A stretch of DNA of 45,947 nucleotides from positions 1-45,947 of the IMG/VR virus record IMGVR_UViG_3300035698_004611; one strand, written 5' to 3'. The DNA is from a virus. The translations under genes and the position numbers were made by a program. This document shows positions 1-45,947 of the stretch, piece by piece; position 1 is the first letter of the stretch; the number at the start of each line of letters is the position of its first letter. A model generated the notes under the pieces. That model was not told where the DNA came from and ran no database searches. It saw only the letters and a program-made list of their open reading frames with translations.

Positions 1-175
1 TCCTGAAAAACATAGAGCTCACTCATTGGTCGCTTATCATCTTAAGGTTGGTAATATACAGAAGCAACTTTGTGATATTTGTGGCAATGACGCAGAAGCC
101 CACCATGAAGACTACAAAAAGCCATTAGAAATTATTTGGCTATGTAGAAAACATCATAAACGTTTTCATTCATAA
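1..175 (+). CDS. HNH/zinc-finger phage protein, C-terminal part (cut by window edge)
   Basis: Open from the first base in frame 2 and ending with TAA at 173-175. The visible 57 residues contain CDICG followed by AHHEDY, then WLCRKHHKRFH. This is the usual end of small phage HNH proteins, in which the two Cys pairs bind zinc and the HH pair belongs to the beta-beta-alpha metal nuclease fold. The N-terminus is missing. The partial gene at 45791-45947 has the basic NPEK-rich N-terminus typical of the same family, so the two are probably halves of one gene. Nuclease activity is inferred from the family. Confidence 0.7.
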   Translation, partial: PEKHRAHSLVAYHLKVGNIQKQLCDICGNDAEAHHEDYKKPLEIIWLCRKHHKRFHS

Positions 176-200
176 TATGGGTATGGCTATATCAGTAATA

Positions 201-253
201 CAACCAAAACTATTTTACTATCGGTTTTGATAGCGTAGTTTGGTTGTTTTTTT
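201..253 (+). terminator. Rho-independent terminator directly before the next start codon
   Basis: CAACCAAAACTA (201-212) pairs with TAGTTTGGTTG (236-246), leaving one A bulged. An inner hairpin CTATC/GATAG lies at 218-233. Seven T follow at 247-253. The ATG of the metallophosphoesterase gene begins at 254, the very next base. The element probably ends the HNH transcript, and could attenuate the next gene if transcripts read through. Confidence 0.75.
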
Positions 254-1006
254 ATGAATAAATTTCCACTAAATAAAGAGGGGTTAACAAAGGTGATTTC
301 ACTCCCAGATATTCATTTCCCATTCCATATTAATTTATCTGCTGTTACTGAATTTATCAAAGACCACCAGCCAGACTATTTAATATTTTTAGGAGATGCA
401 CTAGATATGAAGTGTGTATCTCACTGGGATAAAACAAAGGGGTTTGTCTATAATGGAATGACCCTAAAGGAAACATACGAAAAATTTACTGAATTTATAT
501 TAGACCCAATAAGAAAAGTATTAGGTGGTAATTGTGAAGTTATATTTCTTATTGGTAATCACGAAGATTGGAGTTATGATGAAATAAAAAGAGACCCAAA
601 TAAGAAAGGATATTTTGAGCCAGAAAACAATCTACCAAAGTTTATAAAGTTTACACAATTAGGAGAATCTATAAAGATTGGAAAAATTAGATATATTCAC
701 GGAGATTATCAAAACGAACACCACGCCAAGAAAACAGTTACTAATTATGAATGTTGTGTGATTTATGGACATGGACACGATATGCAAAAATATACAAAAC
801 ATATTCCGTCTGATGTTAATGATGTTAAAATGGCAGAAAGTATTGGTTGCCTATGCACAACAAACCCTAAGTTTTTAGAGGGTAAACCTAATAGATGGAT
901 TCACGGATTTGGATTAACCGAGATAAGACCAAATGGAGATTTTAATCACTATACGCTAGTAATTACGAAAGGAAAGTTTAGTTACGCTGGAAAGATTTAT
1001 GGATAA
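254..1006 (+). CDS. Calcineurin-like metallophosphoesterase
   Basis: The 250-residue protein shows the ordered metal-binding motifs of the calcineurin-like phosphoesterase superfamily: D19-x-H21, G47-D48-x-x-D, G101-N-H-E104, HGD near residue 149 and GHGH near residue 173. Such enzymes hydrolyse phosphomono- or phosphodiesters with two metal ions, and phages often carry them near nucleic-acid genes. The substrate cannot be read from the sequence; cyclic nucleotides, nucleic-acid ends and phosphoproteins are all possible. There is no signal peptide, so it should be cytoplasmic. The start codon follows the T-run of a terminator directly, with no SD. The structured RNA at 1015 begins nine bases after the stop. 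Confidence 0.85.
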   Translation: MNKFPLNKEGLTKVISLPDIHFPFHINLSAVTEFIKDHQPDYLIFLGDALDMKCVSHWDKTKGFVYNGMTLKETYEKFTEFILDPIRKVLGGNCEVIFLIGNHEDWSYDEIKRDPNKKGYFEPENNLPKFIKFTQLGESIKIGKIRYIHGDYQNEHHAKKTVTNYECCVIYGHGHDMQKYTKHIPSDVNDVKMAESIGCLCTTNPKFLEGKPNRWIHGFGLTEIRPNGDFNHYTLVITKGKFSYAGKIYG

Positions 1007-1014
1007 TTCTTGAC

Positions 1015-1242
1015 AACTTAATTTCTATCTGGGTGGGTTGAGGTAGCGTAAAAAGTGCTATGCGAGAATAGGATTAATCACTTATTTCTCAAAGAATGAA
1101 CGAGGGTCGCAAGTCCCTTATCGCCCCGTTGATAACGGAGACTAAAGGTGGACAAGCAGAAAATCCGAAAGGTGAGCCAGGAGGCTCCGTTCAGCTAAAT
1201 CCATTCCTTGCAGGATATAAAACACCTACCCAGTTAGAAGTT
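1015..1242 (+). ncRNA. Predicted structured RNA, about 228 nt, unknown class
   Basis: The ends pair over a long helix. AACTT (1015-1019), CTA (1025-1027) and CTGGGTGGGT (1029-1038) face ACCTACCCAG (1224-1233), TAG (1235-1237) and AAGTT (1238-1242). Inside lie TAGC/GCTA (about 1044-1060), GAGAATA/TATTTCTC (about 1064-1090), AGGGTC-GCAA-GTCCCT with a GNRA loop (about 1103-1118), CCGTT-GAT-AACGG (1126-1138) and GAGCC-AGGA-GGCTC (1174-1187). An open frame across 1096-1302 is better explained as chance. I do not recognise a known RNA family. It immediately precedes the SD-rich gene block, so a leader or an independent RNA are both possible. Confidence 0.6.
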
Positions 1243-1282
1243 CGGTTGTTGCTCTTTAAAACCAAAACTGGAGGTATTCCAA

Positions 1283-1450
1283 ATGGACATATATGTCTGT
1301 GATAAGTGTGCCGAAAGAGTGGGCTGTGATGATGGTAAAATCTTCACCCCTTGCACCGAGTGTGAAAACGAGTGTCCTGACAATGCAACTCTTAAAAAGG
1401 CTCGCTGTGGTGCGTGCCTAGAGAAACAATGGAATGAGGCAGGAGGCTAA
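1283..1450 (+). CDS. Small Cys-rich zinc-binding-like protein
   Basis: A 55-residue protein with eight cysteines: VCDKC at 5-9, C15, C24 and C27, C31, then CGAC at 42-45. The pairs suggest structural zinc binding, possibly two knuckles. GGAGGT lies seven bases before the ATG, a strong SD that is rare in this genome. It is the first of five short genes with this property and ends two bases before the next gene. No family is recognised. Confidence 0.65.
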   Translation: MDIYVCDKCAERVGCDDGKIFTPCTECENECPDNATLKKARCGACLEKQWNEAGG

Positions 1451-1452
1451 CA

Positions 1453-1674
1453 ATGGGCTACGGAAACTGTGAAAAGTGCGGTTGTTGGAAAGACATCACA
1501 AGACACCATGTTTACCCTCGTAGGTTCTTCCGTGGCAGACTAAGCAGAGAGAAAGTTGACCTTTGTCGAAAATGCCACGATTTACTCGAGGAGCAAATTC
1601 CCCACGAACCCAAACGCAATCTTGACTTCTACCCCGAAATCGTCAGGAGGTTCTTAAACGGCGAATTTGACTAA
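1453..1674 (+). CDS. Mini HNH endonuclease-like protein
   Basis: A 73-residue protein with CEKCG near residue 6, RHHVYP near residue 17 and LCRKCHDLL near residue 37. This CxxC-HH-CxxCH spacing is the core of the HNH fold, without accessory DNA-binding modules. AGGAGG lies before the ATG. It is shorter than most HNH homing enzymes but similar in size to the small HNH proteins often coded by phages. Whether it is a nuclease or only a zinc-binding protein cannot be decided here. Confidence 0.7.
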   Translation: MGYGNCEKCGCWKDITRHHVYPRRFFRGRLSREKVDLCRKCHDLLEEQIPHEPKRNLDFYPEIVRRFLNGEFD

Positions 1675-1689
1675 GAAAGGAGGAGGCAG

Positions 1690-1896
1690 ATGTTTTGCTT
1701 TTTCTGCCTCCATAAACAGGAGGCTGAGAATTTCTACCAGATGACACTATGGGATTATAAAGATATCGCTAGTCTGTTTGAACGCAAGCAGAGAGGCGAT
1801 GAATACTTTTATCCTATCTGGCAATTCTACTGGGATAGAGAAATTCCCTCTGTCGTTATTTGCCCTAACTGCTATAAGGAATGGACAAACTCTTGA
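1690..1896 (+). CDS. Hypothetical protein with terminal CxxC pairs
   Basis: A 68-residue protein with CFFC at residues 3-6 and CPNC near residue 59, so one zinc site could be built from the two ends. The middle is rich in aromatic residues (YFYPIWQFYW). A strong SD, GGAGGAGG, precedes the ATG. It belongs to the SD-rich block. I do not recognise the family. Confidence 0.6.
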   Translation: MFCFFCLHKQEAENFYQMTLWDYKDIASLFERKQRGDEYFYPIWQFYWDREIPSVVICPNCYKEWTNS

Positions 1897-1907
1897 AAGG
1901 AGCGAGT

Positions 1908-2264
1908 ATGAGACGTTTATTGGTTCTGTTTCTTGCAATCACGTTGGTTGCGTTGGTGGCTACTCCTGTGTTGGCTGAGAGGACTATTAATCCGCAAATG
2001 AGAGGACTTGTCTCTATGATGAGTGATGGAGACTATAAGTTCTTTCTGGGCGACAAGGTTGGACAATCCACCTATAAGTCCTTGATGGTCTCGAAGACAA
2101 ATGGTGTCTGGGAAATCCTTGTTGGCAAGTCCAATATGGCAACTCGTTTATTCGAGTATGAAGACGAAATCCAGCCCTACATCTGTAATGATGTGGATTG
2201 CGTGTTGGATTTTATGAAGGTGTTTTTTAACGCCAACGAGAAGACGATAACCAAACCTGCTTAG
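1908..2264 (+). CDS. Small secreted protein with signal peptide
   Basis: Starting at the ATG preceded by GAAAGGAG, the 118-residue protein begins MRR and continues with a hydrophobic stretch to about residue 21, ending in a signal-peptidase-like ATPVLA-E site. The mature part is about 95 residues, has two cysteines close together (YICNDVDC) that could form a disulphide, and has no other motif I know. A longer frame begins upstream, but the SD and signal peptide favour this start. The role outside the membrane is unknown. Confidence 0.7.
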   Translation: MRRLLVLFLAITLVALVATPVLAERTINPQMRGLVSMMSDGDYKFFLGDKVGQSTYKSLMVSKTNGVWEILVGKSNMATRLFEYEDEIQPYICNDVDCVLDFMKVFFNANEKTITKPA

Positions 2265-2273
2265 GAGGGGCTT

Positions 2274-2426
2274 ATGAAAAAACTCGTATGTCCTAAATGC
2301 GAAAACTCCCACTGCACTGTCTTAACCGAGGCTAGACTGGAAAGAGACAAACAGGGATATGAAATCCTTGTTCGCTACTTTCATTGTGTAGTATGCCGTG
2401 GGGAATACCGAGAACCCGAAACATAA
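2274..2426 (+). CDS. Small zinc-ribbon protein
   Basis: A 50-residue protein starting MKKLVCPKC and carrying a second pair, CVVC, near residue 38. Two CxxC knuckles about 30 residues apart are the signature of a zinc ribbon. AGGAGGGG precedes the ATG. It is the last gene of the SD-rich block. A stem GAGGAG/CTCCTC (2427-2448) begins directly after the stop. Confidence 0.6.
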   Translation: MKKLVCPKCENSHCTVLTEARLERDKQGYEILVRYFHCVVCRGEYREPET

Positions 2427-2448
2427 GAGGAGTCAATCTTGGCTCCTC

Positions 2449-2550
2449 TATCATTCAGAGCTTGCAAGTGAGGGCGTCATAGGTCTATGAGCTCCCTCCT
2501 GTCGGTCAATGCTAGTTAAAAACCGCATACTTGTAGGTTCTGAATGGATA
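2449..2550 (+). ncRNA. Predicted structured RNA, about 100 nt, three-way junction
   Basis: TATCATTCAGA (2449-2459) pairs with TCTGAATGGATA (2539-2550), leaving one bulged G. TGCAAGT (2463-2469) pairs with ACTTGTA (2529-2535). Within the closed region are GAGGG (2470-2474)/CCCTC (2494-2498) enclosing TCATA-GGTC-TATGA, and CGGT (2503-2506)/ACCG (2522-2525). No open reading frame fits. The element closes the SD-rich block on its right side. No known family is recognised. Confidence 0.55.
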
Positions 2551-2594
2551 AACAACAAAATACGCCGAAAACACGCATAGTATAAGGGTTTTTG

Positions 2595-2665
2595 AGTGTA
2601 AATAGTTTAGTGTAAAAATATATTGACGCTAAATGTGATTTAGTGTAAAATGTAATTTACACTAA
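2595..2665 (+). promoter_or_regulatory. Promoter overlapped by AGTGTAAA operator-like repeats
   Basis: TTGACG (2623-2628) and TAAAAT (2646-2651) are 17 bases apart, a good sigma70-type match. AGTGTAAA occurs at 2595-2602, 2609-2616 and 2642-2649, with the inverse TTTACACT at 2656-2663. The last two sit in a perfect 10-base inverted repeat (2640-2649/2656-2665) over the -10 box and the likely start of transcription. Repressor or activator binding is the natural reading. The promoter would drive the 30-residue peptide, the peptidase and the small membrane protein. Confidence 0.6.
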
Positions 2666-2682
2666 GAAAGTATAATGACGCA

Positions 2683-2775
2683 ATGAGTGTTAAAAAATGT
2701 CGCAATGTTGATAATTTCTTTACTTGGTTATTTATGTTATTATTAATATATATTATTATTAGTCATATTGTTTAG
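2683..2775 (+). CDS. 30-residue membrane peptide upstream of peptidase
   Basis: A short frame begins MSVKKCRN and then has a single hydrophobic helix of about 18 residues. It stops one base before the peptidase ATG at 2777, so the two could be translationally coupled. It has the size and layout of very small phage membrane (holin-like) peptides, but no family match is claimed. A strong promoter lies just upstream. The frame is short and AT-rich, so it could also be chance. Confidence 0.35.
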   Translation: MSVKKCRNVDNFFTWLFMLLLIYIIISHIV

Positions 2776-2776
2776 T

Positions 2777-3739
2777 ATGTTTGATTTCTTAAAGAGTATA
2801 AACCATAGCTATCCAGACAATACTGGATTAATACATAGACCCGTAGCCTCTAAGGATTACCTAGCTGGCGATATTCCATATACCATTAAGAATAAGTCTG
2901 CTGATTGGACAAAATACCTTCCTACTAGTGAAATGCAAGTTGGGCTTTATTTTGACACCATGAGTTGTGTTTCTTTCAGTGCTTTAAATTGTATTGAAAT
3001 ACAGATTAACTATATGATTGCCGGAGAACAGATACCACAGTTTATTTTAGATTGGTTTAAGAAGTCTGGATATATTGACCTTTATGGAAAGTTTAATGCC
3101 TCTGATAGATTTATGGCTGGAATTTCTGAAACTACACCACAAGGAAACTATATGACTAAAGTAGCTCAGTCTTTAAGGGTTAATGGACCGATACCAGAAC
3201 AAGACTATCCTTGGGAGAGAAGAAAGAAAATGTCTTTAGACGAATATTTAGTTAAACCGCCTCTCTGGTTAAAACCAAAAGGATTGCAATTCTTAGACTT
3301 CTTTGATATTTCTTATGAGTGGATATTTGGAGACTTTGAAAAACATTTAAAACACGCACCAATTCAGATTGCCATTCCTATTTGTCCAGGAACTAGAGAA
3401 ATTTTAAACGCTTGTCCTAGTGAGCAACCACAACACGCAGTTGTTCTGACCAATATAGATTCCTACTATGATATTTTTGACCACTACGAGCCCTATAAGA
3501 GAAAATTAGAGATGGGCTATAACATCCCCTATGCTTTAAAAATAATATTAACATTAAAAAATATGACAAATGTAAAGATTATAAAGGATAAAGATAGTGA
3601 TACGGTTGGGATTTGGCTTCCTGCTACCAGTCCAGAAGCCATAGAGTCCTATGCAAAGAACTTTGGCGTTTCAGTGCCAAAGAAAGATGGGTCGATTGAC
3701 TGGGATAATTTTATTAATGGAGAACTAGAATTAAAATAA
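2777..3739 (+). CDS. Papain-like (C1-type) cysteine peptidase
   Basis: A 320-residue protein. Q54 and C64 in the segment TMSCVSFSALN match the oxyanion Gln and nucleophile Cys region of papain-like enzymes. H220 in QPQHAVVL, followed by D235 in YDIFDHYEPY, fit the catalytic His and the Asn/Asp position. There is no signal peptide. It sits between a tiny membrane peptide and a small two-helix membrane protein, much like the second peptidase at 44352 next to a holin. A lytic or wall-directed role is inferred from that context; processing of virion proteins is another option. An in-frame TTG nine bases upstream is a less likely start. Confidence 0.65.
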   Translation: MFDFLKSINHSYPDNTGLIHRPVASKDYLAGDIPYTIKNKSADWTKYLPTSEMQVGLYFDTMSCVSFSALNCIEIQINYMIAGEQIPQFILDWFKKSGYIDLYGKFNASDRFMAGISETTPQGNYMTKVAQSLRVNGPIPEQDYPWERRKKMSLDEYLVKPPLWLKPKGLQFLDFFDISYEWIFGDFEKHLKHAPIQIAIPICPGTREILNACPSEQPQHAVVLTNIDSYYDIFDHYEPYKRKLEMGYNIPYALKIILTLKNMTNVKIIKDKDSDTVGIWLPATSPEAIESYAKNFGVSVPKKDGSIDWDNFINGELELK

Positions 3740-3740
3740 T

Positions 3741-3935
3741 ATGGAATTTACAAATAGACTAAATTCATTTTCTTGGGCTTTAGGTGGTATGTTGGCAGCC
3801 GTTGGTCTTGATTGGATTGTTGCAAATCTTGGTATGCTTGACTTACCACAGTGGGCAGTCGTGCTTGTCGGTTTAGGTATTGCTCAACTAACTAAATATT
3901 TAAGAAAGAAGGGTTTACTACCATTAGTTAAGTAG
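3741..3935 (+). CDS. Small two-helix membrane protein, holin-like
   Basis: A 64-residue protein with hydrophobic stretches at about 12-31 and 38-52, and a basic tail (KYLRKKG). It starts one base after the peptidase stop, and a terminator follows, so the two form the end of one transcript. Size, topology and position next to a peptidase suggest a holin or spanin-like helper, but no conserved motif proves this. Confidence 0.5.
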   Translation: MEFTNRLNSFSWALGGMLAAVGLDWIVANLGMLDLPQWAVVLVGLGIAQLTKYLRKKGLLPLVK

Positions 3936-3956
3936 GAGGTACGCAAGGTTTAGCTA

Positions 3957-3984
3957 GAAAGTCATCAAGTTGGTGGCTTTTTAG
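3957..3984 (+). terminator. Rho-independent terminator
   Basis: AAAGTCATCA and TGGTGGCTTT form a 10-base stem with two G-T pairs and a three-base loop, followed by more T. It ends the peptidase transcript. A TTATCCACA box (3985-3993), the DnaA-box consensus, follows immediately. Confidence 0.7.
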
Positions 3985-4001
3985 TTATCCACACCCCCCT
4001 A

Positions 4002-4030
4002 TTGACTTTGTTTTCAAAGTATGATAAGGT
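4002..4030 (+). promoter_or_regulatory. Sigma70-like promoter
   Basis: TTGACT (4002-4007) and TAAGGT (4025-4030) with 17-base spacing. It follows a terminator and precedes the switch-like leader and the HNH-like gene, so it is well placed to start a new transcript. The start point would be near 4037. Confidence 0.55.
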
Positions 4031-4036
4031 AGATAT

Positions 4037-4112
4037 ATGCTAATCAACGATGACAATTTAATTGTAAATAAAGAAGCGGGCTTTTCGTCATTGTTGAGCC
4101 CGCCTTTTTGTT
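4037..4112 (+). ncRNA. Leader RNA with terminator and competing antiterminator
   Basis: GCGGGCT (4076-4082) and AGCCCGC (4097-4103) form a terminator stem followed by five T. CAACGATGAC (4045-4054) can pair with GTCATTGTTG (4087-4096), which lies in the terminator loop directly against its 3' arm. With no bases left to bridge, the two helices should exclude each other, as in an attenuator or riboswitch. If termination always wins, the product is a small RNA of about 75 nt. A 26-codon frame (4037-4117) starts at the expected transcript start and could be a leader peptide. Confidence 0.55.
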
Positions 4113-4129
4113 TGTAAAAATAAACTAAT

Positions 4130-4705
4130 ATGACCAAACTACAAGAACTTAAAAACAAAATAATAGAAGCAAATCCTAGTATTGAAAGAAATCAATTTGG
4201 ACAATTTAAAAATGGACATAAACCACTTTATATAGTTACTGGAAAAAACCATTCAAGATATAAACATGGACTTTATGGAACTCCAATTTATAAAAAATGG
4301 GAGGGAATGAAACGCCGATGTCTCAATAAGAATGAGGATTCTTATTCAAATTATGGTGGTCGTGGCATCAATGTATGTAAAGAATGGATGGATTTTATAG
4401 GATTTTATAATGATATGGGAAAGTCTTTTAAAAAAGGCTTATCTATTGAAAGAATTGATAATAATAAAGGATATTTTAAAGAAAATTGTAAATGGATACC
4501 ATTTAAATTACAAGCTAAAAATAAAAGAAATGTAAAATTATACACATTTAATGGTAAAACAATGACCATTATAGACTGGGCTCAAGAAATAGGAATTAAA
4601 TCAGAAACACTACGTGGTAGAATTAAAAGATATAATTGGTCTTTAGAAGATTCATTAACTAAAAAAGTAGATTATGCTAATAGATTTTTTCAAAAGACAA
4701 CCTAG
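4130..4705 (+). CDS. HNH/AP2-like phage DNA-binding or homing endonuclease-like protein
   Basis: A 191-residue protein with the conserved block GGRGINVCKEW, then FYNDMG, then IERIDNNKGYF and NCKWIP. I know this order from phage proteins annotated as HNH- or AP2-type homing proteins. The last 50 residues contain a predicted helix-turn-helix (TIIDWAQEIGIKSETLRGRI) like modular DNA-binding ends of such enzymes. It is preceded by its own promoter and an attenuator-like leader, and followed 43 bases later by the RNA ligase gene. Cleavage activity is inferred only. Confidence 0.6.
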   Translation: MTKLQELKNKIIEANPSIERNQFGQFKNGHKPLYIVTGKNHSRYKHGLYGTPIYKKWEGMKRRCLNKNEDSYSNYGGRGINVCKEWMDFIGFYNDMGKSFKKGLSIERIDNNKGYFKENCKWIPFKLQAKNKRNVKLYTFNGKTMTIIDWAQEIGIKSETLRGRIKRYNWSLEDSLTKKVDYANRFFQKTT

Positions 4706-4748
4706 AATCCCAAAGCAAAGAAACAATTAATTTTTTATATGATTTGTT

Positions 4749-5780
4749 ATGTTGAAAGCATTACAAAAAAGAGAGAAATATATTAATTGCCACAAGCACC
4801 CAGAGTTGGATTTGCTGATTTGGAATTACAATCAATTTTGCCAGTTTGATAGGGCTTGGGACAAATACACTTTAATGGCTCGTGGTTTAATAACTGATTT
4901 AAAAGGAAATATAGTGGCACGACCATTCCCTAAATTTTTTAATATCAACGAAACAGAAGAAACTAAAACAGAAAATCTACCAAATATTGTGCCTAATATT
5001 TTTGAGAAGTTAGATGGTTCACTGGGTATTCAATATTGTGGTTTAAATATAGCAACAAGGGGAAGTTTTAGCTCAGATCAAGCTATCTGGGCTACTAAGT
5101 GGATAAAAGATAGATTTAAGGAATCTGATTTTAAAAAAGGATATACTTATCTGTATGAGATTATTTACCCAGAAAATAGAATAGTCGTTGATTATGGTGA
5201 TAGAGCTGAATTAGTATTATTGGCAGTAATAGAAACTGAATGTGGTTGTGATTATGATTTTGTCAGCGAGGCAAAGAGGTTGGGTTTAAAATATGCCAAA
5301 CCAATTAAAAAAAACTTAAATGAATTAATAGAGTTATTGCCAACACTAGACGCAAACAATGAGGGTTTTGTGGTTAGATATGAACCATATGATTTAAGAG
5401 TTAAAATGAAAGGCGATGAATATGTTAGATTACATCGTTTAATAACTGGATTTTCAACTAAGAGTATTTGGGAATGTTTAAAAAATGGTGATAATCTTCA
5501 AGAAATATTACAAGATGTACCTGATGAATTTTATGACTGGACTAAAGAGAAAGAAAAGGAATTAAATACGAAGTTTAATCTTATAAAATGTCATTCCGAC
5601 AAGGTGTTTGAAAATGTTCATAATTTATCAACAAGAAAGAAACAGGCTATAGAGATTATGAGAAATGATAAAAAAGTTTCTAGTTTGGTATTCGGTTTAT
5701 TAGACGGAAAAGACATTGATGAGCTTATTTGGAAAATGTTAAAACCAAAATTTGAATTACCATTTAAGAATAGTATATAA
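4749..5780 (+). CDS. RNA ligase, T4 Rnl1-like
   Basis: The 343-residue protein carries the nucleotidyltransferase motifs of ATP-dependent RNA ligases. These are K87 in EKLDGS (the lysine that takes AMP), an upstream ARG and ARPFPKFFN, YLYEIIYPENRIV near 134-146, EGFVVR at 205-210 and RVKMKG at 217-222. The KFFN segment before the lysine is typical of the Rnl1 family, whose T4 member reseals tRNA cut by host defence nucleases. Length is close to the family norm. A structured RNA (5835-5934) lies just downstream. Substrate choice here is not known. Confidence 0.88.
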   Translation: MLKALQKREKYINCHKHPELDLLIWNYNQFCQFDRAWDKYTLMARGLITDLKGNIVARPFPKFFNINETEETKTENLPNIVPNIFEKLDGSLGIQYCGLNIATRGSFSSDQAIWATKWIKDRFKESDFKKGYTYLYEIIYPENRIVVDYGDRAELVLLAVIETECGCDYDFVSEAKRLGLKYAKPIKKNLNELIELLPTLDANNEGFVVRYEPYDLRVKMKGDEYVRLHRLITGFSTKSIWECLKNGDNLQEILQDVPDEFYDWTKEKEKELNTKFNLIKCHSDKVFENVHNLSTRKKQAIEIMRNDKKVSSLVFGLLDGKDIDELIWKMLKPKFELPFKNSI

Positions 5781-5834
5781 ACAATAACTAGCCCCATCCT
5801 GTAAATGGCATAAAACTTTCCAGAGATTAAACAC

Positions 5835-5934
5835 AAACGGTAGGAGATTAAGGACCTTCTACTATGACGGCAACTACCACCCGTGCCGTGTCATTTTATG
5901 ACAAAGACCTAGAGCTTTTAAGCTCTCTCCGTTT
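5835..5934 (+). ncRNA. Predicted multi-hairpin RNA, about 100 nt
   Basis: AAACGG (5835-5840) pairs with CCGTTT (5929-5934) and encloses four hairpins in a row. They are TAGGAG/CTTCTA (about 5841-5861, one G-T), ACGGCA/TGCCGT (5867-5889), GTCAT-TTT-ATGAC (5890-5902) and AGAGCTT-TT-AAGCTCT (5911-5926). No convincing coding frame is present. It lies between the RNA ligase and the C5 methyltransferase, so it may be a leader or a free RNA. The rest of the 228-base gap holds nothing else I recognise. Confidence 0.5.
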
Positions 5935-6008
5935 CTGTTTAATAATAGTTATTCATATCAACACTAACCCTTCTATACGGAGTAAGGGAAAGGGTGGGTA
6001 GCAAGTAT

Positions 6009-6848
6009 ATGAACTATAAAAAAATAAAATATTTTTCAATGTTTAGCGGTATAGGTGGGTTTGAATTAGGGATTGGCAAGTTGGCTGAGTGTATAGGTTA
6101 TTCCGAAATTGATAAATACGCAATCCAAATTTATAAAAAACATTTCCCTAAACATAAAAACTATGGAGACGCAACAAAAATTATTCCGTCAGAACTCCCA
6201 GACTTCGACCTTCTCGTTGGTGGATTTCCTTGCCAAAGTTTTTCTATTGCTGGAAAGCGGGGAGGATTTAAAGACACAAGAGGCACTCTCTTTTTTAATA
6301 TCGCAAAAATCGCAGAGGTTAAAAAACCTCGTCTTGTATTCCTTGAGAATGTCAAAGGACTCTTGTCGCATAATGAAGGCAATACCTTTGCGACAATCAT
6401 CTCAACCCTTGATGAATTGGGGTATGACTGTCAATGGCAAGTGCTTAACAGCAAAAATTTCGGCGTTCCCCAAAAAAGGGAAAGGGTGTTTATTGTCGGA
6501 CATCTTAGAGGAACACCCAGACCCAAAGTATTTCCTATCACAGGAGAAAATAAGGAAAGTTGTTCAGTGTTACCAAGCAAGAGAGTTCAAAACAGGAAAA
6601 AGACAAGGACAAATTATGTTAAATACGAAGATTCCGAAAGAAGCGTGGACGATTACATCAACGCAAATAATTGGCAGGACTACATTTTTGATTCCAGTCA
6701 TAGAATTTTAACACCCCTTGAGCGTGAACGCCTACATGGTTTCCCAGACAGTTGGACAGGGGAGTTGAGTGATGAACAGAGATGTAAGACATTAGGCAAT
6801 GCGGTAACTGTAAATGTTGTTAAAGCAATTTTTGAAAGATTAATATGA
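6009..6848 (+). CDS. C5-cytosine DNA methyltransferase
   Basis: A 279-residue enzyme that methylates cytosine C5 with S-adenosylmethionine. Motif I is FSGIGGFELG (12-21), motif IV has PCQ with catalytic C75, motif VI has ENV (113-115), motif VIII is QKRERVFIVG (155-164), motif IX is LTPLERERLHGFP and motif X is TLGNAVTVNVV. The target-recognition stretch is short, so the protein is at the small end of the family. No restriction enzyme is next to it, which fits an orphan phage methylase protecting viral DNA. The ATG is preferred over an in-frame GTG at 5994. Confidence 0.93.
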   Translation: MNYKKIKYFSMFSGIGGFELGIGKLAECIGYSEIDKYAIQIYKKHFPKHKNYGDATKIIPSELPDFDLLVGGFPCQSFSIAGKRGGFKDTRGTLFFNIAKIAEVKKPRLVFLENVKGLLSHNEGNTFATIISTLDELGYDCQWQVLNSKNFGVPQKRERVFIVGHLRGTPRPKVFPITGENKESCSVLPSKRVQNRKKTRTNYVKYEDSERSVDDYINANNWQDYIFDSSHRILTPLERERLHGFPDSWTGELSDEQRCKTLGNAVTVNVVKAIFERLI

Positions 6849-6976
6849 TACACATAAGCACCATAAAAGAATTAAGAGCTTCTTTAAAAGAAGATAGGAA
6901 GTGGAATAGGTATCTACTCGGTTTTGCGATTATATTTTTACCAGTAGCACTCATTTTCTTTTTACTAAACTCTTGA
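6845..6976 (+). CDS. Small single-helix membrane protein
   Basis: A 43-residue frame overlapping the methyltransferase stop as ATGA. It has a charged N-terminal half (KELRASLKEDRKW) and one hydrophobic helix at about 23-42. The coupling to the previous gene supports translation. Function unknown. Confidence 0.45.
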   Translation: MIHISTIKELRASLKEDRKWNRYLLGFAIIFLPVALIFFLLNS

Positions 6977-7006
6977 CATTTAAACACATATTATTAACTA
7001 CAAATT

Positions 7007-7258
7007 ATGAGCAAAAGAAGAGACTTACAAAAGAGCTTAATCTGTTTAATCCCCAACCAACCTATTCAAATGTTTGGCAGACAAGCATACCGCAATAAGG
7101 CTATATTGTGCCATAGGTGGGGGGTTGAAGACGGCAAGCTCCATACTTTAAGAGAGACCGCCGAAGAGTTTGGTTTGCAGTTTCAAAGGATAAATCAGAT
7201 TGAAAAAACCTTCTTTGATAAGATTGGGATTAGAGAGTTATCCACAAAATACTTTTAA
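7007..7258 (+). CDS. Sigma factor region 4-like DNA-binding protein
   Basis: An 83-residue protein. Residues about 38-72 read like sigma70 region 4.2: a WGVEDGK lead, TLRETAEEFGL as the first helix, then FQRINQIEKTFFDKI as the recognition helix with the conserved RI.QIE pattern. Regions 2 and 3 are missing, so it cannot be a whole sigma factor. It may bind -35 elements or RNA polymerase as an activator or anti-sigma-like factor. A TTGACA lies upstream at 6973 without a clear -10. A DnaA-box sequence TTATCCACA lies inside the 3' end of the gene (7238-7246). Confidence 0.7.
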   Translation: MSKRRDLQKSLICLIPNQPIQMFGRQAYRNKAILCHRWGVEDGKLHTLRETAEEFGLQFQRINQIEKTFFDKIGIRELSTKYF

Positions 7259-7264
7259 AAATCC

Positions 7265-7293
7265 TTGACTTTAGAATAGAATTATGCTAGGCT
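7265..7293 (+). promoter_or_regulatory. Promoter with extended -10 (TATGCTAGGCT)
   Basis: TTGACT (7265-7270), 17-base spacer, TAGGCT (7288-7293), with TG two bases before the -10. The -10 region and following bases match the promoter at 45735-45763 almost exactly. It would drive the genes from 7319 onward. Confidence 0.65.
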
Positions 7294-7318
7294 TTAAATA
7301 GTAAATTAAACTATAAGT

Positions 7319-7492
7319 ATGGAAATAAAAATGCACATTGAAGATATTTTAAAAGACGAAAAGCTAATCGAACACACTGGTCTCAACCCTAATTGTGTTA
7401 ACGATGGTATGGTCGGTGGTGCTGAATGGGAAAATATAGAAGTTGAATCAGTAAACTTAAAACTAAAATGCAAAAGAAAAAATACAAAATAA
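7319..7492 (+). CDS. Small hypothetical protein
   Basis: A 57-residue acidic-to-basic protein that is first after a strong promoter and overlaps the MT-A70 gene by 25 bases. It ends in a lysine-rich tail. No motif is recognised. Position and overlap favour a real gene. Confidence 0.5.
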   Translation: MEIKMHIEDILKDEKLIEHTGLNPNCVNDGMVGGAEWENIEVESVNLKLKCKRKNTK

Positions 7493-7998
7493 TCTATGCT
7501 GACCCACCTTGGGAATATGGTTCAATAACTAAACTTGGTAATGCTCGTAATTTTTATAAAACAATGACATTTCCTGAATTAGTAGAATTAGATATAAATC
7601 AAATTGCTGATGATAATTGTTTGCTATTTATGTGGGTAGTTAATCAAAAATTAGAAACTTGCATTTGGTTAGCAAAAGAATGGGGCTTTAAATATGTTGG
7701 TGTTGGTTTCGTATGGCATAAACCAAATAGAACTTTATGCGGTTATTATACAATGGCTCAAACTGAGCAATGTTTGATTTTTAAAAAAGGAAAAATACCA
7801 CAACCTAGAGGTGCTAGAAATATAAGACAATTTTTATCTAAGAAAGCAACTAAACATTCCGAAAAGCCGTCTGAGATTAGAAATAGAATTGAAAAAATGT
7901 TCCCCACTCAAGATAAATTAGAACTTTTTGCCCGTGAAAAAACAGACGGTTGGGATGTCTGGGGAAACGAAGTAGAAAGCGATGTTAAGATTAACTAA
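7468..7998 (+). CDS. MT-A70 family N6-adenine methyltransferase
   Basis: A 176-residue protein with the catalytic DPPW at residues 12-15 just after the start, as in phage and bacterial MT-A70 enzymes. Further matches are LLFMWVVNQ, FVWHKPN, GYYTMAQTEQCLIFKKG and HSEKPSEIRNRIEKMFP, all standard blocks of this family. It moves a methyl group from S-adenosylmethionine to N6 of adenine in DNA (or RNA). It is the second methyltransferase of the genome and likely helps avoid restriction or controls transcription. Confidence 0.92.
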   Translation: MQKKKYKIIYADPPWEYGSITKLGNARNFYKTMTFPELVELDINQIADDNCLLFMWVVNQKLETCIWLAKEWGFKYVGVGFVWHKPNRTLCGYYTMAQTEQCLIFKKGKIPQPRGARNIRQFLSKKATKHSEKPSEIRNRIEKMFPTQDKLELFAREKTDGWDVWGNEVESDVKIN

Positions 7999-8009
7999 AC
8001 CGCCTTGAT

Positions 8010-8300
8010 ATGAAAATTAAAGATAACTGCGTAGCTTGTGGCAAGAAAATAAAAGTAACTAAGATTGGCAAGCAAGGAAGATATAGGGCTATTGGAAACT
8101 ATTGCTGGGGGTGTAGCGGATTATGCAGACGTATAGTCGAATGCAAAGTAAAACTAAGAAACGCCGACACAGATAAGGAGCTTGATAAATATAAGAAAAG
8201 ACTCCAAGCGTTAATTGCCAGAGCCAAACATTATACATATATTCCCAAGTCAGCCTTTGAGAACTTAACAAATTATTACGGGGTAAATAGACAAAAATAA
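8010..8300 (+). CDS. Zinc-finger hypothetical protein
   Basis: A 96-residue protein with CVACGKK near residue 8 and CWGCSGLC near 32, a likely zinc ribbon, followed by a charged helix. It follows the MT-A70 gene by 11 bases. Family unknown; nucleic-acid binding is plausible. Confidence 0.65.
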   Translation: MKIKDNCVACGKKIKVTKIGKQGRYRAIGNYCWGCSGLCRRIVECKVKLRNADTDKELDKYKKRLQALIARAKHYTYIPKSAFENLTNYYGVNRQK

Positions 8301-8315
8301 TTAAATAACAAAAAT

Positions 8316-8747
8316 ATGACAAAGTTTAAAGTGGGGGATAAGTGTAGGGTTAAAGATTCTAGTATTGGTGAATGTCCTTATTTTAGAACAGAATATAAGG
8401 ATGATAATGGTTGTTACATTAAAATAACCGATATTGGCCCTGAGGGTGGTTATCACTATGACATACTTAATAGTATGGATAAAAAAGTTGATACTTGTTT
8501 AGGATGTTTTAAAGATAAAGATTTAATTCCATTTAAGATTCAAAAACAAAAACCATATAAATTCGTTGTTACTTGGAAAGAAGAGGAAGACCCTGCTGAA
8601 TACTTCACTTCCAAAACAAAGGCACAGAAGTTTATTAACGAGCTATTTGAGAAAGAAGAAGTTATTAAGGAGTCAATTCGTTTAGTTGAAATTGCTAATA
8701 TGTGGGAGGTTCAACAAACCCACAAACTACAGTTAACAAAAAAATAA
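8316..8747 (+). CDS. Hypothetical protein
   Basis: A 143-residue soluble protein starting KFKVGDKCRVKD, a beta-rich opening like KOW/SH3-type domains, then CLGCFKDKDL and a helical, glutamate-rich C-terminus. No family recognised. It lies in the early cluster between small genes in the same direction. Confidence 0.65.
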   Translation: MTKFKVGDKCRVKDSSIGECPYFRTEYKDDNGCYIKITDIGPEGGYHYDILNSMDKKVDTCLGCFKDKDLIPFKIQKQKPYKFVVTWKEEEDPAEYFTSKTKAQKFINELFEKEEVIKESIRLVEIANMWEVQQTHKLQLTKK

Positions 8748-8748
8748 T

Positions 8749-8931
8749 ATGTCAGCATTTGAAAAATACATTAAATCTTTAGAGGGACTATTGAAAGCTG
8801 TTGAAGTTCTAGATAAAGTAGAAGAAACCCAAAGAAAGCTAATAGATTCTTCGGCTGGTCTTAGAGACTTTCTTTCTGACTTAAAATACTATGAGAAGTT
8901 TGGCAGTAAAAATAAACATATACTAAAATGA
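8749..8931 (+). CDS. Small helical hypothetical protein
   Basis: A 60-residue, mostly helical and charged protein. It begins two bases after the previous stop and overlaps the next gene as ATGA. No motif recognised. Confidence 0.55.
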   Translation: MSAFEKYIKSLEGLLKAVEVLDKVEETQRKLIDSSAGLRDFLSDLKYYEKFGSKNKHILK

Positions 8932-9110
8932 GCATAAAACAAAACGAACAAGTCTTAGAAAGCACCACAGACGCTTTAATAGAAGAAGGTTATTCCCTAG
9001 AGGAAGCCCAAAATAAAGCATCTCTATTTATGGAGCATAACGACCCAGTGTATTTAACGAGTGATTTAACAGCAGAACAAGAATTAGCATTAGACTGTGA
9101 AATGATATGA
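8928..9110 (+). CDS. Small acidic hypothetical protein
   Basis: A 60-residue acidic protein with helices (LEEAQNKASLFM) and coupled overlaps at both ends. No family recognised. Confidence 0.55.
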   Translation: MSIKQNEQVLESTTDALIEEGYSLEEAQNKASLFMEHNDPVYLTSDLTAEQELALDCEMI

Positions 9111-9277
9111 AAGAAGAAAAACAAATATATAATGTTGAGTTTAACAAGTTTGGCTCTATTTATGTTGCGGCTAAAACTTTTGAGGAAGCTGAAGATAAAT
9201 TTAGAGAAGTCTATCCATCTGAATCTGATTTTAAAATTAATGCAATGATAAAGCAGGATATTAAAATTATTATTTAA
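9107..9277 (+). CDS. Small hypothetical protein
   Basis: A 56-residue protein with an alternating beta-alpha pattern (IYVAAKTFEEAEDKFREVYP), overlapping the previous stop. The pattern is common in small phage proteins of unknown role. A 13-codon frame follows before the exonuclease gene and is coupled to it by an ATGA overlap; it may be real. Confidence 0.5.
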   Translation: MKEEKQIYNVEFNKFGSIYVAAKTFEEAEDKFREVYPSESDFKINAMIKQDIKIII

Positions 9278-9319
9278 AATTATGTCAGCAACTAGCGAAT
9301 ACGCAAACCAAATAAACTT

Positions 9320-10036
9320 ATGAAAAAAATAATTTACAAAGATATAGATACGGGAATAGTTCAGGTAACAATAGCTGATGAACGGTGGTACATGAAAGAT
9401 GATAAAGCCGTTCCCTCTGTTACTTGGATTACAAGTTACTATCCGAAGGGAACACCATTTTATAAGTGGCTTGCTTCTAAGGGTTGGAATGAGGCAGAAG
9501 CTATTAAAAAATCTGCAGGCGATAAAGGTTCTAGAGTTCATAAGGCAGTTGAGAATTTACTTAAGGGTCAAGTTGTCAAAATGGACGATAAGTATTTAAA
9601 CAAAACCACCGATAAAGATGAGGAACTTGCTCTAGAAGAATATGAGGCAATAATGAGTTTTACTAAATGGTTTGTAGAAAATAAACCAAAAACTATATCA
9701 ACCGAATTTATTGTTTGGAATGACAAGGAAAACTATGCTGGAACGGTAGATTACCTGTGTGAGATTGACGGACAGAAGTGGATTGTAGATTTTAAGACCT
9801 CAAACTATATATGGCCAGAACATCAGATACAAATTTCTGCCTACAAAAAAGCATTGGGTCAAGATGTTAAATTGGGTATTTTGCAACTCGGTTATCCTCG
9901 CAATAAAAAAGGTTTTAAATTTACAGAGATACAGGACAAATATAATCTGTTCCTAAGTGCTAAAACTATTTGGCAAGAAGAAGCTGGAAAACAGCAACCA
10001 AAAGTTAGAGATTATCCAACATCATTAAAGATTTAA
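9320..10036 (+). CDS. PD-(D/E)XK exonuclease, RecB/Cas4-like
   Basis: A 238-residue protein with the RecB-family nuclease motifs. These are GSRVHKAVE (H74), a central GTVDYL with D144, the DFK of IVDFKTS at 157-159, and HQIQISAYKKAL at 168-179, which corresponds to the family QxxxY motif. No cysteine cluster is seen, so an iron-sulphur Cas4 is unlikely. With the SSB-like protein at 10383 and the NinG-like protein at 11971 it forms a recombination set. 5' to 3' resection of viral DNA ends is the likely job, by family knowledge. Confidence 0.85.
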   Translation: MKKIIYKDIDTGIVQVTIADERWYMKDDKAVPSVTWITSYYPKGTPFYKWLASKGWNEAEAIKKSAGDKGSRVHKAVENLLKGQVVKMDDKYLNKTTDKDEELALEEYEAIMSFTKWFVENKPKTISTEFIVWNDKENYAGTVDYLCEIDGQKWIVDFKTSNYIWPEHQIQISAYKKALGQDVKLGILQLGYPRNKKGFKFTEIQDKYNLFLSAKTIWQEEAGKQQPKVRDYPTSLKI

Positions 10037-10078
10037 AGAGATTAGATTATCATAAATATAATAATTAACAAAAAAGAT

Positions 10079-10354
10079 ATGAAGAAAATAAAATTAGGAG
10101 ACGAAGTAAAGCACCCAATAACAGGAGTAAAAGGAACAGCAGTTTATATGACTGACTATTTAAGTGGCTGTCGTAGAATTGGTGTCCAACAAAAAATTCA
10201 AAAAGATGGCACACTACCAGATAGTCTCGTTTTTGATGAGCCAGAAGTAGAATTAGTTAAGGCAAAACAAGTAAAAAGAAAAACCAATACTGGTGGTTTT
10301 AAACCACAAGTTGGTCGGCAACAAACTAAATCTAATTTATATACAATTAAATAG
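10079..10354 (+). CDS. Hypothetical protein, SH3/KOW-like start
   Basis: A 91-residue protein starting KKIKLGDEVKHPITGVKG, then VYMTDYLSGCRRIGVQ. Such openings occur in small phage proteins related to KOW-type beta barrels. The C-terminal third is basic and probably disordered. It lies between the exonuclease and the SSB, suggesting a link to DNA recombination. Function unknown. Confidence 0.6.
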   Translation: MKKIKLGDEVKHPITGVKGTAVYMTDYLSGCRRIGVQQKIQKDGTLPDSLVFDEPEVELVKAKQVKRKTNTGGFKPQVGRQQTKSNLYTIK

Positions 10355-10376
10355 GCAACCCCACTTTACGGGGTAA
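10355..10376 (+). promoter_or_regulatory. Hairpin just upstream of the SSB start
   Basis: ACCCC-actttac-GGGGT forms a five-base stem ending about eight bases before the ATG at 10383, where an SD would normally lie. Similar hairpins stand before 12427, 13203, 14342 and 28397. Confidence 0.4.
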
Positions 10377-10382
10377 AAAGAT

Positions 10383-10808
10383 ATGATTAAACTAAACATA
10401 CTATCGTTAGAGAAGAAAACAAGACAAGGTGCAAAAGGTCCATTTGATGTTTGGAACGGACAGTTTAAAAGCGAGAAAGGAGAGTTTTGGGCTTCAGGTT
10501 ATATCAATGACGGCAACAAGGATTGGCAAGTAGGAATGGATGTTGAAGTAGAAAAGATTGATACAGTAGTTAAGGGTGATAAGACTTTTTATAATTTAGT
10601 ATTTCAAGGTGGTGGCGGTGGGAAGATGTGGGATACAATTAACGACATTGAAAAAAGACTGGCTATGCTTGAGGCAAAAGTTAGTTTAAAGGTTGATGAC
10701 GGGGATGAGGGGATTAAGCAAGGATATGACTCTCAAGAAGACCCAGACTTTATCCCAGTAGAAGAGGGGGACAAAGAAGAAATTAAGAGTGAGGACATAC
10801 CATTTTGA
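10383..10808 (+). CDS. Single-stranded DNA-binding protein (SSB-like)
   Basis: A 141-residue protein. Residues 1-80 read as an OB-fold: repeated beta strands, FWASGYIND and GMDVEVEKIDTV. A coiled stretch follows, then an acidic tail ending EDIPF. The tail DIPF is the hallmark with which bacterial SSB proteins bind partner enzymes. It coats single-stranded DNA during replication and recombination and probably works with the adjacent exonuclease. The OB-fold assignment is weaker than the tail evidence. Confidence 0.75.
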   Translation: MIKLNILSLEKKTRQGAKGPFDVWNGQFKSEKGEFWASGYINDGNKDWQVGMDVEVEKIDTVVKGDKTFYNLVFQGGGGGKMWDTINDIEKRLAMLEAKVSLKVDDGDEGIKQGYDSQEDPDFIPVEEGDKEEIKSEDIPF

Positions 10809-11149
10809 TGCAAAAAATAACAGCCAATGAAATAATAAAAAGATTAAAGAACGGGGAGCTTGATAACCCATCTGCTCTAGCCGACTACTTAGTTATTCTC
10901 TCTGCTTCTTTAAATACGGCTGGAAACTTTGAATTAGAGGCAGATATTGCTTGCTCTAAAAAATGGACAGACTTAAAACCAGACTGCAAGACTGATAAAG
11001 AATGCGACCAAAAAGTAAAACAAACTAAAGAATACAAAGCGTGGCAACAAATGAGAATAGTTAATAAGACTTTAAGGGAAACTATTATGTCATTAAAAAA
11101 GAAGCTCGCTAATCTACACATAGAATTTCAGAGCGGGCAGAATTATTAG
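10808..11149 (+). CDS. Hypothetical helical phage protein
   Basis: A 113-residue helical protein (ITANEIIKRLKNGELDNP, then charged helices) that starts on the last base of the SSB stop (TGATG). Similar small proteins follow SSB genes in other phages. Function unknown. Confidence 0.6.
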   Translation: MQKITANEIIKRLKNGELDNPSALADYLVILSASLNTAGNFELEADIACSKKWTDLKPDCKTDKECDQKVKQTKEYKAWQQMRIVNKTLRETIMSLKKKLANLHIEFQSGQNY

Positions 11150-11175
11150 AATATCAAATGTATAATTAAAATAAA

Positions 11176-11376
11176 ATGGAAACAGAAGTTGAAATAATAG
11201 AAATCCCAATTACTTTTAGTTGCAGTTGCCCCAATGGAAAGCACAACCAATGCCCCATGAGAAAAACAATAAAAAACGGGGAGAATGAGAAAGAAGACAC
11301 AATGTATGAAGTATCTATTGGAGACGGTAAGCACTTGTTGTCCAAAAGACCAATTCTTAAAAACAAACTAAAATGA
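11176..11376 (+). CDS. Small Cys-containing hypothetical protein
   Basis: A 66-residue protein with CSCPNGKHNQCP near residue 15, which could bind a metal, and a basic C-terminus. It overlaps the next gene as ATGA. Family unknown. Confidence 0.5.
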   Translation: METEVEIIEIPITFSCSCPNGKHNQCPMRKTIKNGENEKEDTMYEVSIGDGKHLLSKRPILKNKLK

Positions 11377-11819
11377 AAACAGATTGGAAAGTAAATTCAA
11401 TAATATTATTTTTAGCATTCGTGTTGTCATCCATTATCTCAGTATCATGGCAAGATATATATCATAACTACTTCCCCCAACTCCTCCTAGAATATAAAGC
11501 AGAGAGAGTGGAAGAAAAGACGCTAAACTTCACACAAGCGTGGGTAACGGCTTATTCTCTGGAAGAAAGGCAAACAGACTCAACGCCATTTATTACAGCG
11601 TCAGGACTTAATTTAGAGGGTGTGAACTTGATTGAGAACCGATACTGTGCCTGCCCCCGCAAATATCCTTTTGGAACTGAATTTGAAATAATGGGAGAGA
11701 TTTGGAACTGCCAAGACAGAATGAATATTAGATACGATGACAGATTTGATTTACTATTCAGTTATAGAAAAAATGCTTTAGATTTTGGGATTATTAAAGT
11801 TAAAGTAACAGAACTATGA
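11373..11819 (+). CDS. Membrane-anchored 3D-domain protein (wall-active fold)
   Basis: A 148-residue protein with an N-terminal membrane segment (about 8-25) and then a 3D domain. It shows AWVTAYSLEERQTDSTPFITASG (55-78), PFGTEFEI, and the aspartates D115, D123 and D126 in QDR and YDDRFD. The 3D domain is a double-psi barrel related to RlpA and lytic transglycosylases, acting on peptidoglycan outside the membrane. In a phage this could help lysis or modify the wall. It lies among early genes rather than beside the holin, which is unusual. Confidence 0.75.
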   Translation: MKTDWKVNSIILFLAFVLSSIISVSWQDIYHNYFPQLLLEYKAERVEEKTLNFTQAWVTAYSLEERQTDSTPFITASGLNLEGVNLIENRYCACPRKYPFGTEFEIMGEIWNCQDRMNIRYDDRFDLLFSYRKNALDFGIIKVKVTEL

Positions 11820-11974
11820 ACAAAACATATTGCGACAAGTGTGGTGAACAGTGTGGGGAATTAAAGCCAGAAAGTTTTAAATATGAGTGTTATAGTAATA
11901 GTAAATTAATTATACTTTTTGACCTCTGCCCTAAATGCCTAAAAGAAGCTAAGGAATTTTTTAAGATTAAATGA
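11816..11974 (+). CDS. Small zinc-ribbon protein
   Basis: A 52-residue protein with CDKCGEQCG at 6-14 and CPKC at 38-41, a typical two-knuckle zinc site. It overlaps both neighbours as ATGA. Function unknown. Confidence 0.55.
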   Translation: MNKTYCDKCGEQCGELKPESFKYECYSNSKLIILFDLCPKCLKEAKEFFKIK

Positions 11975-12375
11975 AAAAGAAAACAATATCACAATTAAAA
12001 AAGATTTGCTGGAAACATTGCAGTCTGTATATCCGCCAAAGAGACTCTGATCGGAGAGGATATGGAAATTGTATTACTTGTGATAGAAAGGTTGAGTGGA
12101 AAAAAGCAGATGCAGGACACTACGTTTCAAGAGGATTTAATGCAACGCTTTTTGATGAAAGAAATGTCCACCTACAATGTAAAGGTTGTAACGGCCCAAG
12201 AGGCGGAATGCACCACAAATACGCTATTGTTTTAAAGGAACGATACGGAGAAGGAATATTAGAGGAGCTAGAAAAGAAATCCCGTGAGATTAAACAATTC
12301 ACCCACCAAGAGTTAGAGGAAAAAATAGAATACTTTAAAGAATTAACAAAAGAAATTGAAGCGAACAAGCAATAA
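11971..12375 (+). CDS. ninG: NinG/Rap-like recombination protein
   Basis: A 134-residue protein with CITC (34-37), ADAGHYVSRGF (46-56), DERNVHLQCKGCN (62-74) and a helical C-terminus. This order is the core of lambda NinG (Rap), an HNH-fold structure-specific nuclease that acts on branched DNA in phage recombination. It is shorter than lambda NinG (about 200 residues), lacking part of the N-terminus, but the metal-binding core is intact. It stands with an exonuclease and SSB in the same cluster. Confidence 0.8.
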   Translation: MKKKTISQLKKICWKHCSLYIRQRDSDRRGYGNCITCDRKVEWKKADAGHYVSRGFNATLFDERNVHLQCKGCNGPRGGMHHKYAIVLKERYGEGILEELEKKSREIKQFTHQELEEKIEYFKELTKEIEANKQ

Positions 12376-12426
12376 AAGCATTAAAATTAACAGCCCCACT
12401 ATCGGCTTAATGGTAGTAGAGAATTT

Positions 12427-13005
12427 ATGAAGAAATTAGCTGGTGGAAAATTAGCTGGTGGCAACCCAGAGCGGGGTAGAGTTGAAAATGATTTTTATGC
12501 TACTAATCCTGAAAGCGTGAAAGCATTACTTTGTGTTGAAAAAATATTTTCACCAATACTTGAGCCTGCCTGTGGTCAAGGACACATATCAAAGTTTTTT
12601 GATGATGGTAGTTACGACATTGCTTCCTATGATTTAATTGACAGAGGATATGGCAAGGGTGGAATTGATTTTTTAACTCACGAATTTAGACCTATTTATA
12701 ACACTGTAATCACAAATCCACCATTCAAACTATTCCAAGAATTTGTAGAGAAAGCGTTAAGAGTGGCTGATAAAAAAGTAATAATGTTTGGAAAACTACA
12801 AGCACTAGAGGGGTAAAAGAGGGCAACATTTTTAGAGACCACCCCGCTAAGAACTGTCTATGTATTTAAGAAAAGGCAAAAACCATTATGGAATGGCGTG
12901 GATTATTCTGATATTGTAGGAAGAAAAACCAGTAGCACAATGGCATTTGCTTGGTTTGTCTGGGAAAAAGGATTTATAGGAAAACCGACAATAGAATGGA
13001 TTTGA
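12427..13005 (+). pseudogene. DNA N6-adenine methyltransferase interrupted by an in-frame TAA
   Basis: The first 129 residues contain NDFYATNP, ILEPACGQGHIS (SAM motif I) and ITNPPFKLF (catalytic NPPF), ending at TAA 12814-12816 after MFGKLQALEG. The same frame continues for 62 codons: KRATFLETTPLRTVYVFKKR, then TMAFAWFVWEKGFIG, which are the usual C-terminal blocks of this phage family. A single codon change would restore a 192-residue protein. The break may be a real nonsense change, a sequencing error or a recoded stop; TAA is used as a normal stop throughout the window, so recoding is unlikely. Confidence 0.75.
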
Positions 13006-13062
13006 AGAATAATTAACAGCCCATCACCTTGCTTTATGGGTGAATAAGAATATTGTATATTT

Positions 13063-13156
13063 AGAGCTGTAGCTTGGTGGCAAAATTATTGCACCGAGTC
13101 ATACTCGGAGTTGCGGGGGCTGGCCACTCAATAAATCCCGTCCAGGCTTCAGCTTT
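13063..13156 (+). tRNA. tRNA-like element, possible CAT anticodon, aberrant T arm
   Basis: AGAGCTG (13063-13069) pairs with CAGCTTT (13150-13156), a seven-base acceptor-like stem, followed by TA as at tRNA positions 8-9. An anticodon-like arm CCGA-GTCATAC-TCGG puts CAT at 13100-13102, after T33 and before A37. The D arm is irregular. The T arm is abnormal: GCGGG/CCCGT encloses about 19 bases without a TTC loop, and eight extra bases precede the acceptor. The total of 94 nt is too long for a normal elongator tRNA. It could be a decayed tRNA-Met, a tRNA mimic or another structured RNA. Confidence 0.3.
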
Positions 13157-13174
13157 AAGTATAAAATTAAAACC

Positions 13175-13195
13175 TAAACCGCCTTTATAGGTGGT
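13175..13195 (+). promoter_or_regulatory. Hairpin before small gene start
   Basis: ACCGCCT-TTAT-AGGTGGT is a seven-base stem with one G-T pair, ending a few bases before the ATG at 13203. It is the clearest case of a recurring arrangement in which a hairpin replaces the SD in front of a start codon. Confidence 0.4.
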
Positions 13196-13202
13196 AGAAA
13201 GT

Positions 13203-13307
13203 ATGAAAAAATACAGACAAGTTTCAGATATAGAAATTGTCTATGATGCTCATAGACTTTATAAAAATGAGTGTTTTCGTGCGTTTGACTTAATTGTTTC
13301 AAAATGA
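13203..13307 (+). CDS. Short hypothetical protein (34 residues)
   Basis: A short frame, MKKYRQVSDIEIV followed by a mixed C-terminus. The stop lies inside a perfect eight-base inverted repeat (ATTGTTTC-aaaat-GAAACAAT, about 13293-13313). The hairpin before its start supports expression. It could also be chance. Confidence 0.35.
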   Translation: MKKYRQVSDIEIVYDAHRLYKNECFRAFDLIVSK

Positions 13308-13347
13308 AACAATAAATATATGCCAAAATTGACTAAAAGATTAAAAT

Positions 13348-13396
13348 CTATGCAACTTAACCCCAAACCTATGCAAAAATAGACCAATCTATGCAA
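13348..13396 (+). repeat. Three CTATGCAA direct repeats, 20-21 base period
   Basis: CTATGCAA occurs at 13348-13355, 13369-13376 and 13389-13396. The spacing of two helical turns puts the copies on one face of the DNA, as in protein-binding arrays. A 20-codon frame (13320-13382) crosses the first two copies and is probably chance. The third copy touches the structured RNA at 13398. Confidence 0.45.
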
Positions 13397-13397
13397 G

Positions 13398-13489
13398 TTA
13401 GTTTCTATCTGGGTAGAGAACTGCCCATACTAATGGCTTAGGCCACGGCGAACTATATGACAAGTGTTGCCTGCCCAGATAAAAGCTAA
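13398..13489 (+). ncRNA. Predicted structured RNA closed by a 19-base helix
   Basis: TTAGTTTCTATCTGGGTAG (13398-13416) pairs with the stretch at 13471-13489, which starts CTGCCCAGATA and ends AAGCTAA. The helix has one mismatch and two G-T pairs. The inside carries a smaller stem GCC..AT/ATGGC (about 13423-13437). The block TTTCTATCTGGGT is shared with the outer helix of the RNA at 1015-1242, and in both cases it pairs with a distant 3' partner. No coding frame is present. Function unknown. Confidence 0.5.
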
Positions 13490-13513
13490 TTTAAAACAAT
13501 TAACCAAAAACAA

Positions 13514-13828
13514 ATGAGCAAAAAATGTAAAGAGTGTAGGTATAATACATTTAAAACAGGTGCTTTCTTTACTTGTGGCAATTGCAAGCACTGGCTAAAC
13601 GATTACTTTGAACCAATAGAGGAGAAGGTAGAGAAAGTTTTTAGGGGAGTGGCAAGAACTTCCCAACCCCTAGAAGAATTGATAGAGGAGATAGGGAGAG
13701 GAAATATTGTTAAAGGAGTAATTTTGACGCTACAATCAATTGGAATGTGGATGGCGAGTATCGGTGATAGTCAAGCTTATGGTGAATCAATCAGACAAGC
13801 ATTATTAAACTTAAAAAAGAAGTTATGA
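13514..13828 (+). CDS. Zinc-ribbon hypothetical protein
   Basis: A 104-residue protein with CKECRYN near residue 5 and CGNCKHW near 21, followed by helices. It overlaps the next gene as ATGA. Family unknown. Confidence 0.6.
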   Translation: MSKKCKECRYNTFKTGAFFTCGNCKHWLNDYFEPIEEKVEKVFRGVARTSQPLEELIEEIGRGNIVKGVILTLQSIGMWMASIGDSQAYGESIRQALLNLKKKL

Positions 13829-14157
13829 AACACGGACACCCAGAGTTTTACAAAATATTAGATGAGCTTGGTGAATTACACAGCATAAAGAACAGGCAGT
13901 ATGCAACCCAAGACACCCCACTAGGAAACTTTAATAGGTGTGCTGATTTAATGAGCAAGTTGTTTTCTGATAAGATACCCAACAAACCACTAGCTGTTGC
14001 TATGGCTTTAATGGCTAAACAAGTTGACGGGGTCTATGAAATGGTGGGAGAGGATAAAAAAGACACCCCTGACGAGCTAGAGGACAAGTTTAAAGATATG
14101 GCTATCTATTCTATTATTTGTATGGTATTAATTAGAGAATATGAACGAGAAAGCTAG
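13825..14157 (+). CDS. MazG-like / all-alpha phage protein
   Basis: A 110-residue helical protein: HPEFYKILDELGELHSIKN, then TPLGNFNRCADL, KQVDGVYEMV and LEDKFKDMAIYSI. The pattern resembles phage all-alpha proteins that are often labelled MazG-like nucleotide pyrophosphohydrolases. The EExxE metal site typical of true MazG enzymes is not clear, so enzymatic activity is uncertain. Confidence 0.55.
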   Translation: MKHGHPEFYKILDELGELHSIKNRQYATQDTPLGNFNRCADLMSKLFSDKIPNKPLAVAMALMAKQVDGVYEMVGEDKKDTPDELEDKFKDMAIYSIICMVLIREYERES

Positions 14158-14296
14158 AATACTTTTAAGACGACTACTATTAGACGCTTATGTCCCCAAG
14201 GGTGCTTCTAAGGAATTTGAACGTGGGGCTACTTATTTACAAAAAGAATTATTTGAAAGGCTGGGGCGTTCGGGCAATTCTCAAGGGGAGAATTAA
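14141..14296 (+). CDS. Small hypothetical protein
   Basis: A 51-residue basic helical protein (KARILLRRLLLDAY) overlapping the previous gene by 17 bases. A G5/C6 hairpin (GGGGG-TTTA-CCCCC) follows it, about 14307-14320. Function unknown. Confidence 0.45.
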   Translation: MNEKARILLRRLLLDAYVPKGASKEFERGATYLQKELFERLGRSGNSQGEN

Positions 14297-14341
14297 GCGG
14301 CGTTGGGGGTTTACCCCCCTTTCTCGGCTGTATATAAAATT

Positions 14342-14569
14342 ATGAATAAAGGACACAGAGATAATATACTAAGTATTTTAGAGAAATATAGCAAAGCAAG
14401 ACCAAGTGTCATTTGGTATGACCCGACTAAATGTATGTGGTTTTCTTATAGAAGCGTGCCGTTCCCAATGATTACTGATGAGCAACTAGCAACATGCAAT
14501 AGTCATCTTGACCTTCCTATTAGGTTAGCTATGAGTCATTTAAGATTTGAACTTGGGTTTAATATTTAA
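14342..14569 (+). CDS. Hypothetical protein
   Basis: A 75-residue soluble protein (HRDNILSILEKYSKARPSV, then WYDPTKCMWFSYRSVPFP). The frame is open farther upstream, but the ATG after the G/C hairpin is the likelier start. Family unknown. Confidence 0.5.
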   Translation: MNKGHRDNILSILEKYSKARPSVIWYDPTKCMWFSYRSVPFPMITDEQLATCNSHLDLPIRLAMSHLRFELGFNI

Positions 14570-14605
14570 CCACAATCTGAAAATTTTTTAAGCATTAAAA
14601 CAATT

Positions 14606-14803
14606 ATGAATAAAAAAATACTACAACAACTTAGAGAGGAGACAGAGTTAGCCATTGGTCGAACAGAAATAGACGAGAGGTTGGCTACCAGAAAGCTGAT
14701 AGAACAACCAGACAATACTGTTTTTAGCACAATACAAAACGAAATGAAAGCTAAGAGAGCTTATCTTAAAGACAAACTAAAATTTATTGATGAAGAACTT
14801 TAG
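14606..14803 (+). CDS. Helical hypothetical protein
   Basis: A 65-residue charged, helical protein, possibly a coiled coil. Its 3' end overlaps by 14 bases the first fragment of the O-antigen-ligase-like gene. Function unknown. Confidence 0.5.
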   Translation: MNKKILQQLREETELAIGRTEIDERLATRKLIEQPDNTVFSTIQNEMKAKRAYLKDKLKFIDEEL

Positions 14804-14933
14804 TTGGTTTCCATTATTGGCTGTGATAGTTTACTATCCTAGCGTGTTATTCCCCTTTATCACCCCTAAAGTGGTGTTATTTCAGATTAGCGTGGCAATA
14901 TTATTAATCGTTTGGTTATGGAAAAAACATTAA
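14790..14933 (+). CDS. O-antigen ligase-like protein, N-terminal membrane fragment
   Basis: A 47-residue frame with two hydrophobic helices separated by SVLFPFITPKVVLFQ and ending WLWKKH. In Parcubacteria-type O-antigen ligases (Wzy_C family), as I know them, the first residues read nearly the same: a helix, FFPFITGK, then a second helix. The next helices of that family appear only at 15346, in a separate frame, after two unrelated small ORFs. Read together this is fragment 1 of 3. It may act as a split protein or be a relic. Confidence 0.55.
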   Translation: MKNFSWFPLLAVIVYYPSVLFPFITPKVVLFQISVAILLIVWLWKKH

Positions 14934-15190
14934 AAGATTGTGAGAAAATAGCAGAAAATATAACCCCAGCACAGGAGCTGTTTTTAACATTACTGAAAAG
15001 AAAAAAATGTATTTGGTGTAAGACTCAATTTCCAGACGGGATTATTAGAAAGACACCCAAACAGGACAAGGGATTAAACGCCTATGCTTGGTTTACTAAT
15101 GAATTTCTAGTTCACGCCCAAACAACACACGGATATTCACCAGATGTTGTTCAATATTTTTTAGAAGAAACTAATAAAAATGAAAAATAA
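14918..15190 (+). CDS. Hypothetical protein between ligase fragments
   Basis: A 90-residue protein with CIWC near residue 32 and a TTHGYSP segment, perhaps one zinc finger. It overlaps fragment 1 of the O-antigen ligase at its start and the next ORF at its end. No family recognised; it is not ligase-like. Confidence 0.55.
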   Translation: MEKTLKDCEKIAENITPAQELFLTLLKRKKCIWCKTQFPDGIIRKTPKQDKGLNAYAWFTNEFLVHAQTTHGYSPDVVQYFLEETNKNEK

Positions 15191-15356
15191 ATGTAAAAAG
15201 TCAATAGATGGCAAGCATAGTATGGAAAGGCGAATTATTCATAACGAGGAAATAGGATTTAGCAATACAATAGTGGACATAATACCTAGATATGCCAAAT
15301 ATTGTGTTAAGTGCAAAAAATGGGGAAAAATAGAAAAAGTATATTATGAAAAATAA
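15180..15356 (+). CDS. Small CxxC protein between ligase fragments
   Basis: A 58-residue basic protein with YCVKCKKWGK near its end, a common zinc-binding half site. It overlaps its neighbours on both sides, including the ATG of ligase fragment 2. Function unknown. Confidence 0.5.
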   Translation: MKNKCKKSIDGKHSMERRIIHNEEIGFSNTIVDIIPRYAKYCVKCKKWGKIEKVYYEK

Positions 15357-16308
15357 ACTAACAATAGCAATAGGAGCTTTTATTCTAGTTATGGCTGTTG
15401 CCTCTATTTTTGGTTTAGACCCGTCAAAATCTCTTTGGGGTGGATATGAGAGAGGAACTGGAATTTTCTTTCTACTCCACCTTTTCGGTTTTTACTGGCT
15501 GGTTAAAAAAGGCAATAAGAAACTAGCTGTTCAGGTATCAGTCGGACTGAGTGTTTTGATGTGTTTACACGCTCTAGCCCGGAAGTTAGGATTGCCAGTT
15601 GTTCAGAGTGGACGCATTAGAGTATCAGCCACAATGGGTAATCCGATATTCCTTGCCTCTTATTTAGTCTTGAACTTCTACCTAGCTCTCTATTTAATGC
15701 GTAATATAATAAGGCGTATTCCTAAGAGCAAGATGTGGCAGTTTATCACTCTAGGATTTGTAGTTTTACTACAGTTATACACAATTTATTTGACTGGCAC
15801 CAGAGGTGCATATCTAGCACTAATGGTGTCTATACCGCTTTTGTTTGTATTCTACTTGAAGAAGAAGATACCAGCGATTATAGCTTTGGTAATTATCGTG
15901 TCTGGTGGGTTATACTTCCTAACCTCTTACAAGCAAGGAACTATTAAAACTAGGATAGCTTCTTATAAAATAGGCTATCAGGCAGTGAACTCACCCAAAC
16001 ATTTGATTATAGGTTATGGAGCAGAGAACTACTCACAAATTTTTAACCGCTACGCTACCCCAGAAACTATAAAGATTGACCCCTTTTTTGATAAAGCCCA
16101 CAATATAGTTATAGATGTGTTTGCTAACGCTGGTCTTTTAGGACTTCTAGCTTATCTCTCAATCTTTGTTTTTGCTATCATTAAGCTGTGGAAGAAGAAA
16201 GACTGGCTTTTGATCTGTGCCTTAGTAGCTTACTTTACCCAAAACTTCTTTGCCTTTGATACCCCAGTGTCTTACATTACTTTCTTTTTATTATTAGGAA
16301 TATTATAA
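15346..16308 (+). CDS. O-antigen ligase-like membrane protein, central fragment
   Basis: A 320-residue protein with about nine hydrophobic segments. Diagnostic blocks are GLDPSKSLWGGYERGTGI (23-40), SATMGNPIFLASYL, YLTGTRGAYLAL, FFDKAHNIVIDVFANAGLLG and ALVAYFTQNFFAFDTPVSY. These match the Wzy_C/O-antigen ligase family in the form carried by Parcubacteria, by memory and not by search. The family joins polysaccharide units to a lipid carrier at the outer face of the membrane. Full-length relatives carry two more N-terminal helices and a C-terminal TPR part, found here in ORFs 14790 and 16467. A surface-altering role against superinfection is inferred. Confidence 0.7.
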   Translation: MKNKLTIAIGAFILVMAVASIFGLDPSKSLWGGYERGTGIFFLLHLFGFYWLVKKGNKKLAVQVSVGLSVLMCLHALARKLGLPVVQSGRIRVSATMGNPIFLASYLVLNFYLALYLMRNIIRRIPKSKMWQFITLGFVVLLQLYTIYLTGTRGAYLALMVSIPLLFVFYLKKKIPAIIALVIIVSGGLYFLTSYKQGTIKTRIASYKIGYQAVNSPKHLIIGYGAENYSQIFNRYATPETIKIDPFFDKAHNIVIDVFANAGLLGLLAYLSIFVFAIIKLWKKKDWLLICALVAYFTQNFFAFDTPVSYITFFLLLGIL

Positions 16309-16312
16309 AACT

Positions 16313-16480
16313 ATGAAAAACAAAGAAATAAAAGAACTAGAAAAAATCTGGAGAGAACTTTACAAGATGTTTGATGAGGCAGATATGTTGTGGAATAGTA
16401 ATTCAATTTGTAAGGGAATAACAGAAGCATACACGAGCTGGAAATTAAGAAAATTATTTGATAAAAATGAAAATAATTAA
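16313..16480 (+). CDS. Small helical protein between ligase fragments
   Basis: A 55-residue charged helical protein (EIKELEKIWRELYKMF). It starts four bases after ligase fragment 2 and overlaps fragment 3 by 14 bases. No family recognised. Confidence 0.5.
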   Translation: MKNKEIKELEKIWRELYKMFDEADMLWNSNSICKGITEAYTSWKLRKLFDKNENN

Positions 16481-16853
16481 AACAATTCTACTACTCCCCG
16501 CTATTTGGTTTTCGGTTTCCTATTTTCTAGGTGGATACTACGCTATCAGATATGACCCTATAAACTACGACAAGGCAGTTTCTTTTGCACACTACGACAA
16601 TGATATAGTTAGAATATTCACTAACAGAACAATGACTTTAATGAATTTAGCGACCCCCCAATTAAAGCTGATAATGCTTGCCAAACTATTAAACGAGAAC
16701 GAGAGGGTAGCTGGAAACAACCTGAGAATAAACGCAAACTTAGTTAGTCTTTATCTTTTGGTCGGAGATAAAGTTAGGGCTCAAAAAACATTAAATAAAA
16801 TGATTCTTCTAAGCCCTGGAAGGATTGAAACCTATAAAAAAATGTATGAATGA
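16467..16853 (+). CDS. O-antigen ligase-like C-terminal TPR fragment
   Basis: A 128-residue protein. One membrane helix (about 4-25) is followed by AIRYDPINYDKAVSFAHYDN and a helical repeat ending KVRAQKTLNKMILLSPGR. In Parcubacteria-type O-antigen ligases the last membrane helix is followed by just such a TPR-like tail with an A..LSP.R motif. The fragment starts at an ATG inside the preceding small ORF; an in-frame TTG at 16458 is less likely. It is fragment 3 of 3. Confidence 0.55.
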   Translation: MKIIKTILLLPAIWFSVSYFLGGYYAIRYDPINYDKAVSFAHYDNDIVRIFTNRTMTLMNLATPQLKLIMLAKLLNENERVAGNNLRINANLVSLYLLVGDKVRAQKTLNKMILLSPGRIETYKKMYE

Positions 16854-17067
16854 GCCAACTATCTGTTCAAAAATTATTATCACATTCTTTTTCTTAGCAT
16901 TATTCGTAATGTTTATACTTTTGTTCTTACCACCTTTTATAATGCAAAAAGAAATGCAAGGCAGTAGTTATGACAGTAAATGCGATTGCTATGTAGTGGA
17001 CGGCATCATAAGAGTAGAGGGTGGTTGTCAATATTGCAACAATATACAATTAAAAATAATTAAATGA
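16846..17067 (+). CDS. Small membrane protein with Cys-rich tail
   Basis: A 73-residue protein with one membrane helix (about 10-30) and an outside-type tail holding CDC and CQYC. It overlaps its neighbours on both sides. Function unknown. Confidence 0.5.
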   Translation: MNEPTICSKIIITFFFLALFVMFILLFLPPFIMQKEMQGSSYDSKCDCYVVDGIIRVEGGCQYCNNIQLKIIK

Positions 17068-17279
17068 ATAAAATAAAAAGCCCAGAATTTCAATTCGGAC
17101 TTGTGATTGGTATCGTTATAACTTTCCTCTTTTGTTTAGCGTTTTCTACTAAGTATTTATATGTAGACTTCGACAACGAGCTAGGAGAGAAAAAGTCTTA
17201 TCCTATTGATGAAGTATTAGGGTCTCTTTTTGACGGGGAGATTAAAATAATGGAAGCTATCAACGAGAAGTGCGATTAG
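17064..17279 (+). CDS. Small single-helix membrane protein
   Basis: A 71-residue protein with a helix at about 12-28 and an acidic C-terminal part. Its stop overlaps by four bases the end of the leftward HNH gene, so the two transcription units converge here without a visible terminator. Confidence 0.5.
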   Translation: MNKIKSPEFQFGLVIGIVITFLFCLAFSTKYLYVDFDNELGEKKSYPIDEVLGSLFDGEIKIMEAINEKCD

Positions 17280-17848
17280 TTTCCGACCCCCTCGATTCTA
17301 TCTAGTGGCAGGGATTTGCCAGCCTCTTGGATGTGCCCATTTTGTTTATGTATTTCTTTATGGCATTTCTTACATAAAGTAATTCCATTATTAGTATCAA
17401 ATCTTAATTCGGGGTTATCTGCAAAAACCATTTTGTGGTGGGCTTCTAGTCGTGCTTTGTGATTTCCCTTAACATTACACATTTGACAAGTCCAATTATC
17501 TCTTTTATATACCCTATTTCTCCACTCTCTATATTCTCTTCCGCCCCTGATTATCTGGTTCTCGGTTGATACTCCGCCACGCCACATTGGATTTTTATTA
17601 CCCATTCTTGAACGGCTTACCTTGTCCTGAGCCTCTTTTTTAAACATAGGATTATCTTTTTTCATTCGTTCAATGAAAGCTTCAGTTCTATTACCCCAAG
17701 ATTGAGGATTTTCCACCCATGCTTTTTTCATAGCAATTCCAATATTATCCCTAGTCTGCTTACTTCGTTTTTGACCGAGATTGGATTGGCGAATTTTTTC
17801 TATAGTTTCTTGACTATGTGGTTTGTGTTTATATACTCCTTTGGGCAT
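17276..17848 (-). CDS. NUMOD3-HNH homing endonuclease
   Basis: About 190 residues from the ATG at 17848. The N-terminus MPKGVYKHKPHSQETIEKI and the segment MGNKNPMWRGG are NUMOD3-type DNA-binding repeats. The catalytic part has REWRNRVYKRDNWTCQMC, AHHKMVF, ITLCKKCHKEIH, the complete C..C-HH-C..CH nuclease core. It lies on the minus strand, in contrast to most genes, and is the last gene of the leftward operon. It looks free-standing, since no intron core is seen around it. A start 13 codons upstream is possible but less likely. Confidence 0.85.
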   Translation of the reverse strand: MPKGVYKHKPHSQETIEKIRQSNLGQKRSKQTRDNIGIAMKKAWVENPQSWGNRTEAFIERMKKDNPMFKKEAQDKVSRSRMGNKNPMWRGGVSTENQIIRGGREYREWRNRVYKRDNWTCQMCNVKGNHKARLEAHHKMVFADNPELRFDTNNGITLCKKCHKEIHKQNGHIQEAGKSLPLDRIEGVGN

Positions 17849-17906
17849 ATAGGCATTATAGTTCATTAAAAGAAAAAAGGCAAACAATTAACTGCTCTTT
17901 CAATGG

Positions 17907-18065
17907 CTATAAAATAACCCCTGCATCTTTTAATTCCCAATAACGCAAGACTAGAGTAATAACAAAGAGAACAGCCCCAACACCCCACAGAAAGAGCAAG
18001 ATATTATCTAGCTTTCTTTGTCTTATTAATTGTCTTTGATATTCTTTTGTGTTTGCAATATGCAT
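17907..18065 (-). CDS. Small single-helix membrane protein
   Basis: A 52-residue protein with a basic head (YQRQLIRQRKL) and one hydrophobic helix (about 21-41). It follows the next gene of the leftward operon by 14 bases. Function unknown. Confidence 0.55.
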   Translation of the reverse strand: MHIANTKEYQRQLIRQRKLDNILLFLWGVGAVLFVITLVLRYWELKDAGVIL

Positions 18066-18079
18066 ATTAGTTTATTTAA

Positions 18080-18262
18080 TTATATTATACGCATAACTTC
18101 ACCGCTTCTAGCTTTTTCTTGCCATTTTTCAATAAGTTTATGTTTTTTTACTTTAAAATTGAGACTATCATCATTTTTAACAGATACTCTTTCCAGTAAT
18201 GATAGCTCCTTATTATTAGTCAAAATTTCAGCACACTTTAAACAATTTTTATGATTTAACAT
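18080..18262 (-). CDS. Small basic protein with CxxC
   Basis: A 60-residue protein starting NHKNCLKCAEILTNN, then a charged helical stretch. It is the first gene after the leftward promoter at 18411-18383 and so may be an early or control gene, but it has no clear DNA-binding motif. Confidence 0.5.
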   Translation of the reverse strand: MLNHKNCLKCAEILTNNKELSLLERVSVKNDDSLNFKVKKHKLIEKWQEKARSGEVMRII

Positions 18263-18382
18263 ATCTTTGAGTTTAATTATTTATGACGCAAGGGGGAAGT
18301 TCGCACCTCCCCGCCCCGCCGTCTCTGCTGTGGTTTCGTGTTATTGAACATACCCGCCACAACTGACCTCCTCATCTATTTA

Positions 18383-18411
18383 ATACTATCAAACAAAACA
18401 AACCTTGTCAA
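18383..18411 (-). promoter_or_regulatory. Leftward promoter
   Basis: On the minus strand TTGACA (18411-18406) and TAGTAT (18388-18383) are 17 bases apart, a near-consensus sigma70 promoter. The leader before the first gene is about 110 bases and holds a hairpin GGGGAGGT/ACTTCCCC (about 18295-18315). A DnaA box lies about 20 bases upstream of the -35. Confidence 0.7.
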
Positions 18412-18429
18412 GAGTCTATACCGTCAAAC

Positions 18430-18890
18430 TGTGGATAACTCTTGCAGACATATTAAACAAAGAGCGTGCTAGAGTTATATTGTCTAGTATTAAGCACCTT
18501 GTATGGCTTCAAAAAATAAGATAGAATAAAATCAATCCAATGATACAACTAAATTTAATTAAATATTGGGGCGGGAACTGATTTTAGTTTTCCGTTTTTT
18601 TTGTTTTCTAGAGGGTATATAAAAGAGCTATTCATTTTAAAACTTCGGTTTTAATAATAAGCTAAAGAGGGGAACACCCGATTACTTTATACCCCCTCTA
18701 AAGAACAAAAGAGTTCTTAAGGGACACAGTAGCAGTGTGATTAATTTCAAGATGCTACCGACCGACCGAGCGACCGACCATACTGATAAAAATTTAAGTT
18801 AAATTTTAACAGCTTTGACCTATACAAGATTATAGGGCTGGATATATTATCAGGGGGAGGGAGTGAAGGGAAGGGAAGGGCGTGGGTAAT
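18430..18890. other. Gene-free control region, candidate origin
   Basis: The 700-base stretch 18263-18962 holds no gene. It contains a perfect DnaA box (TGTGGATAA, 18430-18438) and a weak hairpin with eight T (about 18577-18600). Four adjacent hairpins follow: TTAAAAC-TTCG-GTTTTAA (18637-18654), AGAGGGG/CCCCTCT (18666-18699), AAGAAC/GTTCTT (18701-18718) and ACAC/GTGT (18724-18738). Next is a tandem ACCG array (18757-18779), and then six runs of at least three G (18853-18886) able to form a quadruplex. It separates the leftward operon from the rightward packaging genes. Origin function is inferred. Confidence 0.5.
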
Positions 18891-18962
18891 ATTACGTTAG
18901 GTTAGTTATAAGTAAACTTAGTAGTAATCAGTCTCTATTAGTAATCATTCCTATTAAGCTAT

Positions 18963-19163
18963 ATGAATAATATAATTGATACTATAGACGCTAAAGAGCT
19001 AGCCAAGACAGTTTTAATGAAAGACCAAAAAGGAAAGTGTTACTATTGCGAGCAAGACAAAGGGATACTATTCTTACAAAGGAAGTTAAATGATAGCGAG
19101 CAGATACTAAGGAACCTATGTTTAGCTTGTCCTCAATGTGTAGATTTAAGCAAGGCATTATAA
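18963..19163 (+). CDS. Zinc-ribbon hypothetical protein
   Basis: A 66-residue protein with CYYCEQ near 26 and CLACPQC near 53. It is the first gene right of the control region. Family unknown. Confidence 0.6.
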   Translation: MNNIIDTIDAKELAKTVLMKDQKGKCYYCEQDKGILFLQRKLNDSEQILRNLCLACPQCVDLSKAL

Positions 19164-19221
19164 CCTAATAGAGATATAAACTCGTTAGAGGGTATAAATA
19201 ACTATAAATAAACTAGAAGAT

Positions 19222-19392
19222 ATGCGAATATTTCAATTATTAGAAAATATCAAAACTATACCAGCAGGTAAAACTATAAACCAACAGATTAAAAGAGAGA
19301 TAAAAGCTCAAAAGAAAGTATCAAGGGCTGGAAAATTAAGAATACTACAATTTACCATTAAAGATGACAAAAATGCCAGCACCAAAGGGTAA
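19222..19392 (+). CDS. Small basic hypothetical protein
   Basis: A 56-residue basic protein (FQLLENIKTIPAGKTINQQI) that overlaps the start of the terminase small subunit by 29 bases. Function unknown. Confidence 0.45.
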   Translation: MRIFQLLENIKTIPAGKTINQQIKREIKAQKKVSRAGKLRILQFTIKDDKNASTKG

Positions 19393-19888
19393 TCAATTCG
19401 CTAGAAAGAATAGGAAGTTCAAAACAGCCAAACAGCTTGAAAATAGGATTCAGGAGTATTTTGATTATTGCGATTTAAAGGTTATAAGTAGAAAAAGGAA
19501 TAGAAAGGGAGAAGTAGTAGAAGAACTAACAGTACCTTATACGTGGATAGGATTAAGTGCCTTTTTAGGTATAGATGATTCAACTATTAGAAGGTATAGA
19601 TTAAGGAGCAGACCAGAGGTTTTAAAGCTAAAGAAAGACGTTTTGACGAAGGAGGAGTATAATAATGATAAGAAGATTCACACACTATTAAAAAGAACCC
19701 GCCAATATCTAGACGCTAATATGACAGAAAATGCCTTAACGGGGAAGTCTAACCCTATATTCTCAATGTTTGTAATGAAGAACCATTTTGGCTATGCAGA
19801 TAAGCAAGAGATAGACCACACAAGCAAGGGCAAGGAAGTTAAGGGCTTTAATATCACAGTAAGCGAGGATAAACCAGATAATGAGTAG
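19364..19888 (+). CDS. Terminase small subunit
   Basis: A 174-residue protein starting MTKMPAPKGNQFARKN, an opening common in phage small terminases. It continues with QLENRIQEYFDYCD, a helix-turn-helix region (YTWIGLSAFLGIDDSTIRRY), then IFSMFVMKNHFGYADKQEI, the usual C-terminal block. It recognises the packaging site and feeds DNA to the large subunit at 20440. An 18-codon frame (19881-19937) overlaps its end and may be chance. Confidence 0.8.
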   Translation: MTKMPAPKGNQFARKNRKFKTAKQLENRIQEYFDYCDLKVISRKRNRKGEVVEELTVPYTWIGLSAFLGIDDSTIRRYRLRSRPEVLKLKKDVLTKEEYNNDKKIHTLLKRTRQYLDANMTENALTGKSNPIFSMFVMKNHFGYADKQEIDHTSKGKEVKGFNITVSEDKPDNE

Positions 19889-19957
19889 TATGTTTATACC
19901 TGTAGAACCCTTAGAGGCTAATACAGAGCGTCATTAAACCATTAAATAAGCTAAAAC

Positions 19958-20314
19958 ATGACTAAAACATGTAAAGTATGCGGTTCAGAGTATGAAGCAA
20001 CGCGTAAGACTAGCCAGTTTTGCAGTGCTAATTGCAGACAACAACATAAAAGAGGGCTTAGCGTGACACAACCCGAAGAAGTTAGCGTGACAAAAGATAG
20101 CGTGACACCTCATAGCGTAACAGATCGGGATGACGTCAAGAAGTTAAACCGTGATGATTTATATACTGCCATACAATCTTATACTGGTGATGAGTGGATA
20201 GACAGTCCAGAATATTTTGAGCTTATAAGAAGACTTGAAACATGGAATAAAGAGCAATTGAAGGATTATATTGTGCCTGTGAGGTTTACAGACGAATTAG
20301 CAAAGCGTAAGTGA
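19958..20314 (+). CDS. Zinc-finger protein with SVT repeats
   Basis: A 118-residue protein. The start CKVCGSEYEATRKTSQFCS followed by NCRQ is a CxxC..CxxxC zinc finger seen in small phage and plasmid DNA-binding proteins. It is followed by four SVT repeats coded by near-identical DNA (TTAGCGTGACA at 20058, 20082, 20098 and 20113). The C-terminus is helical. Its place between the two terminase genes hints at a role in packaging or in its regulation. Confidence 0.6.
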   Translation: MTKTCKVCGSEYEATRKTSQFCSANCRQQHKRGLSVTQPEEVSVTKDSVTPHSVTDRDDVKKLNRDDLYTAIQSYTGDEWIDSPEYFELIRRLETWNKEQLKDYIVPVRFTDELAKRK

Positions 20315-20401
20315 GCTGGCAAGGTGACCGCTCGTCGTGTTGGTATATATAGTTAGTAGTCCAATCACAATTTTTTCTAATTAAAAAGAGAGTTACCCTA
20401 C

Positions 20402-20430
20402 TTGACAAAAAGGTTAGTAATATATGTAAT
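20402..20430 (+). promoter_or_regulatory. Promoter before the large terminase gene
   Basis: TTGACA (20402-20407), 17-base spacer, TGTAAT (20425-20430). The ATG at 20440 lies only about ten bases beyond, so the transcript would have almost no leader. Confidence 0.6.
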
Positions 20431-20439
20431 TTTTAAAGA

Positions 20440-21909
20440 ATGATTCCACAAATTAAGGTCTTTCCCAAACAAAAAGAAGCTTTAGATATATTATGGGATA
20501 ATAATACTAACATTATTATTTATGGTGGTGCGGCTGGTGGTGGTAAAACTTATTTAGGTTGCCTATGGCTGATAATGGCATGTTATAAGTACCCAGGAAC
20601 CAAATGGTTTGTAGGGCGGAAAGAAGCTACAAAGCTGATGGGTAGCACATATCTATCTTTTCAAAAAGCACTTTCTGACTACGATATGCCTGGAATTGGT
20701 CCAGAAAAAGATAAAGATTGGAATTATAATGGCAAATATAATTATTTAGAACACAGAAATGGGTCAAGGATTGATTGGATGGACCTCGCTTTTCAGCCAA
20801 GAGATGCTGAATATAACCGTTTTGGTTCTTTAGAATACACTGGAGGATGGATTGAAGAGGGCGGTGAAGTAGAAGAAGAAGCTTTTAATATGCTTTCTGT
20901 TCGTATAGGTAGGCATCGTAACGATGAATATGGATTAAGACCAGAAAAATTACTAGTTACCTGTAATCCTTCTAAGAACTGGCTATATCAGAGGGTTTAT
21001 AAGCCACATAAAGAAGGAAAATTGAACGAAGGAAAGAAGTCAAATGAGCAATGGGCTTATATACAGAGTTTGTGTCAGGAGAATCCTCATACTGGAGATT
21101 CTTATGCTAAACAGATGGAAAGAAACCAATCTAAGAAGATTCGTGAAAGACTTTTATTGGGAATATGGGAATATGCTGACGATGCTAACGCTCTAACAAC
21201 CTATGATGCTATTACGGATATATTTACTAATGAAATTGACAAAGGACCAAGATTCTTAACAGCTGATATTGCAAGACACGGTTCAGACAAAATAGTAATT
21301 ATGTGTTGGGAAGGAATGAAAGTTTATAAAATTGTTACTGATTCTCACAAGGGAACAGACCAGACAGCAAATACTATACGAAACCTACTCTCACGTGAGC
21401 GTATACCCTACTCACATGCGATTATAGACGAGGATGGGGTAGGAGGAGGGGTTTTAGACCTCTTAAGGGGTTGCAAGGGCTTTATAGCCAATACAGCACC
21501 TTTTAGGGTCAATAAGAAAATACAGATTAATTACAGGAATTTAAAAGCACAATGTGGTTACACTCTAGCTGAATATATTAACGAACATAAGATTGCTGTT
21601 ACTGACGATATAGGAACAGAAGAAAAACAATGTCTAATTGATGATTTAGAACAACTCAAGAGTAAGGACATAATGACAGAGGGTAAACACCAATTAAAGT
21701 CCAAGGAGGATATTAAAAAAGCCCTAGGCAGAAGTCCTGACTATTCCGACAACCTATTAATGAGAATGTACTTTGAAGTCTGCAATTTTAATCCTAAACC
21801 ACTACCACCACCAAAGAGAGTTCAGGGTGTTGGAGGTAGTAGATATGTTGATGGCAGAGTAATGAGGCAGGCTAATTCAAGAAGAATTACTAATACAATA
21901 GGACAATGA
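20440..21909 (+). CDS. Terminase large subunit
   Basis: A 489-residue packaging motor. Residues 29-37 (GGAAGGGKT) are the Walker A loop; GGWIEEGGEVEEEAF further on fits Walker B with the catalytic Glu. The C-terminal nuclease has FLTADIARHGSDK (first Asp), IDEDGVGGG and NLLMRM with acidic residues. It cuts concatemers and pumps DNA through the portal. Length is normal for the family. It has its own promoter, and its stop overlaps the next gene. Confidence 0.93.
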   Translation: MIPQIKVFPKQKEALDILWDNNTNIIIYGGAAGGGKTYLGCLWLIMACYKYPGTKWFVGRKEATKLMGSTYLSFQKALSDYDMPGIGPEKDKDWNYNGKYNYLEHRNGSRIDWMDLAFQPRDAEYNRFGSLEYTGGWIEEGGEVEEEAFNMLSVRIGRHRNDEYGLRPEKLLVTCNPSKNWLYQRVYKPHKEGKLNEGKKSNEQWAYIQSLCQENPHTGDSYAKQMERNQSKKIRERLLLGIWEYADDANALTTYDAITDIFTNEIDKGPRFLTADIARHGSDKIVIMCWEGMKVYKIVTDSHKGTDQTANTIRNLLSRERIPYSHAIIDEDGVGGGVLDLLRGCKGFIANTAPFRVNKKIQINYRNLKAQCGYTLAEYINEHKIAVTDDIGTEEKQCLIDDLEQLKSKDIMTEGKHQLKSKEDIKKALGRSPDYSDNLLMRMYFEVCNFNPKPLPPPKRVQGVGGSRYVDGRVMRQANSRRITNTIGQ

Positions 21910-22121
21910 ATAATAGAATAGATTACGAATTACAAGACTTAGAGAGTAAATATAAAAAATATAATTTAACATTTTATATTAATAATGATACTCCTAATTT
22001 ATGTTGTTATATAACCATTGATGACCCATATATACTTCATTTCTTTGAAAAAACAAGAAAAAATAATATGGAAGAATTAATGAATTGTATTGATGGTGTT
22101 ATTAAAGAGAAAGGCAAATGA
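21906..22121 (+). CDS. Small hypothetical protein
   Basis: A 71-residue protein, mostly beta then helix (YNLTFYINNDTPNLCCYITI), with coupled overlaps at both ends. It lies between the large terminase and portal genes. Function unknown. Confidence 0.5.
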   Translation: MNNRIDYELQDLESKYKKYNLTFYINNDTPNLCCYITIDDPYILHFFEKTRKNNMEELMNCIDGVIKEKGK

Positions 22122-22306
22122 AAAAAATAGATTTATCACAATCAGAAATACAGAAGTTAGTCGACTTGTGTAAAAACCAGTTCCGTCTTGGTGATGCAGG
22201 GGAATCTGATTTACTAATGGAACTATTAACAAAATTAGTAGCAAAATTACATGAACAGAATCCAAGTCCAAAGAGGAAAAACAAGAGAGGTTCAAAAAAA
22301 GGATGA
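22118..22306 (+). CDS. Small helical protein with basic tail
   Basis: A 62-residue helical protein ending in a lysine/arginine-rich tail (PKRKNKRGSKKG). It may bind nucleic acid. It overlaps the previous gene as ATGA. Confidence 0.5.
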   Translation: MKKIDLSQSEIQKLVDLCKNQFRLGDAGESDLLMELLTKLVAKLHEQNPSPKRKNKRGSKKG

Positions 22307-22313
22307 GAAGTTT

Positions 22314-22565
22314 ATGGCAAGCTCGCAAGCTCAAGGACATGCCGAACATCTCTTAAAACAGAAAGTACAGAGTTTTGAATCTAAAGAAGCTTTTGTGGCT
22401 CACGCCAAAGAACGTGGTTTTTTAAAAACTGATATGGATAAAAAAATTGTTGAGAGTGTTGCTCAGAAACAGGGCTTAAGAGAAAGAGGTCCAGTCGCTC
22501 CTAGACAGGAAAATCCTATTATTACTAAAATGCGTGCAGAACGCTTAAGAAATGCCAGAAGATAG
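22314..22565 (+). CDS. Helical hypothetical protein before portal
   Basis: About 83 residues from the ATG at 22314 (MASSQAQGHAEHLL), helical and charged. A longer start at 22251 would overlap the previous gene by 56 bases. It overlaps the portal gene by 14 bases. A structural helper role is possible but not shown. Confidence 0.5.
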   Translation: MASSQAQGHAEHLLKQKVQSFESKEAFVAHAKERGFLKTDMDKKIVESVAQKQGLRERGPVAPRQENPIITKMRAERLRNARR

Positions 22566-24366
22566 AAGAGAAGAAGTAAAACCATTTTGGAAACAACCTC
22601 AAGATGAAAAAGATAGAGCTAACTATGTCTGGGAAGAATTTAACCAGATGAAGTGGAACAACGACCAGTCGTTCCCACATTTTAGAAATCGTAATCGCTA
22701 CGAATATTTTGACGACCAAGATAATCGTTTTAATAATTTTAGAGTTCAACCAGATTGGAAAGATGATTGGCAAGCTAATATTTCAGACATCACCACCCAT
22801 TCAAAGGTTATGGCTATTGTTTCTCAAGTGGTTGCTATTAGACCACGCCCAGAGTTCTTTGCTATACAAGAAACTAACTTTATAGGAAACTTTAAAGCTC
22901 AGTTAATGCAAGACCTCTACGACTACACTGATACCTTTTTAAGAAATGGTGATATGGATATGCTATTCACTGCCCTGAGAGCTGCTCGTCAAGGAACTTG
23001 TATAGGTTGGGAGGGTTGGAGAAAAGACGAACTAGGTTCTAAACCAGACGCACAACTTGTAAATAATGATGAGTTCTTTATCGGAGCTATGAATGTATTT
23101 GCGATGGAAGACCAGATTAAATGTGTTTGGAGAACAATTTTACATAATGACGATGCTAATATAATTTTCAAAGACTGGCACAACTGGGAACATGTCAAAG
23201 CTGGCAGTGAATTAAAAGCCGAACAGCGTACCTTCTTTAATATTTCAGAAGAAATTACTACTGAGAAAGTTGAAATCCTTAGATATTTTAATCGTGAGAC
23301 AAATGAATTTGTAGTTGTCGCTAACGGAATTACAATCAAGGACAAGAAACTAACTGATGTTAGAAAGGATAGACAACTAGGTTTTTGGAAAGTCGTCTAC
23401 GAACCATTTGATACTAACTTTTTCTGGGGTAGAGGTTTAGCCGACCTAATGAGTGATAACCAAGATGCTATTGATACCTTGTTTAATAATATGTTTGACA
23501 AGGGTATGTTGTCAGTACTCAAACCTATTTTTGTAGGTCAAAACTCTGGATTGGCTGATGACTACTTATATCCTGGCAAGATGACCCAAGTTACTGATGC
23601 AACCCAAATTAAGGAAATGGATATTACTGGACCAGACGCAGTATCATTTAATATTCTACAAGAGTTAAAGCAAAGACAGAACTTTGTATCTGTTGACCCA
23701 ACTGGCGAGGGTGCAGCTGTCGGAAAAAGAACAGCTACCGAAGTTGAAGAAGCTAGTGAAAACGCTAAAAAGATGATGGGATTATTCATAACCCTTTTAA
23801 GGGATGGTATCCGTCAAAAAGCATTACTGAGAGCTGAGAATATTAAGGTTCACCTAATGACCACCGACCAAGCTAATCCAATTATTCTTGATAATGTAAA
23901 ACTATTTAATGGAAAAACTGGTAAAAAGATTATTCGCATCAAAGCAAAAACAGCTCCACAATTTGTAGGAGAAGTTGATGGTCGTGTTGTTATTCAATCT
24001 CAACAACTTAAAGAGGAAAATAGATTTATAGATGAAGAATCTGAAATAATTGAGTTCACACCTAAAGAACTAAGAGACTTTAAGGCTGGTGTAAATGTTA
24101 GGGTTCCTTCAAGTGTTGAAATGTCAGACACCCTTAAAGCTGCCTTAGATAGGTCATTTGCCCAAGTTGCTTTCCAAAGACCCGATGTTTATGACCAAGT
24201 AGAGGTGGCTCGAACTTACGCTGAGTCTATGGGTCAAGAACCAGAAAAACTTGTTATTCAAAATCCAGAGACTGAAGAAACATTACCACAAGAAAATTTA
24301 AATAAGAATGTTCGTGTTGGTCAAACACAACCAAGTACACAACCACTTAAAGAATTAACGAAATGA
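22552..24366 (+). CDS. Portal protein
   Basis: A 604-residue protein directly after the packaging genes and before the scaffold and capsid genes. Segments such as DWQANISDITTHSKVMAIVSQ, a central GRGLADLMSDNQDAIDTLFNN, and GAAVGKRTATEVEEASENAK are characteristic of portal proteins: wing strands, then a long stem helix. Twelve copies form the DNA channel of the head. Size agrees with podovirus portals. The assignment rests on position and on these segments, so the exact family is open. Confidence 0.85.
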   Translation: MPEDRREEVKPFWKQPQDEKDRANYVWEEFNQMKWNNDQSFPHFRNRNRYEYFDDQDNRFNNFRVQPDWKDDWQANISDITTHSKVMAIVSQVVAIRPRPEFFAIQETNFIGNFKAQLMQDLYDYTDTFLRNGDMDMLFTALRAARQGTCIGWEGWRKDELGSKPDAQLVNNDEFFIGAMNVFAMEDQIKCVWRTILHNDDANIIFKDWHNWEHVKAGSELKAEQRTFFNISEEITTEKVEILRYFNRETNEFVVVANGITIKDKKLTDVRKDRQLGFWKVVYEPFDTNFFWGRGLADLMSDNQDAIDTLFNNMFDKGMLSVLKPIFVGQNSGLADDYLYPGKMTQVTDATQIKEMDITGPDAVSFNILQELKQRQNFVSVDPTGEGAAVGKRTATEVEEASENAKKMMGLFITLLRDGIRQKALLRAENIKVHLMTTDQANPIILDNVKLFNGKTGKKIIRIKAKTAPQFVGEVDGRVVIQSQQLKEENRFIDEESEIIEFTPKELRDFKAGVNVRVPSSVEMSDTLKAALDRSFAQVAFQRPDVYDQVEVARTYAESMGQEPEKLVIQNPETEETLPQENLNKNVRVGQTQPSTQPLKELTK

Positions 24367-24713
24367 GGAGACTACTCTTAAAAATTATATTCCGTTTAAT
24401 GGGTCCGCCAGATTTTCGTGAAATGGCTGAAACTGATAAGTATGGAGCATTTGCTATTATGAATAGCAATCCCAAGATAGTGAAGCTCCTTCAATTTTTG
24501 TTTACAAATGAGGTTATGAGTTTACCTCTAGCCTCTGGAAGTAAAGTCGACGAGATTACAGGTCGAATCTCTTTGCTATTTGACATAATCCATAACATGG
24601 AGGTAGCAGAGGACAATCTCTTGGATGTTAAAAAAATACAAGGTCGCAAAAATAAGACCTTAAAAATAAGAAATACAATTAAATCTAAATTACTATGGCA
24701 AAAAGATACCTAA
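24363..24713 (+). CDS. Hypothetical head-module protein
   Basis: A 116-residue helical protein coupled to the portal gene as ATGA. The N-terminus is hydrophobic and basic (MRRLLLKIIFRLMG). No family recognised. Confidence 0.55.
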   Translation: MRRLLLKIIFRLMGPPDFREMAETDKYGAFAIMNSNPKIVKLLQFLFTNEVMSLPLASGSKVDEITGRISLLFDIIHNMEVAEDNLLDVKKIQGRKNKTLKIRNTIKSKLLWQKDT

Positions 24714-25255
24714 AAAACAATGGAGAGTCTTCAAATATAACGCTTTCCACACAGCCAGAGATAAATTATTTGGATAGAAACGGAGACGAGTTTAAAATTG
24801 AGATAGTCATGCTTAGAGAAGGTGGCGGTAATGAAGCTGCTGAGAAAATGGGACTATCTGAAGATGAAAAATGTCTCGTCTATTACAAGAACGGCGATTA
24901 TAAAAAGAAAACCATAATCACTGCTTGGAAAACAATAGACATTAAAAACTATCCTCATGTTCTAGGAATTGCTTTTGGTAAAACCAAATATGATGAGAGA
25001 AAGTATAACATCAAGGTTGGAGAAACTGTTGAGATTTCAAACTCTGATGATGCTGAACTTATCTTACAACAAATTCATTTTGTTGATGAGGTTGACCGAA
25101 AAGGTAATATTCTTGATAAGGGAAATCCTTACAATAAGGCTGACAATCGCCCAGTTACAGGAAAGCCAATAGGCAATCTACCTAAAATTGATGTAGGAGA
25201 ATTTAAACCAACTTCCCCACGAGAGAAAAGAGCAGAATTTAAAATGGGGGATTAA
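24695..25255 (+). CDS. Hypothetical head-module protein
   Basis: A 186-residue soluble, beta-rich protein, overlapping the previous gene by 19 bases. The middle (YPHVLGIAFGKTKYDERKYN) has no motif I recognise. Its place between portal and scaffold suggests a virion or assembly role. Confidence 0.6.
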   Translation: MAKRYLKNNGESSNITLSTQPEINYLDRNGDEFKIEIVMLREGGGNEAAEKMGLSEDEKCLVYYKNGDYKKKTIITAWKTIDIKNYPHVLGIAFGKTKYDERKYNIKVGETVEISNSDDAELILQQIHFVDEVDRKGNILDKGNPYNKADNRPVTGKPIGNLPKIDVGEFKPTSPREKRAEFKMGD

Positions 25256-25270
25256 AAAATTAAATATTTT

Positions 25271-25335
25271 AATGCTCTTTGTTTAGCGGACTGAGCCAAC
25301 CCGCTGTAACAAAGTGGTTTTTAAATCAAAGAGCT
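25271..25335 (+). promoter_or_regulatory. Structured leader of the scaffold-like gene
   Basis: GCTCTTTG and CAAAGAGC pair at the two ends of this stretch and enclose AGCGG/CCGCT. The ATG at 25336 follows directly. The leader could set the high level of scaffold or capsid expression, or be a processing site. Confidence 0.45.
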
Positions 25336-26034
25336 ATGAAAAAGGAAGAACAAAAAGAGGAAACCAAAACCTCTACGGAAGATTCCACCGTTAAAGAAAA
25401 GTCCGAAGTCAAGGAGGGAGAAACCTCTGAAAAAACGAATGACTCCGAGGAGTTAGAAGGTCTCAAGGAAGAAAATAAAACTCTCAAAGAACAAAACACA
25501 AACCTCGCTAAAGGAATCAAAAAAGAGCGAGACTTAAAGAGAGCTGCTGAACTTGGTAAGACTGAAACTCAAGAAAAAAAAGAAACCGATGAACCAGTTG
25601 ATGACGATATTGATATCAAAATCGACAAGAAACTTAAAGAAAGAGATGAGCAAAGTTACGAGTCAAATCGTGATTTAGCTTATGAGGAATTTGTAGCCAA
25701 ATACCCCGAGTATTCGGCTGACAACGACCTTAATGGTGAGAAATATGCTGCTTTTAGAGAGGAGTTTAATAATCAAACCAATAAGGGAGTAACCAAAGAC
25801 CAAATTTTCTCTCGATTAGAGTTCGTTCATCGTGGAATGGGTAACTCTGAACCAACCGAGGAAACTCAGGTCGAGGCTGAGAATATCGGAGCTGCCTTAT
25901 CACAACCTAAAAAAATAGAGAATCAACCTTCAGTTTTAACTAGAAAGCTTAACGAATATGAGCAATCTGCTGCCAATAATTTTACTGGTGGTGAGAAAGC
26001 TTGGCGTGAAGCTAAGGCTGAAACAGAAAAGTAA
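25336..26034 (+). CDS. Scaffold-like protein
   Basis: A 232-residue, very acidic, glutamate- and lysine-rich protein. It has a predicted coiled coil near residues 40-80 (LKEENKTLKEQNTNLAK) and a folded-looking C-terminal half (LAYEEFVAKYPEYS). Such composition just before the capsid genes is typical of scaffolding proteins, which shape the procapsid and then leave. No sequence match is claimed. A start farther upstream is possible but would run through the structured leader. Confidence 0.7.
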   Translation: MKKEEQKEETKTSTEDSTVKEKSEVKEGETSEKTNDSEELEGLKEENKTLKEQNTNLAKGIKKERDLKRAAELGKTETQEKKETDEPVDDDIDIKIDKKLKERDEQSYESNRDLAYEEFVAKYPEYSADNDLNGEKYAAFREEFNNQTNKGVTKDQIFSRLEFVHRGMGNSEPTEETQVEAENIGAALSQPKKIENQPSVLTRKLNEYEQSAANNFTGGEKAWREAKAETEK

Positions 26035-26055
26035 TTCTCTACAACCTGAAATCCA

Positions 26056-26637
26056 ATGAATTACAATGGATTTAGACTTTCAGGCGAACGTATCGGACAA
26101 GGCTTCCCAGAAGTTGAATATATCGTTATGAAAAATAGCGTTACATTTACTACGGGTGTTGCTGTAAAGTATGACCCATCAGTAGGTGTTGACCTCTGTG
26201 ATGCTACTTCCGATACAATGTACGGATTTGTTATAGGTTTTAGAACTCAGGACGGTTTACCTTTGGATATAGACGCTACTTTGCATGATGGCACTTACAC
26301 TGCCACCACGCCTTCAGCTGTCACTTATGCTGCTGCTGCAGATAACCAAACTGTTTTACAAGTAGAAGCTGTAGTACAACCAGTTCACTCTCGTATGGTA
26401 TTATCTGCTTTACTTAATGCAGCCAAAGGCACAACAGCCGCTTCTGCTTTAGTTGGAACATATTTTGACATTGTCAATACTGGTCTTACTTTAAATGAAT
26501 CAACCGCTACTACCACTAAAGCTCAGTTTATGTCTGTTGCTGGTAGAAATGGTGCTGACCCAACTGACCCTCAAGACCCAACAACAACTCGTATTCTCGT
26601 TAAAGTCGTTGAAACTCAGGTTCCTGACAACTCATAA
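26056..26637 (+). CDS. Head decoration-like protein
   Basis: A 193-residue, beta-rich protein with many T/A/V residues (GVAVKYDPSVGVDLCDATSD, TMYGFVIG). It lies between scaffold and major capsid genes, where many phages code a capsid decoration or stabilising protein. Its stop is two bases before the first exon of the capsid gene. Confidence 0.6.
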   Translation: MNYNGFRLSGERIGQGFPEVEYIVMKNSVTFTTGVAVKYDPSVGVDLCDATSDTMYGFVIGFRTQDGLPLDIDATLHDGTYTATTPSAVTYAAAADNQTVLQVEAVVQPVHSRMVLSALLNAAKGTTAASALVGTYFDIVNTGLTLNESTATTTKAQFMSVAGRNGADPTDPQDPTTTRILVKVVETQVPDNS

Positions 26638-26639
26638 AC

Positions 26640-28366
26640 ATGGAATTAACATCACAATGGGCTCAAGCACTTGAGCCAAATATTAAGTCATGGGTTTAGA
26701 AATGAGCCCCAATAATTTTTCTTTATGCCATATAAAGATAAACAAAAACAAAAAGAATACTTTTACAATTACAATCATTATGAAAAAGAGTGCATTGAAT
26801 GTGGCACAAAAGTAATTGGTGATAAAAAAAGAAAGTATTGTAAAAAATGTCTAAGCATTTTTAGAAGTGCAAGATTAAAAAATGCTAAAATATGGAAAAA
26901 GAATATAGATAAAAAAGGATGTTTCAAAAAGGGCGAAGATAGCCCCAATAAAGGAAAGAAGTGTTCTTTTAATGCCAAGTTTGGCAAAGACAATCCAATG
27001 TGGAAAGGTGGAATAACAGACCCATATTCAACCCTTAAAAAGAGTTTTGAATGGAAGGAATGGCGTAAGTCGGTCTTTGAAAGAGACGACTATACTTGCC
27101 AAGAGTGCGATATAAATGGTTCTGAATTACACCCACACCATATTTACGAGAGAAGAAATTATCCAGAGATTATGTTTTTAGAGGAAAACGGGATAACTCT
27201 TTGTAAAGATTGTCACCAAGAAACATTTAATAAAGAAGAAAAATATAGAGAGAAATTATTGAAAAATGGGATGAATTCAGGGAATATCCTCAAATTGAGG
27301 ACAATCCTGAGCCAAGCCGAGGGTACACCCTCGGAAGGTGCAACGACTACTGGAGCGGTACAGCCCGCTTAATAACCAGCCAGAGCGTCCCACCAGAAAT
27401 GGATGATATAGTCTGAACTGCATAGTAATATGCAGAAGCATAGGAGAAATCCCTATGCGATAACACAATTGTCATGATGGCTATAAAGCCTACCCAGATT
27501 TGACTCCAGAATTGTTTGAAATGGATAGCGATAAATCAGGAGTACTGAGATACCAAAGAAGTTGGTCACAACGTATAGTTCCTAAAAGTTCAGAAGGTGC
27601 TTCTTCACCAGAAGCTTCATTAACTAAAGGTTATCAATTAATTGAAAACCCACAAGTATTCAAACAGAAAATGTCTGTAACCAAAGAATATGTCACTCGT
27701 GGCATGTACTCTGAGATTAAAGATATGGCTTCTGCTTTGGGTCGGGCTTCAATCGAATCTGTTAATCTTTTCGGAGCTGGTGTTCCGATTAATGCCTTCT
27801 CGACTTCTTATAATGGAGCTGACGCTAAACCTTTATGTTCAGTCTCTCATCCAAGAGCGGATGGTGGCTCAACACAAAGTAACGCCTCTTCAACTGGTAT
27901 TACCTTAACGGAATCCAATCTTGAGATTGGAATGAATGCTATTAGAGCTCAACTGTCAGATACTGGCGGTAAACTCAATATCGGAATTAACAATCTCAAA
28001 TTAATGGTTCCTTTTGCCCTTGAGAAAGAAGCTGTGATTATCACAGGTTCTGAACAAAGGTCTGGTACTGCTAATAACGACGCTAACTGGTATCGTGGTA
28101 AAATTGATGTCTTGGTACATCCTTTCTTGGATGCTAATACCACTGACCTCGATGGAAACTCTGGCTCAGATACTGCATGGTATCTGTTTGCACAAGGTGT
28201 CCACGGTTTGAAGTTTGTCTGGGAAGAAAGACCTTTATTCAAGATGTGGGATGACGAAGATAATGACGCAATGTTTACTAAGATTTACATGTCATGTCGT
28301 CCACTCTTTGATGATTGGCGTGGATTCTGGGGTTCTAAAGGAGACGGTTTAGCTTACAGTTCATAA
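26640..28366 (+). CDS. Major capsid protein, spliced from two exons
   Basis: Exon 1 (26640-26697) codes MELTSQWAQALEPNIKSWV plus one base; exon 2 (27477-28366) continues YGYKAYPDLTPELFEM in frame. Removing the intron 26698-27476 yields 315 residues with no stop. The product fits phage major capsid proteins: a WxY.GY.xYPxL.PELF start, then MSVTKEYVTRGMYSEIKDMA and a long beta-rich C-terminal half. It follows scaffold and decoration genes. The intron end at 27476 is chosen because it is a G and keeps the frame; 27479 would also keep the frame. Without splicing only an incomplete protein from 27500 could be made. Confidence 0.8.
26698..27476 (+). other. Group I intron in the major capsid gene
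   Basis: About 779 bases. The 5' exon end GGGTTT (26692-26697) can pair with GAGCCC (about 26703-26708) to form P1 with the expected terminal U-G pair. Near the 3' end, ACAATCCTGAGCC (27301-27313) is the conserved core piece also found in trnL introns. It is followed by the hairpin CCGAGGG-TACA-CCCTCGG. P7 can form from GACTA (27345-27349) and TAGTC (27409-27413). P9-like hairpins precede the terminal G at 27476. The intron contains an HNH gene. It should splice itself out of the capsid mRNA. Confidence 0.85.
26725..27372 (+). CDS. Intron-encoded HNH homing endonuclease
   Basis: A 215-residue protein. It begins MPYKDKQKQKEYF with an N-terminal zinc finger (CIECGTK..CKKC) and a NUMOD3-like FGKDNPMWKGG segment. 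The nuclease part has EWRKSVFERDDYTCQEC, HPHHIYERR and ITLCKDCHQETF, the full HNH core. The last 30 codons overlap the intron core, a common economy. The enzyme would cut intron-less capsid genes and so spread the intron. Its first residues resemble those of the free-standing HNH at 43730. Confidence 0.85.
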   Translation: MPYKDKQKQKEYFYNYNHYEKECIECGTKVIGDKKRKYCKKCLSIFRSARLKNAKIWKKNIDKKGCFKKGEDSPNKGKKCSFNAKFGKDNPMWKGGITDPYSTLKKSFEWKEWRKSVFERDDYTCQECDINGSELHPHHIYERRNYPEIMFLEENGITLCKDCHQETFNKEEKYREKLLKNGMNSGNILKLRTILSQAEGTPSEGATTTGAVQPA

Positions 28367-28379
28367 GAACTGTAGGTAC
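28360..28379 (+). promoter_or_regulatory. Hairpin at the end of the capsid gene
   Basis: TACAGTTC-ATAA-GAACTGTA is an eight-base perfect stem around the capsid stop codon. There is no T-run, so it is more likely an RNA-stability or processing hairpin than a terminator. Confidence 0.45.
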
Positions 28380-28396
28380 AGCCTCCTGTTAAAAAT

Positions 28397-28612
28397 ATGA
28401 AAATTTTAACTATCAAAAATCCAACAAAAGCTCCCTTAGAGGGAATTTCTGTTGAAGGCGTGGAGGTATCTATCGCTCCCAAAAAGACCCGAGAAATTGA
28501 CGAAGTTTTAGGTGGAAAACTATTAAAAATGTTCCCATTTTTGGAAGTTGTTAAAGAAGTTGAAAATACTGAAAAACGACAAGCCAAAATTAGGAAGCGT
28601 AAAGAAAAATGA
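28397..28612 (+). CDS. Hypothetical structural-module protein
   Basis: A 71-residue protein with a short beta start (MKILTIKNPTKAPLEGI) and a basic tail, overlapping the next gene as ATGA. It resembles small proteins after capsid genes, role unknown. Confidence 0.5.
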   Translation: MKILTIKNPTKAPLEGISVEGVEVSIAPKKTREIDEVLGGKLLKMFPFLEVVKEVENTEKRQAKIRKRKEK

Positions 28613-29097
28613 TTCATAAAATTGCAACCGCAGTATTAGGCGTAGCCGTACTCGTATTAGGTTTTATGGGTGTTAGCGGTAATGACACATTCGGTGGTGC
28701 TACTAACTTAGACTCACTCACTTTGGGTGAAGATTTAATTGTTGGTGGAACCATTACTAATACTGGTAATTTGACTGCAACTGGCGGAATAATTATTGGT
28801 TCTGGCGGAACTGAAATTACTAAACATTTATCAGCTACAGCAAGCGTAGATTTCATTGCTATGGATGGTGCTTGTCAAGATGCTACCACTTCGTTTACTG
28901 GTGTATTGAAAACTGATAGTTTCCGTGTAACTGCTCCTGATAACTTGATGGCAACCGACTCAAATATATTTTTGACTGGTTGGGTATCATCAGGAAGTGT
29001 AGTTACTTTAAGACTTTGCCCTGCCACTGATAGTATTACAGTTGACCCCGAAGCTAACGAGTTTATTCTCGATGCTTGGCGTCATCCTGGAATCTAA
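28609..29097 (+). CDS. Membrane-anchored/secreted beta-repeat protein
   Basis: A 162-residue protein. Residues 4-22 form a hydrophobic signal or anchor helix (IATAVLGVAVLVLGFMG). The rest is low-complexity beta repeat (NLTATGGIIIGSGGTEITK), as in tail-fibre shafts and bacterial surface adhesins, with two cysteines. It is the first of five late genes with such an N-terminal anchor. Phage fibres normally lack signal peptides, so display on the host surface or export before virion assembly is possible. Confidence 0.6.
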   Translation: MIHKIATAVLGVAVLVLGFMGVSGNDTFGGATNLDSLTLGEDLIVGGTITNTGNLTATGGIIIGSGGTEITKHLSATASVDFIAMDGACQDATTSFTGVLKTDSFRVTAPDNLMATDSNIFLTGWVSSGSVVTLRLCPATDSITVDPEANEFILDAWRHPGI

Positions 29098-29192
29098 ACA
29101 GGTCTAACCTTAATATTTTTATCCTGCTCATCGGTATCTTAAAGCCATTACCTTCGGGGGTGAGTAGGGCTAAGAACATTAAATAACAAAAT

Positions 29193-29792
29193 ATGTTTAA
29201 AAAAAAGAACAAAATAGTTCTTGTTTCTCCAACCTATTCGGAGAAAATGTACACCAAGTCAGCTATGTCAATGATGGTTCAGGTATTTCTGAACTACGAC
29301 ATTAAGGGGATTATATTTCCCACATCTCAAAGTCGTAATTTAGCTGAGATTAGGAACGATTTAGTTGAACAAGCGTTTGACGCAGTTCCAGACTTAACCC
29401 ATATCTTATGGTTAGATGGAGACCAAATGTTTCCAAAGGATATGATTCCCAAGTTAGTTAAACACGACAAAGATGTTGTCGGTGCTTGGGTAGTAATCCG
29501 CCAAAACAAACTTCCTAATGTCTATAGGATTATAGGAAAGAAGACTAAAAATGGTGGATATAGGCACGAACCAGTTGTCGGAAAGGGTTTGTGTAAGGTA
29601 GACCGATTAGGATTTGGTTCTATCTTAGTTAAAAGAGAAGTCTTTGACAAAATGAAAAAACCATACTTTGCGTTTGACAAGTCGCATCAAACCGAAGATT
29701 TATATTTTTGCGACAAAGCCCGTGAACAAGGGTTTGAAATATGGGTCGATTTCAATCTTAAAAGTGGGCATTTATCAGTAATAGAATTATAA
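29193..29792 (+). CDS. Glycosyltransferase (GT-A, family 2-like)
   Basis: A 199-residue protein with IVLVSPTYSEKMYTKSA at the start, a metal-binding D-rich site ILWLDGDQMFP and TEDLYFCDKAREQGFEIW near the end, the general-base and acceptor region of GT-A enzymes. It moves a sugar from a nucleotide-sugar, probably to a protein or glycan. It lies among anchored adhesin-like genes, which could be its targets. The 5' leader (29100-29192) has an AGCC/GGCT stem around a TTCG-containing hairpin. Confidence 0.75.
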   Translation: MFKKKNKIVLVSPTYSEKMYTKSAMSMMVQVFLNYDIKGIIFPTSQSRNLAEIRNDLVEQAFDAVPDLTHILWLDGDQMFPKDMIPKLVKHDKDVVGAWVVIRQNKLPNVYRIIGKKTKNGGYRHEPVVGKGLCKVDRLGFGSILVKREVFDKMKKPYFAFDKSHQTEDLYFCDKAREQGFEIWVDFNLKSGHLSVIEL

Positions 29793-29794
29793 TT

Positions 29795-30292
29795 ATGAAA
29801 TATATCTTAATACCAATATTAATTTTAGTAGTCCTATTGGGAGCTTTTTTGTTCATCAATAAGGAAGCCACAGAAGAAGCTGGTTATCGTTATTCTACAG
29901 ATTGTTATATAGATGGTAGTTCAGCTACTACATCTGTTCTGAATTTGGGTACTTCCACGGAACCATTTGACTTTATTTGCCCTATAGATGGTGCAGATTC
30001 AGCTAGATTTAATATGTTGATTAAAGCAACATCAACACTGTCTGCTTTCAAATGGTACTACTCTTTATCTGACGACAGAATAGAATGGATGGACTATGCA
30101 ACATATACTCCAGAAACCGTACCCGTAGCTTCTCAGAGTTATTCTTTCACTCCAGGGGAAACCACTGAAGTTAAAAAGACTTTCCAAATTAGTGATTTAA
30201 ACGCTAAATATTTGAGAGTTAGAATAGAAAGAGATGACCAAATTGCAACATCTACTATTTGGGGACAAATTAGACCATTATTTGAAAATTAA
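29795..30292 (+). CDS. Membrane-anchored protein with Ser/Thr-rich ectodomain
   Basis: A 165-residue protein. Residues 3-20 are a membrane helix (YILIPILILVVLLGAFLF). A beta-rich outer domain follows, with DCYIDGSSATTSVLNLGT and one cysteine pair. It starts two bases after the glycosyltransferase stop. Its style, with many ATS clusters, resembles CPR surface proteins. Confidence 0.6.
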   Translation: MKYILIPILILVVLLGAFLFINKEATEEAGYRYSTDCYIDGSSATTSVLNLGTSTEPFDFICPIDGADSARFNMLIKATSTLSAFKWYYSLSDDRIEWMDYATYTPETVPVASQSYSFTPGETTEVKKTFQISDLNAKYLRVRIERDDQIATSTIWGQIRPLFEN

Positions 30293-31162
30293 ATGTCATT
30301 TTTAAGAACACCGCCAGGAGAAGCTGTCCTTTTAGGTCATCAACTTTATGATGGCTCAACCGACAAATTCCCACAGGCTAAAATTTATAACGCTGCTGGA
30401 ACCTTAGTTGACACGGTGAATCTTTCGCATGTAGCTGGTGGTCTTTATCAGAATACTTATACGCCCGATGGAGAAGACAAGCATTTGAGCGTTCAATATA
30501 TTGTTTACTCTGATTCTGGTCATACCACTGAGGATACCAACTACAGTAGAGAGGGTATTGATTTATTTGTGGAATATGATAGACGACACTCTATGGGTGG
30601 CGGAGTTGTTGCTGGTCTGACCGAGGGAGAGGTTAAGGCTATTGCCAAAGAGATTCAAAATCTAAAAGTATTTGATAAGATACTAGAGAAACTTGATAGA
30701 AAATCAGAGTTTAATCCTAAGAAAGACCAAGTTAAAACAGACTTTAAGGCTACTTCGATTAAACCAGTATTAGATGCTATTGATAAAATCAAACCTAGCA
30801 AGGAGACTACTGTTATCAAACAGGATTTGAGGTCGCTTGGTAAACTAGAAAAGGTACTTAAAGGACTTAATCTAAATAAGATTGCTAGTAGCATTGAGAA
30901 TATTAGAGGAGATTTACGAACTAAGACTGGAGAATTGGCACAAGTTTCATCACTGGTTTCACAGCTTAGTACTCTGTCTACCAAGTTTATTGAACTTGAA
31001 AGTATGCTTAATGATTTAAACAGGCAAGAACATGGCAGACATACGGATTTAATTAAGAAATTTGAAAAAATTAAACAATTCTTTGCTGTCTTTATGGCTA
31101 ACGAAAGTCAAAAGAATGCAAGAGAGCAAAAGATTCAAGCATTATTAGAAAACGTGGAATGA
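30293..31162 (+). CDS. Tail or adhesin-associated coiled-coil protein
   Basis: A 289-residue protein. Residues 1-95 look like a beta-sandwich (HQLYDGSTDKFPQAKIY). The rest is helical with heptad-like stretches (IRGDLRTKTGELAQVSSLVS), suggesting a trimeric coiled coil. It has no anchor helix, unlike its neighbours, and overlaps the next gene. A virion role is likely but unproven. Confidence 0.6.
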   Translation: MSFLRTPPGEAVLLGHQLYDGSTDKFPQAKIYNAAGTLVDTVNLSHVAGGLYQNTYTPDGEDKHLSVQYIVYSDSGHTTEDTNYSREGIDLFVEYDRRHSMGGGVVAGLTEGEVKAIAKEIQNLKVFDKILEKLDRKSEFNPKKDQVKTDFKATSIKPVLDAIDKIKPSKETTVIKQDLRSLGKLEKVLKGLNLNKIASSIENIRGDLRTKTGELAQVSSLVSQLSTLSTKFIELESMLNDLNRQEHGRHTDLIKKFEKIKQFFAVFMANESQKNAREQKIQALLENVE

Positions 31163-33771
31163 AACAAATATATAAATATTTATGGGTAGCAATACCAATA
31201 GTTTTATTGGCTGGATTTATTACAGCTGCTTTTGTCTTTAATTTCAGTGAAGATGAAATTTCTGGCTCTACAGCTAGTCAAAGAATTAGATTTGGGGCTT
31301 TACCGAATAATATCGTTCCCTCTACGGATAACACATACGATTTAGGTTCTGAAAGTAATTGGTGGAAAAATCTCTGGGTTCACAACGCCTCTACTTCTGA
31401 TTTTGAAATTAATTCTACTGGCACATTTCAGGGTGCTGGTTTAGTGGATTGTGATACAGCTAATACTGACAAACTATTATGGGATATTACTACAAAACAA
31501 TATAGTTGTGGAACTGACCAAACAGGAACTGTTGCTTCTAATTCCGCAGACTTTGATGAAATAGTTGATGCTGCAACTCTTGACGCTAATTGGAGTGTAG
31601 CTTCTGCTGGATTTAACACAACTTGGAATGGAGATTTCTTTCACTTAAATGGAAATATTGGCATCGGGACGACGGCTCCTGACACACAATTAACTGTTGC
31701 AGGGGACTTTGACGGCTCAAGTGCATTGTCAGGAAGTAATCCAAATAAGGGCTTCCAAATTGCAAAAGTTACCAGTGTCGGAGGAGATTATGGCTTAAAC
31801 GACCTATTCGGTATTACCTTTACCGCTAAGGATGATGCAGATTCAGACTACTCAGTTGTTGGGATATTGGCAGAGGTGACCGATGTAGGTAGCAATGTGG
31901 GTGGAAATATTCATTTCGCCACACACGACTCTTCGGGTACAGACCTTATCAAGAGGATGACTATTGATAAAGACGGCAACGTCGGTATTGGGACCACTAC
32001 CCCAACCTCTCTACTAGAAATTCAAGATAATGATTCAAACGCTTTCTTATTCTCGGTAACCTCAGCTTCAGCCGGTGATTACTTCACAGTGAAAAGCGAT
32101 GGCAATGTGGGGATCGGGACGACGGCGCCAATCCAAAGCTTACAAGTCGCGGGAGCATTATTAAGCACAAATCCTCGTGCTGCTTTTTCTGGGACAGCTG
32201 GAGTTGCTATTGACTCAATAGGAACTGGTGCACGTATTTATTCACAAGGCAATAACGCTGGAATTCTCTCCACTTTTCAATTACAAGTTGCTGCATTGGA
32301 CACAAATCCATCACAAACCCTTATTTCTTCTGATACAAGCGGAAATTTAGCTCTTCAGCCAACAACTGGATATGTCGGTATTGGAACTACATCTCCGGAG
32401 GTTGAATTGGATGTTACAGGTACAGCTTCGGCAACATTATTCTATGTGGGGAACGGATCTGTTTCTGCTCCGGCTTTTACTTTTAGCGGAGATACAAATA
32501 CTGGTTTCTACGAGGCTTCTGCTGGCGAATTAAGTGTGGCTGTGGACGGCTCTTTAAAGGGTTATTTCAATACCAATGGTTTTGGCTTAACTAATAAGGC
32601 TTTTTTATACACCGCGGTTACGCCATCTAGCACTGTCCCTTCTTTAATCCCAGCTGGCGGTGATTGGGACACAGGTGTTGGTCATGCAGCTGCGAATGTT
32701 CTTTCTTTAATTGCCGGAGGAACAAATGGCTTAAATGTTATTTCAAATGGCAACGTCGGCATTGGTACGACTGCTCCTGTTAATAATCTGCATGTCCATG
32801 GGGGCTCAACTTCTTATGCACACTTAACAAATACAGACACAGGAGCAACAGTTAACGACGGCTTCAGATTAGGGGTTGATAGTAATGAGGCATCCATAGT
32901 ATGGAATAGAGAAAATACTAATTTACTCTTTGCTACAAATAATACTGAGAGAATAAGAATATTAGCCGATGGCAACGTCGGTATCAACGACACTACTCCA
33001 GATGCTCGTTTTGAAATCACTGCTTCGGGAATAACTGATGACTATTACTTTATGGTTTCAGACGAAGATGGTGCAGACGGAGGCTTTATGACTATCACTT
33101 CGCTGGGATATGTGGGGGTAGGGACTACTGCTCCAGCCGCACTTTTTGAAGTAGCTGGCACAGCTTCTGTAACTGCCAACTTTGAGGTTGGCGGAAGACT
33201 TGAAGTAACCGCTTCTGAAACTCATACAATTGACGGCACAATTACTGGTGAGGCAGATAATGATTTGGTAATTGGTACTTTGACAACCGCATTAAAAGAG
33301 GTTGTAAGTAAAATTATAAAAGCAGTAACAGAATTGTTTGCCCCCGCAGTTGATACGCCAGTTTTAACAGAAGCTGGTCAAATGGCAATTAACACGGCTT
33401 CAAAGAGTTTTGAGTGGTTTGATACGGCTCAAAGGATACTTCCATTTGATGATGAGTTCTCAATCACAATAGCTTCTGACAGTGCTAAATTTGAGGCTGG
33501 TGCGGTTATTCCACTACAAGCTAACAAATACCCAACAACTCTGACTGATATTTTCTGCTTTGTGAACGCTGGCACTTCGGTGGTTATATTCCTCTCTGAC
33601 GGAACAAACGATACTGAGAGCATAACTTGTACAACTTCTGGGGTAGCAGATGATGGCTCAATTACTAACGCTTCATTTAACGAAAGAGAATTTAAGTATC
33701 TTGAGCTAGGTACTATTACAGGTGCGGTAGATTCATTAAACGTAACAGTAAACCAAAAATATGATAGGTAA
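31159..33771 (+). CDS. Large membrane-anchored tail-fibre-like adhesin with GNVGIGTTAP repeats
   Basis: An 870-residue protein with an N-terminal membrane helix (about 5-30), then a beta-rich shaft with at least seven copies of a G-N-[IV]-G-I-G-T-T-[AT]-P motif between about residues 168 and 660. The copies are partly degenerate (GNVGINDTTPD, YVGVGTTAPA). Such repeats occur in phage tail fibres and in surface proteins of CPR bacteria. No C-terminal endosialidase-chaperone triad is obvious. The DNA of several repeats is visibly more GC-rich than its surroundings. It may bind the host surface or be displayed on it. Confidence 0.7.
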   Translation: MKQIYKYLWVAIPIVLLAGFITAAFVFNFSEDEISGSTASQRIRFGALPNNIVPSTDNTYDLGSESNWWKNLWVHNASTSDFEINSTGTFQGAGLVDCDTANTDKLLWDITTKQYSCGTDQTGTVASNSADFDEIVDAATLDANWSVASAGFNTTWNGDFFHLNGNIGIGTTAPDTQLTVAGDFDGSSALSGSNPNKGFQIAKVTSVGGDYGLNDLFGITFTAKDDADSDYSVVGILAEVTDVGSNVGGNIHFATHDSSGTDLIKRMTIDKDGNVGIGTTTPTSLLEIQDNDSNAFLFSVTSASAGDYFTVKSDGNVGIGTTAPIQSLQVAGALLSTNPRAAFSGTAGVAIDSIGTGARIYSQGNNAGILSTFQLQVAALDTNPSQTLISSDTSGNLALQPTTGYVGIGTTSPEVELDVTGTASATLFYVGNGSVSAPAFTFSGDTNTGFYEASAGELSVAVDGSLKGYFNTNGFGLTNKAFLYTAVTPSSTVPSLIPAGGDWDTGVGHAAANVLSLIAGGTNGLNVISNGNVGIGTTAPVNNLHVHGGSTSYAHLTNTDTGATVNDGFRLGVDSNEASIVWNRENTNLLFATNNTERIRILADGNVGINDTTPDARFEITASGITDDYYFMVSDEDGADGGFMTITSLGYVGVGTTAPAALFEVAGTASVTANFEVGGRLEVTASETHTIDGTITGEADNDLVIGTLTTALKEVVSKIIKAVTELFAPAVDTPVLTEAGQMAINTASKSFEWFDTAQRILPFDDEFSITIASDSAKFEAGAVIPLQANKYPTTLTDIFCFVNAGTSVVIFLSDGTNDTESITCTTSGVADDGSITNASFNEREFKYLELGTITGAVDSLNVTVNQKYDR

Positions 33772-34567
33772 AATTGCAATAGGAATTGGAGCTTTTGTTT
33801 TATTGATTAGTTCAATATTATTTTTAGCTCCTGAAAAACCACAATTAATAGATCCTCTAGGGCCTCCAACTGGTGGTGGTGAAATATTGGGTGCTGGTGG
33901 AAATGTTGCTCTTGAAGGTTCTGCCTCAGCTCAAGTAGATACAGGTACTTCGGTAACTGTTGCGGTTCAGTGTGGCACAAATGATAACAGATTTATAGTG
34001 GTGTTTGTTGAAGAATCTGGTGGCACAACCGCTCCTAGTAGTGTTACTTATGCTGGAACTGGAATGGCTTTAGATACATCAGAAACAGAAGTAACAGGCA
34101 CTAATTTAGCTGTCTTTATGTATAAGTTGACTGCTCCATCTACTGGCAGCAACGATGTTGTTGTTACATTTGCTGGAGCCACTGCCTTTGCTGCAGGAGG
34201 AATGTGTTTCTCTGATGTTGACCAGACCACGCCTATTAGTGGACAGGCAACGACAACGAATGGAAGTACAACCGTTCATTATGTTTCGCCCAGTGCTGAT
34301 GTTGTTGATTTTACTGTTGCTGGTGCTTCTATAGATCAATCTGCTGGTGCTGTTGACCCCGTTGGCGGTTCAACTGAAAGATGGGAGCAACAGATTGCCT
34401 CTTTGGGCACAACTCACGGTGGATATACAACACCTGGCGGTGGCGGAGCAACCAATGTGGGGGCAACTTCAACTACAAATAGAGCTGGTTGTGCTGTTGG
34501 TGCTACCATTGAAGCTGCTGCAGCTTCTCCAACCACTGGTGGCGGAAGTATATTTATAATCCAATAA
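33761..34567 (+). CDS. Membrane-anchored beta-sandwich protein
   Basis: A 268-residue protein with an N-terminal hydrophobic helix (about 3-25) and an Ig-like, Gly/Thr/Ala-rich body. The segment YKLTAPSTGSNDVVVTF, then GMCFSDVDQTTPI, is a pattern I know from environmental phage and bacterial extracellular proteins. A Gly-rich tail ends the protein. It overlaps the adhesin gene by 11 bases. Confidence 0.6.
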   Translation: MIGKIAIGIGAFVLLISSILFLAPEKPQLIDPLGPPTGGGEILGAGGNVALEGSASAQVDTGTSVTVAVQCGTNDNRFIVVFVEESGGTTAPSSVTYAGTGMALDTSETEVTGTNLAVFMYKLTAPSTGSNDVVVTFAGATAFAAGGMCFSDVDQTTPISGQATTTNGSTTVHYVSPSADVVDFTVAGASIDQSAGAVDPVGGSTERWEQQIASLGTTHGGYTTPGGGGATNVGATSTTNRAGCAVGATIEAAAASPTTGGGSIFIIQ

Positions 34568-34568
34568 T

Positions 34569-34869
34569 ATGAAAAAGAAACAGATTAGCAAATTAAAAAA
34601 GGCGGGAATGATTGCGGGAGTTTTAGTTGCTTCAACTGGAAGTGCTTATGGGAAGCGGTGCAACCAACCCACTGACCCTTACCTGGGAAGACGAGGTAAA
34701 TATTGAGATTAAGACCTCTGATGACTCGCCAGGTGTTGTAGAGGAGGGCAACTTTTATTCAAAAGACAATGGCACTGCTGGCAATAGACCCTATATAGAA
34801 ATAACATTTACCGAGGCACCCGTTGTTACAAAAAAATTTACACCACCAATTATTATTATAGGAAACTAA
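34569..34869 (+). pseudogene. Secreted protein gene with a frameshift near 34650
   Basis: One frame codes a signal peptide, MKKKQISKLKKAGMIAGVLV then ASTGSAY, and then runs to a stop at 34704. Reading past the GGG at 34649-34651 in the next frame gives GSGATNPLTLTWEDEVNIEI and a normal end, NRPYIEITFTE, at 34869. Removing one G would join the two frames. A true frameshift, programmed +1 shifting or a sequencing error in a G-run are possible. Confidence 0.6.
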
Positions 34870-34870
34870 T

Positions 34871-35644
34871 ATGTACAAACTAAGCGATGTAAAAAATTTA
34901 ATAAACGACAGGATTAGAGATGAATCAGTATCCTCTGACCTTTCTAATGAGTTAATTAGAGCTATGAGTGCAGTTCTAGACAACATTAACGCTGGTATGA
35001 CTGGCGAGAACTTTGCTGAAAGAAACCAACCACAAGTAGGTTTCAACTTTCAGACTGAGATTATTTCGGTTTCCTTTGTAAAGGACACCTTTTCTTATAC
35101 CTTTAGTTCTTTAAGTATAGACGAAGATACATACAAGTTTCCATCTGACTTAAGAATTAATGATGATGAAGATGAGGTATTTACCCTAGTCTCACAAAAG
35201 AAATTTAAAAAAGAAACTGGTGTAAATAGTTCCAACCAAAAGATTTACGCAGTCGGATTTAACGGAAACACTCAGACACTTTGGATTAACCACGATACTA
35301 CAGAAACTTTAGACTTTGAGGTTTTCACTACTGATATGATTTTAGATAATGACGGAAGCACTCGCAAAGCACATCTCGCAGAAGATGAAAGCGATGAAAC
35401 TACTTTCTTAATCCCCGATAGATTTATTCCAGGTGTATTAGTAGATGGTGCGGTAGCAGAAATGTATGGAATAGTAAAGGGCTATAAAGGATTAGAATAT
35501 AACAAATTTTTAAAAGACGGCAGAAACGCTTTAAGAGGAATGATTAATTCAATAGGAATTTATGAAAAGAAACCTATTGAAAGATTAGAACCCAGACCAG
35601 AGATGCAGCGTGCATATAGACCAAGAAGATTAACAAGACGATAA
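34871..35644 (+). CDS. Head-tail connector or tail tube-like protein
   Basis: A 257-residue protein starting MYKLSDVKNLINDRIRDESV. The middle is beta-rich, and residues 188-215 (IPGVLVDGAVAEMYGIVKGY) form helices like those of podovirus adaptor or connector proteins. It overlaps by one base the large beta-rich tail gene that follows. Function is inferred from position. Confidence 0.6.
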   Translation: MYKLSDVKNLINDRIRDESVSSDLSNELIRAMSAVLDNINAGMTGENFAERNQPQVGFNFQTEIISVSFVKDTFSYTFSSLSIDEDTYKFPSDLRINDDEDEVFTLVSQKKFKKETGVNSSNQKIYAVGFNGNTQTLWINHDTTETLDFEVFTTDMILDNDGSTRKAHLAEDESDETTFLIPDRFIPGVLVDGAVAEMYGIVKGYKGLEYNKFLKDGRNALRGMINSIGIYEKKPIERLEPRPEMQRAYRPRRLTRR

Positions 35645-37455
35645 TGCCAAATGAATTAAAAAACCTAATAACAGTTGATGAGTTTTTCGGACTCTATACA
35701 ACCCTCGATTCTACTAGAATCGGACAGGGCTTTTTAGCCAATATGAACAATGTTTCGGTAGATGATGGTTCGATTAGTCCTTTTAAAATGTATTCTAAGT
35801 TTGCCAATGAGCTTGATGCTGAGGGGCAGATTTTAACTACCTTTACAGCTTTAACCTCTTTAGGGATTGAGATACCATTAAGGGTGAGAGATGATGCTTC
35901 TAACACACATATTGAATGGTATAACTCAGTAAACGATACTTGGGAAACCTTACTCCCTAATTTGACTACAGGATTACCAATGGCTTTTGTGGACTTTAAC
36001 ACCGCTACACAAGACAATACGATTATGTCCAATGGCACTGAGAATTATTCTGTTTGGAAAAAAGCAATAGGCACTGTAGTTTCAAACACAACTACAGTTA
36101 TTACTTTAAATGAAACAGCTTCGACACAAGGCTTCTCTTCTGGAACAGTTATTGTTGACGGAACAGAGTATTCTTATTCTGGTATCTCTGGAAGTACACT
36201 TACAGGACTTACAGGACTTCCTACTTTTACTGCTGACGCTGGGGTAGCTGAGGCGGTTGATGACTCAACCTACAGTTCTTTGCCTAAATTTAATATTATG
36301 GGAGTTGCTGATGGGCGTGTATGGGGAGCACAAAGCACAAATGTTAGATTAAACTATTCAGAAGTTGGAGACCATACAAATTTTACCACTGGAACCACAC
36401 CCGACTCTCCTGGATTTAGAGATTTTATTGAGGGTGAAGGGTCAATTACTTCACTGGGTTTTATAAAAGAAAATGTAATAGTTTTTAAAAGAGACTTAGT
36501 TCGTTTATATAAACTAGACTTTCCTAGTGCTACTACAAGGGTTTCAATTTCACGAGAACTGATTAGAGGAGATGGCGAGGGAGCTGCTAATCATCAAGGT
36601 ACAATTTCATTTGCTTCAAGTGTCTTTTATGTTTCAACTGGTGGTGGATTAAAATCTATTTCACTTTCTGACACACAAGAAGAATTTAACTTTGAAGATG
36701 TTACTGAACGAATGAGACCAACCCTAGATGGTGGAGTATTTACAGGTGCTAGTTCAATTTATTGGAGAAAAAAGAAAAGACTTTTAGTCGCATTTAAGAC
36801 AAGTTCGGGTTCGGCTAGAAATGACCGAGTATTAGTGGTTGAAAACTCAACTACCAGAGAGGGTCAACCTATCAAGAAACTTGGATTGTTAGATTGGCAA
36901 GTAGGAGACTGGTTTATCTATGACGGCGAGGTTCACTTCGGGGGTGCATTTGAGCCTAATTGCTTTCAGGCTTTTGATGGTTATCAGAAAGGAACAGATA
37001 ACGCACCATTTACAGCTTCATTTACCACTAAGAGATTTAGGTTTGCTCGTAGTCCAGTCTTACAAAAAGAGATTGAATATATGATTATCACAGGGCGTAT
37101 TCTATCTGGTAAACTTAACTTTCAACTAGACTACGATTATTTGGGAACAAGAGCCAAAATTGAAGCTACCTTTGACCCAGTTACTGAAACAGCTTACATT
37201 ACCCAACCTGATACAAACTTAATCGGTTCATTTGAAATCGGTGTTGAGCCTATTGGCGGAACACAAGAAGATGTCAATGAACTTAATTATTTTAAAATTT
37301 ATTTTAGACTTCCAACTTCTCATCATCCGTATGACTTGCAATTAGCTTGTTTTTCAGATGAGGTCGGAGCTCGTTGGAGAATAGACGACTTATCCTTTAA
37401 AGTCAAAGACGCTGGATTTGTCGCACCTAAAAAATTAAAAAAATCATTTTCATGA
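35644..37455 (+). CDS. Podovirus-type tail nozzle/stabilisation protein
   Basis: A 603-residue, all-beta protein. The start ITVDEFFGLYTTLDSTRIGQ and the blocks KFNIMGVADGRVWGAQ, FIKENVIVFKRDLVRLYKLD and ISFASSVFYVSTGGGLKSIS have the repeated blade pattern of beta-propeller tail proteins such as the tubular B or gp10-type nozzle of short-tailed phages. It follows the connector gene. The match is by pattern, not by search. Confidence 0.65.
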   Translation: MPNELKNLITVDEFFGLYTTLDSTRIGQGFLANMNNVSVDDGSISPFKMYSKFANELDAEGQILTTFTALTSLGIEIPLRVRDDASNTHIEWYNSVNDTWETLLPNLTTGLPMAFVDFNTATQDNTIMSNGTENYSVWKKAIGTVVSNTTTVITLNETASTQGFSSGTVIVDGTEYSYSGISGSTLTGLTGLPTFTADAGVAEAVDDSTYSSLPKFNIMGVADGRVWGAQSTNVRLNYSEVGDHTNFTTGTTPDSPGFRDFIEGEGSITSLGFIKENVIVFKRDLVRLYKLDFPSATTRVSISRELIRGDGEGAANHQGTISFASSVFYVSTGGGLKSISLSDTQEEFNFEDVTERMRPTLDGGVFTGASSIYWRKKKRLLVAFKTSSGSARNDRVLVVENSTTREGQPIKKLGLLDWQVGDWFIYDGEVHFGGAFEPNCFQAFDGYQKGTDNAPFTASFTTKRFRFARSPVLQKEIEYMIITGRILSGKLNFQLDYDYLGTRAKIEATFDPVTETAYITQPDTNLIGSFEIGVEPIGGTQEDVNELNYFKIYFRLPTSHHPYDLQLACFSDEVGARWRIDDLSFKVKDAGFVAPKKLKKSFS

Positions 37456-38915
37456 AGAAATATATTTATTTAGCAGCTATTTTAGTAATCGCTTCCTTGG
37501 TCGTTGGAATATTACTAAAACCAACTATAATCGAACCACAAGTTTTAATCGAACCACAAATAGAACCAGAATTTGGTGCAAGCCAAAGACCTTCTGTTTT
37601 TAAAACAACATTATCAAAGTCCTTAGCGGCTAACGCTTCAACTACTGAGATAATCTCGGTAACAAGTGTTACTACTGTTGATGGACATACCCTTGTATCT
37701 GCTGATATTGGAGACTTTATTGTCTTTCATATCAACCCAGGAGCTTCCAATGACGAGATAGTCTCTTGTACTGGAATTTCAGGTACTACCTTTACTGGTT
37801 GTACTAGAGGATTAGAGTTTTTTGGAACATCTGCTTCCTCAACTAACGCTAATTCGCATAGTCCAGGAGAAACAATAATTGTCTCAAATGACGACCACTG
37901 GATTAAAGAACAATATCCAGCCAAAGATGACAATGTAACTATCACTGGATTGTGGACTTTTGCCTCAACCACCGCTGATTCTGAAATTAGACTAGGAAAT
38001 AATGCTACAACTTTTGACAAGAAAGTTACTGCCTATAATGGAGAAACTAACTATCCTTTCTTAATGTATGACGAGAGTGCAAATATATGGGTTGTTTCCA
38101 ATGACGGAGTTTCAACAGTGGGAGTTGCCTCTGGAACTTCTAGTTTTACCGCTGGAAATGGTATAGATATTACCACTTCTGTTATTACCGTTGCTACCAC
38201 TGCCTCATCAGGACTTGAATTTAGCTCTGGAGACCTACAAGTAAACGCTTCATCAACTGGTGGAATAGCCATAGATTTAGGAGGAGAGTTATATGTTGAC
38301 GGCTCAGACACATTTACTTTTTCAGGCACATTAGATATTACAGGAACTTGGAAAATAGCAGGGACTACTGTTAATGCTACCGCTGCCAATTTAAACACTC
38401 TAGTAGCTGGGGTTTCCTCTGACGCTGACACTTTACATTCACACGGAGACCTAATTAACAAAATAGGACAATTACACGCTGGAACTACAACTACTATAGC
38501 TGGTCCAACTGGAACAGCTGATGAATTTACAGTTTGGTCTGCCACTATTTCTGCTAGTCAAATTACATCATCAAGTATTTTAAGGTTCAGTGCTGGATTA
38601 CAGGGAGCTGGAGATAGTGGAGATGCTATGCACATTAAAGCTAAATATGGTGGCTCTCTTATCGGACAAATCAGTTCTCTAGCTGCTGGAGGTTTAGGAA
38701 CTCTTGAAATTGATATGTGGAACTCTGTTGGAACTGGTACTCAAATTTCAATGTATCGTGGATGGGACGGAACAAGTTTAGAAGACCACGGAACAACAAC
38801 TACCAGTATTGATACTACAGCTGACCAATTATTTGAATTAACAACGGATTCACTAGGCGGCACAAATGCTGATCCAGCAGACATATTCTTTACTTCTTTA
38901 GAAATTATTAACTAA
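37452..38915 (+). CDS. Membrane-anchored tail spike/fibre-like protein
   Basis: A 487-residue protein with an N-terminal membrane helix (about 3-22), a short proline-rich repeat (IEPQVLIEPQIEPE), and a long beta-rich body with many ATS and GTT clusters. It contains two cysteines close together (CTGISGTTFTGC) and a C-terminal jelly-roll-like part. It overlaps the nozzle gene and is the fifth late protein with an anchor. Confidence 0.6.
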   Translation: MKKYIYLAAILVIASLVVGILLKPTIIEPQVLIEPQIEPEFGASQRPSVFKTTLSKSLAANASTTEIISVTSVTTVDGHTLVSADIGDFIVFHINPGASNDEIVSCTGISGTTFTGCTRGLEFFGTSASSTNANSHSPGETIIVSNDDHWIKEQYPAKDDNVTITGLWTFASTTADSEIRLGNNATTFDKKVTAYNGETNYPFLMYDESANIWVVSNDGVSTVGVASGTSSFTAGNGIDITTSVITVATTASSGLEFSSGDLQVNASSTGGIAIDLGGELYVDGSDTFTFSGTLDITGTWKIAGTTVNATAANLNTLVAGVSSDADTLHSHGDLINKIGQLHAGTTTTIAGPTGTADEFTVWSATISASQITSSSILRFSAGLQGAGDSGDAMHIKAKYGGSLIGQISSLAAGGLGTLEIDMWNSVGTGTQISMYRGWDGTSLEDHGTTTTSIDTTADQLFELTTDSLGGTNADPADIFFTSLEIIN

Positions 38916-38922
38916 TAAAAAT

Positions 38923-40230
38923 ATGCCAGAAACACCAGAACAATTTAGAGCCAGAACGCAAGCCAATGTAAAATTTGTTGGCGGTTTAAAGGGGCAAGGA
39001 CTTACTCAAGCACAAGCTGAGGCTCGTCTTGTTACTGACCCAGTTTCTGGACAACCAATAGCTCCGACTGTTGGCGGATTACCAGCAACACCACCAGGTG
39101 GTGGCACAACAGGACTAGATGATATTTTCAAAAGGCTTGGTATTAGTGGTAGTGGTATTGCCACCTCCTTTGATATGGGAGATACAATAAATAAATCTAT
39201 TACTGCCGATGAAGAAGCAAAAATTAAGCGTGAAGAAGAGGGGCGTAGGGGCTTATTGCAATCCAAAATAGCAGGACAATTTGACCCATTAATTGAAGGA
39301 GCTCAACGCAGGGGTGAATTAGAGGTAGGAGGAGCAAGAGCCCAAGCAGGCAGGTTTGCAGGTGGACAAGGATTAGATACTGCCACTCAAGGATTTATTC
39401 AAGTAACTAGAGAAGAGGGCGAAAAGCGTGTAAGAGCTTTAGAGGGAGAGAAAAAGCAAGCACTCTTAACTAATGATTTAGCTGCTTTTGATAGAATACA
39501 AGGTAGGATTGATAACGAAAACGACAGATTAGAGAAACTTAGAGAAGCTCAATTTAATAGGTCTTTGCAGGTTTTGAACCTAGGTGTTAATTTACAACAA
39601 CTTGGATTACAACAAGATAGGCAAGTATTTGATACTATCAGTTCTCTTCCTGCTGGGGAAACATTTACAGGTCCTAGTGGAACTACCTATACGGGAATAG
39701 CACAACCAGAGCCTTTCTTTACAAGTTCTGATTTAATATCGATTATGAAGACACTACCTATTGGACAAACTCAAGTTGTTGTTGACCCAGTTACAGGTGA
39801 AGAATGGCAATTACAAGGATTATCACAGCCAGAAAGTGATGTTAAGGTTCTCCAATCTACAAATGATGCTGGCGAACAGTTTATAACATCATATCGCATT
39901 ACTCCGACTGGAGTTGAATTAATTAATCAAGCTTCTGCTGGAATAGTTGGGAAAACAAAGGCTACCCCAGTATCAATTACTTTCCCAACCGTTGAGACAA
40001 TCATTGACCCGACTACTGGTAAACCTAAATATAAAAAGACAGTAGATAGGGCTACTGGAGAAATAACCTACACAGACCTTGAAACTGGAGAGAATGTTCC
40101 AGCTTCAGAGGTTCAAGTAGATGTTCCAGAACCAATAGACGAATTGGATGTTCAGATAAACCAATGGATTAGTGAAGCTTTTAGTAGTCTAAACCCATTA
40201 AATCAATTAAATCAACCGACAGATAAATAA
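38923..40230 (+). CDS. Internal virion/ejection-type protein
   Basis: A 435-residue protein: a Pro/Gly-rich start, a long helical centre with many Q, R and E residues (KREEEGRRGLLQSKIAG, RGELEVGGARAQAGRFA), and a beta-rich C-terminus. Alanine- and glutamine-rich helical proteins between tail and very large internal proteins are usual in podoviruses and enter the cell with the DNA. It overlaps the next gene by one base. Confidence 0.55.
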   Translation: MPETPEQFRARTQANVKFVGGLKGQGLTQAQAEARLVTDPVSGQPIAPTVGGLPATPPGGGTTGLDDIFKRLGISGSGIATSFDMGDTINKSITADEEAKIKREEEGRRGLLQSKIAGQFDPLIEGAQRRGELEVGGARAQAGRFAGGQGLDTATQGFIQVTREEGEKRVRALEGEKKQALLTNDLAAFDRIQGRIDNENDRLEKLREAQFNRSLQVLNLGVNLQQLGLQQDRQVFDTISSLPAGETFTGPSGTTYTGIAQPEPFFTSSDLISIMKTLPIGQTQVVVDPVTGEEWQLQGLSQPESDVKVLQSTNDAGEQFITSYRITPTGVELINQASAGIVGKTKATPVSITFPTVETIIDPTTGKPKYKKTVDRATGEITYTDLETGENVPASEVQVDVPEPIDELDVQINQWISEAFSSLNPLNQLNQPTDK

Positions 40231-43200
40231 TGGCATTTAAAGATATAGCATTAGGAACAGCGAGGTTTTTATTGCCCAGAACACTTGAGCGTAGTTTTGG
40301 TATTATAAAAAAAGAACCAACAACATTTAAGGTTGGTGCTGGATTACAGGGCAGAGAAAAACTACAAGCAGAAACAGCTGTTGCTGGACAAACTCAGAAA
40401 CAACAAGAATCACTTACTAAACAAGTTGGTGGTATTCCATTTGCGAAACAACAAGAAATTATCGGTGCGATGCAGGCAAATACCCCAGAAAGTCTAAGGG
40501 ATGATATTCAAAATTTAGTTGTTAGAAATATAAATGCTGGCATACTGGATAGCGAAGAAATTAAAACTAATGCCAAAAATCTTGTTAAGCAAAGAATAAA
40601 TGAACAGATTTTAGGTAGAGTTGTGCCTCCACCAAGAAAATCTATTAGTGGTTTTTTAAAAAATGTTAAAGAAGATACTGAGGAAATAATACACGGAATT
40701 GGTACTTTAATGGGTATGGGAGCTAAAAGATTAAAAAAACAAACATTACATCCAATACAAACACTAAAAGATGATTTTGAATTTACTCAAAAATTAATAA
40801 CATCACCTGAGTATAGACAAGAACTTTATAATACGCTTGTAAACCCTATTGTTGAAGAATATAAAGAATATGGTCATCCATTGACAAAGCTATATGAAGA
40901 CCCATTAGATGTTTTTTTAGATATAACCGCTTTGTTTTCACTAGGAGCTGTTGCAGCTGGTAAGACTGGAGCTCAAACAGCAGCAAAGGCACTTCGTACT
41001 GCATCTCAAATTGGTTCATTTAAAAATATTACCAATGCAACAAAAACTATTATCAGAGCAACTCCTGGTGGTAAGGAAATTGTTAAAAATTTAGAACTAG
41101 CTGCTGCGACAAGAAAGCTATTAAGAAAAGAACAAATAACGTTTTTAAATGCTAGAAATCGAATAATTCAAGGAATAGACCAAAGAGTTAAAGTTTTGAC
41201 TCCTGGAGAAGTAAAAGCCCTACCGCTTGTTACAGAGGGATTTATGCGTATGCCTAATGGAGCCACAAAAGAATTTTATGAGGCAGCTGGAATGATTCGT
41301 TCATTAGCAAAAGACCAAGAGAGATTTGGTACAAAAATTGGAACATTATCAACAGATATTATTGAAAGAAGAAGATTTCAACCATTAGCCAAGTTCCTAG
41401 AAAGAGAAGGTAAGTTTGAAACCAAAGTTCCATACGAACAACTTACTGGTCAAGAACTGCGTGGTTCTATAAATACTATTAAGAAAATATTTCCAGATGC
41501 TGACCCTGTTTATATGAGACACTTCTTTGAAGATAATCCAACTAAGTTCGGAAACTTCTTTTTAAATACGGAACCAGTTAGAAGTTTTAAGCCTGGATTT
41601 TTAAAGAAGTCTTTTGGTAAACAAGGATATATTGGAGATAGTGGCAAGGTAACAAAAGCACAATTAAATGATGTTTTAGTTAGACAAGCTACAGAAAGTT
41701 TAAAGTGGAAAAGAAACATAGAGTCAATAGAAAGCGTCAAGACACATCCAAGCACCCTACCATTAGCCAAGGGACAGCAGCCACTTCCAGGATATAAGAT
41801 TTTTGCACCAGATGGTTTAATTAGATTCTATAAGGGAACGATTGACTTAACTAACGAATTAAAAAAGTCTAGTCAAAAACTAGATGTCTGGGATGCCTTT
41901 GAGGATGCAGTTAAGAAATCATTCCCAGAGGGTGTAACTAAGAGTTATTTGGGAGCAACTAAAGCTAAACTATTTCAAGTTCCAGAAGTAATGGCTAATG
42001 AATTAAACAAGTTAGCAAAATCAACCCTCCCGTGGGTAAAGCTTCTTTATGATAAGCCAATGGATGCTTTTAGGTTTGCTGTTCTTGGGTTATATCCACG
42101 ATGGCAAGTTAATAATATTATAGGGAATAGTATTTTTAGTATCGTAACTGGAGACGTATTTAATCCAAAAGCGTTCTCACACTATTTCCAAGCAAAAAAA
42201 GCTGGACTTTTACCAGATGAATTATTTGGTGGAGTTCATAGAATGGAAAGAACACAAAGCGGAAAGCTCGGTACAGCTGCTAATATCCCTTTTGTAAAAT
42301 CAACTGTTGCAATGCACGATGCCCTCTTAAATACAAAGGTAGTTGGTGGTATTGTTAAAAATCTTGAAAAAGCTATTGCACTGCCATTTAAACCGTTAAT
42401 TAAATTAGGCAATTTAAGCTTTAAATCAAATCAATTTGTAGATGATATGTTTAAGGGTGTTGCTTTTATTAATAGAGTTTTAAAAGAAGATAGAAAAGGA
42501 TTTATTAGGCGTATGACTACTTCTTGGGATGATACTAGAAAATTACTTGAAAAAACTGGCAAGGTTAAGACGGAAAAATTAATAGATAATGTTCATGACT
42601 GGTATTATCATGGATTAAATTTAACCAATTTTGAAAGACGAATAGTCCGTAGGGTTATTCCGTTTTATAGTTGGATGAGGTGGGTTACGCTTTATTCTTA
42701 TCGTATTGCTACTGAGGCTCCCGTGAGAGCAAATATTATTGCTAATGTGGCTAGAGATTTTTATACATTTACTGGACAAAATAAGCTTCCCGAATGGTTA
42801 AGGGGCTCTGTACCAATTGGAACTGATGAAAATGGGTCAGTTTATTATTTAAAAACTAGCGGAGCTAATCCATTTAGTACTCTGAATGATTTAATGTCAG
42901 AGGGAATTGTTGGTGCTGGTATTAAAGCTTCTGCCCCAGCTATAAAAACTGTCATAGAACAATCAACTGGTAGAGATGTTTTTTTGGGTAGAAAATTCAC
43001 CAAAGAAGATATTTTTGAATCTTTTGGAGGAAAGCTTTATAGATTTGACCCAGAACTTAATGATGTTGTAGTGGTTGATGAGAAGATTAAGCCAGGGTTC
43101 TTAGAAAATCTTTTACGAAATTATATTCCACAGTATCTCTTAATGGAAACCGTATTAACTGGTGGTAAAGAAAGATATACCGCAGAGGGGTTAGATACAA

Positions 43201-43592
43201 TTTTATCTGATTTATTTAAAGATGAAAAAGATAGGCAAGCAATAGTTAAAGATATTATTACAAAACAAGCTGAGGTTAAAAAGGGTGGCAAGTTGGAATT
43301 TTTAAAATCACTTGGAGTTAATATTCAAGAAATTAAACCAGAACAAGAACAAGCACGACAAGAATCATTAGAAAAAGCTACTTCTGCTATTAAAAACAAA
43401 GAACTGCCGATATTGAATCCGCAGTTTAAAAATCTTATTAAAGATAGAATAATGAAATTAATTGCACAGGGTAAATCAAGTCAAGAAATTCAAGCTGATG
43501 TTAAACAGTGGATTATTCTAAATATAGATGAATTAAAGAAACTTAAAGGAACTGGGACACAACAAAACACGCCACTAGAAACCCAACAATAA
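40230..43592 (+). CDS. Very large internal virion (ejection) protein
   Basis: The longest gene, 1120 residues, mostly helical. A stretch near 233-250 (FLDITALFSLGAVAAGK) and another near 610-640 (FRFAVLGLYPRWQVNNIIGN) are hydrophobic or amphipathic, as expected of proteins that form a channel through the cell envelope. RRVIPFYSWMRWVTLYSY is a conserved-looking segment in phage ejection proteins, from memory. No lysozyme motif is seen. Position at the end of the structural module fits. Confidence 0.6.
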   Translation: MAFKDIALGTARFLLPRTLERSFGIIKKEPTTFKVGAGLQGREKLQAETAVAGQTQKQQESLTKQVGGIPFAKQQEIIGAMQANTPESLRDDIQNLVVRNINAGILDSEEIKTNAKNLVKQRINEQILGRVVPPPRKSISGFLKNVKEDTEEIIHGIGTLMGMGAKRLKKQTLHPIQTLKDDFEFTQKLITSPEYRQELYNTLVNPIVEEYKEYGHPLTKLYEDPLDVFLDITALFSLGAVAAGKTGAQTAAKALRTASQIGSFKNITNATKTIIRATPGGKEIVKNLELAAATRKLLRKEQITFLNARNRIIQGIDQRVKVLTPGEVKALPLVTEGFMRMPNGATKEFYEAAGMIRSLAKDQERFGTKIGTLSTDIIERRRFQPLAKFLEREGKFETKVPYEQLTGQELRGSINTIKKIFPDADPVYMRHFFEDNPTKFGNFFLNTEPVRSFKPGFLKKSFGKQGYIGDSGKVTKAQLNDVLVRQATESLKWKRNIESIESVKTHPSTLPLAKGQQPLPGYKIFAPDGLIRFYKGTIDLTNELKKSSQKLDVWDAFEDAVKKSFPEGVTKSYLGATKAKLFQVPEVMANELNKLAKSTLPWVKLLYDKPMDAFRFAVLGLYPRWQVNNIIGNSIFSIVTGDVFNPKAFSHYFQAKKAGLLPDELFGGVHRMERTQSGKLGTAANIPFVKSTVAMHDALLNTKVVGGIVKNLEKAIALPFKPLIKLGNLSFKSNQFVDDMFKGVAFINRVLKEDRKGFIRRMTTSWDDTRKLLEKTGKVKTEKLIDNVHDWYYHGLNLTNFERRIVRRVIPFYSWMRWVTLYSYRIATEAPVRANIIANVARDFYTFTGQNKLPEWLRGSVPIGTDENGSVYYLKTSGANPFSTLNDLMSEGIVGAGIKASAPAIKTVIEQSTGRDVFLGRKFTKEDIFESFGGKLYRFDPELNDVVVVDEKIKPGFLENLLRNYIPQYLLMETVLTGGKERYTAEGLDTILSDLFKDEKDRQAIVKDIITKQAEVKKGGKLEFLKSLGVNIQEIKPEQEQARQESLEKATSAIKNKELPILNPQFKNLIKDRIMKLIAQGKSSQEIQADVKQWIILNIDELKKLKGTGTQQNTPLETQQ

Positions 43593-43729
43593 ATCCGATT
43601 GCAAAATCTTCTGTTTTCATAAATCAACCCTAACATAATATTAAACCAATGTCAATACCAAAAGGATTTCAACCCGATAAAAAAGATATGGCTTGCAATA
43701 TAAAATAATATTGTATATAATAATATTAT

Positions 43730-44371
43730 ATGCCATATAAAGACCCACAAAAAAGAAAAGAATATCATAAAGCCTATAGTCAAAAATGGAATAGTAGAAA
43801 TCCTGATAAATTAAAGGAATATAAAAGAAAGACAAGGGCAAAAAATTTAGTTAAAATAAGAGAACAAGATAGATTGGCTCATCGTGGTTGGATTATTTGT
43901 ATAAAATGTCATGAAGCAGCTTATGGAAGCAGAAAAAGAAAATATTGTAATAATTGTAGAAAAAAAGTTTGTAGTGAATTTTTTAAAGGAAATCAATATT
44001 GGAAAAATGTAAATCCACATAACAGATTAAGAGGTGAGAATCATCCAAACTGGCAAGGTGGTATAACATTTTGGAAGAAAAGAATATACGATAGTCCAAA
44101 TTATAAGAAATGGAGAAAGGCTATTTTCGAGAGAGACAATTATACTTGCCAAGAATGTGAAGTTAGGAGTTGTGTCGGCAAGAAAGTGAAGTTAGAGGCA
44201 CATCACTTAAAATCATTCACGGTATTATTACGAGACAATAACATTAAATCAAGGGAGCAGGCTGACTTATGCGATGAACTATGGGATGTTTCCATTGGTC
44301 AAACGCTTTGTTATGAATGCCATAACTCAACAAAAAATGGAAGACAAGACCATGTTAATAAAAAATTATAA
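43730..44371 (+). CDS. Free-standing HNH homing endonuclease
   Basis: A 213-residue protein beginning MPYKDPQKRKEYHKAY, with a CIKC..CNNC zinc finger, a NUMOD3-like NHPNWQGG segment, then KWRKAIFERDNYTCQECE, AHHLKSF and TLCYECHNSTK, the complete HNH core. The first 14 bases match the start of the intron-encoded gene at 26725 exactly. No group I core is found around it. It overlaps the 5' end of the following peptidase by 20 bases, so it may have inserted there. The gap before it (43593-43729) holds a 19-codon frame at 43649. Confidence 0.85.
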   Translation: MPYKDPQKRKEYHKAYSQKWNSRNPDKLKEYKRKTRAKNLVKIREQDRLAHRGWIICIKCHEAAYGSRKRKYCNNCRKKVCSEFFKGNQYWKNVNPHNRLRGENHPNWQGGITFWKKRIYDSPNYKKWRKAIFERDNYTCQECEVRSCVGKKVKLEAHHLKSFTVLLRDNNIKSREQADLCDELWDVSIGQTLCYECHNSTKNGRQDHVNKKL

Positions 44372-45335
44372 TGGATGTAAGCCCGACACACTCGACAAAA
44401 ATGATAAAATCTGGGATGAGGTTATGGGGTCAGCCCCATCAAAGATGCCAAACTTTAAAAATGGCTACAACGCAGAGAGCATATTTAAACTTAGAGACGA
44501 ATTACAGGGTGGGTCATATTCCTGCGTCAGCCAAGGTGGCACAGCCGATATGGAGTTAAGTGTTCTTAAAAAAACAGGACAGACTATTCAACTATCACAA
44601 AGAGATGCTTATTCACAAATACATTTACCTAATGGCGGAGCCTCACCAAGAGAGTTCTACAAACTAGCTCATAAAAAGGGTGTCTGTGAGGATAGATTAA
44701 TGCCAACTAGACCAGACGATAAACGGCTGTCAGAGAGCTTCGCAAGGTCTAACAAGGGTAGAAGTCAAGAAACGATAGAAAACGCCTTAAAATGGAGAAT
44801 AGGGGCATACCACAAGGTTCGTAGTCGTAATATGGATACACTCGCACAAGCTATTTATGAAAATGATGGTTGCGGTGGTGGATACCTCCGAGCTGGAAAA
44901 ATGGGACACTTTATTTTCTTTAATGGTTATGGAATGAAATACGGTTATCCAGCTTTGAAAATTAGAGATTCTTACAAACCACACGAAAAATGGATTTATA
45001 AAAAAGGTCGAACTTTTTATTTAGGAAGAAGTCCAATTACTCTGTACTCACTGTGGGTATCACAACCAGGTGCAGACTGGGCAAAAGAATTTATGTTAAA
45101 GGAAAGAATTTTACACAAGGGTCAACAATACATTAAGAACAAAGGAAAGTATTATCATATTTCAAATGAGGCGTGGCTACATTTCTTTTTAGATATGGGC
45201 TGGGTTACTCAAGAAATACGAGAGGTCGATAGGTTGGACGGCGAAGTAGTAGAGATGAGAGAGCCAACTATGAATGGAGAATGTAAAAAAACACTACCAG
45301 AGTGTTTTGAAAACTGGTTTAAAAGATTATGGTAA
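44352..45335 (+). CDS. Papain-like (C1-type) cysteine peptidase, second copy
   Basis: About 327 residues from the ATG at 44352. Q52 and C58 (LQGGSYSCVSQ), H186 (KMGHFIFFNGYG) and D206 (ALKIRDSYKP) are in the order of the papain triad plus oxyanion Gln. It is only distantly like the peptidase at 2777. Its stop overlaps the start of a holin-like gene, so it is probably the main lytic enzyme of this phage, cutting wall peptides. That a papain-like enzyme and not a muramidase or amidase would do this is unusual. The frame is also open upstream to 44274. Confidence 0.65.
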   Translation: MLIKNYNGCKPDTLDKNDKIWDEVMGSAPSKMPNFKNGYNAESIFKLRDELQGGSYSCVSQGGTADMELSVLKKTGQTIQLSQRDAYSQIHLPNGGASPREFYKLAHKKGVCEDRLMPTRPDDKRLSESFARSNKGRSQETIENALKWRIGAYHKVRSRNMDTLAQAIYENDGCGGGYLRAGKMGHFIFFNGYGMKYGYPALKIRDSYKPHEKWIYKKGRTFYLGRSPITLYSLWVSQPGADWAKEFMLKERILHKGQQYIKNKGKYYHISNEAWLHFFLDMGWVTQEIREVDRLDGEVVEMREPTMNGECKKTLPECFENWFKRLW

Positions 45336-45748
45336 TGGACAAATTATTAGTTATATTAAAATATCCAGAATTTAAAGCTATTGGAACATTTTGTTTAGTT
45401 CTTTTAGGCAAGCTTTTTGGAACTGAACATATCTTTTTTGAAGCTTTACTTATTCTTATCTTGATTGATTCGGCAACAGGACTAATGAAAGGGTTTTACA
45501 CCAACAAGGTTAGTTCCAAGAGAATGATTGCTATGGGTGGGAAAGTAATTCGGTATGCCTTGATTATTATTGCTGCTCACCAACTCTCAAGAATTGCCCC
45601 AATAATGCAGTGGTTTAAAGAGGGAATTATTATTTGGATAGCAATTACAGAGTTAATTAGTATATCAGAAAACTTGGCTGCTTGCGGTTTAATCATACCA
45701 AAATGGCTTGTGAATAAATTAGAAAAGTTTAGACTTGACAAGATATAA
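45329..45748 (+). CDS. Phage holin (holin_4-like)
   Basis: A 139-residue protein with three to four hydrophobic helices and the conserved middle LILIDSATGLMKGFYTNKVSSKR, where the D.ATG and K.SS.R elements mark the toxin-secretion/phage-lysis holin family. It would make holes in the membrane and release or trigger the peptidase coded just upstream. A second ATG at 45335 would give a start two residues shorter, allowing dual-start control as in some holins. Confidence 0.8.
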   Translation: MVMDKLLVILKYPEFKAIGTFCLVLLGKLFGTEHIFFEALLILILIDSATGLMKGFYTNKVSSKRMIAMGGKVIRYALIIIAAHQLSRIAPIMQWFKEGIIIWIAITELISISENLAACGLIIPKWLVNKLEKFRLDKI

Positions 45749-45763
45749 TTTATATGCTAGGCT
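45735..45763 (+). promoter_or_regulatory. Promoter with extended -10 (TATGCTAGGCT)
   Basis: TTGACA (45735-45740), 17-base spacer, TAGGCT (45758-45763), with TG before the -10. It is nearly the same as the promoter at 7265 in the -10 region and beyond. It drives the HNH gene at 45791. Confidence 0.65.
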
Positions 45764-45790
45764 CTAATTAGATGTGGCTATACTCATACA

Positions 45791-45947
45791 ATGAATAAAA
45801 AAGAATACAATAAACAATGGTGGAAAAATAATCCAGAGAAAGTTAGAGAATATAAGCGAAGATATAGAGAAAAATATCCCGAGAAACATAAAGAAGAAAG
45901 AAAGAGGTGGTACAATAAACACAAGGATACATTTCTCGCTTATAAGA
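45791..45947 (+). CDS. HNH-family protein, N-terminal part (cut by window edge)
   Basis: Fifty-two residues, MNKKEYNKQWWKNNPEKV then a basic helical stretch with a repeated PEK motif, open at the window end. This is the usual N-terminus of small phage HNH proteins whose C-terminus looks like the fragment at 1-175. Direct joining of the two ends is out of frame, but adding one base gives YKNPEKH, as expected for the family. Confidence 0.6.
   Translation, partial: MNKKEYNKQWWKNNPEKVREYKRRYREKYPEKHKEERKRWYNKHKDTFLAYK

Follow-up and report, generated by a model that had tools for sequence, protein, structure and literature searches.

The Wzy_C/WaaL enzyme family and the phenomenon of split phage genes are both known already. 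In the O-antigen ligase WaaL, three residues, R215, R288 and H338, are reported to be important for function (PMC3643930). A phage-borne member of the family is the Wzy-beta polymerase of phage D3, a Wzy_C protein shown experimentally to convert the O-antigen of its Pseudomonas host (PMC4815439). The nrdA enzyme of phage Aeh1 is functional although it is split and has a gene between its parts, and nrdD of phage phiAS4 is also encoded by separate ORFs (PMC3653736). Phages of Patescibacteriota have been reported to carry O-antigen sugar genes (PMC12911398).

The whole stretch of DNA analysed here, called the window below, is a 46-kb virus record with genes for terminase subunits, portal, head and tail fibres. 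Three of its ORFs together resemble a TPR-tailed ligase of the WaaL/Wzy_C superfamily (Table 1). The phage probably, though by no means certainly, encodes a working multi-chain lipid-linked-glycan ligase of the patescibacterial type. One translationally coupled operon would yield hairpin, catalytic core and TM-TPR tail as separate proteins, and these three chains would come together in the host membrane. The assembled ligase would then transfer a glycan from its lipid carrier to an acceptor on the surface, a step that would alter the host surface, presumably to the benefit of the phage.

Homology and order of the ligase pieces

The pieces were assigned with an HMM of 728 positions, which was built from 77 full-length Patescibacteria ligases and searched against all 675 window ORFs of at least 30 aa. 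The top three matches are frag2, frag1 and frag3. The core, frag2, also matches the full length of the Pfam family Wzy_C (PF04932, positions 1-149) with 66.5 bits, the curated cut-off being 31.7. The match of frag3 is weak by HMMER (positions 542-584 at the TPR end, E 0.008 among the 675 ORFs). Against a profile of the tail only, this ORF ranks first of the 675, and none of 1000 shuffled versions scores as high. Furthermore, hhalign aligns its residues 33-124 over 92 columns with an E value of 1.1e-6.

Table 1. Genes of the split-ligase chain. HMM denotes the ligase profile, with E values for the search of 675 window ORFs.
Feature	Position	Strand	Remarks
Chain-head ORF, 65 aa	14606..14803	+	overlaps frag1 by 14 nt
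frag1, 47-aa N-terminal membrane hairpin (TM helices 1-2) of ligase	14790..14933	+	HMM 21-56, E 5e-7; host alignment
gapA1, 90-aa small ORF, Cys-rich, unrelated to ligase	14918..15190	+	16-nt overlap with frag1
gapA2, 58-aa small ORF, unrelated to ligase	15180..15356	+	starts with ATGAAAAATAAA; the next copy of this 12-mer overlaps its end
frag2, 320-aa Wzy_C catalytic core	15346..16308	+	PF04932 E 2.9e-18; HMM 68-415, E 3e-79
gapB, 55-aa small ORF between core and tail, unrelated	16313..16480	+	no ligase match
frag3, 128-aa tail: TM helix and one TPR unit	16467..16853	+	tail profile E 2e-4; hhalign E 1e-6
Small membrane ORF after frag3, 73 aa, same chain	16846..17067	+	8-nt overlap; no ligase match

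All three ORFs start with ATG and are collinear with the family. Taken in order, they correspond to the parts of a Patescibacteria WaaL/Wzy_C ligase: the first to its N-terminal membrane hairpin, the second to its Wzy_C core and the third to its TM and TPR tail. The succession of hairpin, core, TM and TPR tail that characterizes the Patescibacteria TPR-tailed ligases is present, with the tail shortened. Those ligases are usually, but not universally, single polypeptides (loci L085-L088, described below, are also split), and here there are three ORFs. The cuts cost only poorly conserved loops, at approximately profile positions 57-67 and 416-445, and none of the three pieces contains an internal stop or frameshift.

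The gap ORFs score at noise level against the ligase HMM in the search of the 675 window ORFs. No Pfam family over its cut-off, no PHROG and no phage relative was found for gapA1, and INPHARED phages contain no relatives of either gapA1 or gapA2. Nine genes, all started by ATG, follow one another from 14606 to 17279 with overlaps of 4-16 nt, the single exception being a 4-nt gap. In its layout this chain resembles a translationally coupled operon. Simple readthrough or frameshifting that would join the three pieces is excluded by stops in every relevant frame. The original prediction had described a Parcubacteria-type Wzy_C ligase that is broken between its domains, has small overlapping ORFs unlike the ligase in the gaps, and consists of fragments with their own ATGs that no stop or frame repair would join. 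It agrees with these results on each of these points, and its coordinates for the three ORFs are correct.

An intron- or intein-split gene was considered and rejected: the region from 14300 to 19400 has no Rfam match at E<=0.5 that would place a self-splicing element between the pieces, and the gap ORFs have neither a Pfam match over the cut-off nor a convincing PHROG. Several HNH endonuclease genes are present in the window, at 4130-4705, 17276-17887, 26725-27372 and 43730-44371. The second of these comes shortly after the split ligase, on the opposite strand. The ORF at 26725-27372 is a presumed HNH gene, which shares a 15-nt start context with that at 43730.

The 12-mer ATGAAAAAYAAA has three copies in the genome, at 15180, 15346 and 16313, all of them at gene starts that adjoin the cuts. 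At the first two positions it both closes one gene and opens the following one. The three matches compare with 0.06 expected in shuffles, for a pattern that was picked after being noticed. Start sites of neighbouring genes are weakly enriched in similarity (p 0.02 and 0.15 by two measures), and start sites in this A-rich genome resemble each other, which is a caveat on the reading of the 12-mer. The joints suggest that the small genes may have been inserted between the pieces via short homology. It is conceivable, but we put it forward only tentatively, that the genes of a three-chain polytopic membrane enzyme have become interleaved with unrelated phage genes in this manner. The start/stop joints would let small genes enter without frame breakage, and the operon could be opened at domain boundaries and yet stay functional.

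Catalytic core and tail

Structures were predicted for single chains, namely frag2 alone and frag3 alone. The AF2 model of frag2 (pLDDT 90, pTM 0.89) has the WaaL-like multi-helix membrane fold. WaaL (7tpg) is its top Foldseek match, with an E value of 3e-6 and a TM score of 0.65 by query length, and is the sole PDB match below E 0.001. The next match, below significance, is FtsW, another lipid-linked-glycan enzyme.

Residues R153, R203 and H252 of frag2 are invariant across 58 aligned sequences (A7). By motif order they would correspond to R215, R288 and H338 of WaaL and are candidate catalytic residues. The reaction predicted for the phage ligase is transfer of a lipid-linked glycan to an acceptor. 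Among the 47 columns that are at least 90% conserved in the hosts, frag2 keeps 33 and differs in 14, the host median being 98% kept. One extracytoplasmic loop, which bears a conserved Arg (profile R279), is absent from frag2 and also from one of the split host forms, G067.

The first helix of frag3 corresponds in the host alignment to the last TM of the host ligases. Its AF2 model consists of a TM helix (residues 2-29) and TPR-like helices, and the PDB neighbours of the model are almost all TPR proteins, none passing E 1e-3. Whereas host tails have several TPR units, frag3 stops once the first is complete.

The lost loop and conserved residues of frag2 and the short tail of frag3 would fit a stepwise decay, in which insertions disrupted a captured ligase that is now being lost, its pieces being remnants that are still open by chance. 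The same phage has a DNA-methyltransferase-like gene (12427-12997) with one frame open except for a TAA at 12814-12816, after which about 60 codons follow in frame. This in-frame stop shows that decay does occur in this phage. For the ligase, however, we regard it as unlikely. Each piece is free of internal stops and frameshifts and has its own ATG in the coupled chain, the cuts are confined to loops, and the putative catalytic residues are kept. Moreover, a second virus (L082) repeats both the core/tail cut and the truncation of the tail, and four hosts repeat the cut.

Relatives, recurrence of the cut and host

Relatives were sought in 84,980 species genomes with search patterns that were steered by a hand-made motif alignment (A1), and tblastn searches that started from the core of the window confirmed the matches. 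This gave 283 confirmed relatives, 80 of which were kept. All but one of the 80 are in Patescibacteria or MAGs, and they are 28-34% identical over nearly the whole core. The contig of locus L002 is labelled Deltaproteobacteria, and its ligase is inside the Patescibacteria tree; this is probably misbinning or, alternatively, gene transfer. Those kept relatives that are not cut by a contig end are all single ORFs of about 600-830 aa, mostly 610-780 aa, and none of those kept has the N-terminal hairpin as a separate ORF.

A survey of 380 Patescibacteria genomes gave matches in 140. Nearly all of the listed open frames are 600-880 aa long, and the short ones were read individually. In four loci, L085 (G362), L086 (G003), L087 (G067) and L088 (G263), the core and the tail are encoded by two neighbouring ORFs, with the cut in the same loop. 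The neighbours of L085 are a probable flippase gene and an epimerase gene. The G067 and G263 forms have drifted further, with the equivalent of R218 lost, and may differ in function. At another locus (L090, G148:C39), a ligase core that is truncated by the contig end is preceded by two TM-TPR ORFs of the ligase-tail type.

When viral contigs were scanned with the core, as a single protein and as an alignment, one further carrier was found, L082, whose terminase differs from that of the window. In L082 the core covers positions 15-419 and the tail 447-580; their ORFs are in different frames and overlap by 20 nt, and the tail ends after the same TPR as frag3. Of about 150 listed host genes, 4 have the core/tail cut, as do both virus genes found; on these counts it is a minority but natural form. 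Its recurrence in a second virus and in four Patescibacteria chromosomal loci is what is new here. Because the cut recurs in host genomes and in a second, independent contig, a sequencing or assembly artefact, or a chimera, is highly improbable, even for a metagenomic contig to which no near relatives were found for comparison; the gaps, too, are complete ORFs in other frames and not single indels.

The ligase tree has long branches and leaves the window gene unplaced. It neither demonstrates nor rejects a common clade of split forms (p 0.28 for the two phages and 0.23 for all six). With one origin or several, the split form has survived over deep divergence, and the window and L082 retain most of the core motifs, an outcome that simple decay would not give. 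The original prediction left the choice between a working multi-chain enzyme and stepwise decay open; the cut in the second virus and in the four host loci speaks for the first of these.

Among the loci examined, this window alone has a separate gene for the first hairpin and unrelated genes between the pieces. The three-gene split is real, but only these two features of it are unique. That core/tail is the sole split seen elsewhere, with no host found to have the hairpin apart, would suit an arrangement in which only the core and tail, or the core alone, work and frag1 is either a relic or has taken on a new role as a small membrane protein. We consider this rather improbable, as frag1 retains its family match (E 5e-7), is in the right place and has its own start.

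INPHARED phages contain no relatives of the ligase. Among 80 terminase-related virus loci there is no convincing ligase, and the full records of 30 have none, so the ligase is not common to the related phages found.

The window terminase is 44% identical to that of Bacteroides phage Versailles and 51% identical to a prophage terminase in a Patescibacteria genome, its nearest kin found. A Bacteroidota host, suggested by the terminase matches, became less likely once the closer, patescibacterial one was found; Shine-Dalgarno use is not discriminating as a host marker. Given the kin of the ligase and the prophage terminase, the host is most likely a patescibacterium. The prophage itself (L092/L094/L095, G374:C1, about 32.7-53 kb) has no ligase in the part read, and host-type membrane and glycosyltransferase-like genes, with types judged by eye from translations, reach its terminase. 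That a host gene was captured, as originally proposed, is likely, with all close relatives bar one in Patescibacteria or MAGs and the nearest terminase in a patescibacterial prophage. A change of the host surface is a reasonable role for the ligase in view of the O-antigen sugar genes of Patescibacteriota phages and the Wzy_C polymerase of D3. Such a change might, as the original prediction supposed, keep other phages out. Among the virion genes of the window, the ORF at 29193-29792 encodes a glycosyltransferase-like protein (Anp1-type, below the Pfam cut-off; PHROG glycosyltransferase), which could act on the same surface glycan.

Patescibacteria are tiny parasitic bacteria and form a vast group, about whose surface chemistry and phages very little is known. 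If our reading is correct, their viruses would include carriers of a multi-chain surface-glycan ligase. The repeated core/tail cut in hosts and phages shows where this ligase family can be divided and suggests that its TPR tail is a partner that can be separated from the core. The split ligase is also a directly testable system.

Comparison with known systems

The phage ligase has the core fold and the conserved Arg/Arg/His order in common with the O-antigen ligase WaaL (PF04932; 7tpg), but it is only 18% identical, consists of three chains, is TPR-tailed and is phage-borne. The single-chain TPR-tailed ligases of Patescibacteria (L003-L081) contain the same domains in the same order and are about 28-39% identical in the core, but they are single ORFs, whereas the tail of the phage ligase has been reduced to a single TPR unit. 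L085-L088 and L082 share with the window the loop in which core and tail are cut apart and the family order of the resulting ORFs. These, however, are two-piece forms with adjacent or overlapping ORFs and no foreign gene between them, and the hairpin stays on the core.

Like the phage ligase, Wzy-beta of phage D3 is a phage-borne membrane enzyme of the Wzy_C family, but it is a polymerase and a single chain. Aeh1 nrdA and phiAS4 nrdD resemble the phage ligase in that one enzyme is distributed over separate ORFs. The Aeh1 enzyme is soluble and its insert is a homing endonuclease, whereas the inserts of the phage ligase are unrelated small ORFs.
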